From: a virus
Length of the DNA stretch: 39,882 nucleotides
Reading direction: 5' to 3' (one strand)
Virus record (IMG/VR): IMGVR_UViG_3300026479_000023
Location: 1-39,882 of that record
In this document: positions 1 through 39,882 of the stretch, piece by piece
How the letters are laid out: each line of letters opens with the position of its first letter
Numbering within the stretch: the first letter of the stretch is position 1
Made by a program: the position numbers and the translations under genes
The notes under the pieces: model-generated
Told to the model about the DNA's origin: nothing
The model's database searches: none
The model's input: only the letters and a program-made list of their open reading frames with translations

Positions 1-657
1 GAAGTTGTCAAAAACTGTACATTGAAGCATGCCAGCAAAGAACTAATAGTGTCACTTTACAAGCAAATGTATGCCTACGCAGATATTTACGAGCTATGTG
101 ACAAGGATTATTCGGCGCACGTGTCCGTTGATATCTTAGACGATGACGAAAATGGTGTTCCATTTTCTGAAAGTGATTTAAAAACATTGTGGGGGGACAA
201 GAAAAATTCCGTAGCAGAATTTCTACTAATAATGTGTTATTCTGGATACCGGATATCCGCCTTTTACACAATGGAAGTCAATCTGCTGGATGGGTATTTT
301 AGAGGCGGGGTGAAAACGGCGGCTGGGAAGAATCGTATAGTGCCTATACATCACTCTATCCGCCCCCTGGTCGAAAATCGTCTTAATTCTGACGGTTGTT
401 TATTAACCGTCAGTAAGAGTACATTTCGGAAGCAAATGTATGCATATCTCGAATCTGTGGGAATAGATCGACACACTCCTCATGACTGCAGGCACACGTT
501 TTCAGCTTTGTGTGAGAAATACAAGGTAAATGAAAATGACAGAATGAGGTTGTTGGGGCATGCATTCACAGATGTAACGAACAAAACATATGGCCATAGG
601 ACTATTAACGAATTAAGAGACGAAATCGAAAAAATCAAAATTCCAATTTGTGACTAA
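1..657 (+). CDS. int: Tyrosine recombinase/integrase, C-terminal catalytic part (cut by window edge)
   Basis: The frame is open from base 1, so the start lies outside the window and about 219 C-terminal codons are visible. The phage-integrase catalytic residues are readable: the first Arg in SGYRISAFYTM, the HxxR box in HDCRHTF, the second His in LLGHAF and the nucleophile Tyr in TYGHRTI near the C-terminus. The family catalyses site-specific integration and excision between attP and attB. It is the only lysogeny gene seen, on the strand opposite the lytic genes. The stop codon lies inside the first of four GTGACTAAC repeats that may be arm-type binding sites for this enzyme. The missing part should contain the core-binding and arm-binding domains. 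Confidence 0.95.
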   Translation, partial: EVVKNCTLKHASKELIVSLYKQMYAYADIYELCDKDYSAHVSVDILDDDENGVPFSESDLKTLWGDKKNSVAEFLLIMCYSGYRISAFYTMEVNLLDGYFRGGVKTAAGKNRIVPIHHSIRPLVENRLNSDGCLLTVSKSTFRKQMYAYLESVGIDRHTPHDCRHTFSALCEKYKVNENDRMRLLGHAFTDVTNKTYGHRTINELRDEIEKIKIPICD

Positions 658-867
658 CTTGTGACTAACCGCCCCTGCTTATTAGTATTTCATACTATCT
701 AACATAGGCTTTCAAATGTCATACAAACCCTTATTTTACAAGGTATACACCCGTTTTTCTTTATATTTACTGCTTTTGCAAATATATCGAATTTTTAATA
801 AATTCTTAACCAAACATGCTTTAAACCCTAGTATTTCCGTTGCGTTTGTGACTAACGTGTGACTAAC
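650..867 (+). repeat. Two pairs of GTGACTAAC repeats flanking 180 bp of AT-rich DNA (possible att arm sites)
   Basis: GTGACTAAC occurs at 650-658, 661-669, 848-856 and 859-867. Within each pair the copies are exactly 11 bp apart, about one helical turn, and the pairs are 198 bp apart on the same strand. The first copy contains the integrase stop codon. Integrases of phages and Tn916-like elements bind short phased direct repeats around the attachment core, so this may be the attP region. No core duplication can be checked because only one end is visible. The rest of 658-1196 holds no convincing gene, only AT-rich DNA and three terminator-like hairpins. Confidence 0.5.
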
Positions 868-936
868 CTAATGATACCAATTGCATTGATTGTTGTTTAT
901 TTTTATCCAAGTAAGAGAGATGATACAATATAGTTT

Positions 937-970
937 AAAGGCTGGCGGATACATTCTGTCAGCCTTTTAT
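937..970 (+). terminator. Rho-independent terminator-like hairpin
   Basis: AAAGGCTG (937-944) pairs with CAGCCTTT (960-967), and the 3' arm ends in a short T run. It lies 280 bp after the integrase stop and could end rightward transcription from int. The symmetric A/T flanks mean it could work in both directions. Confidence 0.6.
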
Positions 971-1090
971 GTCTGGTAATAATGCAACAAATAACATAAA
1001 CTGTCGAAAAACATCTAGCCCTATTTCTTGCGCATCCTCGCGCCGGGAGTTATAATGCAATTATAGAGATGAATAAGATATGATAGCGGA

Positions 1091-1123
1091 ATGGCCGGTA
1101 CTGTAATGGTGTCGGTCATTTTG
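1091..1123 (+). terminator. Terminator-like hairpin
   Basis: ATGGCCG (1091-1097) pairs with CGGTCAT (1113-1119), with one G-U pair, followed by TTTT. It is weaker than the hairpin at 1163-1193. An ATG lies in the first arm, but no credible reading frame follows. Confidence 0.4.
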
Positions 1124-1162
1124 CGTAACAGCACCACTGGATTTACAAGGTGTATCAAAAGG

Positions 1163-1195
1163 AAAAGGCCAGTGTATTTTCAACCGGCCTTTTGT
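1163..1195. terminator. Bidirectional terminator after the 1197-1547 gene
   Basis: AAAAGGCC (1163-1170) and GGCCTTTT (1186-1193) form a perfect 8-bp stem with A and T tails, so it can act on both strands. It sits immediately after the stop of the minus-strand gene that ends at 1197. Confidence 0.7.
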
Positions 1196-1196
1196 G

Positions 1197-1547
1197 TTAC
1201 TCAATTTTGTTCTCCGCATCTTCGAGTCCCCTATCTGGGTCCGATACTATCCGTATCGCGTTTTCCAACCCTGTAAATCTCTTATCGCTCATGCCTTTGA
1301 TTTGATCTATCATGTGCATGACTTCCCCGTGATCGTCCCTCATAGCTGCTCTTCTCAGCTTTAAAAGCGTGTTCTCCATATCTTTCTGCCATTCTTCCGC
1401 CCACTCACTCATAATTTCCTGCTGTTTTTGATATGTCTTTGCCCTCTTTAATTTCATTGATATTGACATATGCTTTTTCTTTCCTGTTTTCTTTTCTTCA
1501 ATTATTATCCCATTTCTTTTTGCAGCTTCTCTAACAAACTCATTCAT
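1197..1547 (-). CDS. Small basic coiled-coil hypothetical protein
   Basis: 116 residues. The ATG at 1547 has a GGGGA ribosome binding site about 8 nt upstream. The N-terminal 40 residues are rich in Lys/Arg (KKTGKKKHM), followed by a Gln/Glu/Lys-rich helix with coiled-coil character around residues 35-70 (QKQQEIMSEWAEEW), then an acidic C-terminus. There is no family that I recognise, no signal peptide and no membrane segment. It is transcribed divergently from the solitary-repeat small RNA at 1632 and closed by its own terminator. Its position at the end of the putative anti-CRISPR island makes it a candidate anti-defence protein, but only by association. Confidence 0.7.
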   Translation of the reverse strand: MNEFVREAAKRNGIIIEEKKTGKKKHMSISMKLKRAKTYQKQQEIMSEWAEEWQKDMENTLLKLRRAAMRDDHGEVMHMIDQIKGMSDKRFTGLENAIRIVSDPDRGLEDAENKIE

Positions 1548-1596
1548 ATTTTTGTCCCCTATCTGTGATAATCATAATATTATTATAAATGATATC

Positions 1597-1625
1597 TTGA
1601 CATATTGAAATCAAAATGTTATATT
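1597..1625 (+). promoter_or_regulatory. Sigma-A promoter of the solitary-repeat RNA SRU1
   Basis: TTGACA (1597-1602), a 17-bp spacer and TATATT (1620-1625) make a near-consensus housekeeping promoter. The predicted transcription start is about 1632. No rightward gene follows before the terminator at 1730-1761, so the product should be a short non-coding RNA. Confidence 0.8.
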
Positions 1626-1631
1626 TTAATC

Positions 1632-1761
1632 AATAAATACATGGTTCCCTTCGGCTAGTACACAGTGCTGGTCGTGGATTGAAACGATTATCTTTTGGGT
1701 TTGATAATGACCATGTATAAGTAGCTACAAAAAAGAGGGCTGTCGCGACAGTCCTCTTTTT
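1632..1761 (+). ncRNA. Small RNA carrying a solitary type I-C-like CRISPR repeat (SRU1), candidate RNA anti-CRISPR
   Basis: The transcript is delimited by a strong promoter and a strong terminator. Its core is a 10-bp hairpin at 1652-1674 (arms CGGCTAGTAC and GTGCTGGTCG, loop ACA, with G-U pairs). The last G is followed directly by TGGATTGAAAC (1675-1685), which equals the 11-nt 5' handle that Cas5d leaves on type I-C crRNAs. Downstream, ATTATC (1687-1692) and GATAAT (1703-1708) form a second hairpin. ATACATGGT (1637-1645) and ACCATGTAT (1710-1718) close the whole into a three-way junction. There is only one repeat and no second copy after a spacer, so this is not an array. Phage solitary repeat units that mimic CRISPR repeats are known as RNA anti-CRISPRs. 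A self-targeting or regulatory crRNA-like RNA is the main alternative. Confidence 0.72.
1730..1761. terminator. Strong bidirectional terminator shared by SRU1 RNA and the DUF1874 operon
   Basis: The stem of about 14 bp has AAAAAGAGG on one side, CCTCTTTTT on the other, one G-U pair and a CGCG loop. It lies 13 bp from the stop codon of the leftward DUF1874 gene and at the 3' end of the rightward SRU1 RNA. A and T tracts on both sides suit termination in both directions. Confidence 0.85.
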
Positions 1762-1774
1762 GTATGTATCACCT

Positions 1775-2104
1775 CTATTCCAGTCGTTTTAAGACTTGGA
1801 ACTTATATCCTATCTCTTCAATTTCTTCCACCGTCAGGATTTTGCCTTCCGGTGGACGTCCATTGAGCTTAAATACAAGCGCCGCCTGTCCAACCTCCTG
1901 TGTAAACATCTGGCGATTTACTGGGATCTCTGTCCCCAAAAGGGTTGTCATGATCTCAGCGGTTGACTGATGCCCAATTGCCGAGTCAAGATTACCAGCA
2001 TGGTCAGATACTATCCTTCTGGCATCATCCAGTGTGATGTCAATAAGTCTGTAGGCACCTGCTGTCGTTAAAATGCTCGTGTTAAGTAATGCTAATTTTC
2101 CCAT
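1775..2104 (-). CDS. DUF1874 / AcrIII-1 family protein, predicted anti-CRISPR ring nuclease
   Basis: 109 residues, the usual length of the family. The hallmarks are all present: N-terminal LLNTSILT, SAIGHQSTAE at 41-50 (His45 aligns with the catalytic His of viral ring nucleases), IPVNRQMF, the ALVFKLNGRPPEGKIL block and the EEIEEIGYKF C-terminus. The family includes YddF of Bacillus ICEBs1 and archaeal virus AcrIII-1. The latter hydrolyses cyclic tetra-adenylate, the second messenger of type III CRISPR effectors, and so blocks activation of Csx1/Csm6-type nucleases. The start is an ATG with GGGGAGG upstream, preceded by a small hairpin. It is the last gene of the leftward operon controlled by the palindromic operator at 3211-3227. 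The family assignment is very likely; activity is inferred. Confidence 0.93.
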   Translation of the reverse strand: MGKLALLNTSILTTAGAYRLIDITLDDARRIVSDHAGNLDSAIGHQSTAEIMTTLLGTEIPVNRQMFTQEVGQAALVFKLNGRPPEGKILTVEEIEEIGYKFQVLKRLE

Positions 2105-2203
2105 AATTTTTTCTTCCTCCCCTTTACCCTGGGGGCAAGGTAATTTGGCTTTAGCCTATGGCCGCCAGGGGAGTTGCACCCCTGGTACGCTGTCCGGCTC
2201 ACT

Positions 2204-2518
2204 TTATTCGATATACAAAGCGTGCTCTACTAGGAAGTCTGTAATTTTATCCAAAGGAATTGAATAGATATTGATCTCTCCACGAAACATTTCATAGCCG
2301 TATATTTCTTGATAGACTACGCCTTCACGATCTGGTTCTGTGGCTGGAAAATGGCCTGCGTCGCTGTATTCTTCTAAAGCTGCCTCGACCAATTGTTCGA
2401 GTGCATTTTTTGCATTTTCTAGACTCGAGAACACTCCTCGAAGGGTTATATGGCGATCTAAGCTATATATTTCTTCTTCGTTACTTAATATATCTATTAC
2501 CACATATATATTTTCCAT
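2204..2518 (-). CDS. Small acidic hypothetical protein of the anti-CRISPR-like operon
   Basis: 104 residues, acidic, without signal or membrane segment. The N-terminal part reads as beta-strand (YVVIDILSN), then VFSSLENAKNAL, a pattern seen in small phage proteins that pair a short sheet with a helix. I do not recognise a named family with certainty. The ribosome binding site GGGGAGAAAG lies in the 3' arm of a CCCC/GGGG hairpin closely similar to that before the DUF1874 gene. It is second to last in the leftward operon and a candidate anti-defence protein by position only. Confidence 0.75.
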   Translation of the reverse strand: MENIYVVIDILSNEEEIYSLDRHITLRGVFSSLENAKNALEQLVEAALEEYSDAGHFPATEPDREGVVYQEIYGYEMFRGEINIYSIPLDKITDFLVEHALYIE

Positions 2519-2606
2519 ATCTTCTCTTTCTCCCCTTTACCCTGGGGGGCAGGTGATTTTATTTTATTTTATTTTTTTTCCATAATTCCCTCTTTCTCTA
2601 TTTTTC

Positions 2607-2771
2607 CTACTTTTCACTTACATCTGTATCTCTCTTTCTTGTAAATGACAATCCGCATTGTGGACATATGACCACGTACTTGTCAGCATAAACATTAGCG
2701 TACATGTATGCACCACACGGGCATATTTCTCCGCAATTACCAATTTGGTCAATTAATTCTTCTTCATCCAT
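2607..2771 (-). CDS. Small zinc-ribbon protein
   Basis: 54 residues from the ATG at 2771. An upstream in-frame ATG at 2861 is less likely, because GGGAGAAAGGA lies 6 nt before 2771 and the upstream part reads through the intergenic hairpin. Four cysteines are spaced as CPC around residues 16-18 and CPQC near 37-40, typical of a minimal zinc ribbon. The acidic N-terminus (MDEEELIDQIG) and charged C-terminus suggest a nucleic-acid or protein-binding accessory factor. It lies inside the leftward island operon. Confidence 0.7.
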   Translation of the reverse strand: MDEEELIDQIGNCGEICPCGAYMYANVYADKYVVICPQCGLSFTRKRDTDVSEK

Positions 2772-2854
2772 ATTTTTCCTTTCTCCCGGCGTTACCCCGC
2801 CGGGTGGGTGAATATGATATTTCATGCGGTTTCTGTTACAACTCCCATGTAACA

Positions 2855-3160
2855 TTACCATACCAGGTTACCATTCTCTATATAATACCAGTCATCTCCG
2901 CCCCAGCATTCGTTCAGCAGGTCTTCTCCGGTACAATAGTGCTCATTCTCTACTTCTTCATATCTGATTTCAATTTCAAGCTGTTCAGCAGCTTCTTTTC
3001 TGTGGTGACCATCAATCAGGATGAACAGATCGTTTCCGTCCATATCCTGCATCTCTGCATTGATAATGGGGAGTGTTATGTACTCTTCGTCTTTAATCTC
3101 TTCCATCTTCTTATCTAAAATTTCATCATCTATAAATCTCTGGCTGCTGATTATCTTCAT
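2855..3160 (-). CDS. ParB N-terminal-like (ParB/Srx fold) domain protein
   Basis: 101 residues. The N-terminal KIISSQRFIDDEIL and the central LFILIDGHHRKEAAEQL match the ParB/Srx fold, whose GxxR-like box (here DGHHR) binds nucleotide (CTP or ATP). No helix-turn-helix follows, so it is not a partition protein but one of the stand-alone versions common in phages and mobile elements. It is the first gene after the leftward promoter-operator at 3205-3233. The ATG at 3160 has AGGAGGG upstream. Its role is unknown; an enzymatic or anti-defence role is possible. Confidence 0.85.
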   Translation of the reverse strand: MKIISSQRFIDDEILDKKMEEIKDEEYITLPIINAEMQDMDGNDLFILIDGHHRKEAAEQLEIEIRYEEVENEHYCTGEDLLNECWGGDDWYYIENGNLVW

Positions 3161-3204
3161 TTTGTTTCCCTCCTTTGTTTGTTCCCTTCCTTTATCTTGA
3201 TTAC

Positions 3205-3233
3205 ATTATATCACTAAAATTAGTGAATGTCAA
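3205..3233 (-). promoter_or_regulatory. Leftward promoter with operator palindrome filling the spacer
   Basis: Read on the minus strand: TTGACA (3233-3228), a 17-bp spacer and TATAAT (3210-3205). The spacer holds a 16-bp palindrome with arms TCACTAA and TTAGTGA around a 2-bp centre (3211-3226). A repressor bound there would block both promoter boxes. The promoter drives the ParB-like, zinc-ribbon, hypothetical and DUF1874 genes. The same module recurs on the plus strand at 3576-3604. Confidence 0.88.
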
Positions 3234-3326
3234 TGCTATATTCACAAATATTTGCGATTTTTATTTGACTTTCTCCTATGCCTGTTGTACCATATATAAA
3301 AGGGAAAGATTTAAGGAGGGATATAA

Positions 3327-3572
3327 GTGCTGGAATATAAAATAGATATTATCGAAGAGTTGCGTAGCGTTGGCATAAATACAACAAAAGCCAAGGAAAC
3401 TGGCATATTCGGTCAAGCTACGATGAAGAAGTTTAAGGAAAATGATACAAGCATATCCTTAGATAATCTGAATCGCCTATGCTGCATACTAGAAATGCAG
3501 CCCAGGGACATAATTAAATATGTAGAAACGGAAAATGATAGAGAAAAAATACTCTCAAAAATTAGGGATTAA
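3327..3572 (+). CDS. Small Xre/Cro-type HTH regulator, Aca-like by context
   Basis: 81 residues starting at GTG with AAGGAGGG 8 nt upstream. ATMKKFKENDTSISLDNLNRLCCIL at about residues 31-55 is a Cro/HTH_26-type helix-turn-helix, followed by MQPRDIIKYV as in YozG-like regulators. It lies between two promoters of opposite direction that carry the same palindromic operator, and these are its likely binding sites. Small HTH proteins next to anti-CRISPR genes (Aca) repress acr transcription soon after infection. The size, location and operators fit such a role. The proposed targets are an inference from the repeated sites. Its own promoter between 3234 and 3310 is not clear. Confidence 0.88.
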   Translation: MLEYKIDIIEELRSVGINTTKAKETGIFGQATMKKFKENDTSISLDNLNRLCCILEMQPRDIIKYVETENDREKILSKIRD

Positions 3573-3575
3573 ACA

Positions 3576-3604
3576 TTGACATTCACTAATTTTAGTGATA
3601 TACT
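3576..3604 (+). promoter_or_regulatory. Rightward promoter with the same operator palindrome
   Basis: TTGACA (3576-3581), a 17-bp spacer and TATACT (3599-3604). The spacer contains TCACTAA/TTAGTGA arms at 3583-3598, the same palindrome as in the leftward promoter at 3205-3233. It starts 4 bp after the regulator stop codon and drives the 3666, 3903 and perhaps later genes. Identity from the -35 box into the -10 box indicates duplication of a regulated promoter cassette. Confidence 0.88.
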
Positions 3605-3665
3605 AAAGATAGTTAAAGAAGACATCCTTTAACGAATGACCGGGCAAGCGGGGAGAGGAGGAAAC

Positions 3666-3806
3666 ATGGAAGACAATATGACAGACAAACAGTTTAAGAC
3701 AATATTGGAAATGTTCGGCATGATACTCGACGGTTGCAAGGACCTCGAGGAGGCCAAAAAGAAAGTAGAGAAACTGCTGGAAGAGCAAAAAAATAAGTCC
3801 GAATAG
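3666..3806 (+). CDS. 46-residue charged helical protein
   Basis: ATG at 3666 with GAGGAGG 5 nt upstream, stop at 3804-3806. The sequence is a short N-terminal segment followed by one long helix: KDLEEAKKKVEKLLEEQ at about residues 25-41 has a strong coiled-coil heptad pattern. No family is recognised. It is first in the rightward operon controlled by the palindrome-bearing promoter. Small size, high charge and early position are typical of anti-CRISPR and other anti-defence proteins, but there is no direct evidence. Confidence 0.7.
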   Translation: MEDNMTDKQFKTILEMFGMILDGCKDLEEAKKKVEKLLEEQKNKSE

Positions 3807-3902
3807 GACTTAGGAAGTACCAAGGGAGGGCGGGCTTGCCACCGCTCCCCCAGTAAGTAAATTATAACAAAGATAGATATAGATTACAAGGGGGATATAG
3901 GA

Positions 3903-4211
3903 ATGAACGAAAGACACGAGAAAATGAGACGAGAAAACGGATATTTTGAGAGAGACGGCAAATTATATGTCCTGACACAGCAGGCATATCTCGACGGTTC
4001 AAATGAACATCCATATTATACTGCTGGCGCCATCTGTACCGCCGACGAGGTTGACGAAGACGGATGGCAACCGAATTATAAGGCAATTTGGGAAATCCTT
4101 GATTCTTACCGCCCGGAAGACATGCAGGAGGACTGTGCCTGCAACTGGTATGAACCAGACGAAATCGAGGAAAGTGGCGAATATAGTATCGAAGAGGATA
4201 GGTGCTGCTGA
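3903..4211 (+). CDS. Acidic hypothetical phage protein
   Basis: 102 residues, strongly acidic, especially the C-terminal third (PDEIEESGEYSIEEDRCC). The N-terminus (ENGYFERDGKLYVLTQQAYL) reads as a beta-hairpin. The start has GGGGGATATAGG upstream. The product resembles in style small phage proteins of unknown function, and acidic DNA-mimic-like composition is common among anti-restriction and anti-CRISPR proteins. That is only suggestive. A bidirectional terminator follows 10 bp after the stop. Confidence 0.75.
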   Translation: MNERHEKMRRENGYFERDGKLYVLTQQAYLDGSNEHPYYTAGAICTADEVDEDGWQPNYKAIWEILDSYRPEDMQEDCACNWYEPDEIEESGEYSIEEDRCC

Positions 4212-4221
4212 TACGCAATTC

Positions 4222-4265
4222 AAAAAGGAAAAAGGCCATACATAAAGTATAAGCCTTTTTCCTTT
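4222..4265. terminator. Bidirectional terminator between the 3903 gene and the SRU2 RNA
   Basis: AAAGGAAAAAGGC (4224-4236) and GCCTTTTTCCTTT (4253-4265) form a perfect 13-bp stem with A/T tails on both sides. It ends the rightward 3903-4211 gene and, on the minus strand, the small RNA that contains the repeat-like element at 4312-4286. Confidence 0.85.
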
Positions 4266-4330
4266 ACTAAAGCTTTAAAATAATTATTTCAATCCACATC
4301 CTCTCGGATGACAGCTAATGTATTAGCTGA
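4222..4330 (-). ncRNA. Small RNA carrying a second solitary type I-C-like CRISPR repeat (SRU2), candidate RNA anti-CRISPR
   Basis: On the minus strand, positions 4312-4286 read GTC, then CATCC-GAGA-GGATG (5-bp stem, GNRA-type tetraloop), then TGGATTGAAAT. Type I-C repeats begin with GTC, form one hairpin and end in GTGGATTGAAAT. The stem's last G is followed by exactly the 11-nt crRNA handle, so SRU2 is a 27-nt shortened version of a repeat of about 32 nt. A promoter-like TTGACT/TACTAT pair lies upstream (4363-4335) and a terminator 20 nt downstream (4265-4224). That gives an RNA of about 105 nt. An 8-bp palindrome (4312-4329) covers the predicted start. It is unrelated in stem sequence to SRU1, but identical in layout. 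Confidence 0.68.
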
Positions 4331-4334
4331 TATT

Positions 4335-4363
4335 ATAGTAGCATTTTATTTTGATAAAGTCAA
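4335..4363 (-). promoter_or_regulatory. Putative promoter of the SRU2 RNA
   Basis: On the minus strand TTGACT (4363-4358) is followed after 17 bp by TACTAT (4340-4335). A better TATAAT (4337-4332) lies at a 20-bp spacing. The palindrome CAGCTAAT-GT-ATTAGCTG (4312-4329) lies at the predicted start, as expected for an operator or a 5' hairpin. Confidence 0.5.
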
Positions 4364-4383
4364 CAATAAATGGGGGATAAATC

Positions 4384-4695
4384 ATGAATAAAAGAGAAGA
4401 ACTTTTGACTACAATGCAAGACGCTTTCATGCATGCCATGTGTGAGGGAGGCACAGAACTCACCGTATATTATGACAAAAATACGGGGAGATCCAGAGTA
4501 TCACGGGACAGAAATCTTTTTTGCCCTGGAGAGGTTGATGTAGTAACATATGCGCCAGACAGCCGTTTCCCGTATACGGCTGAAGAAATCGAAGAATTTG
4601 GAGGCACCGAAGAAGAGGTGCTGCAGGATGACTGGTATAATGAATTTTTAGAGGAAGCCGAGAACATATTAAATATACTCCAGATCATAGATTAA
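4384..4695 (+). CDS. Acidic hypothetical protein
   Basis: 103 residues with GGGGGATAAATC before the ATG. The C-terminal half is very acidic (EEIEEFGGTEEEV, EFLEEAENIL). The composition resembles the 3903 product: both combine a short beta-rich N-terminus with a long acidic tail and a Tyr/Asp-Glu-Ile-Glu motif. No family is recognised. It begins just downstream of the divergent SRU2 promoter and is followed by the AP2 protein after 20 bp. Candidate anti-defence protein by position only. Confidence 0.72.
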   Translation: MNKREELLTTMQDAFMHAMCEGGTELTVYYDKNTGRSRVSRDRNLFCPGEVDVVTYAPDSRFPYTAEEIEEFGGTEEEVLQDDWYNEFLEEAENILNILQIID

Positions 4696-4715
4696 AAACG
4701 ATAGGAGGTGTTTTC

Positions 4716-5423
4716 TTGGCTGAAAAGAAAGATATCAAACCACATCACTCCCGTAAGCCAAAATACGACCTTACGGATCAATACTTTGGTTATTTACATG
4801 TATTGGAGTATTGCGGAGGGAGTCAATGGAAATGTAAGTGCAGATGTGGTAAAATAACTTATGTTGAGACTCGAAATTTATTAAATGGTATAACGCAGAG
4901 CTGTGGATGTAAACACCGGGAAATCGTGAAGCAAAAACGACGGAACAGTGTTGATCTGAGTGGTAAAACCATAGGGGCCTTTACCGTAATTTCCTATCAC
5001 CACAGTGGTGAAAATAAAAATGTGTACTGGAACTGCCGCTGTAATGTATGCGGAAGTGAGTGCATCACCACCACCAACAAGATAAAAACAAATAAGTCTT
5101 GTGGGTGTCTGGTAAGGAAATCTCTTGAAATAGGGCAATATCTGTGCAGAGATTCCCACCAGGAAGGTACTTCTATCTATCAGATCTCAGATCTCAAAGA
5201 ATATAAGACAAATACCACCGGTAAAAGAGGGGTATCATACGATAAACGAAGCAGCAAGTACACTGCCCGTATAACATTCAAAACCAAACGATATTGGTTA
5301 GGATCATATCCGACGTTTGATGAAGCAAAACAAGCGCGCGAATTGGCCGAACAAAATATTTATGGAGACTTTTTAGAATGGTATAAAACGGAGCATCCCA
5401 AAAGCATTAATAGTAATAAATGA
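4716..5423 (+). CDS. Zinc-ribbon repeats plus C-terminal AP2 DNA-binding domain protein
   Basis: 235 residues starting at TTG with AGGAGG 7 nt upstream. Two similar zinc-ribbon-like modules are visible (WKCKCRCGK...SCGCKH near residues 30-68 and WNCRCNVCG...SCGCLV near 107-137). They are followed by an AP2/ERF-type domain at about 165-215 (TTGKRGVSYDKRSSKY, WLGSYPTFDEAKQA). This architecture is common in Firmicutes phages, often as an HNH-less relative of homing endonucleases, and the AP2 domain binds DNA in a sequence-specific way. It could be a regulator or a remnant of a mobile endonuclease. It closes the rightward accessory operon. Confidence 0.88.
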   Translation: MAEKKDIKPHHSRKPKYDLTDQYFGYLHVLEYCGGSQWKCKCRCGKITYVETRNLLNGITQSCGCKHREIVKQKRRNSVDLSGKTIGAFTVISYHHSGENKNVYWNCRCNVCGSECITTTNKIKTNKSCGCLVRKSLEIGQYLCRDSHQEGTSIYQISDLKEYKTNTTGKRGVSYDKRSSKYTARITFKTKRYWLGSYPTFDEAKQARELAEQNIYGDFLEWYKTEHPKSINSNK

Positions 5424-5430
5424 TTTGCTA

Positions 5431-5459
5431 TTGACATGAGCGAAATCTTATCGCATAAT
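5431..5459 (+). promoter_or_regulatory. Sigma-A promoter of an orphan small RNA
   Basis: TTGACA (5431-5436), a 17-bp spacer and CATAAT (5454-5459), only 8 bp after the AP2 gene stop. No gene follows before the terminator at 5505-5537. Confidence 0.72.
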
Positions 5460-5465
5460 AAAGTT

Positions 5466-5537
5466 GGAAAAGATACTATGTATGTGATTATGACACATAC
5501 GAATCCCCGAAGAGTGGTGGCTCTTCGGGGATTTTTT
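5466..5537 (+). ncRNA. Orphan small RNA of about 70 nt with a 7-bp hairpin and its own terminator
   Basis: After the promoter at 5431-5459 the transcript would contain GTATGTG (5480-5486) pairing perfectly with CACATAC (5494-5500). It ends in a 10-bp terminator stem CCCCGAAGAG (5505-5514)/CTCTTCGGGG (5521-5530) with a T6 run. A possible 67-codon frame across this region runs through both terminators and is not credible. The function is unknown. It may be a regulator of the downstream DUF3800 unit or another host-directed RNA. I see no CRISPR-repeat handle in it. Confidence 0.55.
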
Positions 5538-5562
5538 GCCCTGGCTCACCACCAGGGCTTTT
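5538..5562 (+). terminator. Second, tandem terminator-like hairpin
   Basis: GCCCTGG (5538-5544) and CCAGGGC (5552-5558) with TTTT behind. Together with the hairpin at 5505-5530 it insulates the AP2 operon and the small RNA from the DUF3800 unit. Confidence 0.65.
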
Positions 5563-5658
5563 GTTTATTTAAGCGCTCCAGAAGAATCCGTATAGCACAT
5601 CTTGCCGGACTTGTCGGCCATTTTCTGCATATTGTGTAAAATAATATCTGTTTTTGGC

Positions 5659-5719
5659 TGTCAAAATATTGTCAATTAATTGTCAGTATATTGACAACCG
5701 CTTCAAAAACTGCTATTAT
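5659..5719 (+). promoter_or_regulatory. Phased TGTCA repeats and sigma-A promoter of the DUF3800 unit
   Basis: TGTCA is repeated at 5659, 5670 and 5681, exactly 11 bp apart. The last copy forms an inverted pair with the -35 box (TTGTCA, 6 bp, TGACAA). TTGACA (5691-5696), a 17-bp spacer and TATTAT (5714-5719) make a strong promoter. The phased sites probably bind a regulator on one face of the DNA. Confidence 0.72.
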
Positions 5720-5725
5720 ATACTT

Positions 5726-5821
5726 GCAGATAGAAATATGCTGTATACCCGCTCAACCGAATTAACGTTTAAGCGACATGTAATGTCGTCGGACGCGGGG
5801 CCGCCATTTGGCGGTTTTTTT
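5726..5821 (+). ncRNA. Structured RNA upstream of DUF3800 (DUF3800-associated RNA-like)
   Basis: The RNA begins after a strong promoter and ends in a terminator (CCGCC 5801-5805, GGCGG 5810-5814, T7) 17 bp before the DUF3800 start. Long-range pairing is visible: CCCGC (5748-5752) with GCGGG (5795-5799), CCGA (5757-5760) with TCGG (5789-5792), and the perfect hairpin CGACAT-GTA-ATGTCG (5774-5788). Several distinct conserved RNA motifs upstream of DUF3800 genes have been described, and this layout matches them. The order promoter, RNA, terminator, protein gene is also that of type III toxin-antitoxin systems, where the RNA inhibits the protein. Which motif class it belongs to cannot be told by eye. 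Confidence 0.7.
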
Positions 5822-5838
5822 ACTATAAGGGGAAAAAC

Positions 5839-6525
5839 ATGGATTTGTTTATATATACAGATGAATCTGGAGTCTTCGACAAAGTACATAATAGTGATTA
5901 TGTTTACGGGGGATTGATACTGTTTGGCAAAAATCAAAAAGAAGAATGTGCAAGAAAGTATTTACACGCAGAGCGTTGTATAAGATACAATCATTACTCA
6001 AAGGATGATGAATTAAAAGCCTCTTTTGTTACAAACAGAGAAAAAGGCAAATTACTACGTTCTTTAAACGCATATGTGAAATTCGGAGTAATTATAAATC
6101 AATGTAAAGTATTGGATTCAATATTTAGTGACAAAAAAACAAAACAACGCTATCTTGATTACGCTTATAAAATAGGATTAAAAAGATGTTTAGAGAACCT
6201 AATCTCCACAAGCGTTATCTCACCTGACAGTATCAACAATATGTATATATTCGCAGATGAACACTCAACAGCAACAGATGGTCGTTATGAGTTAAAAGAA
6301 ACTCTTGAGCAAGAATTCAAACGCGGAACATACAACTTTAACTGGGATAGATTTTTCCCGCCCATATTTCCGCGCATGGGAGGTATTGTTTTACATTTTT
6401 GCAATTCAGAATGTACTCCTTTAGTGCGTGCTGCTGATATTGTGGCAAACAAAATATATAATTGTTCTATTAGTGGAAATTTAAGTGATATACAACAAAA
6501 AATACATATTGTACATTTACCTTAG
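5839..6525 (+). CDS. DUF3800 domain protein
   Basis: 228 residues, the usual size of the family. The N-terminal YTDESGV, the conserved IFADEHS around residue 140, and the C-terminal PLVRAADIVANKIY are signatures of DUF3800, an RNase H-like fold with acidic active-site residues (Asp and Glu of the first motif, Asp of FADEH, Asp of AADIVAN). The family is widespread in phages and mobile elements and is suspected to be a nuclease in defence or toxin-like systems; its biochemical activity is not settled. It starts with an AGGGGA site right after the terminator of the structured RNA. The AT content is higher than in the structural genes, which suggests separate acquisition. Confidence 0.9.
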   Translation: MDLFIYTDESGVFDKVHNSDYVYGGLILFGKNQKEECARKYLHAERCIRYNHYSKDDELKASFVTNREKGKLLRSLNAYVKFGVIINQCKVLDSIFSDKKTKQRYLDYAYKIGLKRCLENLISTSVISPDSINNMYIFADEHSTATDGRYELKETLEQEFKRGTYNFNWDRFFPPIFPRMGGIVLHFCNSECTPLVRAADIVANKIYNCSISGNLSDIQQKIHIVHLP

Positions 6526-6531
6526 CACACC

Positions 6532-6560
6532 AGCCCCGGCTCATCACCGGGGCTATTATT
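6532..6560. terminator. Terminator after the DUF3800 gene
   Basis: AGCCCCGG (6532-6539) and CCGGGGCT (6547-6554) form a perfect 8-bp stem followed by an AT-rich tail. It lies 7 bp after the DUF3800 stop and also faces the end of the endolysin gene. A 12-bp palindrome CTCGACGTCGAG follows at 6571-6582. Confidence 0.7.
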
Positions 6561-6594
6561 ATGTCAGAAACTCGACGTCGAGCCAGGCATGTTA

Positions 6595-7638
6595 TTATGC
6601 AATCAGACTCATAAATGTATTACGTCCTGCGATACCATCCACAGTAAGCCCGTGATCACGCTGATATGCTCTTACTGCCGCATCTAGGCCGCTGCCAAAA
6701 CTGCCAGGGCACTCTACTCCCTGCGGGTTGTATCCTTTTAGCATCAACAGGATCTCGAGTGCTGTCACCATGTACTGACACTCTCCCTTGCATACATAGT
6801 GACTGCCTAACGCCCGCTCTGATGCGGGACCCCAGATACCGTCCACGACCAACCCAGCACGGTAATCCTGGTTAATACCTGTCTGCAACACCATGACTGC
6901 GCCTTTACGGGTTTTCGGCCCGTCATATCCGTCAACCAGGATGGCAGCGCCAGTGAAGTTATTACAGTGGATCTGGCCGTCTCTGATTACAGCATTACCG
7001 CCAGATATTGCCGGATTACTGGTATCCGGTTTTGGTGCTGGCTTTCTTCCGCCCGAAAAGTCTCGGTAACAATGGTTGACATCCACCTTACCTCCGTTAC
7101 CGGTCAGTCCCGGCACGCTGCCAGAGCTGGTGTACTGCCAGATGTCCACATTCGGCACGTCAGGAGCCTTGGTACTGTACTTAGCCACCCATTTCGTGTA
7201 CTTGTCCAGGGCGCTGCCGATGATAGTCTTATACCAGTTCTCATTGGCATAAATGCCGACTTGATAACCGGCAGCCTCTACGATATCGGCAAAAATTCTG
7301 GCTCCTCTGACAGCCTGTCGGCGTGTTCCTTCTTTTTCCTCTTCCAAGTCGTAGTAAACCGGATAGGATAATTTATAACCCTTGATACACCGAAGCACAT
7401 GTGCCGCCTCGCTCCTGCTTTTTGTATCCGTGTCAGCATAGCTGTACAAATATACTCCGAACGGGATACCAAGTCTCGTACACTCATCTGCATTCCGTTT
7501 CCAGTATTTGTCGTCCTGGTTTTTCTGATCCATACCATACCCACAACGGATTATTGCCCCGTCGATATATTTTCTGGCCTGCTCCCAGTCAATCCTTCCG
7601 TTATGTTCAGACACATCGATAATTTTAAATGTTTTCAT
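6595..7638 (-). CDS. Endolysin: GH25 muramidase with peptidoglycan-binding repeats
   Basis: 347 residues from the ATG at 7638, chosen because AAGAAAGGA lies 7 nt upstream; an upstream ATG at 7677 lies before the intergenic palindrome. Residues 1-190 form a GH25 lysozyme domain: IIDVSEHNGRIDW at the start, GAIIRCGYG, and YYDLEEE with the catalytic acids. Residues 205-347 contain two PG_binding_1-like segments (GPKTRKGAVMVLQTG, AAVRAYQRDHGLTVDGIAG). It cuts the glycan strands of the host cell wall at the end of infection. No signal peptide is seen, so export depends on the holin. It is the last lytic gene. Confidence 0.95.
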   Translation of the reverse strand: MKTFKIIDVSEHNGRIDWEQARKYIDGAIIRCGYGMDQKNQDDKYWKRNADECTRLGIPFGVYLYSYADTDTKSRSEAAHVLRCIKGYKLSYPVYYDLEEEKEGTRRQAVRGARIFADIVEAAGYQVGIYANENWYKTIIGSALDKYTKWVAKYSTKAPDVPNVDIWQYTSSGSVPGLTGNGGKVDVNHCYRDFSGGRKPAPKPDTSNPAISGGNAVIRDGQIHCNNFTGAAILVDGYDGPKTRKGAVMVLQTGINQDYRAGLVVDGIWGPASERALGSHYVCKGECQYMVTALEILLMLKGYNPQGVECPGSFGSGLDAAVRAYQRDHGLTVDGIAGRNTFMSLIA

Positions 7639-7659
7639 AGTCTTCCTTTCTTCCGGCAT

Positions 7660-7999
7660 TGCGCCGGCGCAAATCAATCTAATAAAATAGGTACTCCATA
7701 ATCAACACAGCACTGATGCTCTATCCTGCATCCACGGTATTTTTCCCATCCTGGGGCAAACACTGCCGCATCAGCCTGGCTTAATGCTTCTATACTCTTT
7801 GCCAAGCACATAAGTGCTCCCCACTCCGGGTTATCAAAAAATGTATCTAGCTCCTCTGTGTGTTCATACTGTTCTCTTACAGCAGCCATCAATTCTGCTC
7901 TTTCTTTCTGGATTTCGTCGTTGCTCCGCTCCCGCATAGGCTGTGAAATAAATATCTTCATAGTTGTGTCCTTTCCCCGGTCATTTGCGCCGGCGCAAA
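7660..7999. repeat. Two copies of a perfect GC palindrome between lysis genes
   Basis: TTGCGCCGGCGCAA lies in the gap at 7660-7673. The longer form TTTGCGCCGGCGCAAA lies at 7984-7999. Both palindromes sit just before a ribosome binding site and pair partly with bases next to it (CCGGC with GCCGG, or CCGG with CCGG). They are either translational control hairpins or protein-binding sites. Confidence 0.7.
7674..7961 (-). CDS. DUF4406-like protein (nucleoside 2-deoxyribosyltransferase-like fold)
   Basis: 95 residues. The N-terminus MKIFISQPMRER and the central AKSIEALSQADAAVFAPGWEKYRGCRIEH are typical of the DUF4406/nucleoside deoxyribosyltransferase-like fold. The pattern of a start beta-strand, 'SQADAAVF' and 'GW..ARGC..E' with a Glu is conserved in small phage proteins. 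The real substrate is unknown; the family may act on nucleotides or nucleotide sugars. It lies between holin and endolysin with a GGGGAAAGGA site, a common place for lysis-module passengers in this phage group. Confidence 0.85.
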   Translation of the reverse strand: MKIFISQPMRERSNDEIQKERAELMAAVREQYEHTEELDTFFDNPEWGALMCLAKSIEALSQADAAVFAPGWEKYRGCRIEHQCCVDYGVPILLD

Positions 8000-8009
8000 A
8001 AGAGAGCGA

Positions 8010-8315
8010 CTACTCGCCCTCTTCTCCTGGTCCATTTTCTGCTTTTTTCTTTCCATCCTTGTCAATTAAGTTCCGCAGCATTTCATAAAGTCCCGTGCTT
8101 GCCAGACCTGAAATCATACCACCAAGCACCACCTCTGCGTTAATTCCGTTACTCATATTGATAAGTATTGCAATAATGGTGCCCATCGTAAGAGCGGCAA
8201 GAGGGATGTACCTGTTTTTTATTGCAGGTATTGCCGTCTTGATTACATAGCCCACCAGCAGGCAGATGCCTAATATTACCGGGTTGATATAGTTTGTCAA
8301 AAAGCTTAAGTCCAT
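8010..8315 (-). CDS. Phage holin, Hol44/holin-V type
   Basis: 101 residues with three hydrophobic segments (about 12-28, 38-53, 62-80) and a charged C-terminus (KDGKKKAENGPGEEGE), as in holins. The N-terminal NPVILGICLLVGYVIKT and the IPLAALTMGTIIAI block match the Hol44 family of Firmicutes phages. It forms membrane lesions that let the GH25 endolysin reach the cell wall. The ATG has AGGAGG 8 nt upstream. It lies between DUF6275 and DUF4406 genes in the lysis cassette. Confidence 0.92.
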   Translation of the reverse strand: MDLSFLTNYINPVILGICLLVGYVIKTAIPAIKNRYIPLAALTMGTIIAILINMSNGINAEVVLGGMISGLASTGLYEMLRNLIDKDGKKKAENGPGEEGE

Positions 8316-8327
8316 GATTAATACCTC

Positions 8328-8588
8328 CTATCGTACAACAAAGTTCTCCCATTTTTTATATGCATCCACATACGTCTCTTTTTTATCCCCGTTGTGAGTA
8401 ATCTCGTAATACATGCCGTCTGACACCGTAGTGCTTACCAGGGCTTTATTGTTCTGCAGCGTTTTACAGCTCCACACAATAAATACATCCTCTTCGGTGA
8501 TCTGTTTCCGATCCGTTTTGTCAGCGTGCTCATTAAAATAATCCATAACGGTTTTCTTGCATAATTCTAAAAATTCTTCATTATTCAT
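8328..8588 (-). CDS. DUF6275-like hypothetical phage protein
   Basis: 86 residues from the ATG at 8588 (AAGGAGAT 8 nt upstream); the in-frame upstream start overlaps the previous gene and lacks a ribosome binding site. The sequence MNNEEFLELCKK, EEDVFIVWSCKTLQNNKAL and DGMYYEITHNGDKKETYVDAYKKWEN matches a family found next to holins in Clostridia phages, called DUF6275 as far as I recall. The function is unknown; its place suggests a lysis or virion accessory. Confidence 0.82.
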   Translation of the reverse strand: MNNEEFLELCKKTVMDYFNEHADKTDRKQITEEDVFIVWSCKTLQNNKALVSTTVSDGMYYEITHNGDKKETYVDAYKKWENFVVR

Positions 8589-8592
8589 TTTT

Positions 8593-8820
8593 TCATATCT
8601 CCTTTTCCAAATCCTCGATCCTATGGTTGGCAACCTTCATTTTCTCTTCCAAAATATATGTTCTTTCCACGACCGAGTTATGTTTTTCCACTTTTTTTGT
8701 AAGTTCTTCCAGCTTATATTCCATCAATGCCCGCGTTTTTTCCTGCTGGCTCTTGTTGCTTATCAGGCAGACAATTAGAGTAACGCCTGCAGAGATGCAG
8801 GCTGAAATAATTGTTTCCAT
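8593..8820 (-). CDS. XhlA-like small membrane protein with coiled coil
   Basis: 75 residues from the ATG at 8820, which has AAGGAG at a normal distance; the ATG six bases earlier is too close to it. One N-terminal membrane segment (IISACISAGVTLIVCLI, residues 3-20) is followed by a long charged coiled coil ending in EDLEKEI. The layout of anchor plus coiled coil next to a holin recalls hemolysin XhlA/XpaF1-type lysis accessories, although there the membrane segment is usually C-terminal. Confidence 0.8.
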   Translation of the reverse strand: METIISACISAGVTLIVCLISNKSQQEKTRALMEYKLEELTKKVEKHNSVVERTYILEEKMKVANHRIEDLEKEI

Positions 8821-8832
8821 TTGCATATCTCC

Positions 8833-9054
8833 TTATTGATTTTTGCAATAAAATAATACCGTTTCCGGCCTTGCTCTGATCTCATTATGTTTATCCACAT
8901 CATCTGCATCGGCATATGGCCTGCAGTAGTATTCCGTCATATCCAACTCCTCCTCAATCTGGGACAGAGTTTTATTTCCCTGACCCCTGACAAGGAGTCT
9001 CAGGTCTGTGATGTGAGACCATAGCCTGGAGATGATACTTAGTTTTGTCATCAT
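8833..9054 (-). CDS. Hypothetical phage protein before the lysis genes
   Basis: 73 residues. The start overlaps the upstream stop (ATGA), with GAGG just upstream, so translation is probably coupled. The sequence has a basic N-terminal helix (KLSIISRLWSHITDLRLLV) and a polar C-terminus. No family is recognised. It belongs to the group of short genes between the tail fibre and the lysis cassette. Confidence 0.75.
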   Translation of the reverse strand: MMTKLSIISRLWSHITDLRLLVRGQGNKTLSQIEEELDMTEYYCRPYADADDVDKHNEIRARPETVLFYCKNQ

Positions 9055-9239
9055 TCCTCAACCAGTTCCTCCATGCCGGAGTCCGCCAGAATCTCTTTTA
9101 CTTTTTCTTTCAGCAGGCGCGGAACCTGCTCATAAGTTTTCTTTCCCAGCATGATCTGCTGCGCCCATAACATTGCCATCATTTCTTTACCGTCCTTTCC
9201 TGTTATCATAATCATGAGATTGGTTAATAAGTTACACAT
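9051..9239 (-). CDS. CD1375-like small phage protein
   Basis: 62 residues, GGAGG 6 nt before the ATG, overlapping the previous gene by 8 nt. The C-terminal MLWAQQIMLGKKTYEQVPRL...VKEIL pattern (a hydrophobic start, GKKT, then a V-P and a charged helix) resembles the short CD1375/XkdX-like proteins that follow tail fibre genes in Clostridia phages. An internal start at MMAMLWAQ is possible. The function is unknown. Confidence 0.78.
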   Translation of the reverse strand: MCNLLTNLMIMITGKDGKEMMAMLWAQQIMLGKKTYEQVPRLLKEKVKEILADSGMEELVEE

Positions 9240-9588
9240 AGACCGCCTCCGACATTTCCAGCAGGCACTCTGTCAGCATCCTGATATTTTCGTCCTGCTC
9301 CTGGAGTTTCTGCTCCAGCGTCTTTTCCTGCAGCGGCTGATATTCCAGATACTTCTCCGGATTCTTTTCCACCGCTGCCCGGCTTATGTTCTCAGCTTTT
9401 TCCCTAAACTGGCGGAAATCATATTCCCAGTAGGTGTCCTTGGTTGTGTGCGTCTCTCCAAACTCGTCCACCTGGGAACTTTCATCAGTTACCTCCTGAC
9501 CGTTAAGACAGATCGTCACATCAACCATGCCCTGATCAAGCGGCTGCCAGCGTACTGCTGGCTGCTCTGTTGTGAATCTTGCTTTCAA
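9232..9588 (-). CDS. Tail-fibre-associated hypothetical protein
   Basis: 118 residues from a TTG start at 9588 preceded by AAAAGGAGGG. The N-terminal half is beta-rich (VDVTICLNGQEV), the C-terminal third a coiled coil (KTLEQKLQEQDENIRMLTECLLEMSEAV). Genes of this size and composition commonly follow receptor-binding genes and are thought to be chaperones or accessory structural proteins. This is inference. Confidence 0.78.
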   Translation of the reverse strand: MKARFTTEQPAVRWQPLDQGMVDVTICLNGQEVTDESSQVDEFGETHTTKDTYWEYDFRQFREKAENISRAAVEKNPEKYLEYQPLQEKTLEQKLQEQDENIRMLTECLLEMSEAVYV

Positions 9589-9666
9589 TGTTTACCCTCC
9601 TTTTCGCGTATTTCATCAGCTGCTCTATTCCATACTTCGCTTTGAAGTAGTTGGAATCTGAATTTA

Positions 9667-9684
9667 AGAGGGGAAAGCCCCTCT
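9667..9684 (-). other. 7-bp hairpin one base after the tail-fibre stop codon
   Basis: AGAGGGG (9667-9673) and CCCCTCT (9678-9684) with a 4-nt loop, one base beyond the stop of the 742-residue protein. It lacks a good T run, so it is a poor terminator. Diversity-generating retroelements have short-stem, 4-nt-loop hairpins just downstream of their variable region, and this fits that position. Confidence 0.6.
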
Positions 9685-9685
9685 G

Positions 9686-11914
9686 TCAGGCTGCCGCCTG
9701 CCATTCACCCCTGGTGCCGTTTGGGGAAACGCCGGAGACGAGATGCCAGTACGCGTACGACCAGCCAGCGTACGCAAAGAGACCCCAGAGGCCAGCAACC
9801 GCACCAGAGGACAAAACGCCCAGCGCAAGCCACTCCCTCTGGCCGGATGTTTCCGTATCTGTATAAAGCCCGTCAGCAAAGCCTGTGGTAGATCCGGCCC
9901 CCGTTCCTGTCGGAATCATAATCCCCAGATCCGTGTCTGTGGTTTCTTCGGATATATATCTCCAGTTTGCCGCCGTATATGCCACCTGTGCTTTTGCTTT
10001 TCTGTAGCTTGTCCTCACTGTCGCAATGTTGCTGGACAGCGTGCTGGCATCCTGGCACACATACACATCTCTGGCCGGGTTTCCGTCTGCTCCTGCCACA
10101 ATATCCATGACCACATTGCCCAGCACCTCATAAGCTCCCACGCCGGTCTCAATACCCTGAATTTTAAAGGCATATATCCCTCTGGTATTGTTGCCCAGGG
10201 AGCCATCCGATCCGGCCACCTCATCTGTGGAACCGGAATGCCAGGGCATTGTGGAGATGCAGGTTGTCAGTGTCGTATCAAAAGCCTCCGGAGCATCTAC
10301 ATAAATGGCAGCATTTACATCGTCTACATCCTCAATTTTCAGTATCTTCACGCTGTATGCCAGGTTATGCATATATGCATAATATCTATCATTGTTTGTG
10401 GCTTCGCCCATTTCTCCAATGGAAACATATGATCCGACCACATAGGATGCCGCCTGTGACTTTGTGAGGATCACTCTGGTCACGCCGGTTTCCGCCACCA
10501 GGTTCATGTGCTGCGCGCTGTAGCTTGTGCATCCTGCCATGATACTCTGGCTGTGTGTGGTTGCGTATTTAATAATCATCATGAGCTGTCTGTAAAACAG
10601 ATCCCAGCTCGTTGTGCCGCAGTAATGGCCGCCCAGCTTGTGCATGTAAGCGATCATGCCGGTGTAGCTGATCGGGTTCTTCGCCTGTGCGGCCTGGCAT
10701 CCATTAGCTGGAGCCAGTCCCTTTGAGGAGTATGGCATTCCATCAATGTCCCCGGCCGCATATTTTGCGTGTATCATAAACGGGCTGAGCGTCCCATCCG
10801 GGTTAATGGACTCTTTCATGGGATGCGGTGTGAGTTCTGTCTGGCTGTCAGAATAGTGGTACAGGACTGCCTCCGCCGTGTCCTCGATACCGAACCATGC
10901 GCTCATGGTTACCTCGCCCACTTGTACCTTGCCATACTTTGTAAATCCAGTCTGCCCCTCCAGGGCGTCCACATGGTTGAATCCGTTTTCGTCTACAGAA
11001 AAATTGCAGGTGAAATGGTGGAACAGGCCGTACTGTTCATAGTCATCCCGGCCTTTAGCACGTCCCACAGATGGCTCACAGACCATGTTTTCATTGGCGT
11101 TCATTTTTACGCCCACCGGACTGGTTGATGTTGCGTATTTATAGATTTTTGTGGTAAATACCAGCCCATTTCTGCGGAGGGCAAAATAATTGGAAAGAGC
11201 CTGCTCCACTCCGCCACCCGCCTCTTTGATGGCGTTAATCTGGGCTTTTCCAATCGTCTCTATATTTTCGGCTGCCTCTGCGGCTGTGGCCTGTACATTC
11301 TGGACCTGCGTTGTGCCCTCTGCCCGTACTCTGGATACCTGGGTGTCTCCGGCGGTATTTACTCTTGTGGTCTGGGTCTGACCTGCGTTGTTTACGTCGG
11401 CTACGGCTTGCTGTGCGGTCAACGTAAAATCGTTCTTTATCTTCTCCGTGTCCTGGGCTGATTTCTTAGCCGCCGCTGCTTCTGCTTTTGCTGCTTCAAG
11501 CGTTTTGATTGCATCCTGAGCCAGTTCCTCAAACATTCCTTCCAGTACCGTTGATTCATTTTCACTGGGTATTCCATCACCGCTTACACTTTTATATACA
11601 TAGAGATTAAAAGAAAATGAGGATACTACATCCTCACCACTCACAAACTCTATCATACATATAGCACTTCCAAACTCCGCAAGTGTCTGATTAGTTAAAG
11701 GTACGAATACAGCTTTATCCACAATCCGACAGTCATTATACACAACCTTTTTTGACGGCTTAACCACCCATACGCGTGCTGATACACCTTCTGGTATTTC
11801 CCAGTCAATTACTGTACACTCTATTTCCCTTCCAGTATCTCCCTGCATTGCGTAAACGATAGGAGTGATCCGCTTATGCAAGACACTAATCTCAATCTTT
11901 TTTACTGCTTTCAT
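9686..11914 (-). CDS. Tail fibre / receptor-binding protein: BppU-like N-terminus and DGR-target-like C-terminus
   Basis: 742 residues. Residues 1-120 resemble the BppU (DUF2479) N-terminal domain that attaches upper baseplate fibres. Residues 130-240 form an Ala-rich helical stalk with repeats such as NTAGDTQ. The C-terminal 450 residues resemble tail proteins that are targets of diversity-generating retroelements, with HSQSIMAGCTSYSA around 460 and an end segment GVLSSGAVAGLWGLF...SYAYWHLVSG followed by SPNGTRGEW. The end segment has clustered Trp/Tyr/Gly and small residues, as in C-type-lectin variable regions. A hairpin follows the stop. No reverse transcriptase or template repeat is in the window. 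It probably determines host binding. Confidence 0.82.
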   Translation of the reverse strand: MKAVKKIEISVLHKRITPIVYAMQGDTGREIECTVIDWEIPEGVSARVWVVKPSKKVVYNDCRIVDKAVFVPLTNQTLAEFGSAICMIEFVSGEDVVSSFSFNLYVYKSVSGDGIPSENESTVLEGMFEELAQDAIKTLEAAKAEAAAAKKSAQDTEKIKNDFTLTAQQAVADVNNAGQTQTTRVNTAGDTQVSRVRAEGTTQVQNVQATAAEAAENIETIGKAQINAIKEAGGGVEQALSNYFALRRNGLVFTTKIYKYATSTSPVGVKMNANENMVCEPSVGRAKGRDDYEQYGLFHHFTCNFSVDENGFNHVDALEGQTGFTKYGKVQVGEVTMSAWFGIEDTAEAVLYHYSDSQTELTPHPMKESINPDGTLSPFMIHAKYAAGDIDGMPYSSKGLAPANGCQAAQAKNPISYTGMIAYMHKLGGHYCGTTSWDLFYRQLMMIIKYATTHSQSIMAGCTSYSAQHMNLVAETGVTRVILTKSQAASYVVGSYVSIGEMGEATNNDRYYAYMHNLAYSVKILKIEDVDDVNAAIYVDAPEAFDTTLTTCISTMPWHSGSTDEVAGSDGSLGNNTRGIYAFKIQGIETGVGAYEVLGNVVMDIVAGADGNPARDVYVCQDASTLSSNIATVRTSYRKAKAQVAYTAANWRYISEETTDTDLGIMIPTGTGAGSTTGFADGLYTDTETSGQREWLALGVLSSGAVAGLWGLFAYAGWSYAYWHLVSGVSPNGTRGEWQAAA

Positions 11915-11944
11915 GCATTACCTCCCAAAATATATGCGTCCACG

Positions 11945-12340
11945 TCAAGTGCCTATAGCAATCCATACCAATGTTGTTTCTGTCGTATTCGTTCTCGTGA
12001 CGTATGCGTCAAATCCAGATTTTGTATTATTAGAGGCGCCAACGCCCAGGACATTTGTGCCTGGGACGGACGTAACCGGAGTGACTGTGACATATGGCTG
12101 GCTTTTAAATGGTTTCGGAAAATCCACATGCGCCATTGTGGGTTTGTTGGCTACCGGAACAATACTCACCCTGCCCCCTTGGATCGTAAAACCTCCCAGC
12201 TCATCTTTTATCAGTCCCTTTATCACAGACCACTTTATTTTTTCTGAGTCCTTACTCAGAGTCCTTATATAATCATCATCTGCTAACACAGTTGCTTCTT
12301 CGAGTTCCATTTCAGGTGTCATTAGTATATTTGCTTCCAC
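11945..12340 (-). CDS. Tail fibre-like protein with H-type lectin-like C-terminus
   Basis: About 131 residues from a GTG at 12340 (GGGAGG 8 nt upstream); a GTG at 12349 is also in frame but overlaps the ribosome binding site. The C-terminal 80 residues (FPKPFKSQPYVTVTPVT, SGFDAYVTRTN, LVWIAIGT) resemble H-type lectin domains, which bind sugars, for example the discoidin-like ends of tail fibres. It probably forms a carbohydrate-binding tip or fibre. It lies between the tail spike protein and the BppU-like fibre. Confidence 0.8.
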   Translation of the reverse strand: MEANILMTPEMELEEATVLADDDYIRTLSKDSEKIKWSVIKGLIKDELGGFTIQGGRVSIVPVANKPTMAHVDFPKPFKSQPYVTVTPVTSVPGTNVLGVGASNNTKSGFDAYVTRTNTTETTLVWIAIGT

Positions 12341-12341
12341 A

Positions 12342-12545
12342 TCAATCACCTCCCAGTTTGTTTTTCTGGATATATTCCCGGATCGCGTTAATATGATCCG
12401 ATAAAGTTTGGTCTACAGCGTAAAAGCTTTTCTTATTGTTATCACTGATGGGTTCTCCAGTGTCTTTATCTACCTCGCTGTAAGTGTAGGATATCCTGTC
12501 ACTCCCCTCAATGTTCATGACCATAAAACTACTAAGTCGTTTCAT
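12342..12545 (-). CDS. Small hypothetical tail-region protein
   Basis: 67 residues with AGGAGGG upstream, overlapping the end of the tail spike gene by 14 nt. The sequence (SFMVMNIEGSDRISYTYSEVD, then ITLSDHINAI-like helix) is conserved in style in tail modules of Lachnospiraceae phages. The function is unknown. Confidence 0.78.
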   Translation of the reverse strand: MKRLSSFMVMNIEGSDRISYTYSEVDKDTGEPISDNNKKSFYAVDQTLSDHINAIREYIQKNKLGGD

Positions 12546-15500
12546 AAAACAAGCCCTCCTGTTCTTCGATTATTTGTGCAACTTCCGCAACGTATTCTTT
12601 CTCATAAACACCCAAGATTGCTTCTACATTTTCTTCTTCAAAGTCAGCATTCTCCAGACGCATGCATTCAAAATCTTTTTGTTTCGCCTTGATCTCCCAG
12701 GCAAATTTTAGGTTTTCTGTACCACGGACAATAAAATAGGAAGGACACTTCTCTCCTACCCAAATATCTCCCGGTCCTTCTTTTTGCAGAAACACCTGGT
12801 ACTCAATGCCTGTTGCTACGGTCTCTGCAAACACATCGTCCAGAGAAACGCAGCACTCTCCATTTTCATCTGTTACTCCCTCGCCCAAATCTCCAAACAT
12901 CGGGGTTGCCATCTCATAGCAATATTGTAGCCTCCGGGAATAATTTTCTGTTTTCACGATCCTGCTTTTTGTTCCTGACGCTGTAAAGGTCCCGCTGACT
13001 TTTAATGGGCCTTTTACATCCAGACGCGGTTTGATCTCAACGTGTCCTGTGTCATAACTGCTTCCGGTTGAGTATAATCCAATCTGGGCATACTTTGCCG
13101 AACTCGATCCTGGTTCCGGATAAGCCGAAAGTTTCATGTATGTAGGATATATATTTATAACCGTTTTTGTATCTGCGCATTTTATATCCATTCTTTCTGA
13201 TGGTCCTTCTATATATCCCTTATTTGATGTATCTGCATGTATCTGGACCGCGGAACTTTCGTATCCTTGTGGATACACCCTTAATCTCGAACCACTCGAC
13301 GAAGAAATTCCTGCTGGATATCCTACATCCGCAACTGTCTGTATGCTCTGCCCTGTGTCTGCGCTTACCATCTTACTGCAGGCCAGTACGTTATTGTCCA
13401 AGTCGAAATAAACCCTACCATTTTTCGATGCAATTTTACCGATCCGCATGTACGTTCCATTAATGTACAGCTGGCCGCCGGACATATAAATCCCCTGCAA
13501 TGCCCCATTTTTTGTGAGCAGGCTAAAGATATCCTCGTGCGTCAGTGCATCCACATCTACCACAACTGCAATGCTCTGCATATCCAGCATCTGTGTTGTG
13601 CCGCCTGCGGCGTATAAAGTACAACGCAGAGCTACAACATCCCTTGGTATCCCAATGGCTTTTCCACTTGCGGTAGCTATTATCCCTCCTGCAGACGTTG
13701 CAAGGGCAGAATACAGGCTGTGAGTGATACTGGGTTCATTTGCACTGGATGTATATACAGTTGTCCATGTTGCTCCATCCAACGATTCTTCGATCTTGAA
13801 CCGTCCCGCATATTCCGTTCTGGCTGTGCCGGTTCCATCCCGGTAATAGGCGCTCAGAGTAATGTAGTTCGGTGCCATTGAATTATCCTGGCTGCGTTTT
13901 ACTACCAAGGTGGATGCCTCCATAAAATATGTGCGGCCGGGCGCACCATTTTCTCCCGGGATCCCTTGTGCTCCCGGTTCTCCATTCTTCTGTTTTGCTA
14001 TATTGAACCGTTTCGTGACGGTAAACAACCCCAGATACGCCGCTGTGATATCCACCCATCCGGTGTCTGCCGTTAGGGCTGTCACCGTATATATCTTTGT
14101 AGGGTTATCCCAGGATCCTGTTACTCCTGCGGATCTCTGTATTGTGTATTGGCATGATGCAGTTACATCAATCTGCCCGTATAATACCTGGACAGTTGTT
14201 TGGACAATTGGGAAAGTGGCATAGTTTCCCTGATAGTCCGTGGGGATGCCCTGATATTCGTTTCCGAGTATCATCGTTATGTTTCGCACAGTCTCAAGCT
14301 TTTTATTGACATATTCCTCTATATTATCATCATCTACGAGAAAAGCTTCGGAAGAAAGCCTAAACTCTCCAGTATCCAGGTTCCAGAAATTACGGCCAGT
14401 CTTGTCCGACAGGAGACCGGCAATGATCGCATCTGCTACAATTCCTTTTGCTGTTATTGCAGTTCTCCAGTTCCAGTCCCTTCCGTCTGCGGTTCGCTCC
14501 GTAGCGATCTGTAAGCCCTGGCTGCCGAATATCATACAGCCGTATAATTCCGATTCTGGGTCCAGGTCGGATATTTCAAAGGCTCTTCCATTTACTTTCT
14601 TGGCAACCGTACTCTGCAGCCGCAATTGTGTATATATACCATCCAATATTCCCTGTACTTTTTCTGCCATTAAGGAACCATCCGGGCGGATAATCTTATC
14701 CACTCGGTCAAGCGTTGACGAAATGTCATTAAAATAATTGTATGTAAATTCGCCAATATCTACCGAAGAGGTTATCTCTCTTATGCAATCATATTCCAGT
14801 TCAATTACTCTAGCATCAGTTACAATCCCCAGTCTTGAATGTTCAAGATGCACTGTATCTCCAAGTGAAACATGTTCAAGTTCTTCATACTCCTTATATG
14901 CCTCTGTATTTTGTAGCAGAAGAATCTTGACTGAGATATTGACCTTTGGTTTATCAACGCCTTTTATTGAAAATTCTTCATTGCATCGGCGAACCAACTC
15001 AGCCTGAAGTTCTTCCATAGTATCGACTATGGTTACTCCATTCTCTTCGTCATTTTCATTCGCATCGGCACGAAGTTTTATATCCTCATATTTTATTACT
15101 TTTGTGTGGACCACAGGATAATTTGAAATAATAGGTGAATCCACCCAGGGCGCTTCACCTGGCAGCATATATCCGTTAAATGATTTGGGCACAATTCTTG
15201 TAATTACGTCCATATCTACTTCTTCGGAAATACCATCCTTTATAATATTTTTCCCATATAAAATATTGACTCCGTAATCGCCGCCCACACGATTATTGAT
15301 TATTACCGTGTAATTGTCGAAAAGGATTTCTCCTCCCCACCGGTTAATAAAGGAATTAGCATCATCTCCATTAATCGCCTCTATCAGATTTTGCGTTTCA
15401 TAATATGATGTGCACGCTTTTGTTATATCGGATTTCCCTGAATATTTAGGGTTCTGGGCGCACATTATGTCAAGGGCATCCTGCCCGTTTTTTCCCGTAG

Positions 15501-15807
15501 GCCTGACATCTTTCAAAAAGCAGTCATTTCTAGCATCCATGAATATCGGTTCTGCTGTGACACTTATATGCGTATCGGTCTTTATTTTATTGGAAATTCT
15601 GAATAACTGCTCGCCATTAAAACTAGGCGCCTTTATTACAGCATAATCTACAATGCTTTCCCACCGCCCATCTGTATCAAGCGGATGTTCCATTTCTAGT
15701 ATCCATTGGCCGTTGAGGGTTGCCTGTACAGTACATTTGGTCGGAAATAGTACCATATCACCGTTTTGGGAAAACTTTATATTTTCTGGTTCATATATTT
15801 GTATCAT
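12532..15807 (-). CDS. Prophage tail protein (Tal-like, minor structural protein) with C-terminal fibre
   Basis: 1091 residues. The N-terminal 380 residues have the Prophage_tail/endopeptidase fold of SPP1 gp21-like tail hub proteins (MIQIYEPENIKFSQNGD, VDYAVIKAP, DTVHLEHSRLGI). The middle has beta-rich domains and a short collagen-like stretch GEPGAQGIPGENGAPG at about 615. The end is a beta-helical fibre and a conserved domain (GEGVTDENGECCVSLDD, CPSYFIVRG) common in Firmicutes phage tail ends. It closes the tail tube beneath Dit and carries host-recognition parts. An endopeptidase activity is typical of the family but not evident here. Confidence 0.9.
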   Translation of the reverse strand: MIQIYEPENIKFSQNGDMVLFPTKCTVQATLNGQWILEMEHPLDTDGRWESIVDYAVIKAPSFNGEQLFRISNKIKTDTHISVTAEPIFMDARNDCFLKDVRPTGKNGQDALDIMCAQNPKYSGKSDITKACTSYYETQNLIEAINGDDANSFINRWGGEILFDNYTVIINNRVGGDYGVNILYGKNIIKDGISEEVDMDVITRIVPKSFNGYMLPGEAPWVDSPIISNYPVVHTKVIKYEDIKLRADANENDEENGVTIVDTMEELQAELVRRCNEEFSIKGVDKPKVNISVKILLLQNTEAYKEYEELEHVSLGDTVHLEHSRLGIVTDARVIELEYDCIREITSSVDIGEFTYNYFNDISSTLDRVDKIIRPDGSLMAEKVQGILDGIYTQLRLQSTVAKKVNGRAFEISDLDPESELYGCMIFGSQGLQIATERTADGRDWNWRTAITAKGIVADAIIAGLLSDKTGRNFWNLDTGEFRLSSEAFLVDDDNIEEYVNKKLETVRNITMILGNEYQGIPTDYQGNYATFPIVQTTVQVLYGQIDVTASCQYTIQRSAGVTGSWDNPTKIYTVTALTADTGWVDITAAYLGLFTVTKRFNIAKQKNGEPGAQGIPGENGAPGRTYFMEASTLVVKRSQDNSMAPNYITLSAYYRDGTGTARTEYAGRFKIEESLDGATWTTVYTSSANEPSITHSLYSALATSAGGIIATASGKAIGIPRDVVALRCTLYAAGGTTQMLDMQSIAVVVDVDALTHEDIFSLLTKNGALQGIYMSGGQLYINGTYMRIGKIASKNGRVYFDLDNNVLACSKMVSADTGQSIQTVADVGYPAGISSSSGSRLRVYPQGYESSAVQIHADTSNKGYIEGPSERMDIKCADTKTVINIYPTYMKLSAYPEPGSSSAKYAQIGLYSTGSSYDTGHVEIKPRLDVKGPLKVSGTFTASGTKSRIVKTENYSRRLQYCYEMATPMFGDLGEGVTDENGECCVSLDDVFAETVATGIEYQVFLQKEGPGDIWVGEKCPSYFIVRGTENLKFAWEIKAKQKDFECMRLENADFEEENVEAILGVYEKEYVAEVAQIIEEQEGLFYETT

Positions 15808-16508
15808 GCTTTATACCCCCAGTGCGGTATTGTACTTACTGTAAATCCAGACGAAATTGAAATATTATTTTCACCATGCGGCAGCCACAAATCATCATAC
15901 TTACCAGTTACAGAAGTATTCTTTAGCTCGCCATTATCTCTGTAAGCCATCATTTTTCTTGTGTCAATAATTAGACTTTCTCCAATATTGGCCTTCATAA
16001 GCTTTGTATTAACTGTCAGTATGCATGGGCCTTCGCCACTTATTCTATATATTGGTCTGCACAGATCGTATGGATTGTATATTGTACTGTTTGAAGTCTC
16101 AATATCACCTGACTCGTGAAATTCGTATGGATAACAAATAAATGTGGCTGTAAACCGCCCATATCTCATGATTTCTCTTTCTATTCCACTATGTTCTATC
16201 GTTAATACATCGTAATAAAAATCTGGAGATTCCGAAAATTGCAATTTTCCTTTCCCGGTAAGCCACCTTTTTAAATCATGTATGCTTTCTCGGAAATCGT
16301 CTGATAGCACAGAAAAAATGCAAGTGACAACAATGTTACTAACACTCCCATCCTCCACTATCAATTCACCTTCTTGGCCTGAAATACTATATGAATTGTA
16401 ATTGTGCTTCGCCTGTGTGATATCCGGGATATCATAAAGAAAGACACCGTGGTTTCCCCCGGTGTCCCCATTAAATGAGATCTCATAATTTTCATTTTGA
16501 TACATCAC
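15804..16508 (-). CDS. Distal tail protein (Dit)
   Basis: 234 residues, slightly shorter than SPP1 Dit. The sequence GELIVEDGSVSNIVVTCIF, FRESIHDLKRWLTGKGKL and RFTATFICYPYEF is typical of Dit N-terminal domains (Siphovirus tail component), which form hexameric rings that join tail tube and adsorption apparatus. It overlaps the genes on both sides by 4 nt and lies between the tape measure and the Tal-like protein, the canonical Dit position. Confidence 0.93.
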   Translation of the reverse strand: MMYQNENYEISFNGDTGGNHGVFLYDIPDITQAKHNYNSYSISGQEGELIVEDGSVSNIVVTCIFSVLSDDFRESIHDLKRWLTGKGKLQFSESPDFYYDVLTIEHSGIEREIMRYGRFTATFICYPYEFHESGDIETSNSTIYNPYDLCRPIYRISGEGPCILTVNTKLMKANIGESLIIDTRKMMAYRDNGELKNTSVTGKYDDLWLPHGENNISISSGFTVSTIPHWGYKA

Positions 16509-19500
16509 GCACCTCTTGCCTTCCTAACTCCCCGTTGTCTCTCTCCGATTTTTCTGATTGTGTAATCTGCCATCGTCTCTCTCAATGGTGTCCCATCAAC
16601 ATTTGTGTTATTTATCACCTGTATAGTAACGCCTTCAAGCACTCCTGTTAAATCAATATTTCCTGATCCTGTTCTATTTTCTCTTGCAGATTCTTTTGCA
16701 TATTTCATGGAAACGTCATGCGGGATTACCTTTGATCCATCTGGCAGATAAGTTAATTCTCCACGTCCGCCCTCATTCATTCTGGCAAATCCACCTGACC
16801 AGTCATCTGTACCGTGTAGCAAATAAGGAATATATCCAATGGATACACCAGGAATCATATTGATCACATCAAGTGCCCAGTTAATGCCGCCAATCACATC
16901 ATTCACGAATCCTTTAACAGTAGAAACCAAGTCCGCTACTGCACTGGAAACTCCATCAAATATCCCGGAAACAAAAGAAGTCAAACCATTCCAAGCTGTC
17001 TGTATACCGTTAAAAACACCAGCAATAAATTCCCGAACATTTCCCATGACCGAAGATACAACGGAATAAATACCGTTAAATACTTTTCCAACCACACCAG
17101 TTAATACCGATATAATACTCCCTACTGTATTAAATGCCTTTGATGTGAAATCGCATATACTTGACCAAGTACCAGAAACAACACTGAAGACTGTAGAAAA
17201 CACCCCTGTTACAGCTCCTATAACAGTCCCCACAACCTGGACAATCGTAGCTATTATATCTGCTATAAATGCAACGATTGGCGATATCACACCCATAATA
17301 GCTGCAATCACTGTCCCAATGAAAGAGACCACGGGAGATATTGCTGAAATAATCCCCGAGATTACAGAAATTACGACTGATAGTATATTGGTAATAATGG
17401 GGACAAGTGTCTGAATAACTGACATTATCACGTTTATGATGGCAATTGCTGCTGGCATTAATGAAGTAACAATATTTGCAACAACGGTTATTATATTTGT
17501 TATCACGGGTAACAATGAGCCTACAAGTTGCGCAATCATCGGCGCGATTGCTGCGGCAAGCTGTCCTATAATTTCTGCGATTTGTACTAAAAACGGTGCC
17601 AATTGATTAAACAGGCTCACTAAAACGGGCAGCACCGTGGTTGTTACCTGTAAAACAGTATTCACAATCTGTACAAAGACAGGCATTAAATTTGCTACAG
17701 CAGATTGTATTGCAGGCAATATTGCGGATGCGATTCCGCCAATAGTGGTCCCCAATGTGGTGAAAACCGGAACCAATGAGCTTCCTATTATTGCAGCCAG
17801 TGCCTGGATCTGCGGACCGAAATTCTGAAATAACAAAATAATCATTTTCAGTGGAGGTGATATAAGCCCTAAAATTGCCATAAATCCTGTTTGGAACCCA
17901 CCGGCGCCGGTTAATCCCCCCTTAAAACCTGATGTCAATCCCGAGAAAAATCCAGAAAACGCTTCCGCAATTGTACCTATTATGTTTTTTGCTGTTCCAA
18001 ATATACTTTGTAAAGCCGGAACGAAATTTGACACACTTTGCATGAAACCATCAAAAATACCGGGGAGCATAGGCTTAATAAATTCTACCGCCGAAGATAC
18101 CATACCTTTTATGGTTTCTACGGCGGGTTGTATTTTACTTACAACTCCACTAAATTTCCCCTCTATCCCATCCAAAGCAGAACCATCGCTAATTCCCGAG
18201 AATAAAGTAGCACACTTCTCCTTTATTGAGCTTATGATTGGCTCAATGATAGCTTGTATTCCCTGCCAAATACCGATGACATGTTCCCGAAATTCTTCAT
18301 TCGTCACCATTAGATGTGCAAACCCTGCAGCCAGCCCGGCCACTAATGCAATTACAATTCCTGCGGGGCTGGAAACCATAGCAAAACCTTTTGCCAATGC
18401 CGCCCCTATTCCAGCTAATTTCCCCGTTAACATCAATGCTGGTGCAATCGCAGCCACTATAGCTCCAACAGTCACGATAAACCTTTTGGTCGAATCATCG
18501 GCATTTGCGAAATATTCAGAGAATGTATCTATTTTATCTGTTATCATCATTATGGCTGGAACCATCATATCAATCATTGTAGAGCCTAATAAGACACCCA
18601 TGTTCTTCACCTGGTTCCAGGCCTTACGCAGCTTGTCTCCATTTGTTTGTAGTTTTTCGTATGCCGCATTTGTGGCCCCCGCAGCATCACTCATCTGTCC
18701 CAACTTGTCATTAAAAGTATCGAACTGCGAACCCGTGAGAGCCGTCATAGCCGTTACCGCCTCTGTACTTGAAAATAGTTCAGCCATTTTATCAGCCTGT
18801 CCGCCAGTCTCATTCTGAACTATTTTCAACATACCTGCCAGTCCTTCGCTTTCAAGCATCGCCTGGCCTGAAGAGTAACCGTATTTTTCTATTACGCCTT
18901 GCATCGCAGTTGTTGGTGCCATAAGATTCGAGAATACAGCTTTAAGCTGTGTAGACACTTCCGCAGTATTTCCAGTTACACCAGTTAAGGTAGCCATGCT
19001 TCCGAATAATTCCTCGTATGACAAATTCAATGAATTAGCCAAAGGGAAAAGCGGCTGCATAGATTTTGCCATTTCCGGGAAAGTAGTAACTCCCAACTTC
19101 GCTGTCTGGAATGCTAAATCAGATATTTTCTGCGCCGTTTCATTTGAAACATCGTTGTATCCTTTCATTCCGGCGGAAATAAGCGCTACGGAATCTGATA
19201 CCTCTGCGCCTCCAGCTTTTGCTGAACGGGCCATTGTAGTAAAAATACGTTCTGTCTCTTCCCCGCCGTCCCCTAATGAAGAAATCGCCTGATACATGCC
19301 AGCGCTCATTGTCTCAAGAGAAAGCCCCGTATTGTCGCTAATTCTTCTCACTGCATTCTTATAACCTTCTAAATGAGACGGATCATCCAGCAATGTATTG
19401 ACATTCGCCATACTATCTTCAAAATCAAGTGCCATTTTCCCGCTTGCGGCTCCAACTCCAGCCACAGCCGCAGATATAGGCGCGAATTTTTTTGATGCTG

Positions 19501-19630
19501 CTTCAAACTTCTGAGAAGCAGACTCGAATTTTTTTTCGAGTGTATCCAAAGATGTCTGAGCTGTAGAAAACGCCTTTTTTATATCGCTCATATCTCCTTT
19601 TCCAGCTACCGACAATACATAATCAGACAC
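16505..19630 (-). CDS. Tail tape measure protein, TP901 family
   Basis: 1041 residues from a GTG with GGGGGTAG upstream. Residues 60-330 are the conserved TP901 core (FEDSMANVNTLLDDPSHLEGY, SAGMKGYNDVS, GSMATLTGVTGNTAEVSTQLKA). The rest is long, hydrophobic and helical with many repeats rich in Ile/Val/Pro (residues 600-840), and a C-terminal GFARMNEGGRGELTYL. It sets tail length; at about 0.15 nm per residue a tail near 150 nm is expected. The opposite strand has open frames here but these are shadows. Confidence 0.97.
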   Translation of the reverse strand: MSDYVLSVAGKGDMSDIKKAFSTAQTSLDTLEKKFESASQKFEAASKKFAPISAAVAGVGAASGKMALDFEDSMANVNTLLDDPSHLEGYKNAVRRISDNTGLSLETMSAGMYQAISSLGDGGEETERIFTTMARSAKAGGAEVSDSVALISAGMKGYNDVSNETAQKISDLAFQTAKLGVTTFPEMAKSMQPLFPLANSLNLSYEELFGSMATLTGVTGNTAEVSTQLKAVFSNLMAPTTAMQGVIEKYGYSSGQAMLESEGLAGMLKIVQNETGGQADKMAELFSSTEAVTAMTALTGSQFDTFNDKLGQMSDAAGATNAAYEKLQTNGDKLRKAWNQVKNMGVLLGSTMIDMMVPAIMMITDKIDTFSEYFANADDSTKRFIVTVGAIVAAIAPALMLTGKLAGIGAALAKGFAMVSSPAGIVIALVAGLAAGFAHLMVTNEEFREHVIGIWQGIQAIIEPIISSIKEKCATLFSGISDGSALDGIEGKFSGVVSKIQPAVETIKGMVSSAVEFIKPMLPGIFDGFMQSVSNFVPALQSIFGTAKNIIGTIAEAFSGFFSGLTSGFKGGLTGAGGFQTGFMAILGLISPPLKMIILLFQNFGPQIQALAAIIGSSLVPVFTTLGTTIGGIASAILPAIQSAVANLMPVFVQIVNTVLQVTTTVLPVLVSLFNQLAPFLVQIAEIIGQLAAAIAPMIAQLVGSLLPVITNIITVVANIVTSLMPAAIAIINVIMSVIQTLVPIITNILSVVISVISGIISAISPVVSFIGTVIAAIMGVISPIVAFIADIIATIVQVVGTVIGAVTGVFSTVFSVVSGTWSSICDFTSKAFNTVGSIISVLTGVVGKVFNGIYSVVSSVMGNVREFIAGVFNGIQTAWNGLTSFVSGIFDGVSSAVADLVSTVKGFVNDVIGGINWALDVINMIPGVSIGYIPYLLHGTDDWSGGFARMNEGGRGELTYLPDGSKVIPHDVSMKYAKESARENRTGSGNIDLTGVLEGVTIQVINNTNVDGTPLRETMADYTIRKIGERQRGVRKARGA

Positions 19631-20003
19631 GTTTTCTACCCCCTTTTCTTCTGGGCGGGGTCAATCCGTTTGTTTGGTATATTAAATCAACCCACCCCTT
19701 TCCTTCTTGCTTTTCTGTCTCTTCTATTACATGAATATTTTCTTTTACAACGTCTTTATTTGCTTTCTTCTGTTTTTTCTTCCAAAGCCGGATAAACCTC
19801 TTATTTTTCTTTCGGAATGCATTACTTATCGCATTCAGGGCAGCATCCCTGAACATTGTGGAATCAGATACAGCTTTGTTCTCCCAAGCTTTATAGATGA
19901 ATGCTTTCTCGCACGGAGTAAGCATCTCATAATCTGATTTTGAATATCCAAAATTAACCACAAAAAAGGCAAAGTCTATCTCTTTCTGATAGTCCTTTGC
20001 CAT
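19623..20003 (-). CDS. Tail assembly chaperone, T part of the G-GT frameshift pair
   Basis: The -1 frame is open from the slippery site at 20069-20075 to 19623, so the T part is probably made only as a C-terminal extension of the G protein. The ATG at 20003 may not be a true start. The sequence is helical with a strongly basic region (KKNKRFIRLWKKKQKK). In siphoviruses the G and GT proteins coat the tape measure and recruit the tail tube protein. It lies directly upstream of the tape measure gene, as always. Confidence 0.88.
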   Translation of the reverse strand: MAKDYQKEIDFAFFVVNFGYSKSDYEMLTPCEKAFIYKAWENKAVSDSTMFRDAALNAISNAFRKKNKRFIRLWKKKQKKANKDVVKENIHVIEETEKQEGKGWVDLIYQTNGLTPPRRKGGRKRV

Positions 20004-20053
20004 TTTCTCATATTCGCTGTCTTTTTCGTCTCCTCCGAAATACTCAAAGTCTA

Positions 20054-20362
20054 CTAGTCGGCTGGGAATAAAAAAGGGCAGTCACGCTGTATTGCTGTAA
20101 CAACCGCCTCATTGACTGCAAGATACCCAGATTCCTCAATGAGTTTGTCAGCCATCTCCATGCCTTCTTTAGGCTTCACAAATGTATCTCCGTCTTCTTC
20201 TTTTAAAGCGTACGCTATGTAAGCCTTAAGGGATGAAATGCTCAACATCCCCCTATTTTTAAATAACTCAGGCATTGATGGCATCCCCATCGCATTCTCA
20301 ATCATTTCAATTCTCTTCAGATTAAACTTCAGTTCATATTTTTTTCCGTTCGCCTCAAACAT
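20054..20362 (-). CDS. Tail assembly chaperone, G part
   Basis: 102 residues with GGGAGG upstream. MFEANGKKYELKFNLKRIEMIENAMG is the typical start of Gp13/G-like chaperones in Firmicutes phages. The last codons include CCT TTT TTA, the slippery heptamer of a -1 frameshift, 5 codons before the stop. It lies between the major tail protein and the T extension. Confidence 0.92.
   Translation of the reverse strand: MFEANGKKYELKFNLKRIEMIENAMGMPSMPELFKNRGMLSISSLKAYIAYALKEEDGDTFVKPKEGMEMADKLIEESGYLAVNEAVVTAIQRDCPFLFPAD
20069..20075 (-). promoter_or_regulatory. Programmed -1 frameshift slippery site T TTT TTA
   Basis: On the minus strand the heptamer T TTT TTA is in the right register (CCT TTT TTA) and is followed by TTC CCA GCC GAC TAG in the zero frame. 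In the -1 frame the reading continues as IPSRLVDFEYFGGDEK and enters the T gene without a stop. It produces the G-T fusion of about 246 residues. Confidence 0.85.
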
Positions 20363-20380
20363 ATTTGTTCTGACCTCCCA

Positions 20381-20935
20381 TTATTCTTCTTCTACATTTG
20401 CTGTGGATGGGTTTGCTCCAGGCATGGTATCTGGTTCAGTAGGCGCTGCAATAAGGTCTACTAAAGCTCCCATCCCTTCCAGTGTTAAACTGTATGTTAC
20501 CGCATCATCAAAAGGCGCTTCTACCGGATAATCCGTAATCACGGCCAATCCGCCGAACATTCCTTTTTTCGTCTTGCCATTCACTACCTTAATACATACT
20601 GGATCGCCCGCATCAAATGCCTTAGCTAATGCCTTATGAGAATCATGATCAGGAACATAAAGACCATCATTATCAATGCTCCACTCCTTCATACCGGCAA
20701 TTTTCGATTTCCATCCTCCCTGTGTATCTTTACTGGTTATTTCGATAGAATCCGCCGACCTGTTAATTGTCAGCCCCTGCTGTCCAGAAACAGCCATCAG
20801 CTTTGCCCCTGTGCTGTCCCATACAGCAAGAAGGATATCTTTACCTGCTATTGCTTTTGCGGCGGATGAAGAAAAGTCACAATACGCACCGCTGTCATAT
20901 CCATCGGCAAACATTTGTAAATTTATACCTTTCAT
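20381..20935 (-). CDS. Major tail protein (tail tube)
   Basis: 184 residues from the ATG at 20935 (AAAGGAGC upstream). It has the fold pattern of TP901-1/Lambda V-type tail tube proteins: GKDILLAVWDSTG, ITSKDTQGGWKSKIAGMKEWSI, and a C-terminal TYSLTLEGMG. The first residues MKGINLQMFAD carry an L27-like Prp cleavage motif, as in capsid and scaffold here. It polymerises into the tail tube. Position between tail terminator and chaperones is canonical. Confidence 0.92.
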   Translation of the reverse strand: MKGINLQMFADGYDSGAYCDFSSSAAKAIAGKDILLAVWDSTGAKLMAVSGQQGLTINRSADSIEITSKDTQGGWKSKIAGMKEWSIDNDGLYVPDHDSHKALAKAFDAGDPVCIKVVNGKTKKGMFGGLAVITDYPVEAPFDDAVTYSLTLEGMGALVDLIAAPTEPDTMPGANPSTANVEEE

Positions 20936-20948
20936 TAACTTGCTCCTT

Positions 20949-21356
20949 TCATTTACATTTAAATCCGTAGCACACCGTGAACTGATACAGTGATACCGCG
21001 TGCTTTTCGTTAGTCTCATCAGTTTTAATAGTTTGTACCCCCATGTTGGTCTGCATGATCAATTCATAACCATCTGGCAGTACAATTTCATCTGTCATAG
21101 CCTCCTCCATACCCTTTATTAAATCATTGACCTGTACGGATGATGCTCCTGGCTCTGCGATTGAATGTAACCAAACCTGATAAATCATGCGGTACATAGT
21201 TTTAGTATCTGCCGGCCGACTTCGTATTATCTCGGCGAAATAAAAGGGGCTGGCTGCGTCCTTGGGTACTGCATCATAACACAGCTTTCCAGTACCATCC
21301 TCTATTCTCTTTTTAATCGCCAGCAACAGATCATTAAACGACAATTGTGTATACAT
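20949..21356 (-). CDS. Tail terminator / minor tail component (DUF5072-like)
   Basis: 135 residues. LLLAIKKRIEDGTGKLCYDAVP at the start and MYRMIYQVWLHSIAEPGASSVQVNDLI in the middle resemble tail completion proteins of the gp17/DUF3168 type (DUF5072-like in Clostridia). Such proteins cap the tail tube and join the head. Placed between HK97 gp10-like and tail tube genes, as expected. Family name is tentative. Confidence 0.85.
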   Translation of the reverse strand: MYTQLSFNDLLLAIKKRIEDGTGKLCYDAVPKDAASPFYFAEIIRSRPADTKTMYRMIYQVWLHSIAEPGASSVQVNDLIKGMEEAMTDEIVLPDGYELIMQTNMGVQTIKTDETNEKHAVSLYQFTVCYGFKCK

Positions 21357-21359
21357 ATA

Positions 21360-21710
21360 TCATCCTTTCTTGAGGGCTTCTTTTAGGTCCTTATAATAGA
21401 TAGGCATCTGTGCATCAACGTTATTTTTCAAAAAATGCTGTCCTTGCACAAACCCACCATTACGGGTTCTATGCCCATACTCAACGTGAGGAGCATATTC
21501 TTTCGTGTATCCAACCTCTCCGCCTTCCATTGATGAACTTTTTCTAAGCTCTTCAGAATCTACAGGGGTGCCGTCACTACGTGCCGTATTCAGGATTTGT
21601 GTGAGGTTCTTTTTAAGGACGGCATCAAACCGTATAGCGTTAAGTCTTTCCAGTTCTTTTTCAAGTTTTGCGATATCACCGCTATTCAGTTTTATACTTA
21701 CCTTACTCAT
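21360..21710 (-). CDS. HK97 gp10-like neck protein
   Basis: 116 residues. NTARSDGTPVDSEELRKSSS and YAPHVEYGHRTRNGGFVQGQHFL match the HK97-gp10-like family, a minor neck/tail component: the pattern 'P.DTG.LR.S' and 'A..VEfGT...' is conserved. It helps form the head-tail junction. It overlaps the upstream gene by 8 nt. Confidence 0.92.
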   Translation of the reverse strand: MSKVSIKLNSGDIAKLEKELERLNAIRFDAVLKKNLTQILNTARSDGTPVDSEELRKSSSMEGGEVGYTKEYAPHVEYGHRTRNGGFVQGQHFLKNNVDAQMPIYYKDLKEALKKG

Positions 21711-22026
21711 TTATTTGCTCCCCTTTATATGCTTTCACATGTAAGAGTACGAAACGAGGTGATAAATCAATTATTCTTTTTATTTCATAGTTGAGTCCTG
21801 CAATCCTCACTTTTTCACAAGTTGGGAAATCAGAAAAAGGAAGCCGCAGTAACAGCTTCCTCTGATTTTGTGTAATATCCCGGCCTTCAAGATGCACCTC
21901 TTCATTTGCCCACGGTGTAAATCTTCCTGGGCAATCTTTTACTCGAAAGTCGGAATATTCAGCATTCCCCAGCATATCTTCACCGACCTTTTCTTTCCTG
22001 ATCAGGCTGCACTCTTCCCACTTCAC
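21703..22026 (-). CDS. Head closure / stopper protein
   Basis: 107 residues, head-tail joining type (SPP1 gp16-like). GRFTPWANEEVHLEGRDITQNQRKLLLR and VRIAGLNYEIKRIIDLSPRFVLLHVKAY show the beta-barrel pattern of stopper proteins that plug the connector after packaging. Positioned between connector and gp10-like genes with 4- and 8-nt overlaps. Confidence 0.88.
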   Translation of the reverse strand: MKWEECSLIRKEKVGEDMLGNAEYSDFRVKDCPGRFTPWANEEVHLEGRDITQNQRKLLLRLPFSDFPTCEKVRIAGLNYEIKRIIDLSPRFVLLHVKAYKGEQINE

Positions 22027-22352
22027 CGGAACCTCACCACCCTCCCTGAGCCTACTTTATTCAATTTACGCGACACCCATCCCTGTATTTCCGCCTCGTA
22101 TTCACTTAGCACATTATCGACAAATGATGTGTTTATGTCCGCAGTTCCTTCAGACGAAATTCCTTCGTAGTAAGTTCTGCGATACATTTTCACTACGGCG
22201 TCCGCGCAAATCGAATCAAAAGCATTAGGAAGGCTATCTTCACCTAGCTGTATACAAATACGGTCAGTAACCGTATCTATTAACTCCTGCACTAAGTTTA
22301 TGTCTATATTTTCGCCAGACAATCTCCGTTCAACCCTTACAAGAATACCCAT
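22023..22352 (-). CDS. Head-tail connector protein (gp15/gp6-like)
   Basis: 109 residues, all helical: NIDINLVQELIDTVTDRICIQLG, then AVVKMYRRTYYEGISSEG and a C-terminal VSRKLNKVG. This resembles phage connector adaptor proteins (SPP1 gp15, HK97 gp6) that form the ring under the portal. It follows the capsid gene. Confidence 0.88.
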   Translation of the reverse strand: MGILVRVERRLSGENIDINLVQELIDTVTDRICIQLGEDSLPNAFDSICADAVVKMYRRTYYEGISSEGTADINTSFVDNVLSEYEAEIQGWVSRKLNKVGSGRVVRFR

Positions 22353-22378
22353 ACCACCCGCCTCCTTTCAGCCTCAAT

Positions 22379-23290
22379 TTATTCCGAAGGCACAGGTGTA
22401 GGCTGAATAGTGGACACAATTACACCGTCCAGGTATTCAGGATAAAAAAGCACACCAGAGAATACCAGCGTTTCCACGGACGCATTCCCGGTGGTTACGG
22501 CGTGTGTCATTCCGATTAACCCTGTCGCATCCGAGGTCAGCCCGAATGATGCGGCTAAATCTCCAGACGTTGCCGGAACATATGCTCCTCGGATATTTTC
22601 CTTTGCCGTTGCAATCAGTTTTCCAGCTGGTAATGTCGGAGAAACAACCAGTGTTCCCAGTCCTATGAAATCGCTGATATAAGACATGCCAAACGCAGTC
22701 TGCATTGTAACCTGAGCATTCGCAAGATATGTAGCAACATCATCAGAAGACACAAAGAAAATAGGTGTAGCGTCTTCATCTTCATAGAATTTTTTTACCG
22801 CGCCCCACGCTGCAGATAATGCGGCCTGCAGGCCAACACCTTTTGCAGTCCCGGTGCCTGTTGACAAAAGACTATAAAACTCCTTTTTTATTTCCTTCTG
22901 GATACCAGAAATCAGTTTTTCATCAGTCTTATTAATCGCAAGTTCTCTTCCACTTCTCTGAATAGCCTCCGCTGTGGTCTGTTTTCTGAATTTCTTTAAT
23001 GTAAGTTCGAGAGTTTTTGCTAACTTCTGCTGGATTTTAGTAAGTGCAATCTCTTCACCTTCCGCAACCTGTGCCGGTGTATTAACCCGTGTCATCTTGT
23101 ACATTTTAATAGTAGTGCCTTCGCTCATTGCATCAAGGTCTACAATTCCAAGAAGGTTCTGCAACTCTGTTATATTGGTGCTTAACCTACTGGCAAAATC
23201 TACGGATATTGCTGGTTCTAAGTCTGTAGTCGTAATCGTATTTTCTGGCGCTGCAAACAATTGTAACCTCAAATACTCTTTATTTTTCAT
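22379..23290 (-). CDS. Major capsid protein, HK97 fold
   Basis: 303 residues with TGGAGG upstream. The sequence SVDFASRLSTNITELQNLLGIVD, RQTTAEAIQRSGRELAINKTDEKL, PIFFVSSDDVATYLANAQ and FGLTSDATGLIGMTHA is typical of SPP1/HK97-like major capsid proteins of Clostridia phages. It begins MKNKEYLRLQLFAAPE, a leader almost identical to that of the scaffold and resembling the Prp-cleaved N-terminus of L27. It forms the icosahedral shell. Confidence 0.95.
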   Translation of the reverse strand: MKNKEYLRLQLFAAPENTITTTDLEPAISVDFASRLSTNITELQNLLGIVDLDAMSEGTTIKMYKMTRVNTPAQVAEGEEIALTKIQQKLAKTLELTLKKFRKQTTAEAIQRSGRELAINKTDEKLISGIQKEIKKEFYSLLSTGTGTAKGVGLQAALSAAWGAVKKFYEDEDATPIFFVSSDDVATYLANAQVTMQTAFGMSYISDFIGLGTLVVSPTLPAGKLIATAKENIRGAYVPATSGDLAASFGLTSDATGLIGMTHAVTTGNASVETLVFSGVLFYPEYLDGVIVSTIQPTPVPSE

Positions 23291-23302
23291 TTTCTACCTC
23301 CA

Positions 23303-23905
23303 TCACTTAAATAATTCCATGTTCTCTCTAATGAGCCTTTGTCTTTCAGACCGGTCTTTAACAGCCATTATCTGTTCCTTTGTCACTCCAGAGGGTGCAC
23401 CGGTCTTAGGGATATTTCCTTTCAGTGCATTTGCCACAGCTCTTTTTACTGCCGCTTGAAAAAGTCCCACAAAAGAATCTATCGTAGACTTTGTTTTATC
23501 CGCGTCCTCTGATACAAGCATAGATAACAAATCATCACTCACATTGATTTCTTTGTCTGCGAGCATTGTCCTAGCTGTCTTGGTCATTTCTGTAAGGCTC
23601 TGTTGTTTCATCAAAGTCTCAAGCTGTCTTTTCATTTCGTCCCGCTCATGTTCCGCACGTTCCTGCGCATTCATCTCCGCGAGTTTCTTCGCCTCTGTAA
23701 GCTCTTTCTCTTTCTTTTCCTGCCATTCCGCAAACTTTTTATTGATGAGCTTATTCAGATCTTCATCTGTATATTTTGCTTCAGGCTTCGTCTCTTCTTT
23801 TTTGTCTTCAGGTTTCGGGTCTGCGGGAGCCGGGTCTGTCGGTATAGTTTCTGACGGCGCCGGGTCTGCAAACATCTGCAATAATAAATATTCCTTGTTT
23901 TTCAT
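23303..23905 (-). CDS. Capsid scaffold protein (DUF4355)
   Basis: 200 residues. Pro/Glu-rich N-terminal segment (residues 15-45), then a long charged helix (KYTDEDLNKLINKKFAEWQEKKEKELTEAKKLAEM), and a C-terminal helical domain (IMAVKDRSERQRLIRENMELFK) that binds capsid. This is the DUF4355 scaffold of Firmicutes phages. The leader MKNKEYLLLQMFAD carries the Prp motif. Located just before the capsid gene, with CGGAGG upstream. Confidence 0.93.
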   Translation of the reverse strand: MKNKEYLLLQMFADPAPSETIPTDPAPADPKPEDKKEETKPEAKYTDEDLNKLINKKFAEWQEKKEKELTEAKKLAEMNAQERAEHERDEMKRQLETLMKQQSLTEMTKTARTMLADKEINVSDDLLSMLVSEDADKTKSTIDSFVGLFQAAVKRAVANALKGNIPKTGAPSGVTKEQIMAVKDRSERQRLIRENMELFK

Positions 23906-23933
23906 ATCTCTTACCTCCGTAATTTTAAGTCAT

Positions 23934-24009
23934 CACGCCTGACTATTTCCGTAGCTTATAGCGTCCACGCCTGGCTGTAAACCGTAGCTTTTAGTGCCTT
24001 CCACGCCTG
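23934..24009 (-). repeat. Imperfect tandem repeats between protease and scaffold genes
   Basis: CACGCCTG occurs at 23934, 23966 and 24002. The first two copies are followed by similar CCGTAGCTTnTAG tracts, giving units of 32 and 36 bp. No frame is open across it. The gap is otherwise empty. Confidence 0.65.
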
Positions 24010-24014
24010 GGCAA

Positions 24015-24308
24015 TCATCCTATTGTTACATTTTCCGGGTACTGGTTCGCAATCATACAAATACCAATAAAAAAAGAATCCATCAGTTTTTTAGATACCT
24101 CTGACAGATTCTTGAATCTCATATCCGCTATGCCATCGCTAAACGAATAGGATATATCATCCTTTGTAAGCCATTCAATTGACCTTATAAGCGTCTGCGC
24201 TAGTACAGACACCGCCGCACACACAATATCTTTTCCTTCCTCCGCATACTGTGCGTGCCCTGTAATAGTAATCCTTTCCTCATTGATTTTAACAACAATC
24301 AACCGCAT
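24015..24308 (-). CDS. prp: Prp family cysteine protease (L27-processing type)
   Basis: 97 residues from the ATG at 24308 with GAAAGGATGG upstream (longer starts to 24383 possible). The motif GHAQYAEEGKDIVCAAVS near residues 15-32 contains the catalytic His and Cys of the Prp family, which cleaves the N-terminal extension of ribosomal protein L27 in Firmicutes. In phages such as 80alpha the host Prp cuts capsid and scaffold proteins. Here the phage carries its own gene next to the scaffold, capsid and tail-tube genes, all of which bear the cleavage motif. Confidence 0.92.
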   Translation of the reverse strand: MRLIVVKINEERITITGHAQYAEEGKDIVCAAVSVLAQTLIRSIEWLTKDDISYSFSDGIADMRFKNLSEVSKKLMDSFFIGICMIANQYPENVTIG

Positions 24309-24412
24309 CCATCCTTTCATCCAGCGTTCCCTGCTGGTGGGAGATAATGGGACCACCGCCTTTCTATTCATCTTCCTTTCCAATTGACACAGCTATGAGC
24401 TTCAGCACTTTA

Positions 24413-24670
24413 TCACCTCCTTAACAATTCTGCGGTCCTGTCTATGTCAATAGCCCCTGTGCATCGCATAATCACCTGTTTCCCGTCCAAAATTATTACA
24501 GCCGGCAATTTATCAATACCATATTTTTCGGCCGTAAATGGGTCGTTCTGCGCATTTATACGGCATATATACTCTGCTCCCACTTCATCCTCCAAAGGGA
24601 TAATAAATACATCATCATAAAAGTGGCATGGCGGACACCAAGGAGCATGGAAAAATAACAATTTTTTCAT
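24413..24670 (-). CDS. Thioredoxin-like protein with CPPC active site
   Basis: 85 residues with GGGAG upstream. The FHAPWCPPCHFYDDVF segment has the thioredoxin active site with CPPC in place of CGPC. YGIDKLPAVIILDGKQVIM holds the cis-Pro. It is shorter than thioredoxin (about 105), lacking the first strand, like many phage glutaredoxin/thioredoxin proteins. It may supply reducing power to ribonucleotide reductase or fold disulphides. Its location inside the head module between protease and MuF genes is unusual. Confidence 0.9.
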   Translation of the reverse strand: MKKLLFFHAPWCPPCHFYDDVFIIPLEDEVGAEYICRINAQNDPFTAEKYGIDKLPAVIILDGKQVIMRCTGAIDIDRTAELLRR

Positions 24671-24688
24671 AGTTCTTATCTCCCATTA

Positions 24689-25666
24689 CTATTTTTGACG
24701 TGCCATTGCATCTTTTATACTCTGTGCCCGCTCCGTATTAGATTTATGCCTATTTTCATAATCATTCATCCATTTATCCCAGTCATCCACCTCTATAGTG
24801 AATGTGCACCGGCACCAGGCGTGGAACGGTGGGAAATTCACTCCGGGTGAACGGTCCTTGATATCGCAAACCTGTCTTGCCGCCCCCCGGCATATCCTGC
24901 ATACCTTGCCATCCCCTACGGTGGAAATTTTATATTTTTCAAAATCCTCCACAAATGGCCGTATACTGGCCTCGGCCATAACATAAGTCCCTTCTGTGTA
25001 AATGAGGCGGTACATGTCATTGCGGCATACATTATTAAAACGCAGCTTCATCTGGCGCGCAATCCGGTCATAAGAATCGCCGCGCGCAAAAGCCTGTGCA
25101 ATATCAGTATTCAGGTAATCTGATAGTTTGTCCGTGTTCTTCCAGATGCGCCGGCTAAAATCCGCTCCTGCAGTCCATGATTGATTAACAATGGCTTTAA
25201 CCAGTTCTGAATTTTCTGCATAAAATTTTTTCCCGAATCCCATAACTTCCGCTGCGGCACTTGCCCCTCTTGCGGCTTGTGTCCGCAAATGAGCATCTAA
25301 TTGTTTAATATTCACAGCACCAATTTCCAATTGTTGTATTCTGATTGATGTCTGCAGCCCTTCCAAGCGGTTTAGTTTATATATGGACTCTCTTACAGGG
25401 AGCAAATGTTTGTACTGTGGGTATTTCCTTCCAAATTCATCCATCTGCTCTATTAAGAGGCGCTTATCGGTATCAGATAGGGATTCCATAAGCGTGCGAT
25501 ATTGAATGACATTGTTCTCGCCATACTGTTGATAATATACAGCAATCTGTTTTTCCAATTTCCGATATTCCGAATCATAAAAGGACGAAAGCCTTTTTTT
25601 AAGTTTGGCTTCGTCTCTCTCCATCTGACTATTTAATCGCTGTTGCCTCTTCTGCCAATACCCCAT
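24689..25666 (-). CDS. Minor head protein, MuF / SPP1 gp7 family
   Basis: 325 residues. A long helical N-terminus is followed by the MuF domain at 180-290: AFARGDSYDRIARQM, YRLIYTEGTYVMAEASI, VCRICRGAARQV and FPPFHAWCRCTFTI with conserved Cys and His. The family binds the portal and is packaged in the head. It overlaps the portal gene end by 38 nt, as in SPP1-like modules. No C-terminal toxin domain is fused. Confidence 0.93.
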   Translation of the reverse strand: MGYWQKRQQRLNSQMERDEAKLKKRLSSFYDSEYRKLEKQIAVYYQQYGENNVIQYRTLMESLSDTDKRLLIEQMDEFGRKYPQYKHLLPVRESIYKLNRLEGLQTSIRIQQLEIGAVNIKQLDAHLRTQAARGASAAAEVMGFGKKFYAENSELVKAIVNQSWTAGADFSRRIWKNTDKLSDYLNTDIAQAFARGDSYDRIARQMKLRFNNVCRNDMYRLIYTEGTYVMAEASIRPFVEDFEKYKISTVGDGKVCRICRGAARQVCDIKDRSPGVNFPPFHAWCRCTFTIEVDDWDKWMNDYENRHKSNTERAQSIKDAMARQK

Positions 25667-26972
25667 CTTCTACCACCGTCCTATTTGTCGGGTAATCTGT
25701 TTTATACCCTGTTGCATCCTGTTCCTTCTCTATACGTTCAATTTCGTTCTTTGCGCTGTCTACAACAGAAAGAACTGAAAGCTGTGTTTCGCGACTCGTA
25801 ACACCGGATAAATTCCCGGCAATTTGGCTCTCTTCAAGAATATTAGCCGGAATATTTTGTGTAAATTTATAACGAATGCCTACCCACGCATCTTTTTTCA
25901 CATCTGACAAGGGGTTACTAAAAATCAATCGGTATCTCCTGTTCATTCCAGAAGTAAACTTTCGTTCCTTTGTCTTCGCAAGATTACTCATGGCTTGCAA
26001 TTTATATTTTAATGCTATACCTGAACTTGCCCCAAAGCTTTCGTCTGATATATTGGCCACCATAGAAATCTGGTATATAAGGCGTTCCAGCCTGTCAATC
26101 AAATGCTCTTGCGTTGTATCTCCATTGGGTTTTTCCAAGAACTTAACTACAAGATTCGGCGTATCATCACCAGGAAAATTAATAATACGGTTTTCTCGTA
26201 AAGATTTTATATCTTCTTCGTCCATATCTGCTCCCAGCACAATCATATAAGCATCCGCGAAGTAATCAACATCATTCGCTTTTTCTGACAATGCTTTATT
26301 ATAGGCGTTTATCATTGGGAGGACACCTTCAAATATTCCGATGCGTTCTTCATTTTCTACGTATTCTGTTGCTGGAACACCGTCAAATCCGTGAAGCTTA
26401 GGCTCGTCCACCCATTTGTAAGAACCGTTATGAATAAAGTGCTGCACAATTCGTCCATCAGACCAGCTACCGTGTTCCACATTGTCAGCATCTAAATAAT
26501 GCCTGACAAAATATAACGGCCTCTCCAAAATAGAATCATCATAGATCATGAACGCCTGCATAGGTGACAGATATGTAATTCCTATATTCCCAATTTCATC
26601 CACATAATACATTTCATAACCGCTACCGTAAATGCTACATGTTTTTGCCAACTCTGCATTATTATCGTCCTGGTCATTATACTGATCCAAATACTCCAAA
26701 TACGCCGCCACTGCTGGCTCATCATGTGTCTCCTTGATGGGTACTCCAATAAAAAAACCATTCATGGTATCAGTAATGTATTTCGCAAAGTTTACTGCAA
26801 TACGGTTATCTGGCTTATATTCAGGCTTAGCAGCGTTATGGAGTATATCATAATCATTTTCATATGCGTCATGAAGTTTTTGATAACGTTTAGATATCTC
26901 CTGCTTATGCTTCGTCATGTATTTTCCCAGAAGCTCCGGCGTCATTGGCGTCCCCGATGGTATTTTAAACAT
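25629..26972 (-). CDS. Portal protein (SPP1 gp6-like)
   Basis: 447 residues, AGGAGG 8 nt upstream. N-terminal KYMTKHKQEISKRYQKLHDAYENDYDIL, PDNRIAVNFAKYITDTMNGFFIG and the later GIALKYKLQAMSNLAKTKERKF are typical of the gp6/Phage_prot_Gp6 portal family. Twelve copies form the DNA channel at one vertex. It lies between large terminase and MuF genes, the canonical order. Confidence 0.95.
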   Translation of the reverse strand: MFKIPSGTPMTPELLGKYMTKHKQEISKRYQKLHDAYENDYDILHNAAKPEYKPDNRIAVNFAKYITDTMNGFFIGVPIKETHDEPAVAAYLEYLDQYNDQDDNNAELAKTCSIYGSGYEMYYVDEIGNIGITYLSPMQAFMIYDDSILERPLYFVRHYLDADNVEHGSWSDGRIVQHFIHNGSYKWVDEPKLHGFDGVPATEYVENEERIGIFEGVLPMINAYNKALSEKANDVDYFADAYMIVLGADMDEEDIKSLRENRIINFPGDDTPNLVVKFLEKPNGDTTQEHLIDRLERLIYQISMVANISDESFGASSGIALKYKLQAMSNLAKTKERKFTSGMNRRYRLIFSNPLSDVKKDAWVGIRYKFTQNIPANILEESQIAGNLSGVTSRETQLSVLSVVDSAKNEIERIEKEQDATGYKTDYPTNRTVVEDGVLAEEATAIK

Positions 26973-26973
26973 T

Positions 26974-28245
26974 TTATATACCTCCTGTTACCTTCTTATA
27001 TTTTGGACGTGTACTTATCTTCCTTAAAAGGCTGGCTGCACTGTCTGGGCTGTCATCATGATCAGCAAACTCATTATAGTCAAGCACTTCATTTATGTAT
27101 TCTGGATCTGTATCTTCTAGCCATATGATGTTTTTCCACTCTTTCCGTAGGTATGTTGATATCTTTACAAATTTATTCATGCTTTCGTGGTACCCGGCTA
27201 CAGGCAGCCCCATACTGCGAATTTCTTTTTTTAGATATCCTTTGTCTGCGTTGTCCTCGCAGTAAATGGTTCCTGCACGGAATTTTTCATGGATTTGCGC
27301 TATCTGCGTCAAACAGTCATCCACATGCCTCTCCCAGCGCTTCCCAAGACCAATGACAGAACCGTCTTTATGCCTCTTGAAAATAGTGAATGCAGTTCCA
27401 TCGCTCCCATTGTAACCAGCGTCAATGTGGGCCATTCCATCATAGATAAGGCTTTCCTCATTTGTGAATTTCGGTTCCTTGAACATAGCATCTTTATCGG
27501 CTATATGTTTTAACTCATAATTTGCAGCGAATAAGCTGTCCGACATACTTTGACGCAAGCTTTCCAGTTTGCTCCTGCCAATAAGGCCCGTGGAATAGCA
27601 ATCATACCGTTTTACGTTTGGCATTATGGAAATTGCATCTTCTTTGTGCCAAGGTGTCCCGGTATTGATAAACCTTCCACCACGATTACAGATATTTTGC
27701 AGCTCCATGAATTGTATTTTTGTCTTTTCTCGTTCGGCTCGGCTAATTCTATCCTTTAAATTAACGATATCATCAGTCACCACAATATCAGCATGTTTAC
27801 CCGTTATAGATGTCCCAATACCCAGCCCGATCACCTGAGATACGCCTTTAGCGGATACACAAAGGTTCGTATGGATTTCTGCGCCTGTTTCTTTTAACAG
27901 GTAAATATAACAGCCATACAGCGCATATGCAATCATCTGCATAATGTCAGATTTTAAAATTTTTTCGGCCTGTGTCATGACTTCTATCACGTCCGTGTCA
28001 GTCTTTCTGAAAAAAATAACATTTTCATTAGGGCAGACAACTGTGTGAATTGCAAGAAATAAAGAGAGATCCGTGGTTTTATATGAGCCACGGTGGGCAA
28101 GGAGCGTTTGGTCAGTCTTGGACAGCAAAAATGACCGAAGCCAATCGTTATGCAGCTCGGTCAAATCCTTAAATCCAACTATATGTCCTATCTTGTAAGG
28201 GATATCCCTAACCAGTTCTAGGGCCTGTTCATAACTTAGTCCCAA
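26974..28245 (-). CDS. terL: Terminase large subunit
   Basis: 423 residues from a TTG inside the small-subunit gene (GGAG 7 nt upstream). The ATPase has a Walker A-like HRGSYKTT near residue 50 and Walker B IVVTDDIVNL around 155. The nuclease half has HIDAGYNGSDGTA around 275 and CEDNADKGYLKKEI near 330, with conserved acidic residues. It packages DNA into the procapsid and cuts concatemers. Overlap by 17 nt with the small subunit suggests coupling. Confidence 0.96.
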   Translation of the reverse strand: MGLSYEQALELVRDIPYKIGHIVGFKDLTELHNDWLRSFLLSKTDQTLLAHRGSYKTTDLSLFLAIHTVVCPNENVIFFRKTDTDVIEVMTQAEKILKSDIMQMIAYALYGCYIYLLKETGAEIHTNLCVSAKGVSQVIGLGIGTSITGKHADIVVTDDIVNLKDRISRAEREKTKIQFMELQNICNRGGRFINTGTPWHKEDAISIMPNVKRYDCYSTGLIGRSKLESLRQSMSDSLFAANYELKHIADKDAMFKEPKFTNEESLIYDGMAHIDAGYNGSDGTAFTIFKRHKDGSVIGLGKRWERHVDDCLTQIAQIHEKFRAGTIYCEDNADKGYLKKEIRSMGLPVAGYHESMNKFVKISTYLRKEWKNIIWLEDTDPEYINEVLDYNEFADHDDSPDSAASLLRKISTRPKYKKVTGGI

Positions 28246-28735
28246 ATATGTGCTCCAATTCTTGCACCGTTTCTTGCGATGGTGTCACTTTTATATCGAC
28301 CTTGTCATTCCACATGCCCAAATGTCTCCCCAGTAGCTCTAAAGCCTTCTCTTTATCATTCAGTTTTATCTCAATTCCATTAGCGCCTTCTTTGATACCA
28401 GCGATTGCCCTTACCTGTTCGTCTGTCAGTTCGTCTGTATTCTTAATCCTGACACATCCGACTTCTACCTCTGCATAGTCTGTAGCCCTTGCAAACGCAA
28501 TGGCTGCCAATTCCCGGACTACTCTATCCTGAGTTACTTCTGTTCTCTCCTGCCGTTCCTCTGTGCGTTCTTGAATATAGGCCGAAACCTTAACATTTCT
28601 TAACAGTCTGGCACCTGCAGCCGCCGCTGTCTCATCCTTCCTGCAATTCTTATAAGCTGCTTTGTAAGCCCTCGTGGCATTCAGATCCACAAGGTATTCA
28701 TCGGCAAATATTTTCTGTCGTTCTGTTAATGCCAT
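28229..28735 (-). CDS. terS: Terminase small subunit
   Basis: 168 residues from the ATG at 28735 (GAGGTGA upstream). LTERQKIFADEYLVDLNATRAYKAAY is the typical DNA-binding N-terminus of terminase_2 small subunits, followed by the central oligomerisation helices (VVRELAAIAFARATDYAEV) and a C-terminal segment for TerL (KEKALELLGRHLGMWNDKVDI). It recognises the packaging site, which may be nearby. Confidence 0.95.
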   Translation of the reverse strand: MALTERQKIFADEYLVDLNATRAYKAAYKNCRKDETAAAAGARLLRNVKVSAYIQERTEERQERTEVTQDRVVRELAAIAFARATDYAEVEVGCVRIKNTDELTDEQVRAIAGIKEGANGIEIKLNDKEKALELLGRHLGMWNDKVDIKVTPSQETVQELEHIFGTKL

Positions 28736-28759
28736 TAGACTCACCTCTTTTTGCACATT

Positions 28760-28785
28760 AAAAAGAGACGGCGCTAAACCGTCTC
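28760..28785 (-). terminator. Terminator upstream of the small terminase gene
   Basis: GAGACGG (28765-28771) and CCGTCTC (28779-28785), 7-nt loop, T run on the minus strand. It ends transcripts coming from the tRNA-half region before the terminase operon. Confidence 0.75.
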
Positions 28786-28812
28786 ATAATCCATTACTTA
28801 TATTCTCCCATT

Positions 28813-28850
28813 TTATAAGGCTGCCGCTCTACCTCTGAGCTATATGCCTA
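28813..28850 (-). pseudogene. 5' half of a tRNA (Ile-UAU-like)
   Basis: On the minus strand the tRNA positions are readable: acceptor 5' strand AGGCATA (28849-28843), TA, D stem GCTC/GAGC with loop AGAGGTA, position 26 G, anticodon 5' stem GCAGC (28824-28820) and loop CTTATAA (28819-28813) with anticodon TAT. The expected GCTGC 3' stem, the T arm and the 3' acceptor are absent, and unrelated AT-rich DNA and a terminator follow. It is a remnant, or a decoy-like half, not a functional tRNA. Confidence 0.7.
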
Positions 28851-28857
28851 TAATAAA

Positions 28858-28887
28858 AGCGCCCAGCCAGTTATCTGACCAGACGCT
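28858..28887 (-). terminator. Terminator of the GNAT gene
   Basis: On the minus strand a 13-bp stem with G-U pairs (AGCGTCTGG and CTGGCTGGGCGCT arms) is followed by TTTTATTAT. It lies 14 bp after the GNAT stop codon. Confidence 0.8.
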
Positions 28888-28901
28888 CTCTTATTATGTA
28901 T

Positions 28902-29516
28902 TTAGTTTTTTAGATATCTTAGCATTTGGACTAAATAGCCTCCACTCATAACATCAGTCTCATCTTTATCCAAATTTCTCTTGCCAAAATTCACAAATCC
29001 ATTGCTTGTATAAAAATCAATCAATTGAGGCTTGTCTTCGCATTCCAAGTATACAAACTTCCCTCCGACATCTGTTTGTATACTTTTTACTTTATCACAG
29101 GCAAGCTTCAGCAACTCATCACCTGTGATCAATTTATCGTATCCCTTATTGAAGTTTTTACCTAACTGGGCAATAAGTGGAGCAGACATGATATACCGCT
29201 TCATGGAGACATCCGGTTGCGAAAATTTTGATATTTTCTTTTGCAATGTCTTGCTCATATTTGCTTTGTATATCATGATCACTTTTGTTACCAGTGTAAA
29301 ATATCCTACCAGAACTAAGGTATCCTTATACGATGCAAAGACAAGATGCGTCGCTGCCCAACCCTGTTTCGCAAATACAATTGCCTTATCTCTTATATAA
29401 AATTCGACATCCTTATTTAATGGACACGAAAAATCAGAGAGAATAGCTTTTACTCTATCCTCTCCAATTTCGCTTATCATTTCTGCTAAATTTACTTGTA
29501 CAAAACCAGCTATCAT
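28902..29516 (-). CDS. GNAT-fold acetyltransferase, candidate toxin
   Basis: 204 residues with GGAG upstream, overlapping the 58-residue gene by 4 nt. FSCPLNKDVEFYIRDKAIVF, ATHLVFASYKD, LVLVGYFTLVTKVI and the C-terminal YLECEDKPQLIDFYTSNGFVNF are GNAT motifs B-like and of the type found in acetyltransferases that follow a short antitoxin gene. Toxins of the TacT group acetylate aminoacyl-tRNA; whether this one does is unknown. The pair is bounded by its own terminator and is placed as a moron in the phage. Confidence 0.82.
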   Translation of the reverse strand: MIAGFVQVNLAEMISEIGEDRVKAILSDFSCPLNKDVEFYIRDKAIVFAKQGWAATHLVFASYKDTLVLVGYFTLVTKVIMIYKANMSKTLQKKISKFSQPDVSMKRYIMSAPLIAQLGKNFNKGYDKLITGDELLKLACDKVKSIQTDVGGKFVYLECEDKPQLIDFYTSNGFVNFGKRNLDKDETDVMSGGYLVQMLRYLKN

Positions 29517-29689
29517 GCTTTATCTCCAAATAGTTCTCTTATTTTTTCTCCGGAGATTTCTTTGAAGCTTCGGCTCAATTGTACATCCTTGCCTCGCCTT
29601 CCGCTAGCGTTCTCAATTGCTGACGCAAAAGTACGACAAAGTTTATTGTCTCTAATGTTTACGTCCTTAATAATGCTTTTTGTCGCCAT
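29513..29689 (-). CDS. Candidate antitoxin partner of the GNAT protein
   Basis: 58 residues from the ATG at 29689 (GGGAGATGGGG upstream); an in-frame start further up is less likely. MATKSIIKDVNIRDNKLCRTF, then a helix AIENASGRRG and a C-terminal EISGEKIRELFG. Short, charged, directly upstream and translationally coupled to the acetyltransferase, as in GNAT toxin-antitoxin operons. It does not look like a typical ribbon-helix-helix DUF1778 antitoxin, so the assignment rests on context. Confidence 0.65.
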   Translation of the reverse strand: MATKSIIKDVNIRDNKLCRTFASAIENASGRRGKDVQLSRSFKEISGEKIRELFGDKA

Positions 29690-29998
29690 AACCCCATCTC
29701 CCTTGGCATGTGAGAGTGAAAAAAATTGCATGACAAATAAACCTATACCGTCAACCAATGTTATAATTCATATTAAATATCATGCTCTTTATTTACTTTT
29801 AGTTTATCCTCTTATAGTTTATAGTATACTACGGATTTTCGAAATTGCAACCACTTTTCAATTTTATTTGATCTTTTCTAATACTATTTTATGCATTTTG
29901 AGTTACAAAATGATACCTTATAATTAAATAAAACACCCTACAATAAATTGGCATAGAGTGTCTTAATAACTTCCATATTTAAATGATACATATTGCTT

Positions 29999-30240
29999 AC
30001 CCCGGGGGATAATCCCGGAGGTTACACAGCGCTCAGTGCACATTATGCTGTCGTACTCCCTGCCTCTCCGGTGATCCGGCGGCAGATAAGCTAATACACC
30101 GCCGTAACGGTGCTGTTATCCCAGACCTGGGACATACGGTTTAATGACTTTACCGCGGTCATTATATAGCAGTCACGCAACCCACCCCGTACTGCTCTGG
30201 CAACCATAAGTTCCTTTCATTGCCCCAACCCATTTTTTTA
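29999..30240. ncRNA. Highly structured 240-bp element: eight consecutive hairpins (probable non-coding RNA)
   Basis: Inverted repeats follow each other: CCGGG/CCCGG (30002-30018), ACAGC/GCTGT (30026-30051), CTGCC-CCGG/CCGG-GGCAG (30060-30085), CACCG/CGGTG (30097-30112), CCCAG/CTGGG (30120-30131), AATGAC/GTCATT (30143-30163), AGCAGT/ACTGCT (30168-30196) and GGCAA/TTGCC (30199-30224), then T7 on the plus strand. It is GC-rich within an AT-rich gap. Hairpins form on both strands; the T run favours the plus strand. On the minus strand a 38-codon frame with an AAAGGA site (start near 30209) can be read, broken by an in-frame TAG at about 30090. The rest of 29690-30310 holds no gene. Confidence 0.6.
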
Positions 30241-30310
30241 TATACTTCTATGCTTCATATTATAAGTCAATCCCCACAGAATGTCAATCGTTTTATAACA
30301 AATATATCAA

Positions 30311-30703
30311 CTAGAACACATTATTAAAATGTACCTTGCATATCTGCTCACATTCCCACATGGAAAGCCCTACCACTGCCGCCGTCTCCACGATATCGAA
30401 GCAATGTATATACCTGTAAGACAGTACAGCTTTTATGTATCCATCCGGGATAGTCTTAATATAATCGCAGGCCCTCTCAATCAGTTCCCGATTTTCCTTA
30501 CGCAGCGCTGATATCATCCGTTCTATGTCAACTTTCTCTTCCACTGTTGCCATCCCGGATTGAGTCCCACCCATCCCATGAGGCATCCCATCGGACTGCA
30601 CGGCAGAAATACCGTATTTACTGCATAAATCCTCGTATTTGGTCTTTAGCTGTACAAGCCTACGTTTATTCACACCTATTTGCTTCAACTCTTTCTCGGT
30701 CAT
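30311..30703 (-). CDS. ArpU/RinA-like or DUF1492-type late transcription regulator
   Basis: 130 residues. A helical N-terminus (KELKQIGVNKRRLVQLKTKYEDLC), a Gly/Met-rich linker, then VEEKVDIERMISALRKENRELIERACDYIKTIPDGYIKAVLSYRYIHCFDIVETAAVVGLSMWECEQICK, a sigma-region-4-like helix-turn-helix. Proteins of this type lie just before terminase genes and activate late genes. It faces the structured element and the late operon. Confidence 0.85.
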   Translation of the reverse strand: MTEKELKQIGVNKRRLVQLKTKYEDLCSKYGISAVQSDGMPHGMGGTQSGMATVEEKVDIERMISALRKENRELIERACDYIKTIPDGYIKAVLSYRYIHCFDIVETAAVVGLSMWECEQICKVHFNNVF

Positions 30704-30712
30704 AGATGGGCT

Positions 30713-31000
30713 TTACCTCCTGTCTAATCGCTGAAGGAAATCATTATACTGATAACTCTCACAAGCTCCTGTTTTATGCCGGAGGAGAATGTGATGCTCA
30801 TACAGATTTACAACCTGCATCCGGCGGCTTACCTTGACAATCCGTCTTCCATCGTCTTTTACCTCCACTTTTATGTACACAATATCTCCGCGCTTTACTC
30901 CGTACCGCTTTTCTCGCGCCCTTATATTCTCCTCCCGCCTGATTGCGGGCAATGCTTGCTCGTATGTAGGGTCCGGGCAACCTGATCCGTTTTTTATCAT
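30713..31000 (-). CDS. Hypothetical phage protein
   Basis: 95 residues; N-terminal Pro/Glu-rich helix (TYEQALPAIRREENIRAREKRYG), then a small beta-barrel-like segment VKRGDIVYIKVEVKDDGRRIVKVSRRMQVVNLYEHHILLRHKTG. The latter is a common phage pattern of unknown function. It overlaps the zinc-ribbon gene by 4 nt. Confidence 0.8.
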   Translation of the reverse strand: MIKNGSGCPDPTYEQALPAIRREENIRAREKRYGVKRGDIVYIKVEVKDDGRRIVKVSRRMQVVNLYEHHILLRHKTGACESYQYNDFLQRLDRR

Positions 31001-31191
31001 CTATCTTTCTCCTTTCTAGGTATTCCAAAACTGTCATTTTTCCGCGTCCTTATGTCCTCCCAGAAATTTTCTATGGTTTTAAATCGGTATCCGCAGGTTT
31101 GACACTGCCTCCGCCTCAATACTGCAAAACCGTCTAAGCTCTCCTCTGTATCCGTTACCTGCGTTTTGCCGCCGCATTTCTTGCACTTCAT
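30997..31191 (-). CDS. NrdR-like zinc-ribbon protein
   Basis: 64 residues from the ATG at 31191. MKCKKCGGKTQVTDTEES...VLRRRQCQTCGYRFKTIENF carries the two CxxC pairs and the 'RRR(R)C..C..RF.T.E' motif of the NrdR N-terminal domain, without the ATP cone. It is a stand-alone DNA-binding zinc ribbon frequent in phages, possibly a regulator. Confidence 0.85.
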   Translation of the reverse strand: MKCKKCGGKTQVTDTEESLDGFAVLRRRQCQTCGYRFKTIENFWEDIRTRKNDSFGIPRKEKDR

Positions 31192-31469
31192 GACTCGCCT
31201 TTCTCTTTCTCGCCGTTTTCCAATAGCCACTGGAACACCAGACGGTTTGCAATATGTGTAAAACCTATAAGGTCTGTATCATCACCGGTTATTCCAATAT
31301 ATAGGAGATGTACTGCCATAATCATTGCAGTAAAGTCATCTGTAAGGTTCTCCTCTTCCAGTTCTATTTTGGGCATTTCCGTTCCTTCTCTTTCATCTAC
31401 ATCTAAATATAAGTCTCTCAATGCTGTCGCAAACTTTTCTACTCTTTTATTAAACTCATTTTCATTCAT
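31188..31469 (-). CDS. Hypothetical phage protein, acidic
   Basis: 93 residues with AAAGGAAA upstream. MNENEFNKRVEKFATALRDLYLDVDERE, then a hydrophobic helix FTAMIMAVHLLYIGITG and a C-terminal LVFQWLLENGEKEKG. Not recognised. 4-nt overlap with the zinc-ribbon gene. Confidence 0.78.
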   Translation of the reverse strand: MNENEFNKRVEKFATALRDLYLDVDEREGTEMPKIELEEENLTDDFTAMIMAVHLLYIGITGDDTDLIGFTHIANRLVFQWLLENGEKEKGES

Positions 31470-31493
31470 TTTTATTTTCCTTTCACAATTCTT

Positions 31494-31586
31494 TTATCTT
31501 TTCACCACAGTTTCATCACATTTTCCCGGTATAGTAATACTCAACAAAGGGCGATAACCTTTTTCATATAGACTTTTCTTTTTCAT
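31494..31586 (-). CDS. Possible 30-residue peptide
   Basis: ATG at 31586, TAA at 31494. Composition MKKKSLYEKGYRPLLSITIPG... is plausible for a small phage peptide. AGGAGGG lies 26 nt upstream, separated by a perfect GCCGGG/CCCGGC hairpin that could bring it close to the start. No other evidence. Confidence 0.35.
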   Translation of the reverse strand: MKKKSLYEKGYRPLLSITIPGKCDETVVKR

Positions 31587-31626
31587 ACTGCCGGGCCTGC
31601 TGACCCGGCCCTCCTACTTTTATAGG

Positions 31627-31782
31627 CTATCCTCCAATCCTCTCCCTGTATGCTCTCATATAGTTTCTCATGTACCACTTCTCACACTCACGGCAGTAGC
31701 TATTACGGCGATTCTGCTTTTTCATTAGCCTGAACGCTTCTTCCTCTTTTGGCTCGCGGCATATGCCGCACATTTTGGTCAT
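31627..31782 (-). CDS. 51-residue zinc-finger-like protein
   Basis: GGAGG 7 nt before the ATG at 31782, which overlaps the previous stop by 4 nt. CGICREPKEEEAF...NSYCRECEKWYMRNYMRAYRERIGG has two CxxC pairs followed by a basic helix, a pattern repeated in phage HNH-like treble-clef fragments. Likely a nucleic-acid-binding protein. Confidence 0.7.
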   Translation of the reverse strand: MTKMCGICREPKEEEAFRLMKKQNRRNSYCRECEKWYMRNYMRAYRERIGG

Positions 31783-32261
31783 GGTAGCACCTCCGGTATG
31801 TCCTCATCCTTCATAAAACAAATCCAATGTGTTTTAGAACGACGATTTCCAAAAAGAGGTTTGAATGGAATGATCGATAAAATTTCATTCAATTTGACCT
31901 GTTCCTCATTCCATTTGAAAATCAATGTGCCATTTGGTTTCAACACTCTCATGCATTCTGTAAAACCATTCAGTATATCATTCTTCCAATCATTTGACAG
32001 CTTTCCATACTTCTTGTACATATATGATGTTTCTCCGACCCGCAACAAATGTGGCGGATCAAATACAACCATGTAAAATGAATTATCCTTAAATGGCATA
32101 CAACGGAAATCTGCAACAATATCAGGCTTAATATTGAGCCTTCTCCCGTCGCAAAGAGTATCTTCTAAATCCCTGCAATCCATGAAAAGCACATCTTTAT
32201 TATCCTTGTCAAACCAAAACATCTTGCTTCCACAACATGCATCTAAAATTCTTTTTTTCAT
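31779..32261 (-). CDS. Class I SAM-dependent methyltransferase
   Basis: 160 residues. Motif I-like ILDACCGSKMFWFD at the start binds S-adenosylmethionine; VVFDPPHLLRVGE around residue 65 is a DPPH version of motif IV of amino-methyltransferases; LIFKWNEEQVKL follows. It resembles phage DNA-methyltransferase-like proteins (MT-A70/Dam-like), which may protect phage DNA from restriction. It lacks a recognisable target domain. Confidence 0.88.
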   Translation of the reverse strand: MKKRILDACCGSKMFWFDKDNKDVLFMDCRDLEDTLCDGRRLNIKPDIVADFRCMPFKDNSFYMVVFDPPHLLRVGETSYMYKKYGKLSNDWKNDILNGFTECMRVLKPNGTLIFKWNEEQVKLNEILSIIPFKPLFGNRRSKTHWICFMKDEDIPEVLP

Positions 32262-32317
32262 GTTTCTCAGAGCCCGGTATACCTTTTCGCGCGAGGCTGG
32301 CTCCTTTCTCAGATTTA

Positions 32318-32659
32318 TTATTTTGTTTTTTTAATCATATCCAAATAATCCTCAAATGCTTCCAGGAAGATAACATCCAAATTATCCGGAAGCATAGTCT
32401 CTTTATACTGCTCCTTTATCGTATCCAGGAATTCCTTCGGGTCCTCCGCATATACACTGTTTGACATGATATCCGCCAGGGTACGCACCCGCTTCATGTA
32501 TTCCGCACGGAGCTGGCACTGCTTCTCCTTCAGCTCTGCACACAGCCTGTCATAGGATTTCTTATATTTCGTCTGCAGGAATTCAACAGGTATCTGGGAT
32601 TCATTTTTCTTCCTGATCCCCTGTAGTCTCATTACTTCTTTTAAAAGTTCATCTGTCAT
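32318..32659 (-). CDS. Hypothetical helical protein after the helicase
   Basis: 113 residues from the ATG at 32659, which overlaps the helicase stop (ATGA). Mostly helix with coiled-coil stretches (ESQIPVEFLQTKYKKSYDRLCAELKEKQCQLRAEYMKR). The function is unknown; translational coupling suggests a helicase partner. Confidence 0.8.
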   Translation of the reverse strand: MTDELLKEVMRLQGIRKKNESQIPVEFLQTKYKKSYDRLCAELKEKQCQLRAEYMKRVRTLADIMSNSVYAEDPKEFLDTIKEQYKETMLPDNLDVIFLEAFEDYLDMIKKTK

Positions 32660-34041
32660 AAGATACACCCCGCTTTCCGATAACTTGTACGACGCCGTTT
32701 CCACTGGTTTTCGCAGAACCCAATATTGTCCACATAGTCATAGCAGACAGGCTGTCCTTTTCCTTCAAACGTTCTGGCTATCCTCCCAATACTTTGCGTG
32801 ACTACGGCATAATCCTTTTTCGGTGTTGTAAGATATAAGCGGTCAAGCCTCGGGATGTCCAGCCCCTCTTTTGCCAAGCCGAAGGAAGCAAACAGATACC
32901 GTATCCTGCCCGAACGCATATCCTCTATGGCCTGAATCCTTTTGGCCTTTGCCGACTTGCTTGTCATCTTACCGTCGATCATGGCGGTCAGCTCCCAGAG
33001 TTCTGCCGGTAGCATGGCGCGCAGCTGCTGCAGGTGCTGCAGTCGGTCAGACAATATCAGGTTGTGATGCCCCCGGTTTGCCACCAGGTCCCCTACGATC
33101 ATCTGGTTCCTTTCCAGATTTTCGGTCAAGTAAGGGATCAGTTTACTATATACTAGCGTTCCATCCGTATCCAAACACGCACGGTTGATCTTGATCTTTG
33201 TATCCCTGCGAAGGATCTGTACCTGCATGGTTTTTTCGGCCACTGCCTCATCCGGTACCTGGTATTGCACCTCCCCAAGAACAGCAAATGTGCTCTTTAT
33301 CAGCCCATCTGCACGGTGTACCGTGGCACTCAGGCCATATTTATATCTTGCTGCCAGACTGCTGATCACCCGGTAAAACATCTTCGCGCTTGCCGGCGTA
33401 CCGGATACCCTGTGGCATTCATCCACGATCACCACATCCCAAGTGTATTTATATTTCAGCAGGTCCAGTTTGCTAAGTGTCTGCACTGTGGCAAATGTCA
33501 TGTGACTACCTATATGTACCTTGCCTGCCGTTATCCTGCCCAGGATAGTTTCCGGATAATACTGTCTTGCCCGGTCATAGGATTGATTCAAAAGGTCTGC
33601 TGTATGTGTTACCCACAGAGTTCTACGCTGCAGTTTCGCAGCAAGGGCTATCCCCATCTGGGTTTTTCCGCTCCCGCAGGGGCTTTGCAAGATGCCGCAT
33701 CCAGCTATCTCCATTGCTTCCACAGCCTCCTTCTGATAGTCATATAAAGGGACTTCTGCGCCAGGGTATAGGATTGACCCATTATCCGCCAAATCCTGTT
33801 CAATGATGGTGTCTGCGCCCCGGTACGGCCTTACCAGCTTCCCCGCGCCACACGGGATCACCAGGCTTGATCCATCCACGTGATAGAAATACAACTGCTG
33901 GTCTGTATTTCCCGTCCAGAGTCCCATACGCTGCTTCTTGATATAATCCGGGTTCGGCATGGTGAGCTCCTGCCTTACCGTCTCAATCAGTTCCTGGGGC
34001 GGGTCTTGTATCCGTATTTCGTTGCTGATGGTTACTTTCAT
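32656..34041 (-). CDS. SF2 DEAD/DEAH-box helicase
   Basis: 461 residues. Motif I QSPCGSGKTQMG near 118, motif II VIVDECHR near 208, motif III GLSATVHRADG, and motif VI QSIGRIARTFEG near the C-terminus. This is the ResIII/type-III-restriction-like SF2 helicase used by many Firmicutes phages for replication fork or recombination. It overlaps RecU-like and downstream genes by 4 nt. Confidence 0.93.
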   Translation of the reverse strand: MKVTISNEIRIQDPPQELIETVRQELTMPNPDYIKKQRMGLWTGNTDQQLYFYHVDGSSLVIPCGAGKLVRPYRGADTIIEQDLADNGSILYPGAEVPLYDYQKEAVEAMEIAGCGILQSPCGSGKTQMGIALAAKLQRRTLWVTHTADLLNQSYDRARQYYPETILGRITAGKVHIGSHMTFATVQTLSKLDLLKYKYTWDVVIVDECHRVSGTPASAKMFYRVISSLAARYKYGLSATVHRADGLIKSTFAVLGEVQYQVPDEAVAEKTMQVQILRRDTKIKINRACLDTDGTLVYSKLIPYLTENLERNQMIVGDLVANRGHHNLILSDRLQHLQQLRAMLPAELWELTAMIDGKMTSKSAKAKRIQAIEDMRSGRIRYLFASFGLAKEGLDIPRLDRLYLTTPKKDYAVVTQSIGRIARTFEGKGQPVCYDYVDNIGFCENQWKRRRTSYRKAGCIL

Positions 34042-34448
34042 AACTGCTCAATCCTTTCAAGCCATGCACCCAAAGGCGCTCCATAATATTTCGCATGTCC
34101 GCGGTCTATATGCCGTATCCCATTGGACCATGCTTCTTCCAGGTCACTGATTCCCATGAGGAATGCCTCCCCATCCGGAAATCTCACCACAAAGATTCCT
34201 TCCGAGTTGCCACATTCCATCCATAGCTTCATAGCGTTTTTCTGGTTTTCCTCTATTCTGCGTAAATAAAAGCTGCCGGACCGACAATCCTTACAGTCAA
34301 ATACCAACGTTTCCCCGTCCCTGGCCGCTATCACATCGAATGGCTGGCCGTTCTGGTTGTCCTGCATCCTGTGTACCCAGAATCCATGGTCTGACAGCTT
34401 CTGCGCAAATTCTTTTTCAAAGTCTGTACCATTGCTTTTATTGCTCAT
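34038..34448 (-). CDS. RecU-like Holliday junction resolvase
   Basis: 136 residues from the ATG at 34448 (AGGAGG upstream). GTDFEKEFAQKL, then FDVIAARDGETLVFDCKDC (PD-(D/E)xK core: Asp, then Asp-x-Lys) and the C-terminal GIFVVRFPDGEAFLM match phage RecU/penicillin-binding protein-related resolvases. It resolves recombination intermediates before packaging. Confidence 0.9.
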   Translation of the reverse strand: MSNKSNGTDFEKEFAQKLSDHGFWVHRMQDNQNGQPFDVIAARDGETLVFDCKDCRSGSFYLRRIEENQKNAMKLWMECGNSEGIFVVRFPDGEAFLMGISDLEEAWSNGIRHIDRGHAKYYGAPLGAWLERIEQL

Positions 34449-34469
34449 TTTTACCTCCTGTTTCACGAA

Positions 34470-34740
34470 GTCTAACCTTTTTCCTTAATTGTCTACCCTT
34501 GTCTTCCCCTGATTAAGGGCTTCAAACCCTTGATTTTACTGGGGGTCTAACCGTCTGACCAAAAATCACCGCTTATAGGTGCACATTTTTAGTAAGAAAA
34601 AAAATAACGTTTTTCTCGCGCGTCACGTATATGGTATTAGGTTAGACAGGTTAGACGGTTAGACTATATACTTTAAAGCCGCATTTTTGCTGGCCTTTCT
34701 GGTCTAACCTGAGGGCTAACCTAAATTTTACAGGTTAGAC
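34470..34740. repeat. Cluster of GGTTAGAC repeats in both orientations (possible replication origin)
   Basis: Exact copies of the 8-mer GGTTAGAC lie at 34640-34647, 34649-34656, 34657-34664 and 34733-34740, and its complement GTCTAACC at 34470-34477, 34545-34552 and 34702-34709. Near copies lie at 34491, 34553 and 34715. An AT-rich run (34590-34615) lies in the middle. The 270-bp gap is flanked by primase/helicase and resolvase genes. Iterons plus AT-rich DNA next to replication genes suggest an origin. Confidence 0.6.
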
Positions 34741-34741
34741 T

Positions 34742-36655
34742 TTAATCAAACGGCAGTTCCATCTGTTCGTCTTCTATTGCCATAAAACCATCCGAATCCA
34801 CATCCGGTTCCATATTTAATTTCACATAGTTTGCCTTGATTCCGAACACCTTCGTGTTATGGATATATTTCCCCTGTGAGTTTCGGATGACGCGTTCTTT
34901 TGCTGCCCATTTCTTACTGACTGCAGCGTAATCAAATCCATTCTTTTCCAGGAACTCACATAGCACATCTTTGTTTATCACAGCCACAGGCGGTGTCTCT
35001 GGATGCTCTTCATCATCATCAATCCTTCCCCATACCTCACCTTTGTTCGCGGAATCCTCCTCATTTGGGTTCTGAAAGCGTACCGGGTTTTTTGCGATCC
35101 AGTTCAAGATTGACTGATAAGACCGTTCTGCAACATCTACCTCATTTGCGCTACGCAGATACATTTTTACATCATCAACCGTGAGCGGCCTCTCACCTGT
35201 AAAAACAACTTCCGTTAGGATCCTGTCCGCCAATAAGATACAGGCCATTGCCATTGCCTGCTTCTCTGTGGTGTCCAGTTTGCACATGACATCAAAATAT
35301 CTCTTGTACTCCTCCTGCAGTTCTTTCTTTTCCACTCCCTGGAGATATTCAACCAGTATTTTTCCGGCATATCCATAATTTTCTGTCAGGATACCCACCG
35401 TCCGGTTTCCATCTTCCAGGAGCTTTTCTTCCACCTCGATCTCAATGACACGGTTTTTTGAGCCTGCCCGGCTATTTGCTTTAGTGATCGGTTCTTCCCC
35501 GGTAAAAAGGTAGCTGCAGCGCCAAGTCTTAGTCTCTTCCACGCCGCCTGTAGCCCTGCCGCGCCCCCGGTCGATGCCTTCTGTTATCTGATATATCAGT
35601 TGATCAAAATTGGTCGTCCATTTATCCTTCATGGTCTGCAGCTCATCCCCGGCATAAGGCAGAGAATATAAAAAGGCAGAAGTACGCATGATGTTCACTT
35701 TTGTAGTGTTCATGGTTTTTACCAGGCCGCCCATCTTGGGATTCCCCCAGATAGACATGGCCGCCATGATAGCTACTGTCTTGCAGGTTCCAGACTCTCC
35801 GGACCAGATGTGGAGGACAAAAGGCAGCGCATTTACTAACTCGATCAGACAGCTTGCAAAGCTGGCCGCAAACGCCATGCGCACGATCTTATTCTTCCGC
35901 AGGATGCTGCAGTGCTCTTTCCAGACCGAAAAATCCCCATTCTCTTTTACATTTTTGTATATCACGTCAAAAGCTTCGTCTCCGTCATATACAATATCAT
36001 CTGCGTAGGGCATAAACTCACTCCCTGCCCATCCCAGGCGGTTGATCGATTTCCTGGGTTCCAGCTTTGCAGGGTTCAGGCCAATACAGTCGCTGATATA
36101 CTTCACCAGGGGCTTTGCGTTTTCAGACGTCACTTCAATGCCGATATCACTCAGCACATCAACAATGGCGGAATTATCCGCACATACCTTACGGTTCACG
36201 GTTACATTCTGCCACTGTCCATATTTAAAATAGGCCAGTTTTACCCGTTCCCTTCCGGTATCCACATTTTTGTAGATCTCTATTGGCAGGATTGGGTGGG
36301 TACATGCGTTGACAAAGACTGGCTGTCCATGATTGTCAAATTTCTGCATAGACACCCCCAGATCGGTCGCTCTCCAGGGGCCGCACTGCAGCTCCAGGGC
36401 CTGCCCAGTAAAATTTGTGCTGTTCCCGGTCTCCTTCATCTTCTGGCTGTAATCCATAAAGAAGGCTTTTAGGATAGAATTGAACTCATTTGCCCGTTTC
36501 ATCTGCCTTGCCTTATTTTTCAGAGCTTCTATGTACTGGGCGCGTTCCACATTGCCTTCTATCTCGAAGATCTTATAAAAGATTTCATCTGGAAATGGCT
36601 CCCCCGCCGTCAAAGCTTCCATACCAGTCAATAACTCGTTTTCGGATCTCTCCAA
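34742..36655 (-). CDS. DUF927 replicative helicase/primase-associated ATPase
   Basis: 637 residues. The central WSGESGTCKTVAIMAAMSIWG is the Walker A of the DUF927 family, followed by LPYAGDELQTMKD and the sensor-like FTGEEPITKANSRAGSKNR. An N-terminal domain of about 250 residues precedes. The family unwinds DNA at phage and mobile-element origins, usually with a CHC2 primase gene next to it, as here (70-nt overlap). The repeat cluster follows directly downstream. Confidence 0.92.
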   Translation of the reverse strand: MERSENELLTGMEALTAGEPFPDEIFYKIFEIEGNVERAQYIEALKNKARQMKRANEFNSILKAFFMDYSQKMKETGNSTNFTGQALELQCGPWRATDLGVSMQKFDNHGQPVFVNACTHPILPIEIYKNVDTGRERVKLAYFKYGQWQNVTVNRKVCADNSAIVDVLSDIGIEVTSENAKPLVKYISDCIGLNPAKLEPRKSINRLGWAGSEFMPYADDIVYDGDEAFDVIYKNVKENGDFSVWKEHCSILRKNKIVRMAFAASFASCLIELVNALPFVLHIWSGESGTCKTVAIMAAMSIWGNPKMGGLVKTMNTTKVNIMRTSAFLYSLPYAGDELQTMKDKWTTNFDQLIYQITEGIDRGRGRATGGVEETKTWRCSYLFTGEEPITKANSRAGSKNRVIEIEVEEKLLEDGNRTVGILTENYGYAGKILVEYLQGVEKKELQEEYKRYFDVMCKLDTTEKQAMAMACILLADRILTEVVFTGERPLTVDDVKMYLRSANEVDVAERSYQSILNWIAKNPVRFQNPNEEDSANKGEVWGRIDDDEEHPETPPVAVINKDVLCEFLEKNGFDYAAVSKKWAAKERVIRNSQGKYIHNTKVFGIKANYVKLNMEPDVDSDGFMAIEDEQMELPFD

Positions 36656-37211
36656 CCTTCTTCACCGCCTTTTCATCGTTAAAATAATCCTCCAGGTCGT
36701 TCCTCAGGCAATCCAGGCGGTACTCTACGATCGTGAGCTCCTGTGCTGCCTCTACAAAATGCCGGTCCCGCGGGTCCCTTATCGCCTCACACAGAAGCCG
36801 CCTGTACACTTCCAGTACGGTATAAGCTTCCTTCCGGAACTGTTCCCGCCGCTTTCTCTCCCGGATCCGCAGATCCCTTTCTCTCTTTTCCCGGTAGGAA
36901 AGTCCTTCTGTTTTTATGGGCAAGGAAAAGTCTTCTATCAGCTTTCTGGCCGCGCCCTCATTATTGATCCCATACAGCCTGGAAACAAAAGTGATAACGT
37001 CCCCGCCAGAGCCACAGGAAAAGCAATAATATCCCTTATCATTCGGATATATCTTCATACTGGGCTTTTTGTCATTATGGAAAGGGCAGAGGCACCGCCC
37101 CTGCCTGTCCACCGAATATCCATAAAACTCTGCCGCCTGGCGCATACCCACCCGCTGCTTGATCTCCTGATAATCCTCTTTACATAAATGGGAGTTCTTC
37201 ATCAATACCAT
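36585..37211 (-). CDS. CHC2 zinc-finger primase-like protein
   Basis: 208 residues (205 if it starts at the ATG at 37203, which has GGATGG upstream). GRCLCPFHNDKKPSMKIY and YYCFSCGSGGDVITFV form a CHC2 zinc finger of DnaG-type primases at residues 35-75. The remainder is a charged helix (REKRERDLRIRERKRREQF) instead of a TOPRIM domain, so it is a DNA-binding part that likely acts with the DUF927 helicase. Confidence 0.9.
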   Translation of the reverse strand: MVLMKNSHLCKEDYQEIKQRVGMRQAAEFYGYSVDRQGRCLCPFHNDKKPSMKIYPNDKGYYCFSCGSGGDVITFVSRLYGINNEGAARKLIEDFSLPIKTEGLSYREKRERDLRIRERKRREQFRKEAYTVLEVYRRLLCEAIRDPRDRHFVEAAQELTIVEYRLDCLRNDLEDYFNDEKAVKKVGEIRKRVIDWYGSFDGGGAISR

Positions 37212-37803
37212 CCGGGATATTCATAAATCCCCTGCCTGCAAGCTGCGGGTCAGAAGACGGGGCTGGAGCGGGGGTAGACACTGCAACGCTTGCTGTGTTT
37301 TCCAGTAGCTTATCTTCTGGTATCTTTGCATCCTTCAGGCCGTCAATACTACGGATCTGAAATATCTTTGTAGCGAACGCCATCCTATGGTCATCCGTTT
37401 CAAACTGCTCACGTCCCATGACAGCACCAAATTTCTTCCCGACAAGCGTTTTCTCATTTCCTTCAAGCCCCCACGGGAACTGGTATCCTGGATTTGACTT
37501 TTCGATACTGGTCATCAGCCCTTTAAAAAACGGCAGGCTGGAGCCGTCCATGATCTGCTTATGCACCCCTTTATATTTAGCTCTGTCTCCACTCATTCGT
37601 TTTGCCGCCTCAAACTGTGCCTGGTAAAAATCCTTATGCTCTCCTTCGGCAATATCAAACAGGATCGCTATCTGCGGTCTTTCGTTCTGTGATTGTGTCT
37701 CACTGACCTGTCTTATCTTACAGATATATAGCCCTGCCGGGAGCTGCATGGATTCCCCCGTATAAGCCTGCGCCTCATCATACCCCTGTGGTTTCTTTAT
37801 CAT
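37180..37803 (-). CDS. DUF669 protein (single-strand DNA-binding type)
   Basis: 207 residues. QLPAGLYICKIRQVSETQSQNERPQIAILFDIAEGEHKDFY is the DUF669 core. The C-terminus is Pro/Ala-rich and ends in an acidic DEELPFM, like the acidic tip of SSB proteins that recruits partners. It lies between the Sak4-like ATPase and primase genes, where phage SSBs usually are. Confidence 0.88.
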   Translation of the reverse strand: MIKKPQGYDEAQAYTGESMQLPAGLYICKIRQVSETQSQNERPQIAILFDIAEGEHKDFYQAQFEAAKRMSGDRAKYKGVHKQIMDGSSLPFFKGLMTSIEKSNPGYQFPWGLEGNEKTLVGKKFGAVMGREQFETDDHRMAFATKIFQIRSIDGLKDAKIPEDKLLENTASVAVSTPAPAPSSDPQLAGRGFMNIPDGIDEELPFM

Positions 37804-38461
37804 CTTTCTTTTCCTCGCTTTCTTTATTCTTCGGGTTTTCTATCCCGTAGTATTCCCGAATGGTGTTATCCACCATCAGGAGGTCATTGTCAATCTCAAT
37901 ATCAGCAAACATGTCATCCGGTGCCTTGCTTACTGCCCCGTCCCTGGACTGGGTTACAAACGCATACCGTTCACCTTTGACCGCCCGGAGCACGATCGTA
38001 AACATGCCTTCCAGGCAGACTTTCTCATCCAGCAGCTTCCCGATGGTTTTGGGCTTGATATCCCCGAAATCGTTGGTGTCCTCATGCATGATGACATAAA
38101 CGATCCTGTCCTCCGGAGCTTCATCTGCAATGCATTTCACCAGTCTGTAAAAATCATCGGCAAGCTGGTTATACAGGGAAAAGACGGCGTTCCCCTTGCC
38201 CGTGGTGTTATGCCCGTCCATAAACTGTCCAGTGATCAGATAACCTGCATCGTCAATAATGATTGATTTTGGCCACTGTTTACTCTTCGCTGCAGCCTTT
38301 ATCTTTCCATAATCACAGCATACGTTTCCTGGTAATTTTCCCCGAAATGGAAGTGGTTTGTTCAGTACCCTGATGAGGCCAAAATCTTTTCCTACACAAT
38401 CTTTCATGCTCCGGCTTTTTCCTGTACCGGACTTTCCTATGATCAATACTGGGATTCCCAT
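37778..38461 (-). CDS. Sak4-like P-loop ATPase (AAA/RecA-type recombinase)
   Basis: 227 residues. Walker A IGKSGTGKSRSM at 8-19 and Walker B SIIIDDAGYLI near 65-75. The sequence MHEDTNDFGDIKPKTIGKLLDEKVCLEGMFTIVLRA is typical of the Sak4/AAA_24 phage NTP-binding group, which anneals single strands with the DUF669 protein. C-terminal tail charged (KESEEKKDDKE). Overlaps DUF669 by 26 nt. Confidence 0.88.
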   Translation of the reverse strand: MGIPVLIIGKSGTGKSRSMKDCVGKDFGLIRVLNKPLPFRGKLPGNVCCDYGKIKAAAKSKQWPKSIIIDDAGYLITGQFMDGHNTTGKGNAVFSLYNQLADDFYRLVKCIADEAPEDRIVYVIMHEDTNDFGDIKPKTIGKLLDEKVCLEGMFTIVLRAVKGERYAFVTQSRDGAVSKAPDDMFADIEIDNDLLMVDNTIREYYGIENPKNKESEEKKDDKETTGV

Positions 38462-38815
38462 TTATTTATCCTCCTTCCGGAAATCTATACTCTCAAGAGC
38501 TTCCAGTACACGGTTCCCATCATCTCCCAGCTTGCTGGAACAAACAGCCAGAGCAGAATTCTGATTCTTCCAGATCAGCAGATCCCCCTGCTCATTCCTG
38601 GCCGATGGTCCCATAGGTGCGCTCTCGTCTTCCAGCTCTTTCAGATCTATGATCCTATATAAACTCTCTGATAAGGCGATCAGACTGCCTGTCTTTTTGG
38701 ACTGCAGGATCCTGTAGGCGCTCCAGTTCGTATCAAATATGTAGCCTACGGTCAATCCGCCGTGATTAAAAGCATCTTTTATCCATTTTTTGAACATTGT
38801 CTTATTTAGGAACAT
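38462..38815 (-). CDS. Hypothetical phage protein
   Basis: 117 residues from the ATG at 38815 (GGAGGAGAG directly upstream). It has a mixed pattern (WIKDAFNHGGLTVGYIFDTNWSAYRIL, SLIALSESLYRIIDL, LIWKNQNSALAVCSS). Not recognised. It follows the small 38802-38984 gene and precedes Sak4. Confidence 0.8.
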   Translation of the reverse strand: MFLNKTMFKKWIKDAFNHGGLTVGYIFDTNWSAYRILQSKKTGSLIALSESLYRIIDLKELEDESAPMGPSARNEQGDLLIWKNQNSALAVCSSKLGDDGNRVLEALESIDFRKEDK

Positions 38816-38984
38816 CTCTCTCCTCCTTACCTTTTTCAATCCCATGCCGGATCCCGTCCAGCACAAACTCCATTTCATCAAATGACAGATGCCACACAGA
38901 TGAGACCATGGTCTTGGTAAGCTTTGCTGATAGATCCATAAGCTGGCCCATCCGGTATGGTGTCATCTCAATCTTCTCATCCAT
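38802..38984 (-). CDS. Hypothetical helical phage protein
   Basis: 60 residues, two helices (YRMGQLMDLSAKLTKTMVSS, FDEMEFVLDGIRHGIEKG). Overlaps the following gene by 14 nt. Not recognised. Confidence 0.75.
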   Translation of the reverse strand: MDEKIEMTPYRMGQLMDLSAKLTKTMVSSVWHLSFDEMEFVLDGIRHGIEKGKEERDVPK

Positions 38985-38989
38985 AAGCG

Positions 38990-39487
38990 TTACCTGATAT
39001 TAAGGTGGGTCCCATATGGTTTCAGGGAAGCCCACTCCACTTCTTTTTCCTTTAAGAGTTCCCTTACCTTGTCCTTGTCTACTACCGGAGGCTGTGGGAT
39101 CAGGAACCTGCCTGGTATGTCATCCAGGTTGTCCGTAATCTCCATAGGCTGCTTTCCTCCATTTTTAGACACGCTGAAGCTGAACAGGACAGTCTTGAAT
39201 TTAGTCTTTCCAATAAACTCCAGGTTTGACTGCAGGGTGTCTTTCAAACGCTGCGCCCTATTTTCCAGGGACATCCTGCGGGCGGTAAGCCTTGCAGCTT
39301 CCGCCTTAAGAGCTTCTGCGTCGGCCAGCATGGATTTAATGAGTTTTGCATAGTTGTCGGCCTTGTCCTCAATTTCTCCCTCAATAGATTCCAGGGTGTC
39401 TAAGATCACCTGTTCATCTGTCTCGCCGTCATATAGCATTTCAGCAATGGATTCCCATTCCTCAGTTAATTCATATAATTTACTCAT
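38990..39487 (-). CDS. Siphovirus Gp157 family protein
   Basis: 165 residues. MSKLYELTEEWESIAEMLYDGE, then a long helix KADNYAKLIKSMLADAEALKAEAARL, then KTVLFSFSVSKNGGKQPMEI and IPQPPVVDKDKVRELLK. This order is the Gp157 family (an early replication-module protein; in Streptococcus phages linked with resistance). Acts probably in DNA metabolism. Confidence 0.93.
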   Translation of the reverse strand: MSKLYELTEEWESIAEMLYDGETDEQVILDTLESIEGEIEDKADNYAKLIKSMLADAEALKAEAARLTARRMSLENRAQRLKDTLQSNLEFIGKTKFKTVLFSFSVSKNGGKQPMEITDNLDDIPGRFLIPQPPVVDKDKVRELLKEKEVEWASLKPYGTHLNIR

Positions 39488-39533
39488 TGACTAATCCTCC
39501 GTATCTACCCTATAATAAGGGTGTTTTTATTTA

Positions 39534-39882
39534 TCAAGTCCCTGATTGCTTCCCGGCGCCAGGGGCTTTTGCAATGTCTATTTTTTCTAATTTTCCGCGC
39601 TCGCCTACGCGGTGGAACTGATTTGCGAAGTCAAGTATCGCATTGCGGGCCGCTATATACTCTGGGTCATCACAATCCAGCTTGCAAAAGTGGTATGCCA
39701 ATTGCACGGCAATACGCTTGCACACCTTGACCGCAAGACCTCCACACCACAATGGCCAGCACGAAAAGTCCAGGTCGGCTCCTCTCAGGTCGGCTCCTCT
39801 CAGGTTGGCTCTTCTCAGGTCGGCTCCGCTCAGGTTGGCTCTTCTCAGGTCGGCTCCTCTCAGGTTGGCATCTCTCAGGTTG
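39534..39882 (-). CDS. Pentapeptide-repeat protein (N-terminus outside the window)
   Basis: The frame runs off the right edge. Visible from the edge are about seven pentapeptides of the A(D/N)LRx type (for example GADLRRANLSGADLRRANL), then LDFSCWPLWCGGLAVKVCKRI and a helical C-terminus ending in KAPGAGKQSGT. Pentapeptide repeats form a right-handed quadrilateral beta-helix; some mimic DNA and inhibit gyrase. The coding DNA forms 15-bp direct repeats at 39776-39882. Role in this phage is unknown. Early gene position. Confidence 0.88.
   Translation of the reverse strand, partial: NLRDANLRGADLRRANLSGADLRRANLRGADLRGADLDFSCWPLWCGGLAVKVCKRIAVQLAYHFCKLDCDDPEYIAARNAILDFANQFHRVGERGKLEKIDIAKAPGAGKQSGT

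Follow-up and report, generated by a model that had tools for sequence, protein, structure and literature searches.

Why should a phage carry a lone CRISPR repeat in a transcription unit of its own, beside the gene for a viral ring nuclease? An earlier note on this DNA, made from the letters alone, had placed a solitary type I-C-like repeat at 1597–1761 in its own small RNA, here SRU1, and had proposed it as a candidate RNA anti-CRISPR. We have analysed SRU1 together with a second unit of the same phage, SRU2, within the whole 39,882-bp stretch of DNA (the window), and have compared both with real type I-C repeats and with similar cassettes in other viral contigs.

Architecture of SRU1 and SRU2

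The features of the two units and of the neighbouring anti-CRISPR gene are as follows.

1597–1625, plus strand: SRU1 promoter, TTGACA-17-TATATT with TG ahead of the −10 (extended −10), 11/12 consensus matches
1652–1674, plus strand: SRU1 hairpin, CGGCTAGTAC-ACA-GTGCTGGTCG, 10 contiguous pairs of which 3 are G-U, with a C-G closing pair
1675–1685, plus strand: SRU1 type I-C handle, TGGATTGAAAC, an exact match
1686–1729, plus strand: SRU1 pseudo-spacer, forming a second hairpin and the outer helix
1730–1761, both strands: terminator common to SRU1 (plus) and the AcrIII-1 gene (minus)
1775–2104, minus strand: AcrIII-1 viral ring nuclease gene (PF08960/DUF1874, E 7e-30), convergent with SRU1
4335–4363, minus strand: SRU2 promoter, TTGACT-17-TACTAT with TG ahead of the −10, 9/12 matches (moderate)
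4286–4312, minus strand: SRU2, comprising GT, a 5-bp hairpin and TGGATTGAAAT
4224–4266: strong terminator downstream of SRU2, also convergent with the plus-strand gene at 3903–4211

Most of what the earlier note had described at SRU1 was confirmed: the near-consensus promoter, the 10-bp hairpin whose last G directly abuts the handle, the exact 11-nt type I-C handle, the strong terminator and the AcrIII-1-type gene some 90 bp away, the stop codon of which lies 89 bp from the handle (<1 kb). The terminator arms are 16 nt each and 94% complementary, and T-runs are present on either strand, so that it can also end the convergent acr gene. The AcrIII-1 protein retains the SAIGH active-site motif, the histidine of which is invariant in the family alignment. 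The outer helix, given previously as 9 bp, is present but extends to 10 bp in the best fold; folding of 1626–1761 yields −47.2 kcal/mol (z −6.06), much of it contributed by the terminator. From the promoter we infer a transcription start at about 1632, and Cas5d would be predicted to cut between 1674 and 1675 to leave a downstream piece that begins UGGAUUGAAAC.

The claim that only one repeat is present holds locally but not for the phage as a whole. SRU2 lies 2.6 kb from SRU1 and neither unit has a second repeat within 100 bp. Reading 4312–4286 on the minus strand, GTCATCCGAGAGGATG continues directly into the handle TGGATTGAAAT, and SRU2 has the 5' GT, the C-G-closed stem and the TGGATTGAAAY handle, all three features of a type I-C repeat. 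Judged by sequence, SRU2 is the more canonical type I-C unit of the two; SRU1 has TT at the position of the 5' GT. SRU2 is 2.2 kb from the AcrIII-1 gene but converges with the gene at 3903–4211 on a common terminator, just as SRU1 and AcrIII-1 do. Both units are intergenic with a promoter no more than 250 bp upstream, and both are short, bracketed by promoter and terminator, and built of a C-G-closed hairpin followed by the 11-nt handle, which is the invariant core of real type I-C repeats.

Relation to type I-C repeats and to cassettes of other viruses

Across both strands of the window 0.06 TGGATTGAAAY handles are expected by chance, and two were found. For a handle flush with a stem the expectation falls to 0.003 (stem of at least 5 bp) and 5e-5 (at least 10 bp). 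Type I-C systems with this handle, which the earlier note had proposed to look for in related hosts, do occur: among 295 genomes from the Defluviitalea order, a plausible host group of the phage, 21 contain such arrays. A covariance model was built from 21 real type I-C repeats, mostly from arrays of this order, in which the 5' GTC and the closing C-G pair are invariant and the stem shows clear compensatory changes. When the window was scanned with this model, the best match was SRU2 (28.5 bits, E 3e-5), followed by SRU1 (17.7 bits, E 0.024), with noise from the third match onwards (E 2 and above). SRU2 aligns with the model end to end with a shortened stem, and SRU1 through the handle plus GTC only; the SRU1 stem is unlike every type I-C repeat gathered for comparison. 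SRU1 matches no Rfam family and has no match among INPHARED phages or PLSDB plasmids. The published criterion for a solitary repeat unit is an identity to a known CRISPR repeat of at least 90%, across at least 90% of its length (PMC10651486); an identity search would probably miss SRU1 owing to its unrelated stem.

A search for the SRU1 cassette in other viruses, also proposed in the earlier note, recovered homologues in only two contigs, both 100% identical to SRU1, but did reveal comparable solitary units. A first scan for promoter plus handle gave 126 sites, mostly chance matches and many of them coding starts, and a stricter pattern (−10, GTC and handle) with a scrambled-handle control was therefore adopted for the viral contigs. 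This gave 106 distinct sites among the loci examined. A flush stem of 4 bp or longer is present at 25 of them, and at 1 of the 75 sites that matched the scrambled handle; true arrays account for at least three of the 25 genuine-handle sites (L286, L307 and L335). Many of the other sites are solitary units with promoter, repeat and terminator, independent of each other, for example those in L021/L112, L026, L068, L073 and L115, and the L073 unit is also found in a Defluviitalea-order genome. Cassettes similar to SRU1 and SRU2 thus recur in unrelated viral contigs. Stems of the units from other viruses show compensatory changes, though stem pairing had partly guided the choice of these sites, which were moreover fitted to the model. 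Transcription of most of these cassettes should start near the repeat and hence leave almost no leader.

Other arrangements were noted in the same material. Two phage contigs (L005, 1550–1660; L108, 7480–7590) carry tandem degenerate I-C-like repeat pairs with differing stems, near-identical handles and a terminator on their 3' side. L005 is itself an AcrIII-1 phage (protein 75% identical), and another contig with the same isolate number contains an I-C array. In L286 (1–560) a type I-C array passes into prophage sequence; the final repeat of the array has only half a stem, which would suit integration of the phage within or beside the array. Attempts to assign a host by portal homology (58–64% over the full length, 69% over a fragment) fix no host, and TGGATTGAAA sites near or inside the relatives' prophages were rejected as chance matches in coding sequence.

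Proposed mechanism and rival readings

Solitary repeats that act as RNA anti-CRISPRs are already known, type I-C included (PMC10651486). With moderate confidence, we read SRU1 and SRU2 as candidate RNA anti-CRISPRs (Racr) against type I-C systems, because the exact handles with flush stems exceed chance, the covariance model ranks SRU2 and SRU1 first and second, and comparable units, one of them also paired with AcrIII-1 (L138, below), recur in other viruses. The earlier proposal is therefore retained as the best reading of a lone I-C-like repeat in its own unit, with the reservation that the SRU1 stem resembles none of the gathered repeats. Two further observations count against it: most AcrIII-1 relatives have no adjacent unit, and in G025, the Cas5d-bearing genome with the nearest portal relative, an I-C-type array near the Cas5d gene (L244, 1933–2904) has the handle TGAGTAGAAAT instead of TGGATTGAAAT.

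In type I-C systems cleavage of the repeat by Cas5d gives the crRNA its 11-nt 5' handle, and one Cas5d remains on the 3' hairpin afterwards (PMC5965380). As far as the sequence can tell, the phage probably uses decoy RNAs to jam the host CRISPR defence. Host Cas5d would bind the SRU1 or SRU2 hairpin and cut 3' of its final G; one Cas5d would stay with the short 5' piece. The 3' piece, with a correct UGGAUUGAAAY handle and a non-targeting, partly folded tail, would capture a second Cas5d and perhaps Cas7/Cas8c in dead-end complexes, which would starve real crRNAs of Cas proteins; in SRU1, the 10-bp outer helix could keep both cut halves together. AcrIII-1 would act independently, against type III systems, by breaking down their cA4 signal.

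The closest known counterpart comes from a Bifidobacterium prophage: RacrIC1, an RNA anti-CRISPR against type I-C (PMC10651486). It is a transcribed solitary I-C repeat and, like the I-C-like SRU1, lies beside an acr gene on a phage genome. RacrIC1 lies 11 nt downstream of AcrIC5 within one bicistronic RNA (PMC10651486), whereas SRU1 has its own promoter and faces AcrIII-1, and the SRU1 stem is longer than and unrelated to that of RacrIC1. RacrIF1 is likewise a repeat mimic, and it is cut by the crRNA-processing enzyme of the host, as we infer for SRU1 and SRU2. It acts via an upstream product of 70–76 nt bearing a Cas7 filament (PMC10651486), but the leader predicted for SRU1 and SRU2 is only about 20 nt, so the more likely route is that the downstream piece with its handle does the trapping, or that Cas5d itself is trapped. 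Both units share the closing C-G pair and 11-nt handle with type I-C CRISPR repeats, SRU2 also retaining the 5' GT, and differ from type I-C arrays in having neither a second repeat nor a spacer array; their stems are 10 bp (SRU1) and 5 bp (SRU2), compared with at least 7 bp in host type I-C repeats. The crRNA-like autorepressor RNAs of cas operons also have a single repeat and their own promoter, but their place is beside cas genes, the promoter of which they match in part, and no such match was found for SRU1 or SRU2. A candidate autorepressor RNA was seen in G059 (L508, contig C46, 1–296), where a solitary I-C-like repeat RNA lies divergent from a cas5-like gene; 10 of the first 11 nt of its guide (mismatch at position 6) match a site with a TTT PAM just upstream of that gene.

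The attachment-site, guide-RNA and chance readings are weaker than the RNA anti-CRISPR reading. A coincidental handle, on an otherwise unrelated structured small RNA or antisense RNA, could apply to SRU1 only, and would suit its atypical stem, a folding that reaches well past the repeat and the absence of an Rfam family; the joint chance of 5e-5 in the window and an independent SRU2 in the same phage argue that this is unlikely. The earlier note had itself raised a crRNA-like guide, in which the host I-C complex would load the processed SRU RNA and the pseudo-spacer would target a rival phage or repress a promoter, for instance that of the cas operon. A unit of this type seems to be present beside the cas5-like gene of G059, but no protospacer for either SRU1 or SRU2 was found in the window or the loci examined, and 20 nt of SRU1 searched in the viral contigs returned identical copies only. 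Since the SRU1 pseudo-spacer is moreover folded, and a comparable unit of a Pullulanibacillus camelliae prophage (L138, below) has no notable match in the cas locus of its host, we regard a guide function as quite unlikely.

Degenerate tandem pairs in other phages (L005, L108) would be in keeping with a decayed remnant of a phage-borne mini-array of no present function, yet promoter, terminator, closing pair and handle are intact in both units, though the stems differ, and we consider decay improbable. Very improbable is a DNA element, the repeat being the attachment site for phage integration into a host CRISPR array. An integrase gene fragment does lie at 22–657 of the window, and an I-C array borders a prophage in another isolate. 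However, a 24-nt direct repeat pair (647–670 and 845–868) lies directly 3' of the integrase gene, 0.8 kb from SRU1, and these are likely the arm sites of attP; SRU1 is not placed as an attP core would be, flanked by arm repeats and adjoining the integrase gene, and two units each with promoter and terminator fit an att core poorly.

Pairing with AcrIII-1 in a second phage

A locus of the same layout is found in the P. camelliae prophage (L138), where the I-C-like hairpin CTCGCCTCCTGAGGGCGAG is followed by TGGTTTGAAAC. An AcrIII-1 gene is encoded 83 bp away on the other strand, and unit and gene converge as SRU1 and its acr gene do; TTGACA-17-TATTCT stands upstream of the unit, and a terminator common to unit and acr gene lies between them. 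The host genome contains a type I-C cas operon and many arrays, and the regions concerned are as follows.

G004 contig C14, 15609–43116, and L484, 6219–8631: P. camelliae prophage and split host cas3

In the I-C arrays of this host, six spacers are perfect matches to the contig of the resident prophage; a TTC PAM accompanies five of them, and a shuffled-spacer control gave zero matches on that contig. Such self-matching spacers alongside the prophage are as expected if the prophage blocks the I-C system. However, P. camelliae cas3 is split over two overlapping frames, so the host may tolerate self-matching spacers without any inhibitor, and this alone could explain the coexistence.

Two different phages show the convergent acrIII-1/SRU pairing, which suggests that two CRISPR types may be countered from a single locus; when adjacency was checked across relatives, most AcrIII-1 relatives had no repeat unit nearby. 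Likely new are the unrelated stem of SRU1, its co-occurrence with a second unit in the same phage, and the recurrence of the acrIII-1/SRU arrangement. We put forward, as a tentative and rather doubtful generalisation, that type I-C RNA anti-CRISPRs may need only the closing C-G pair and the handle and not the host repeat sequence, that identity-based searches would thus overlook a class, and that in some phages such an RNA and AcrIII-1 may form a joint module against types I-C and III. If SRU1 works, repeat mimicry would be independent of sequence identity to the host repeat, published counts would leave such RNAs out, and one could test directly what minimal RNA signal suffices to trap Cas5d.

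Elsewhere in the window, a DUF3800-I RNA (RF02969, 96 bits) lies at 5719–5825 on the plus strand, directly upstream of a DUF3800 gene at 5839–6525 on the same strand.
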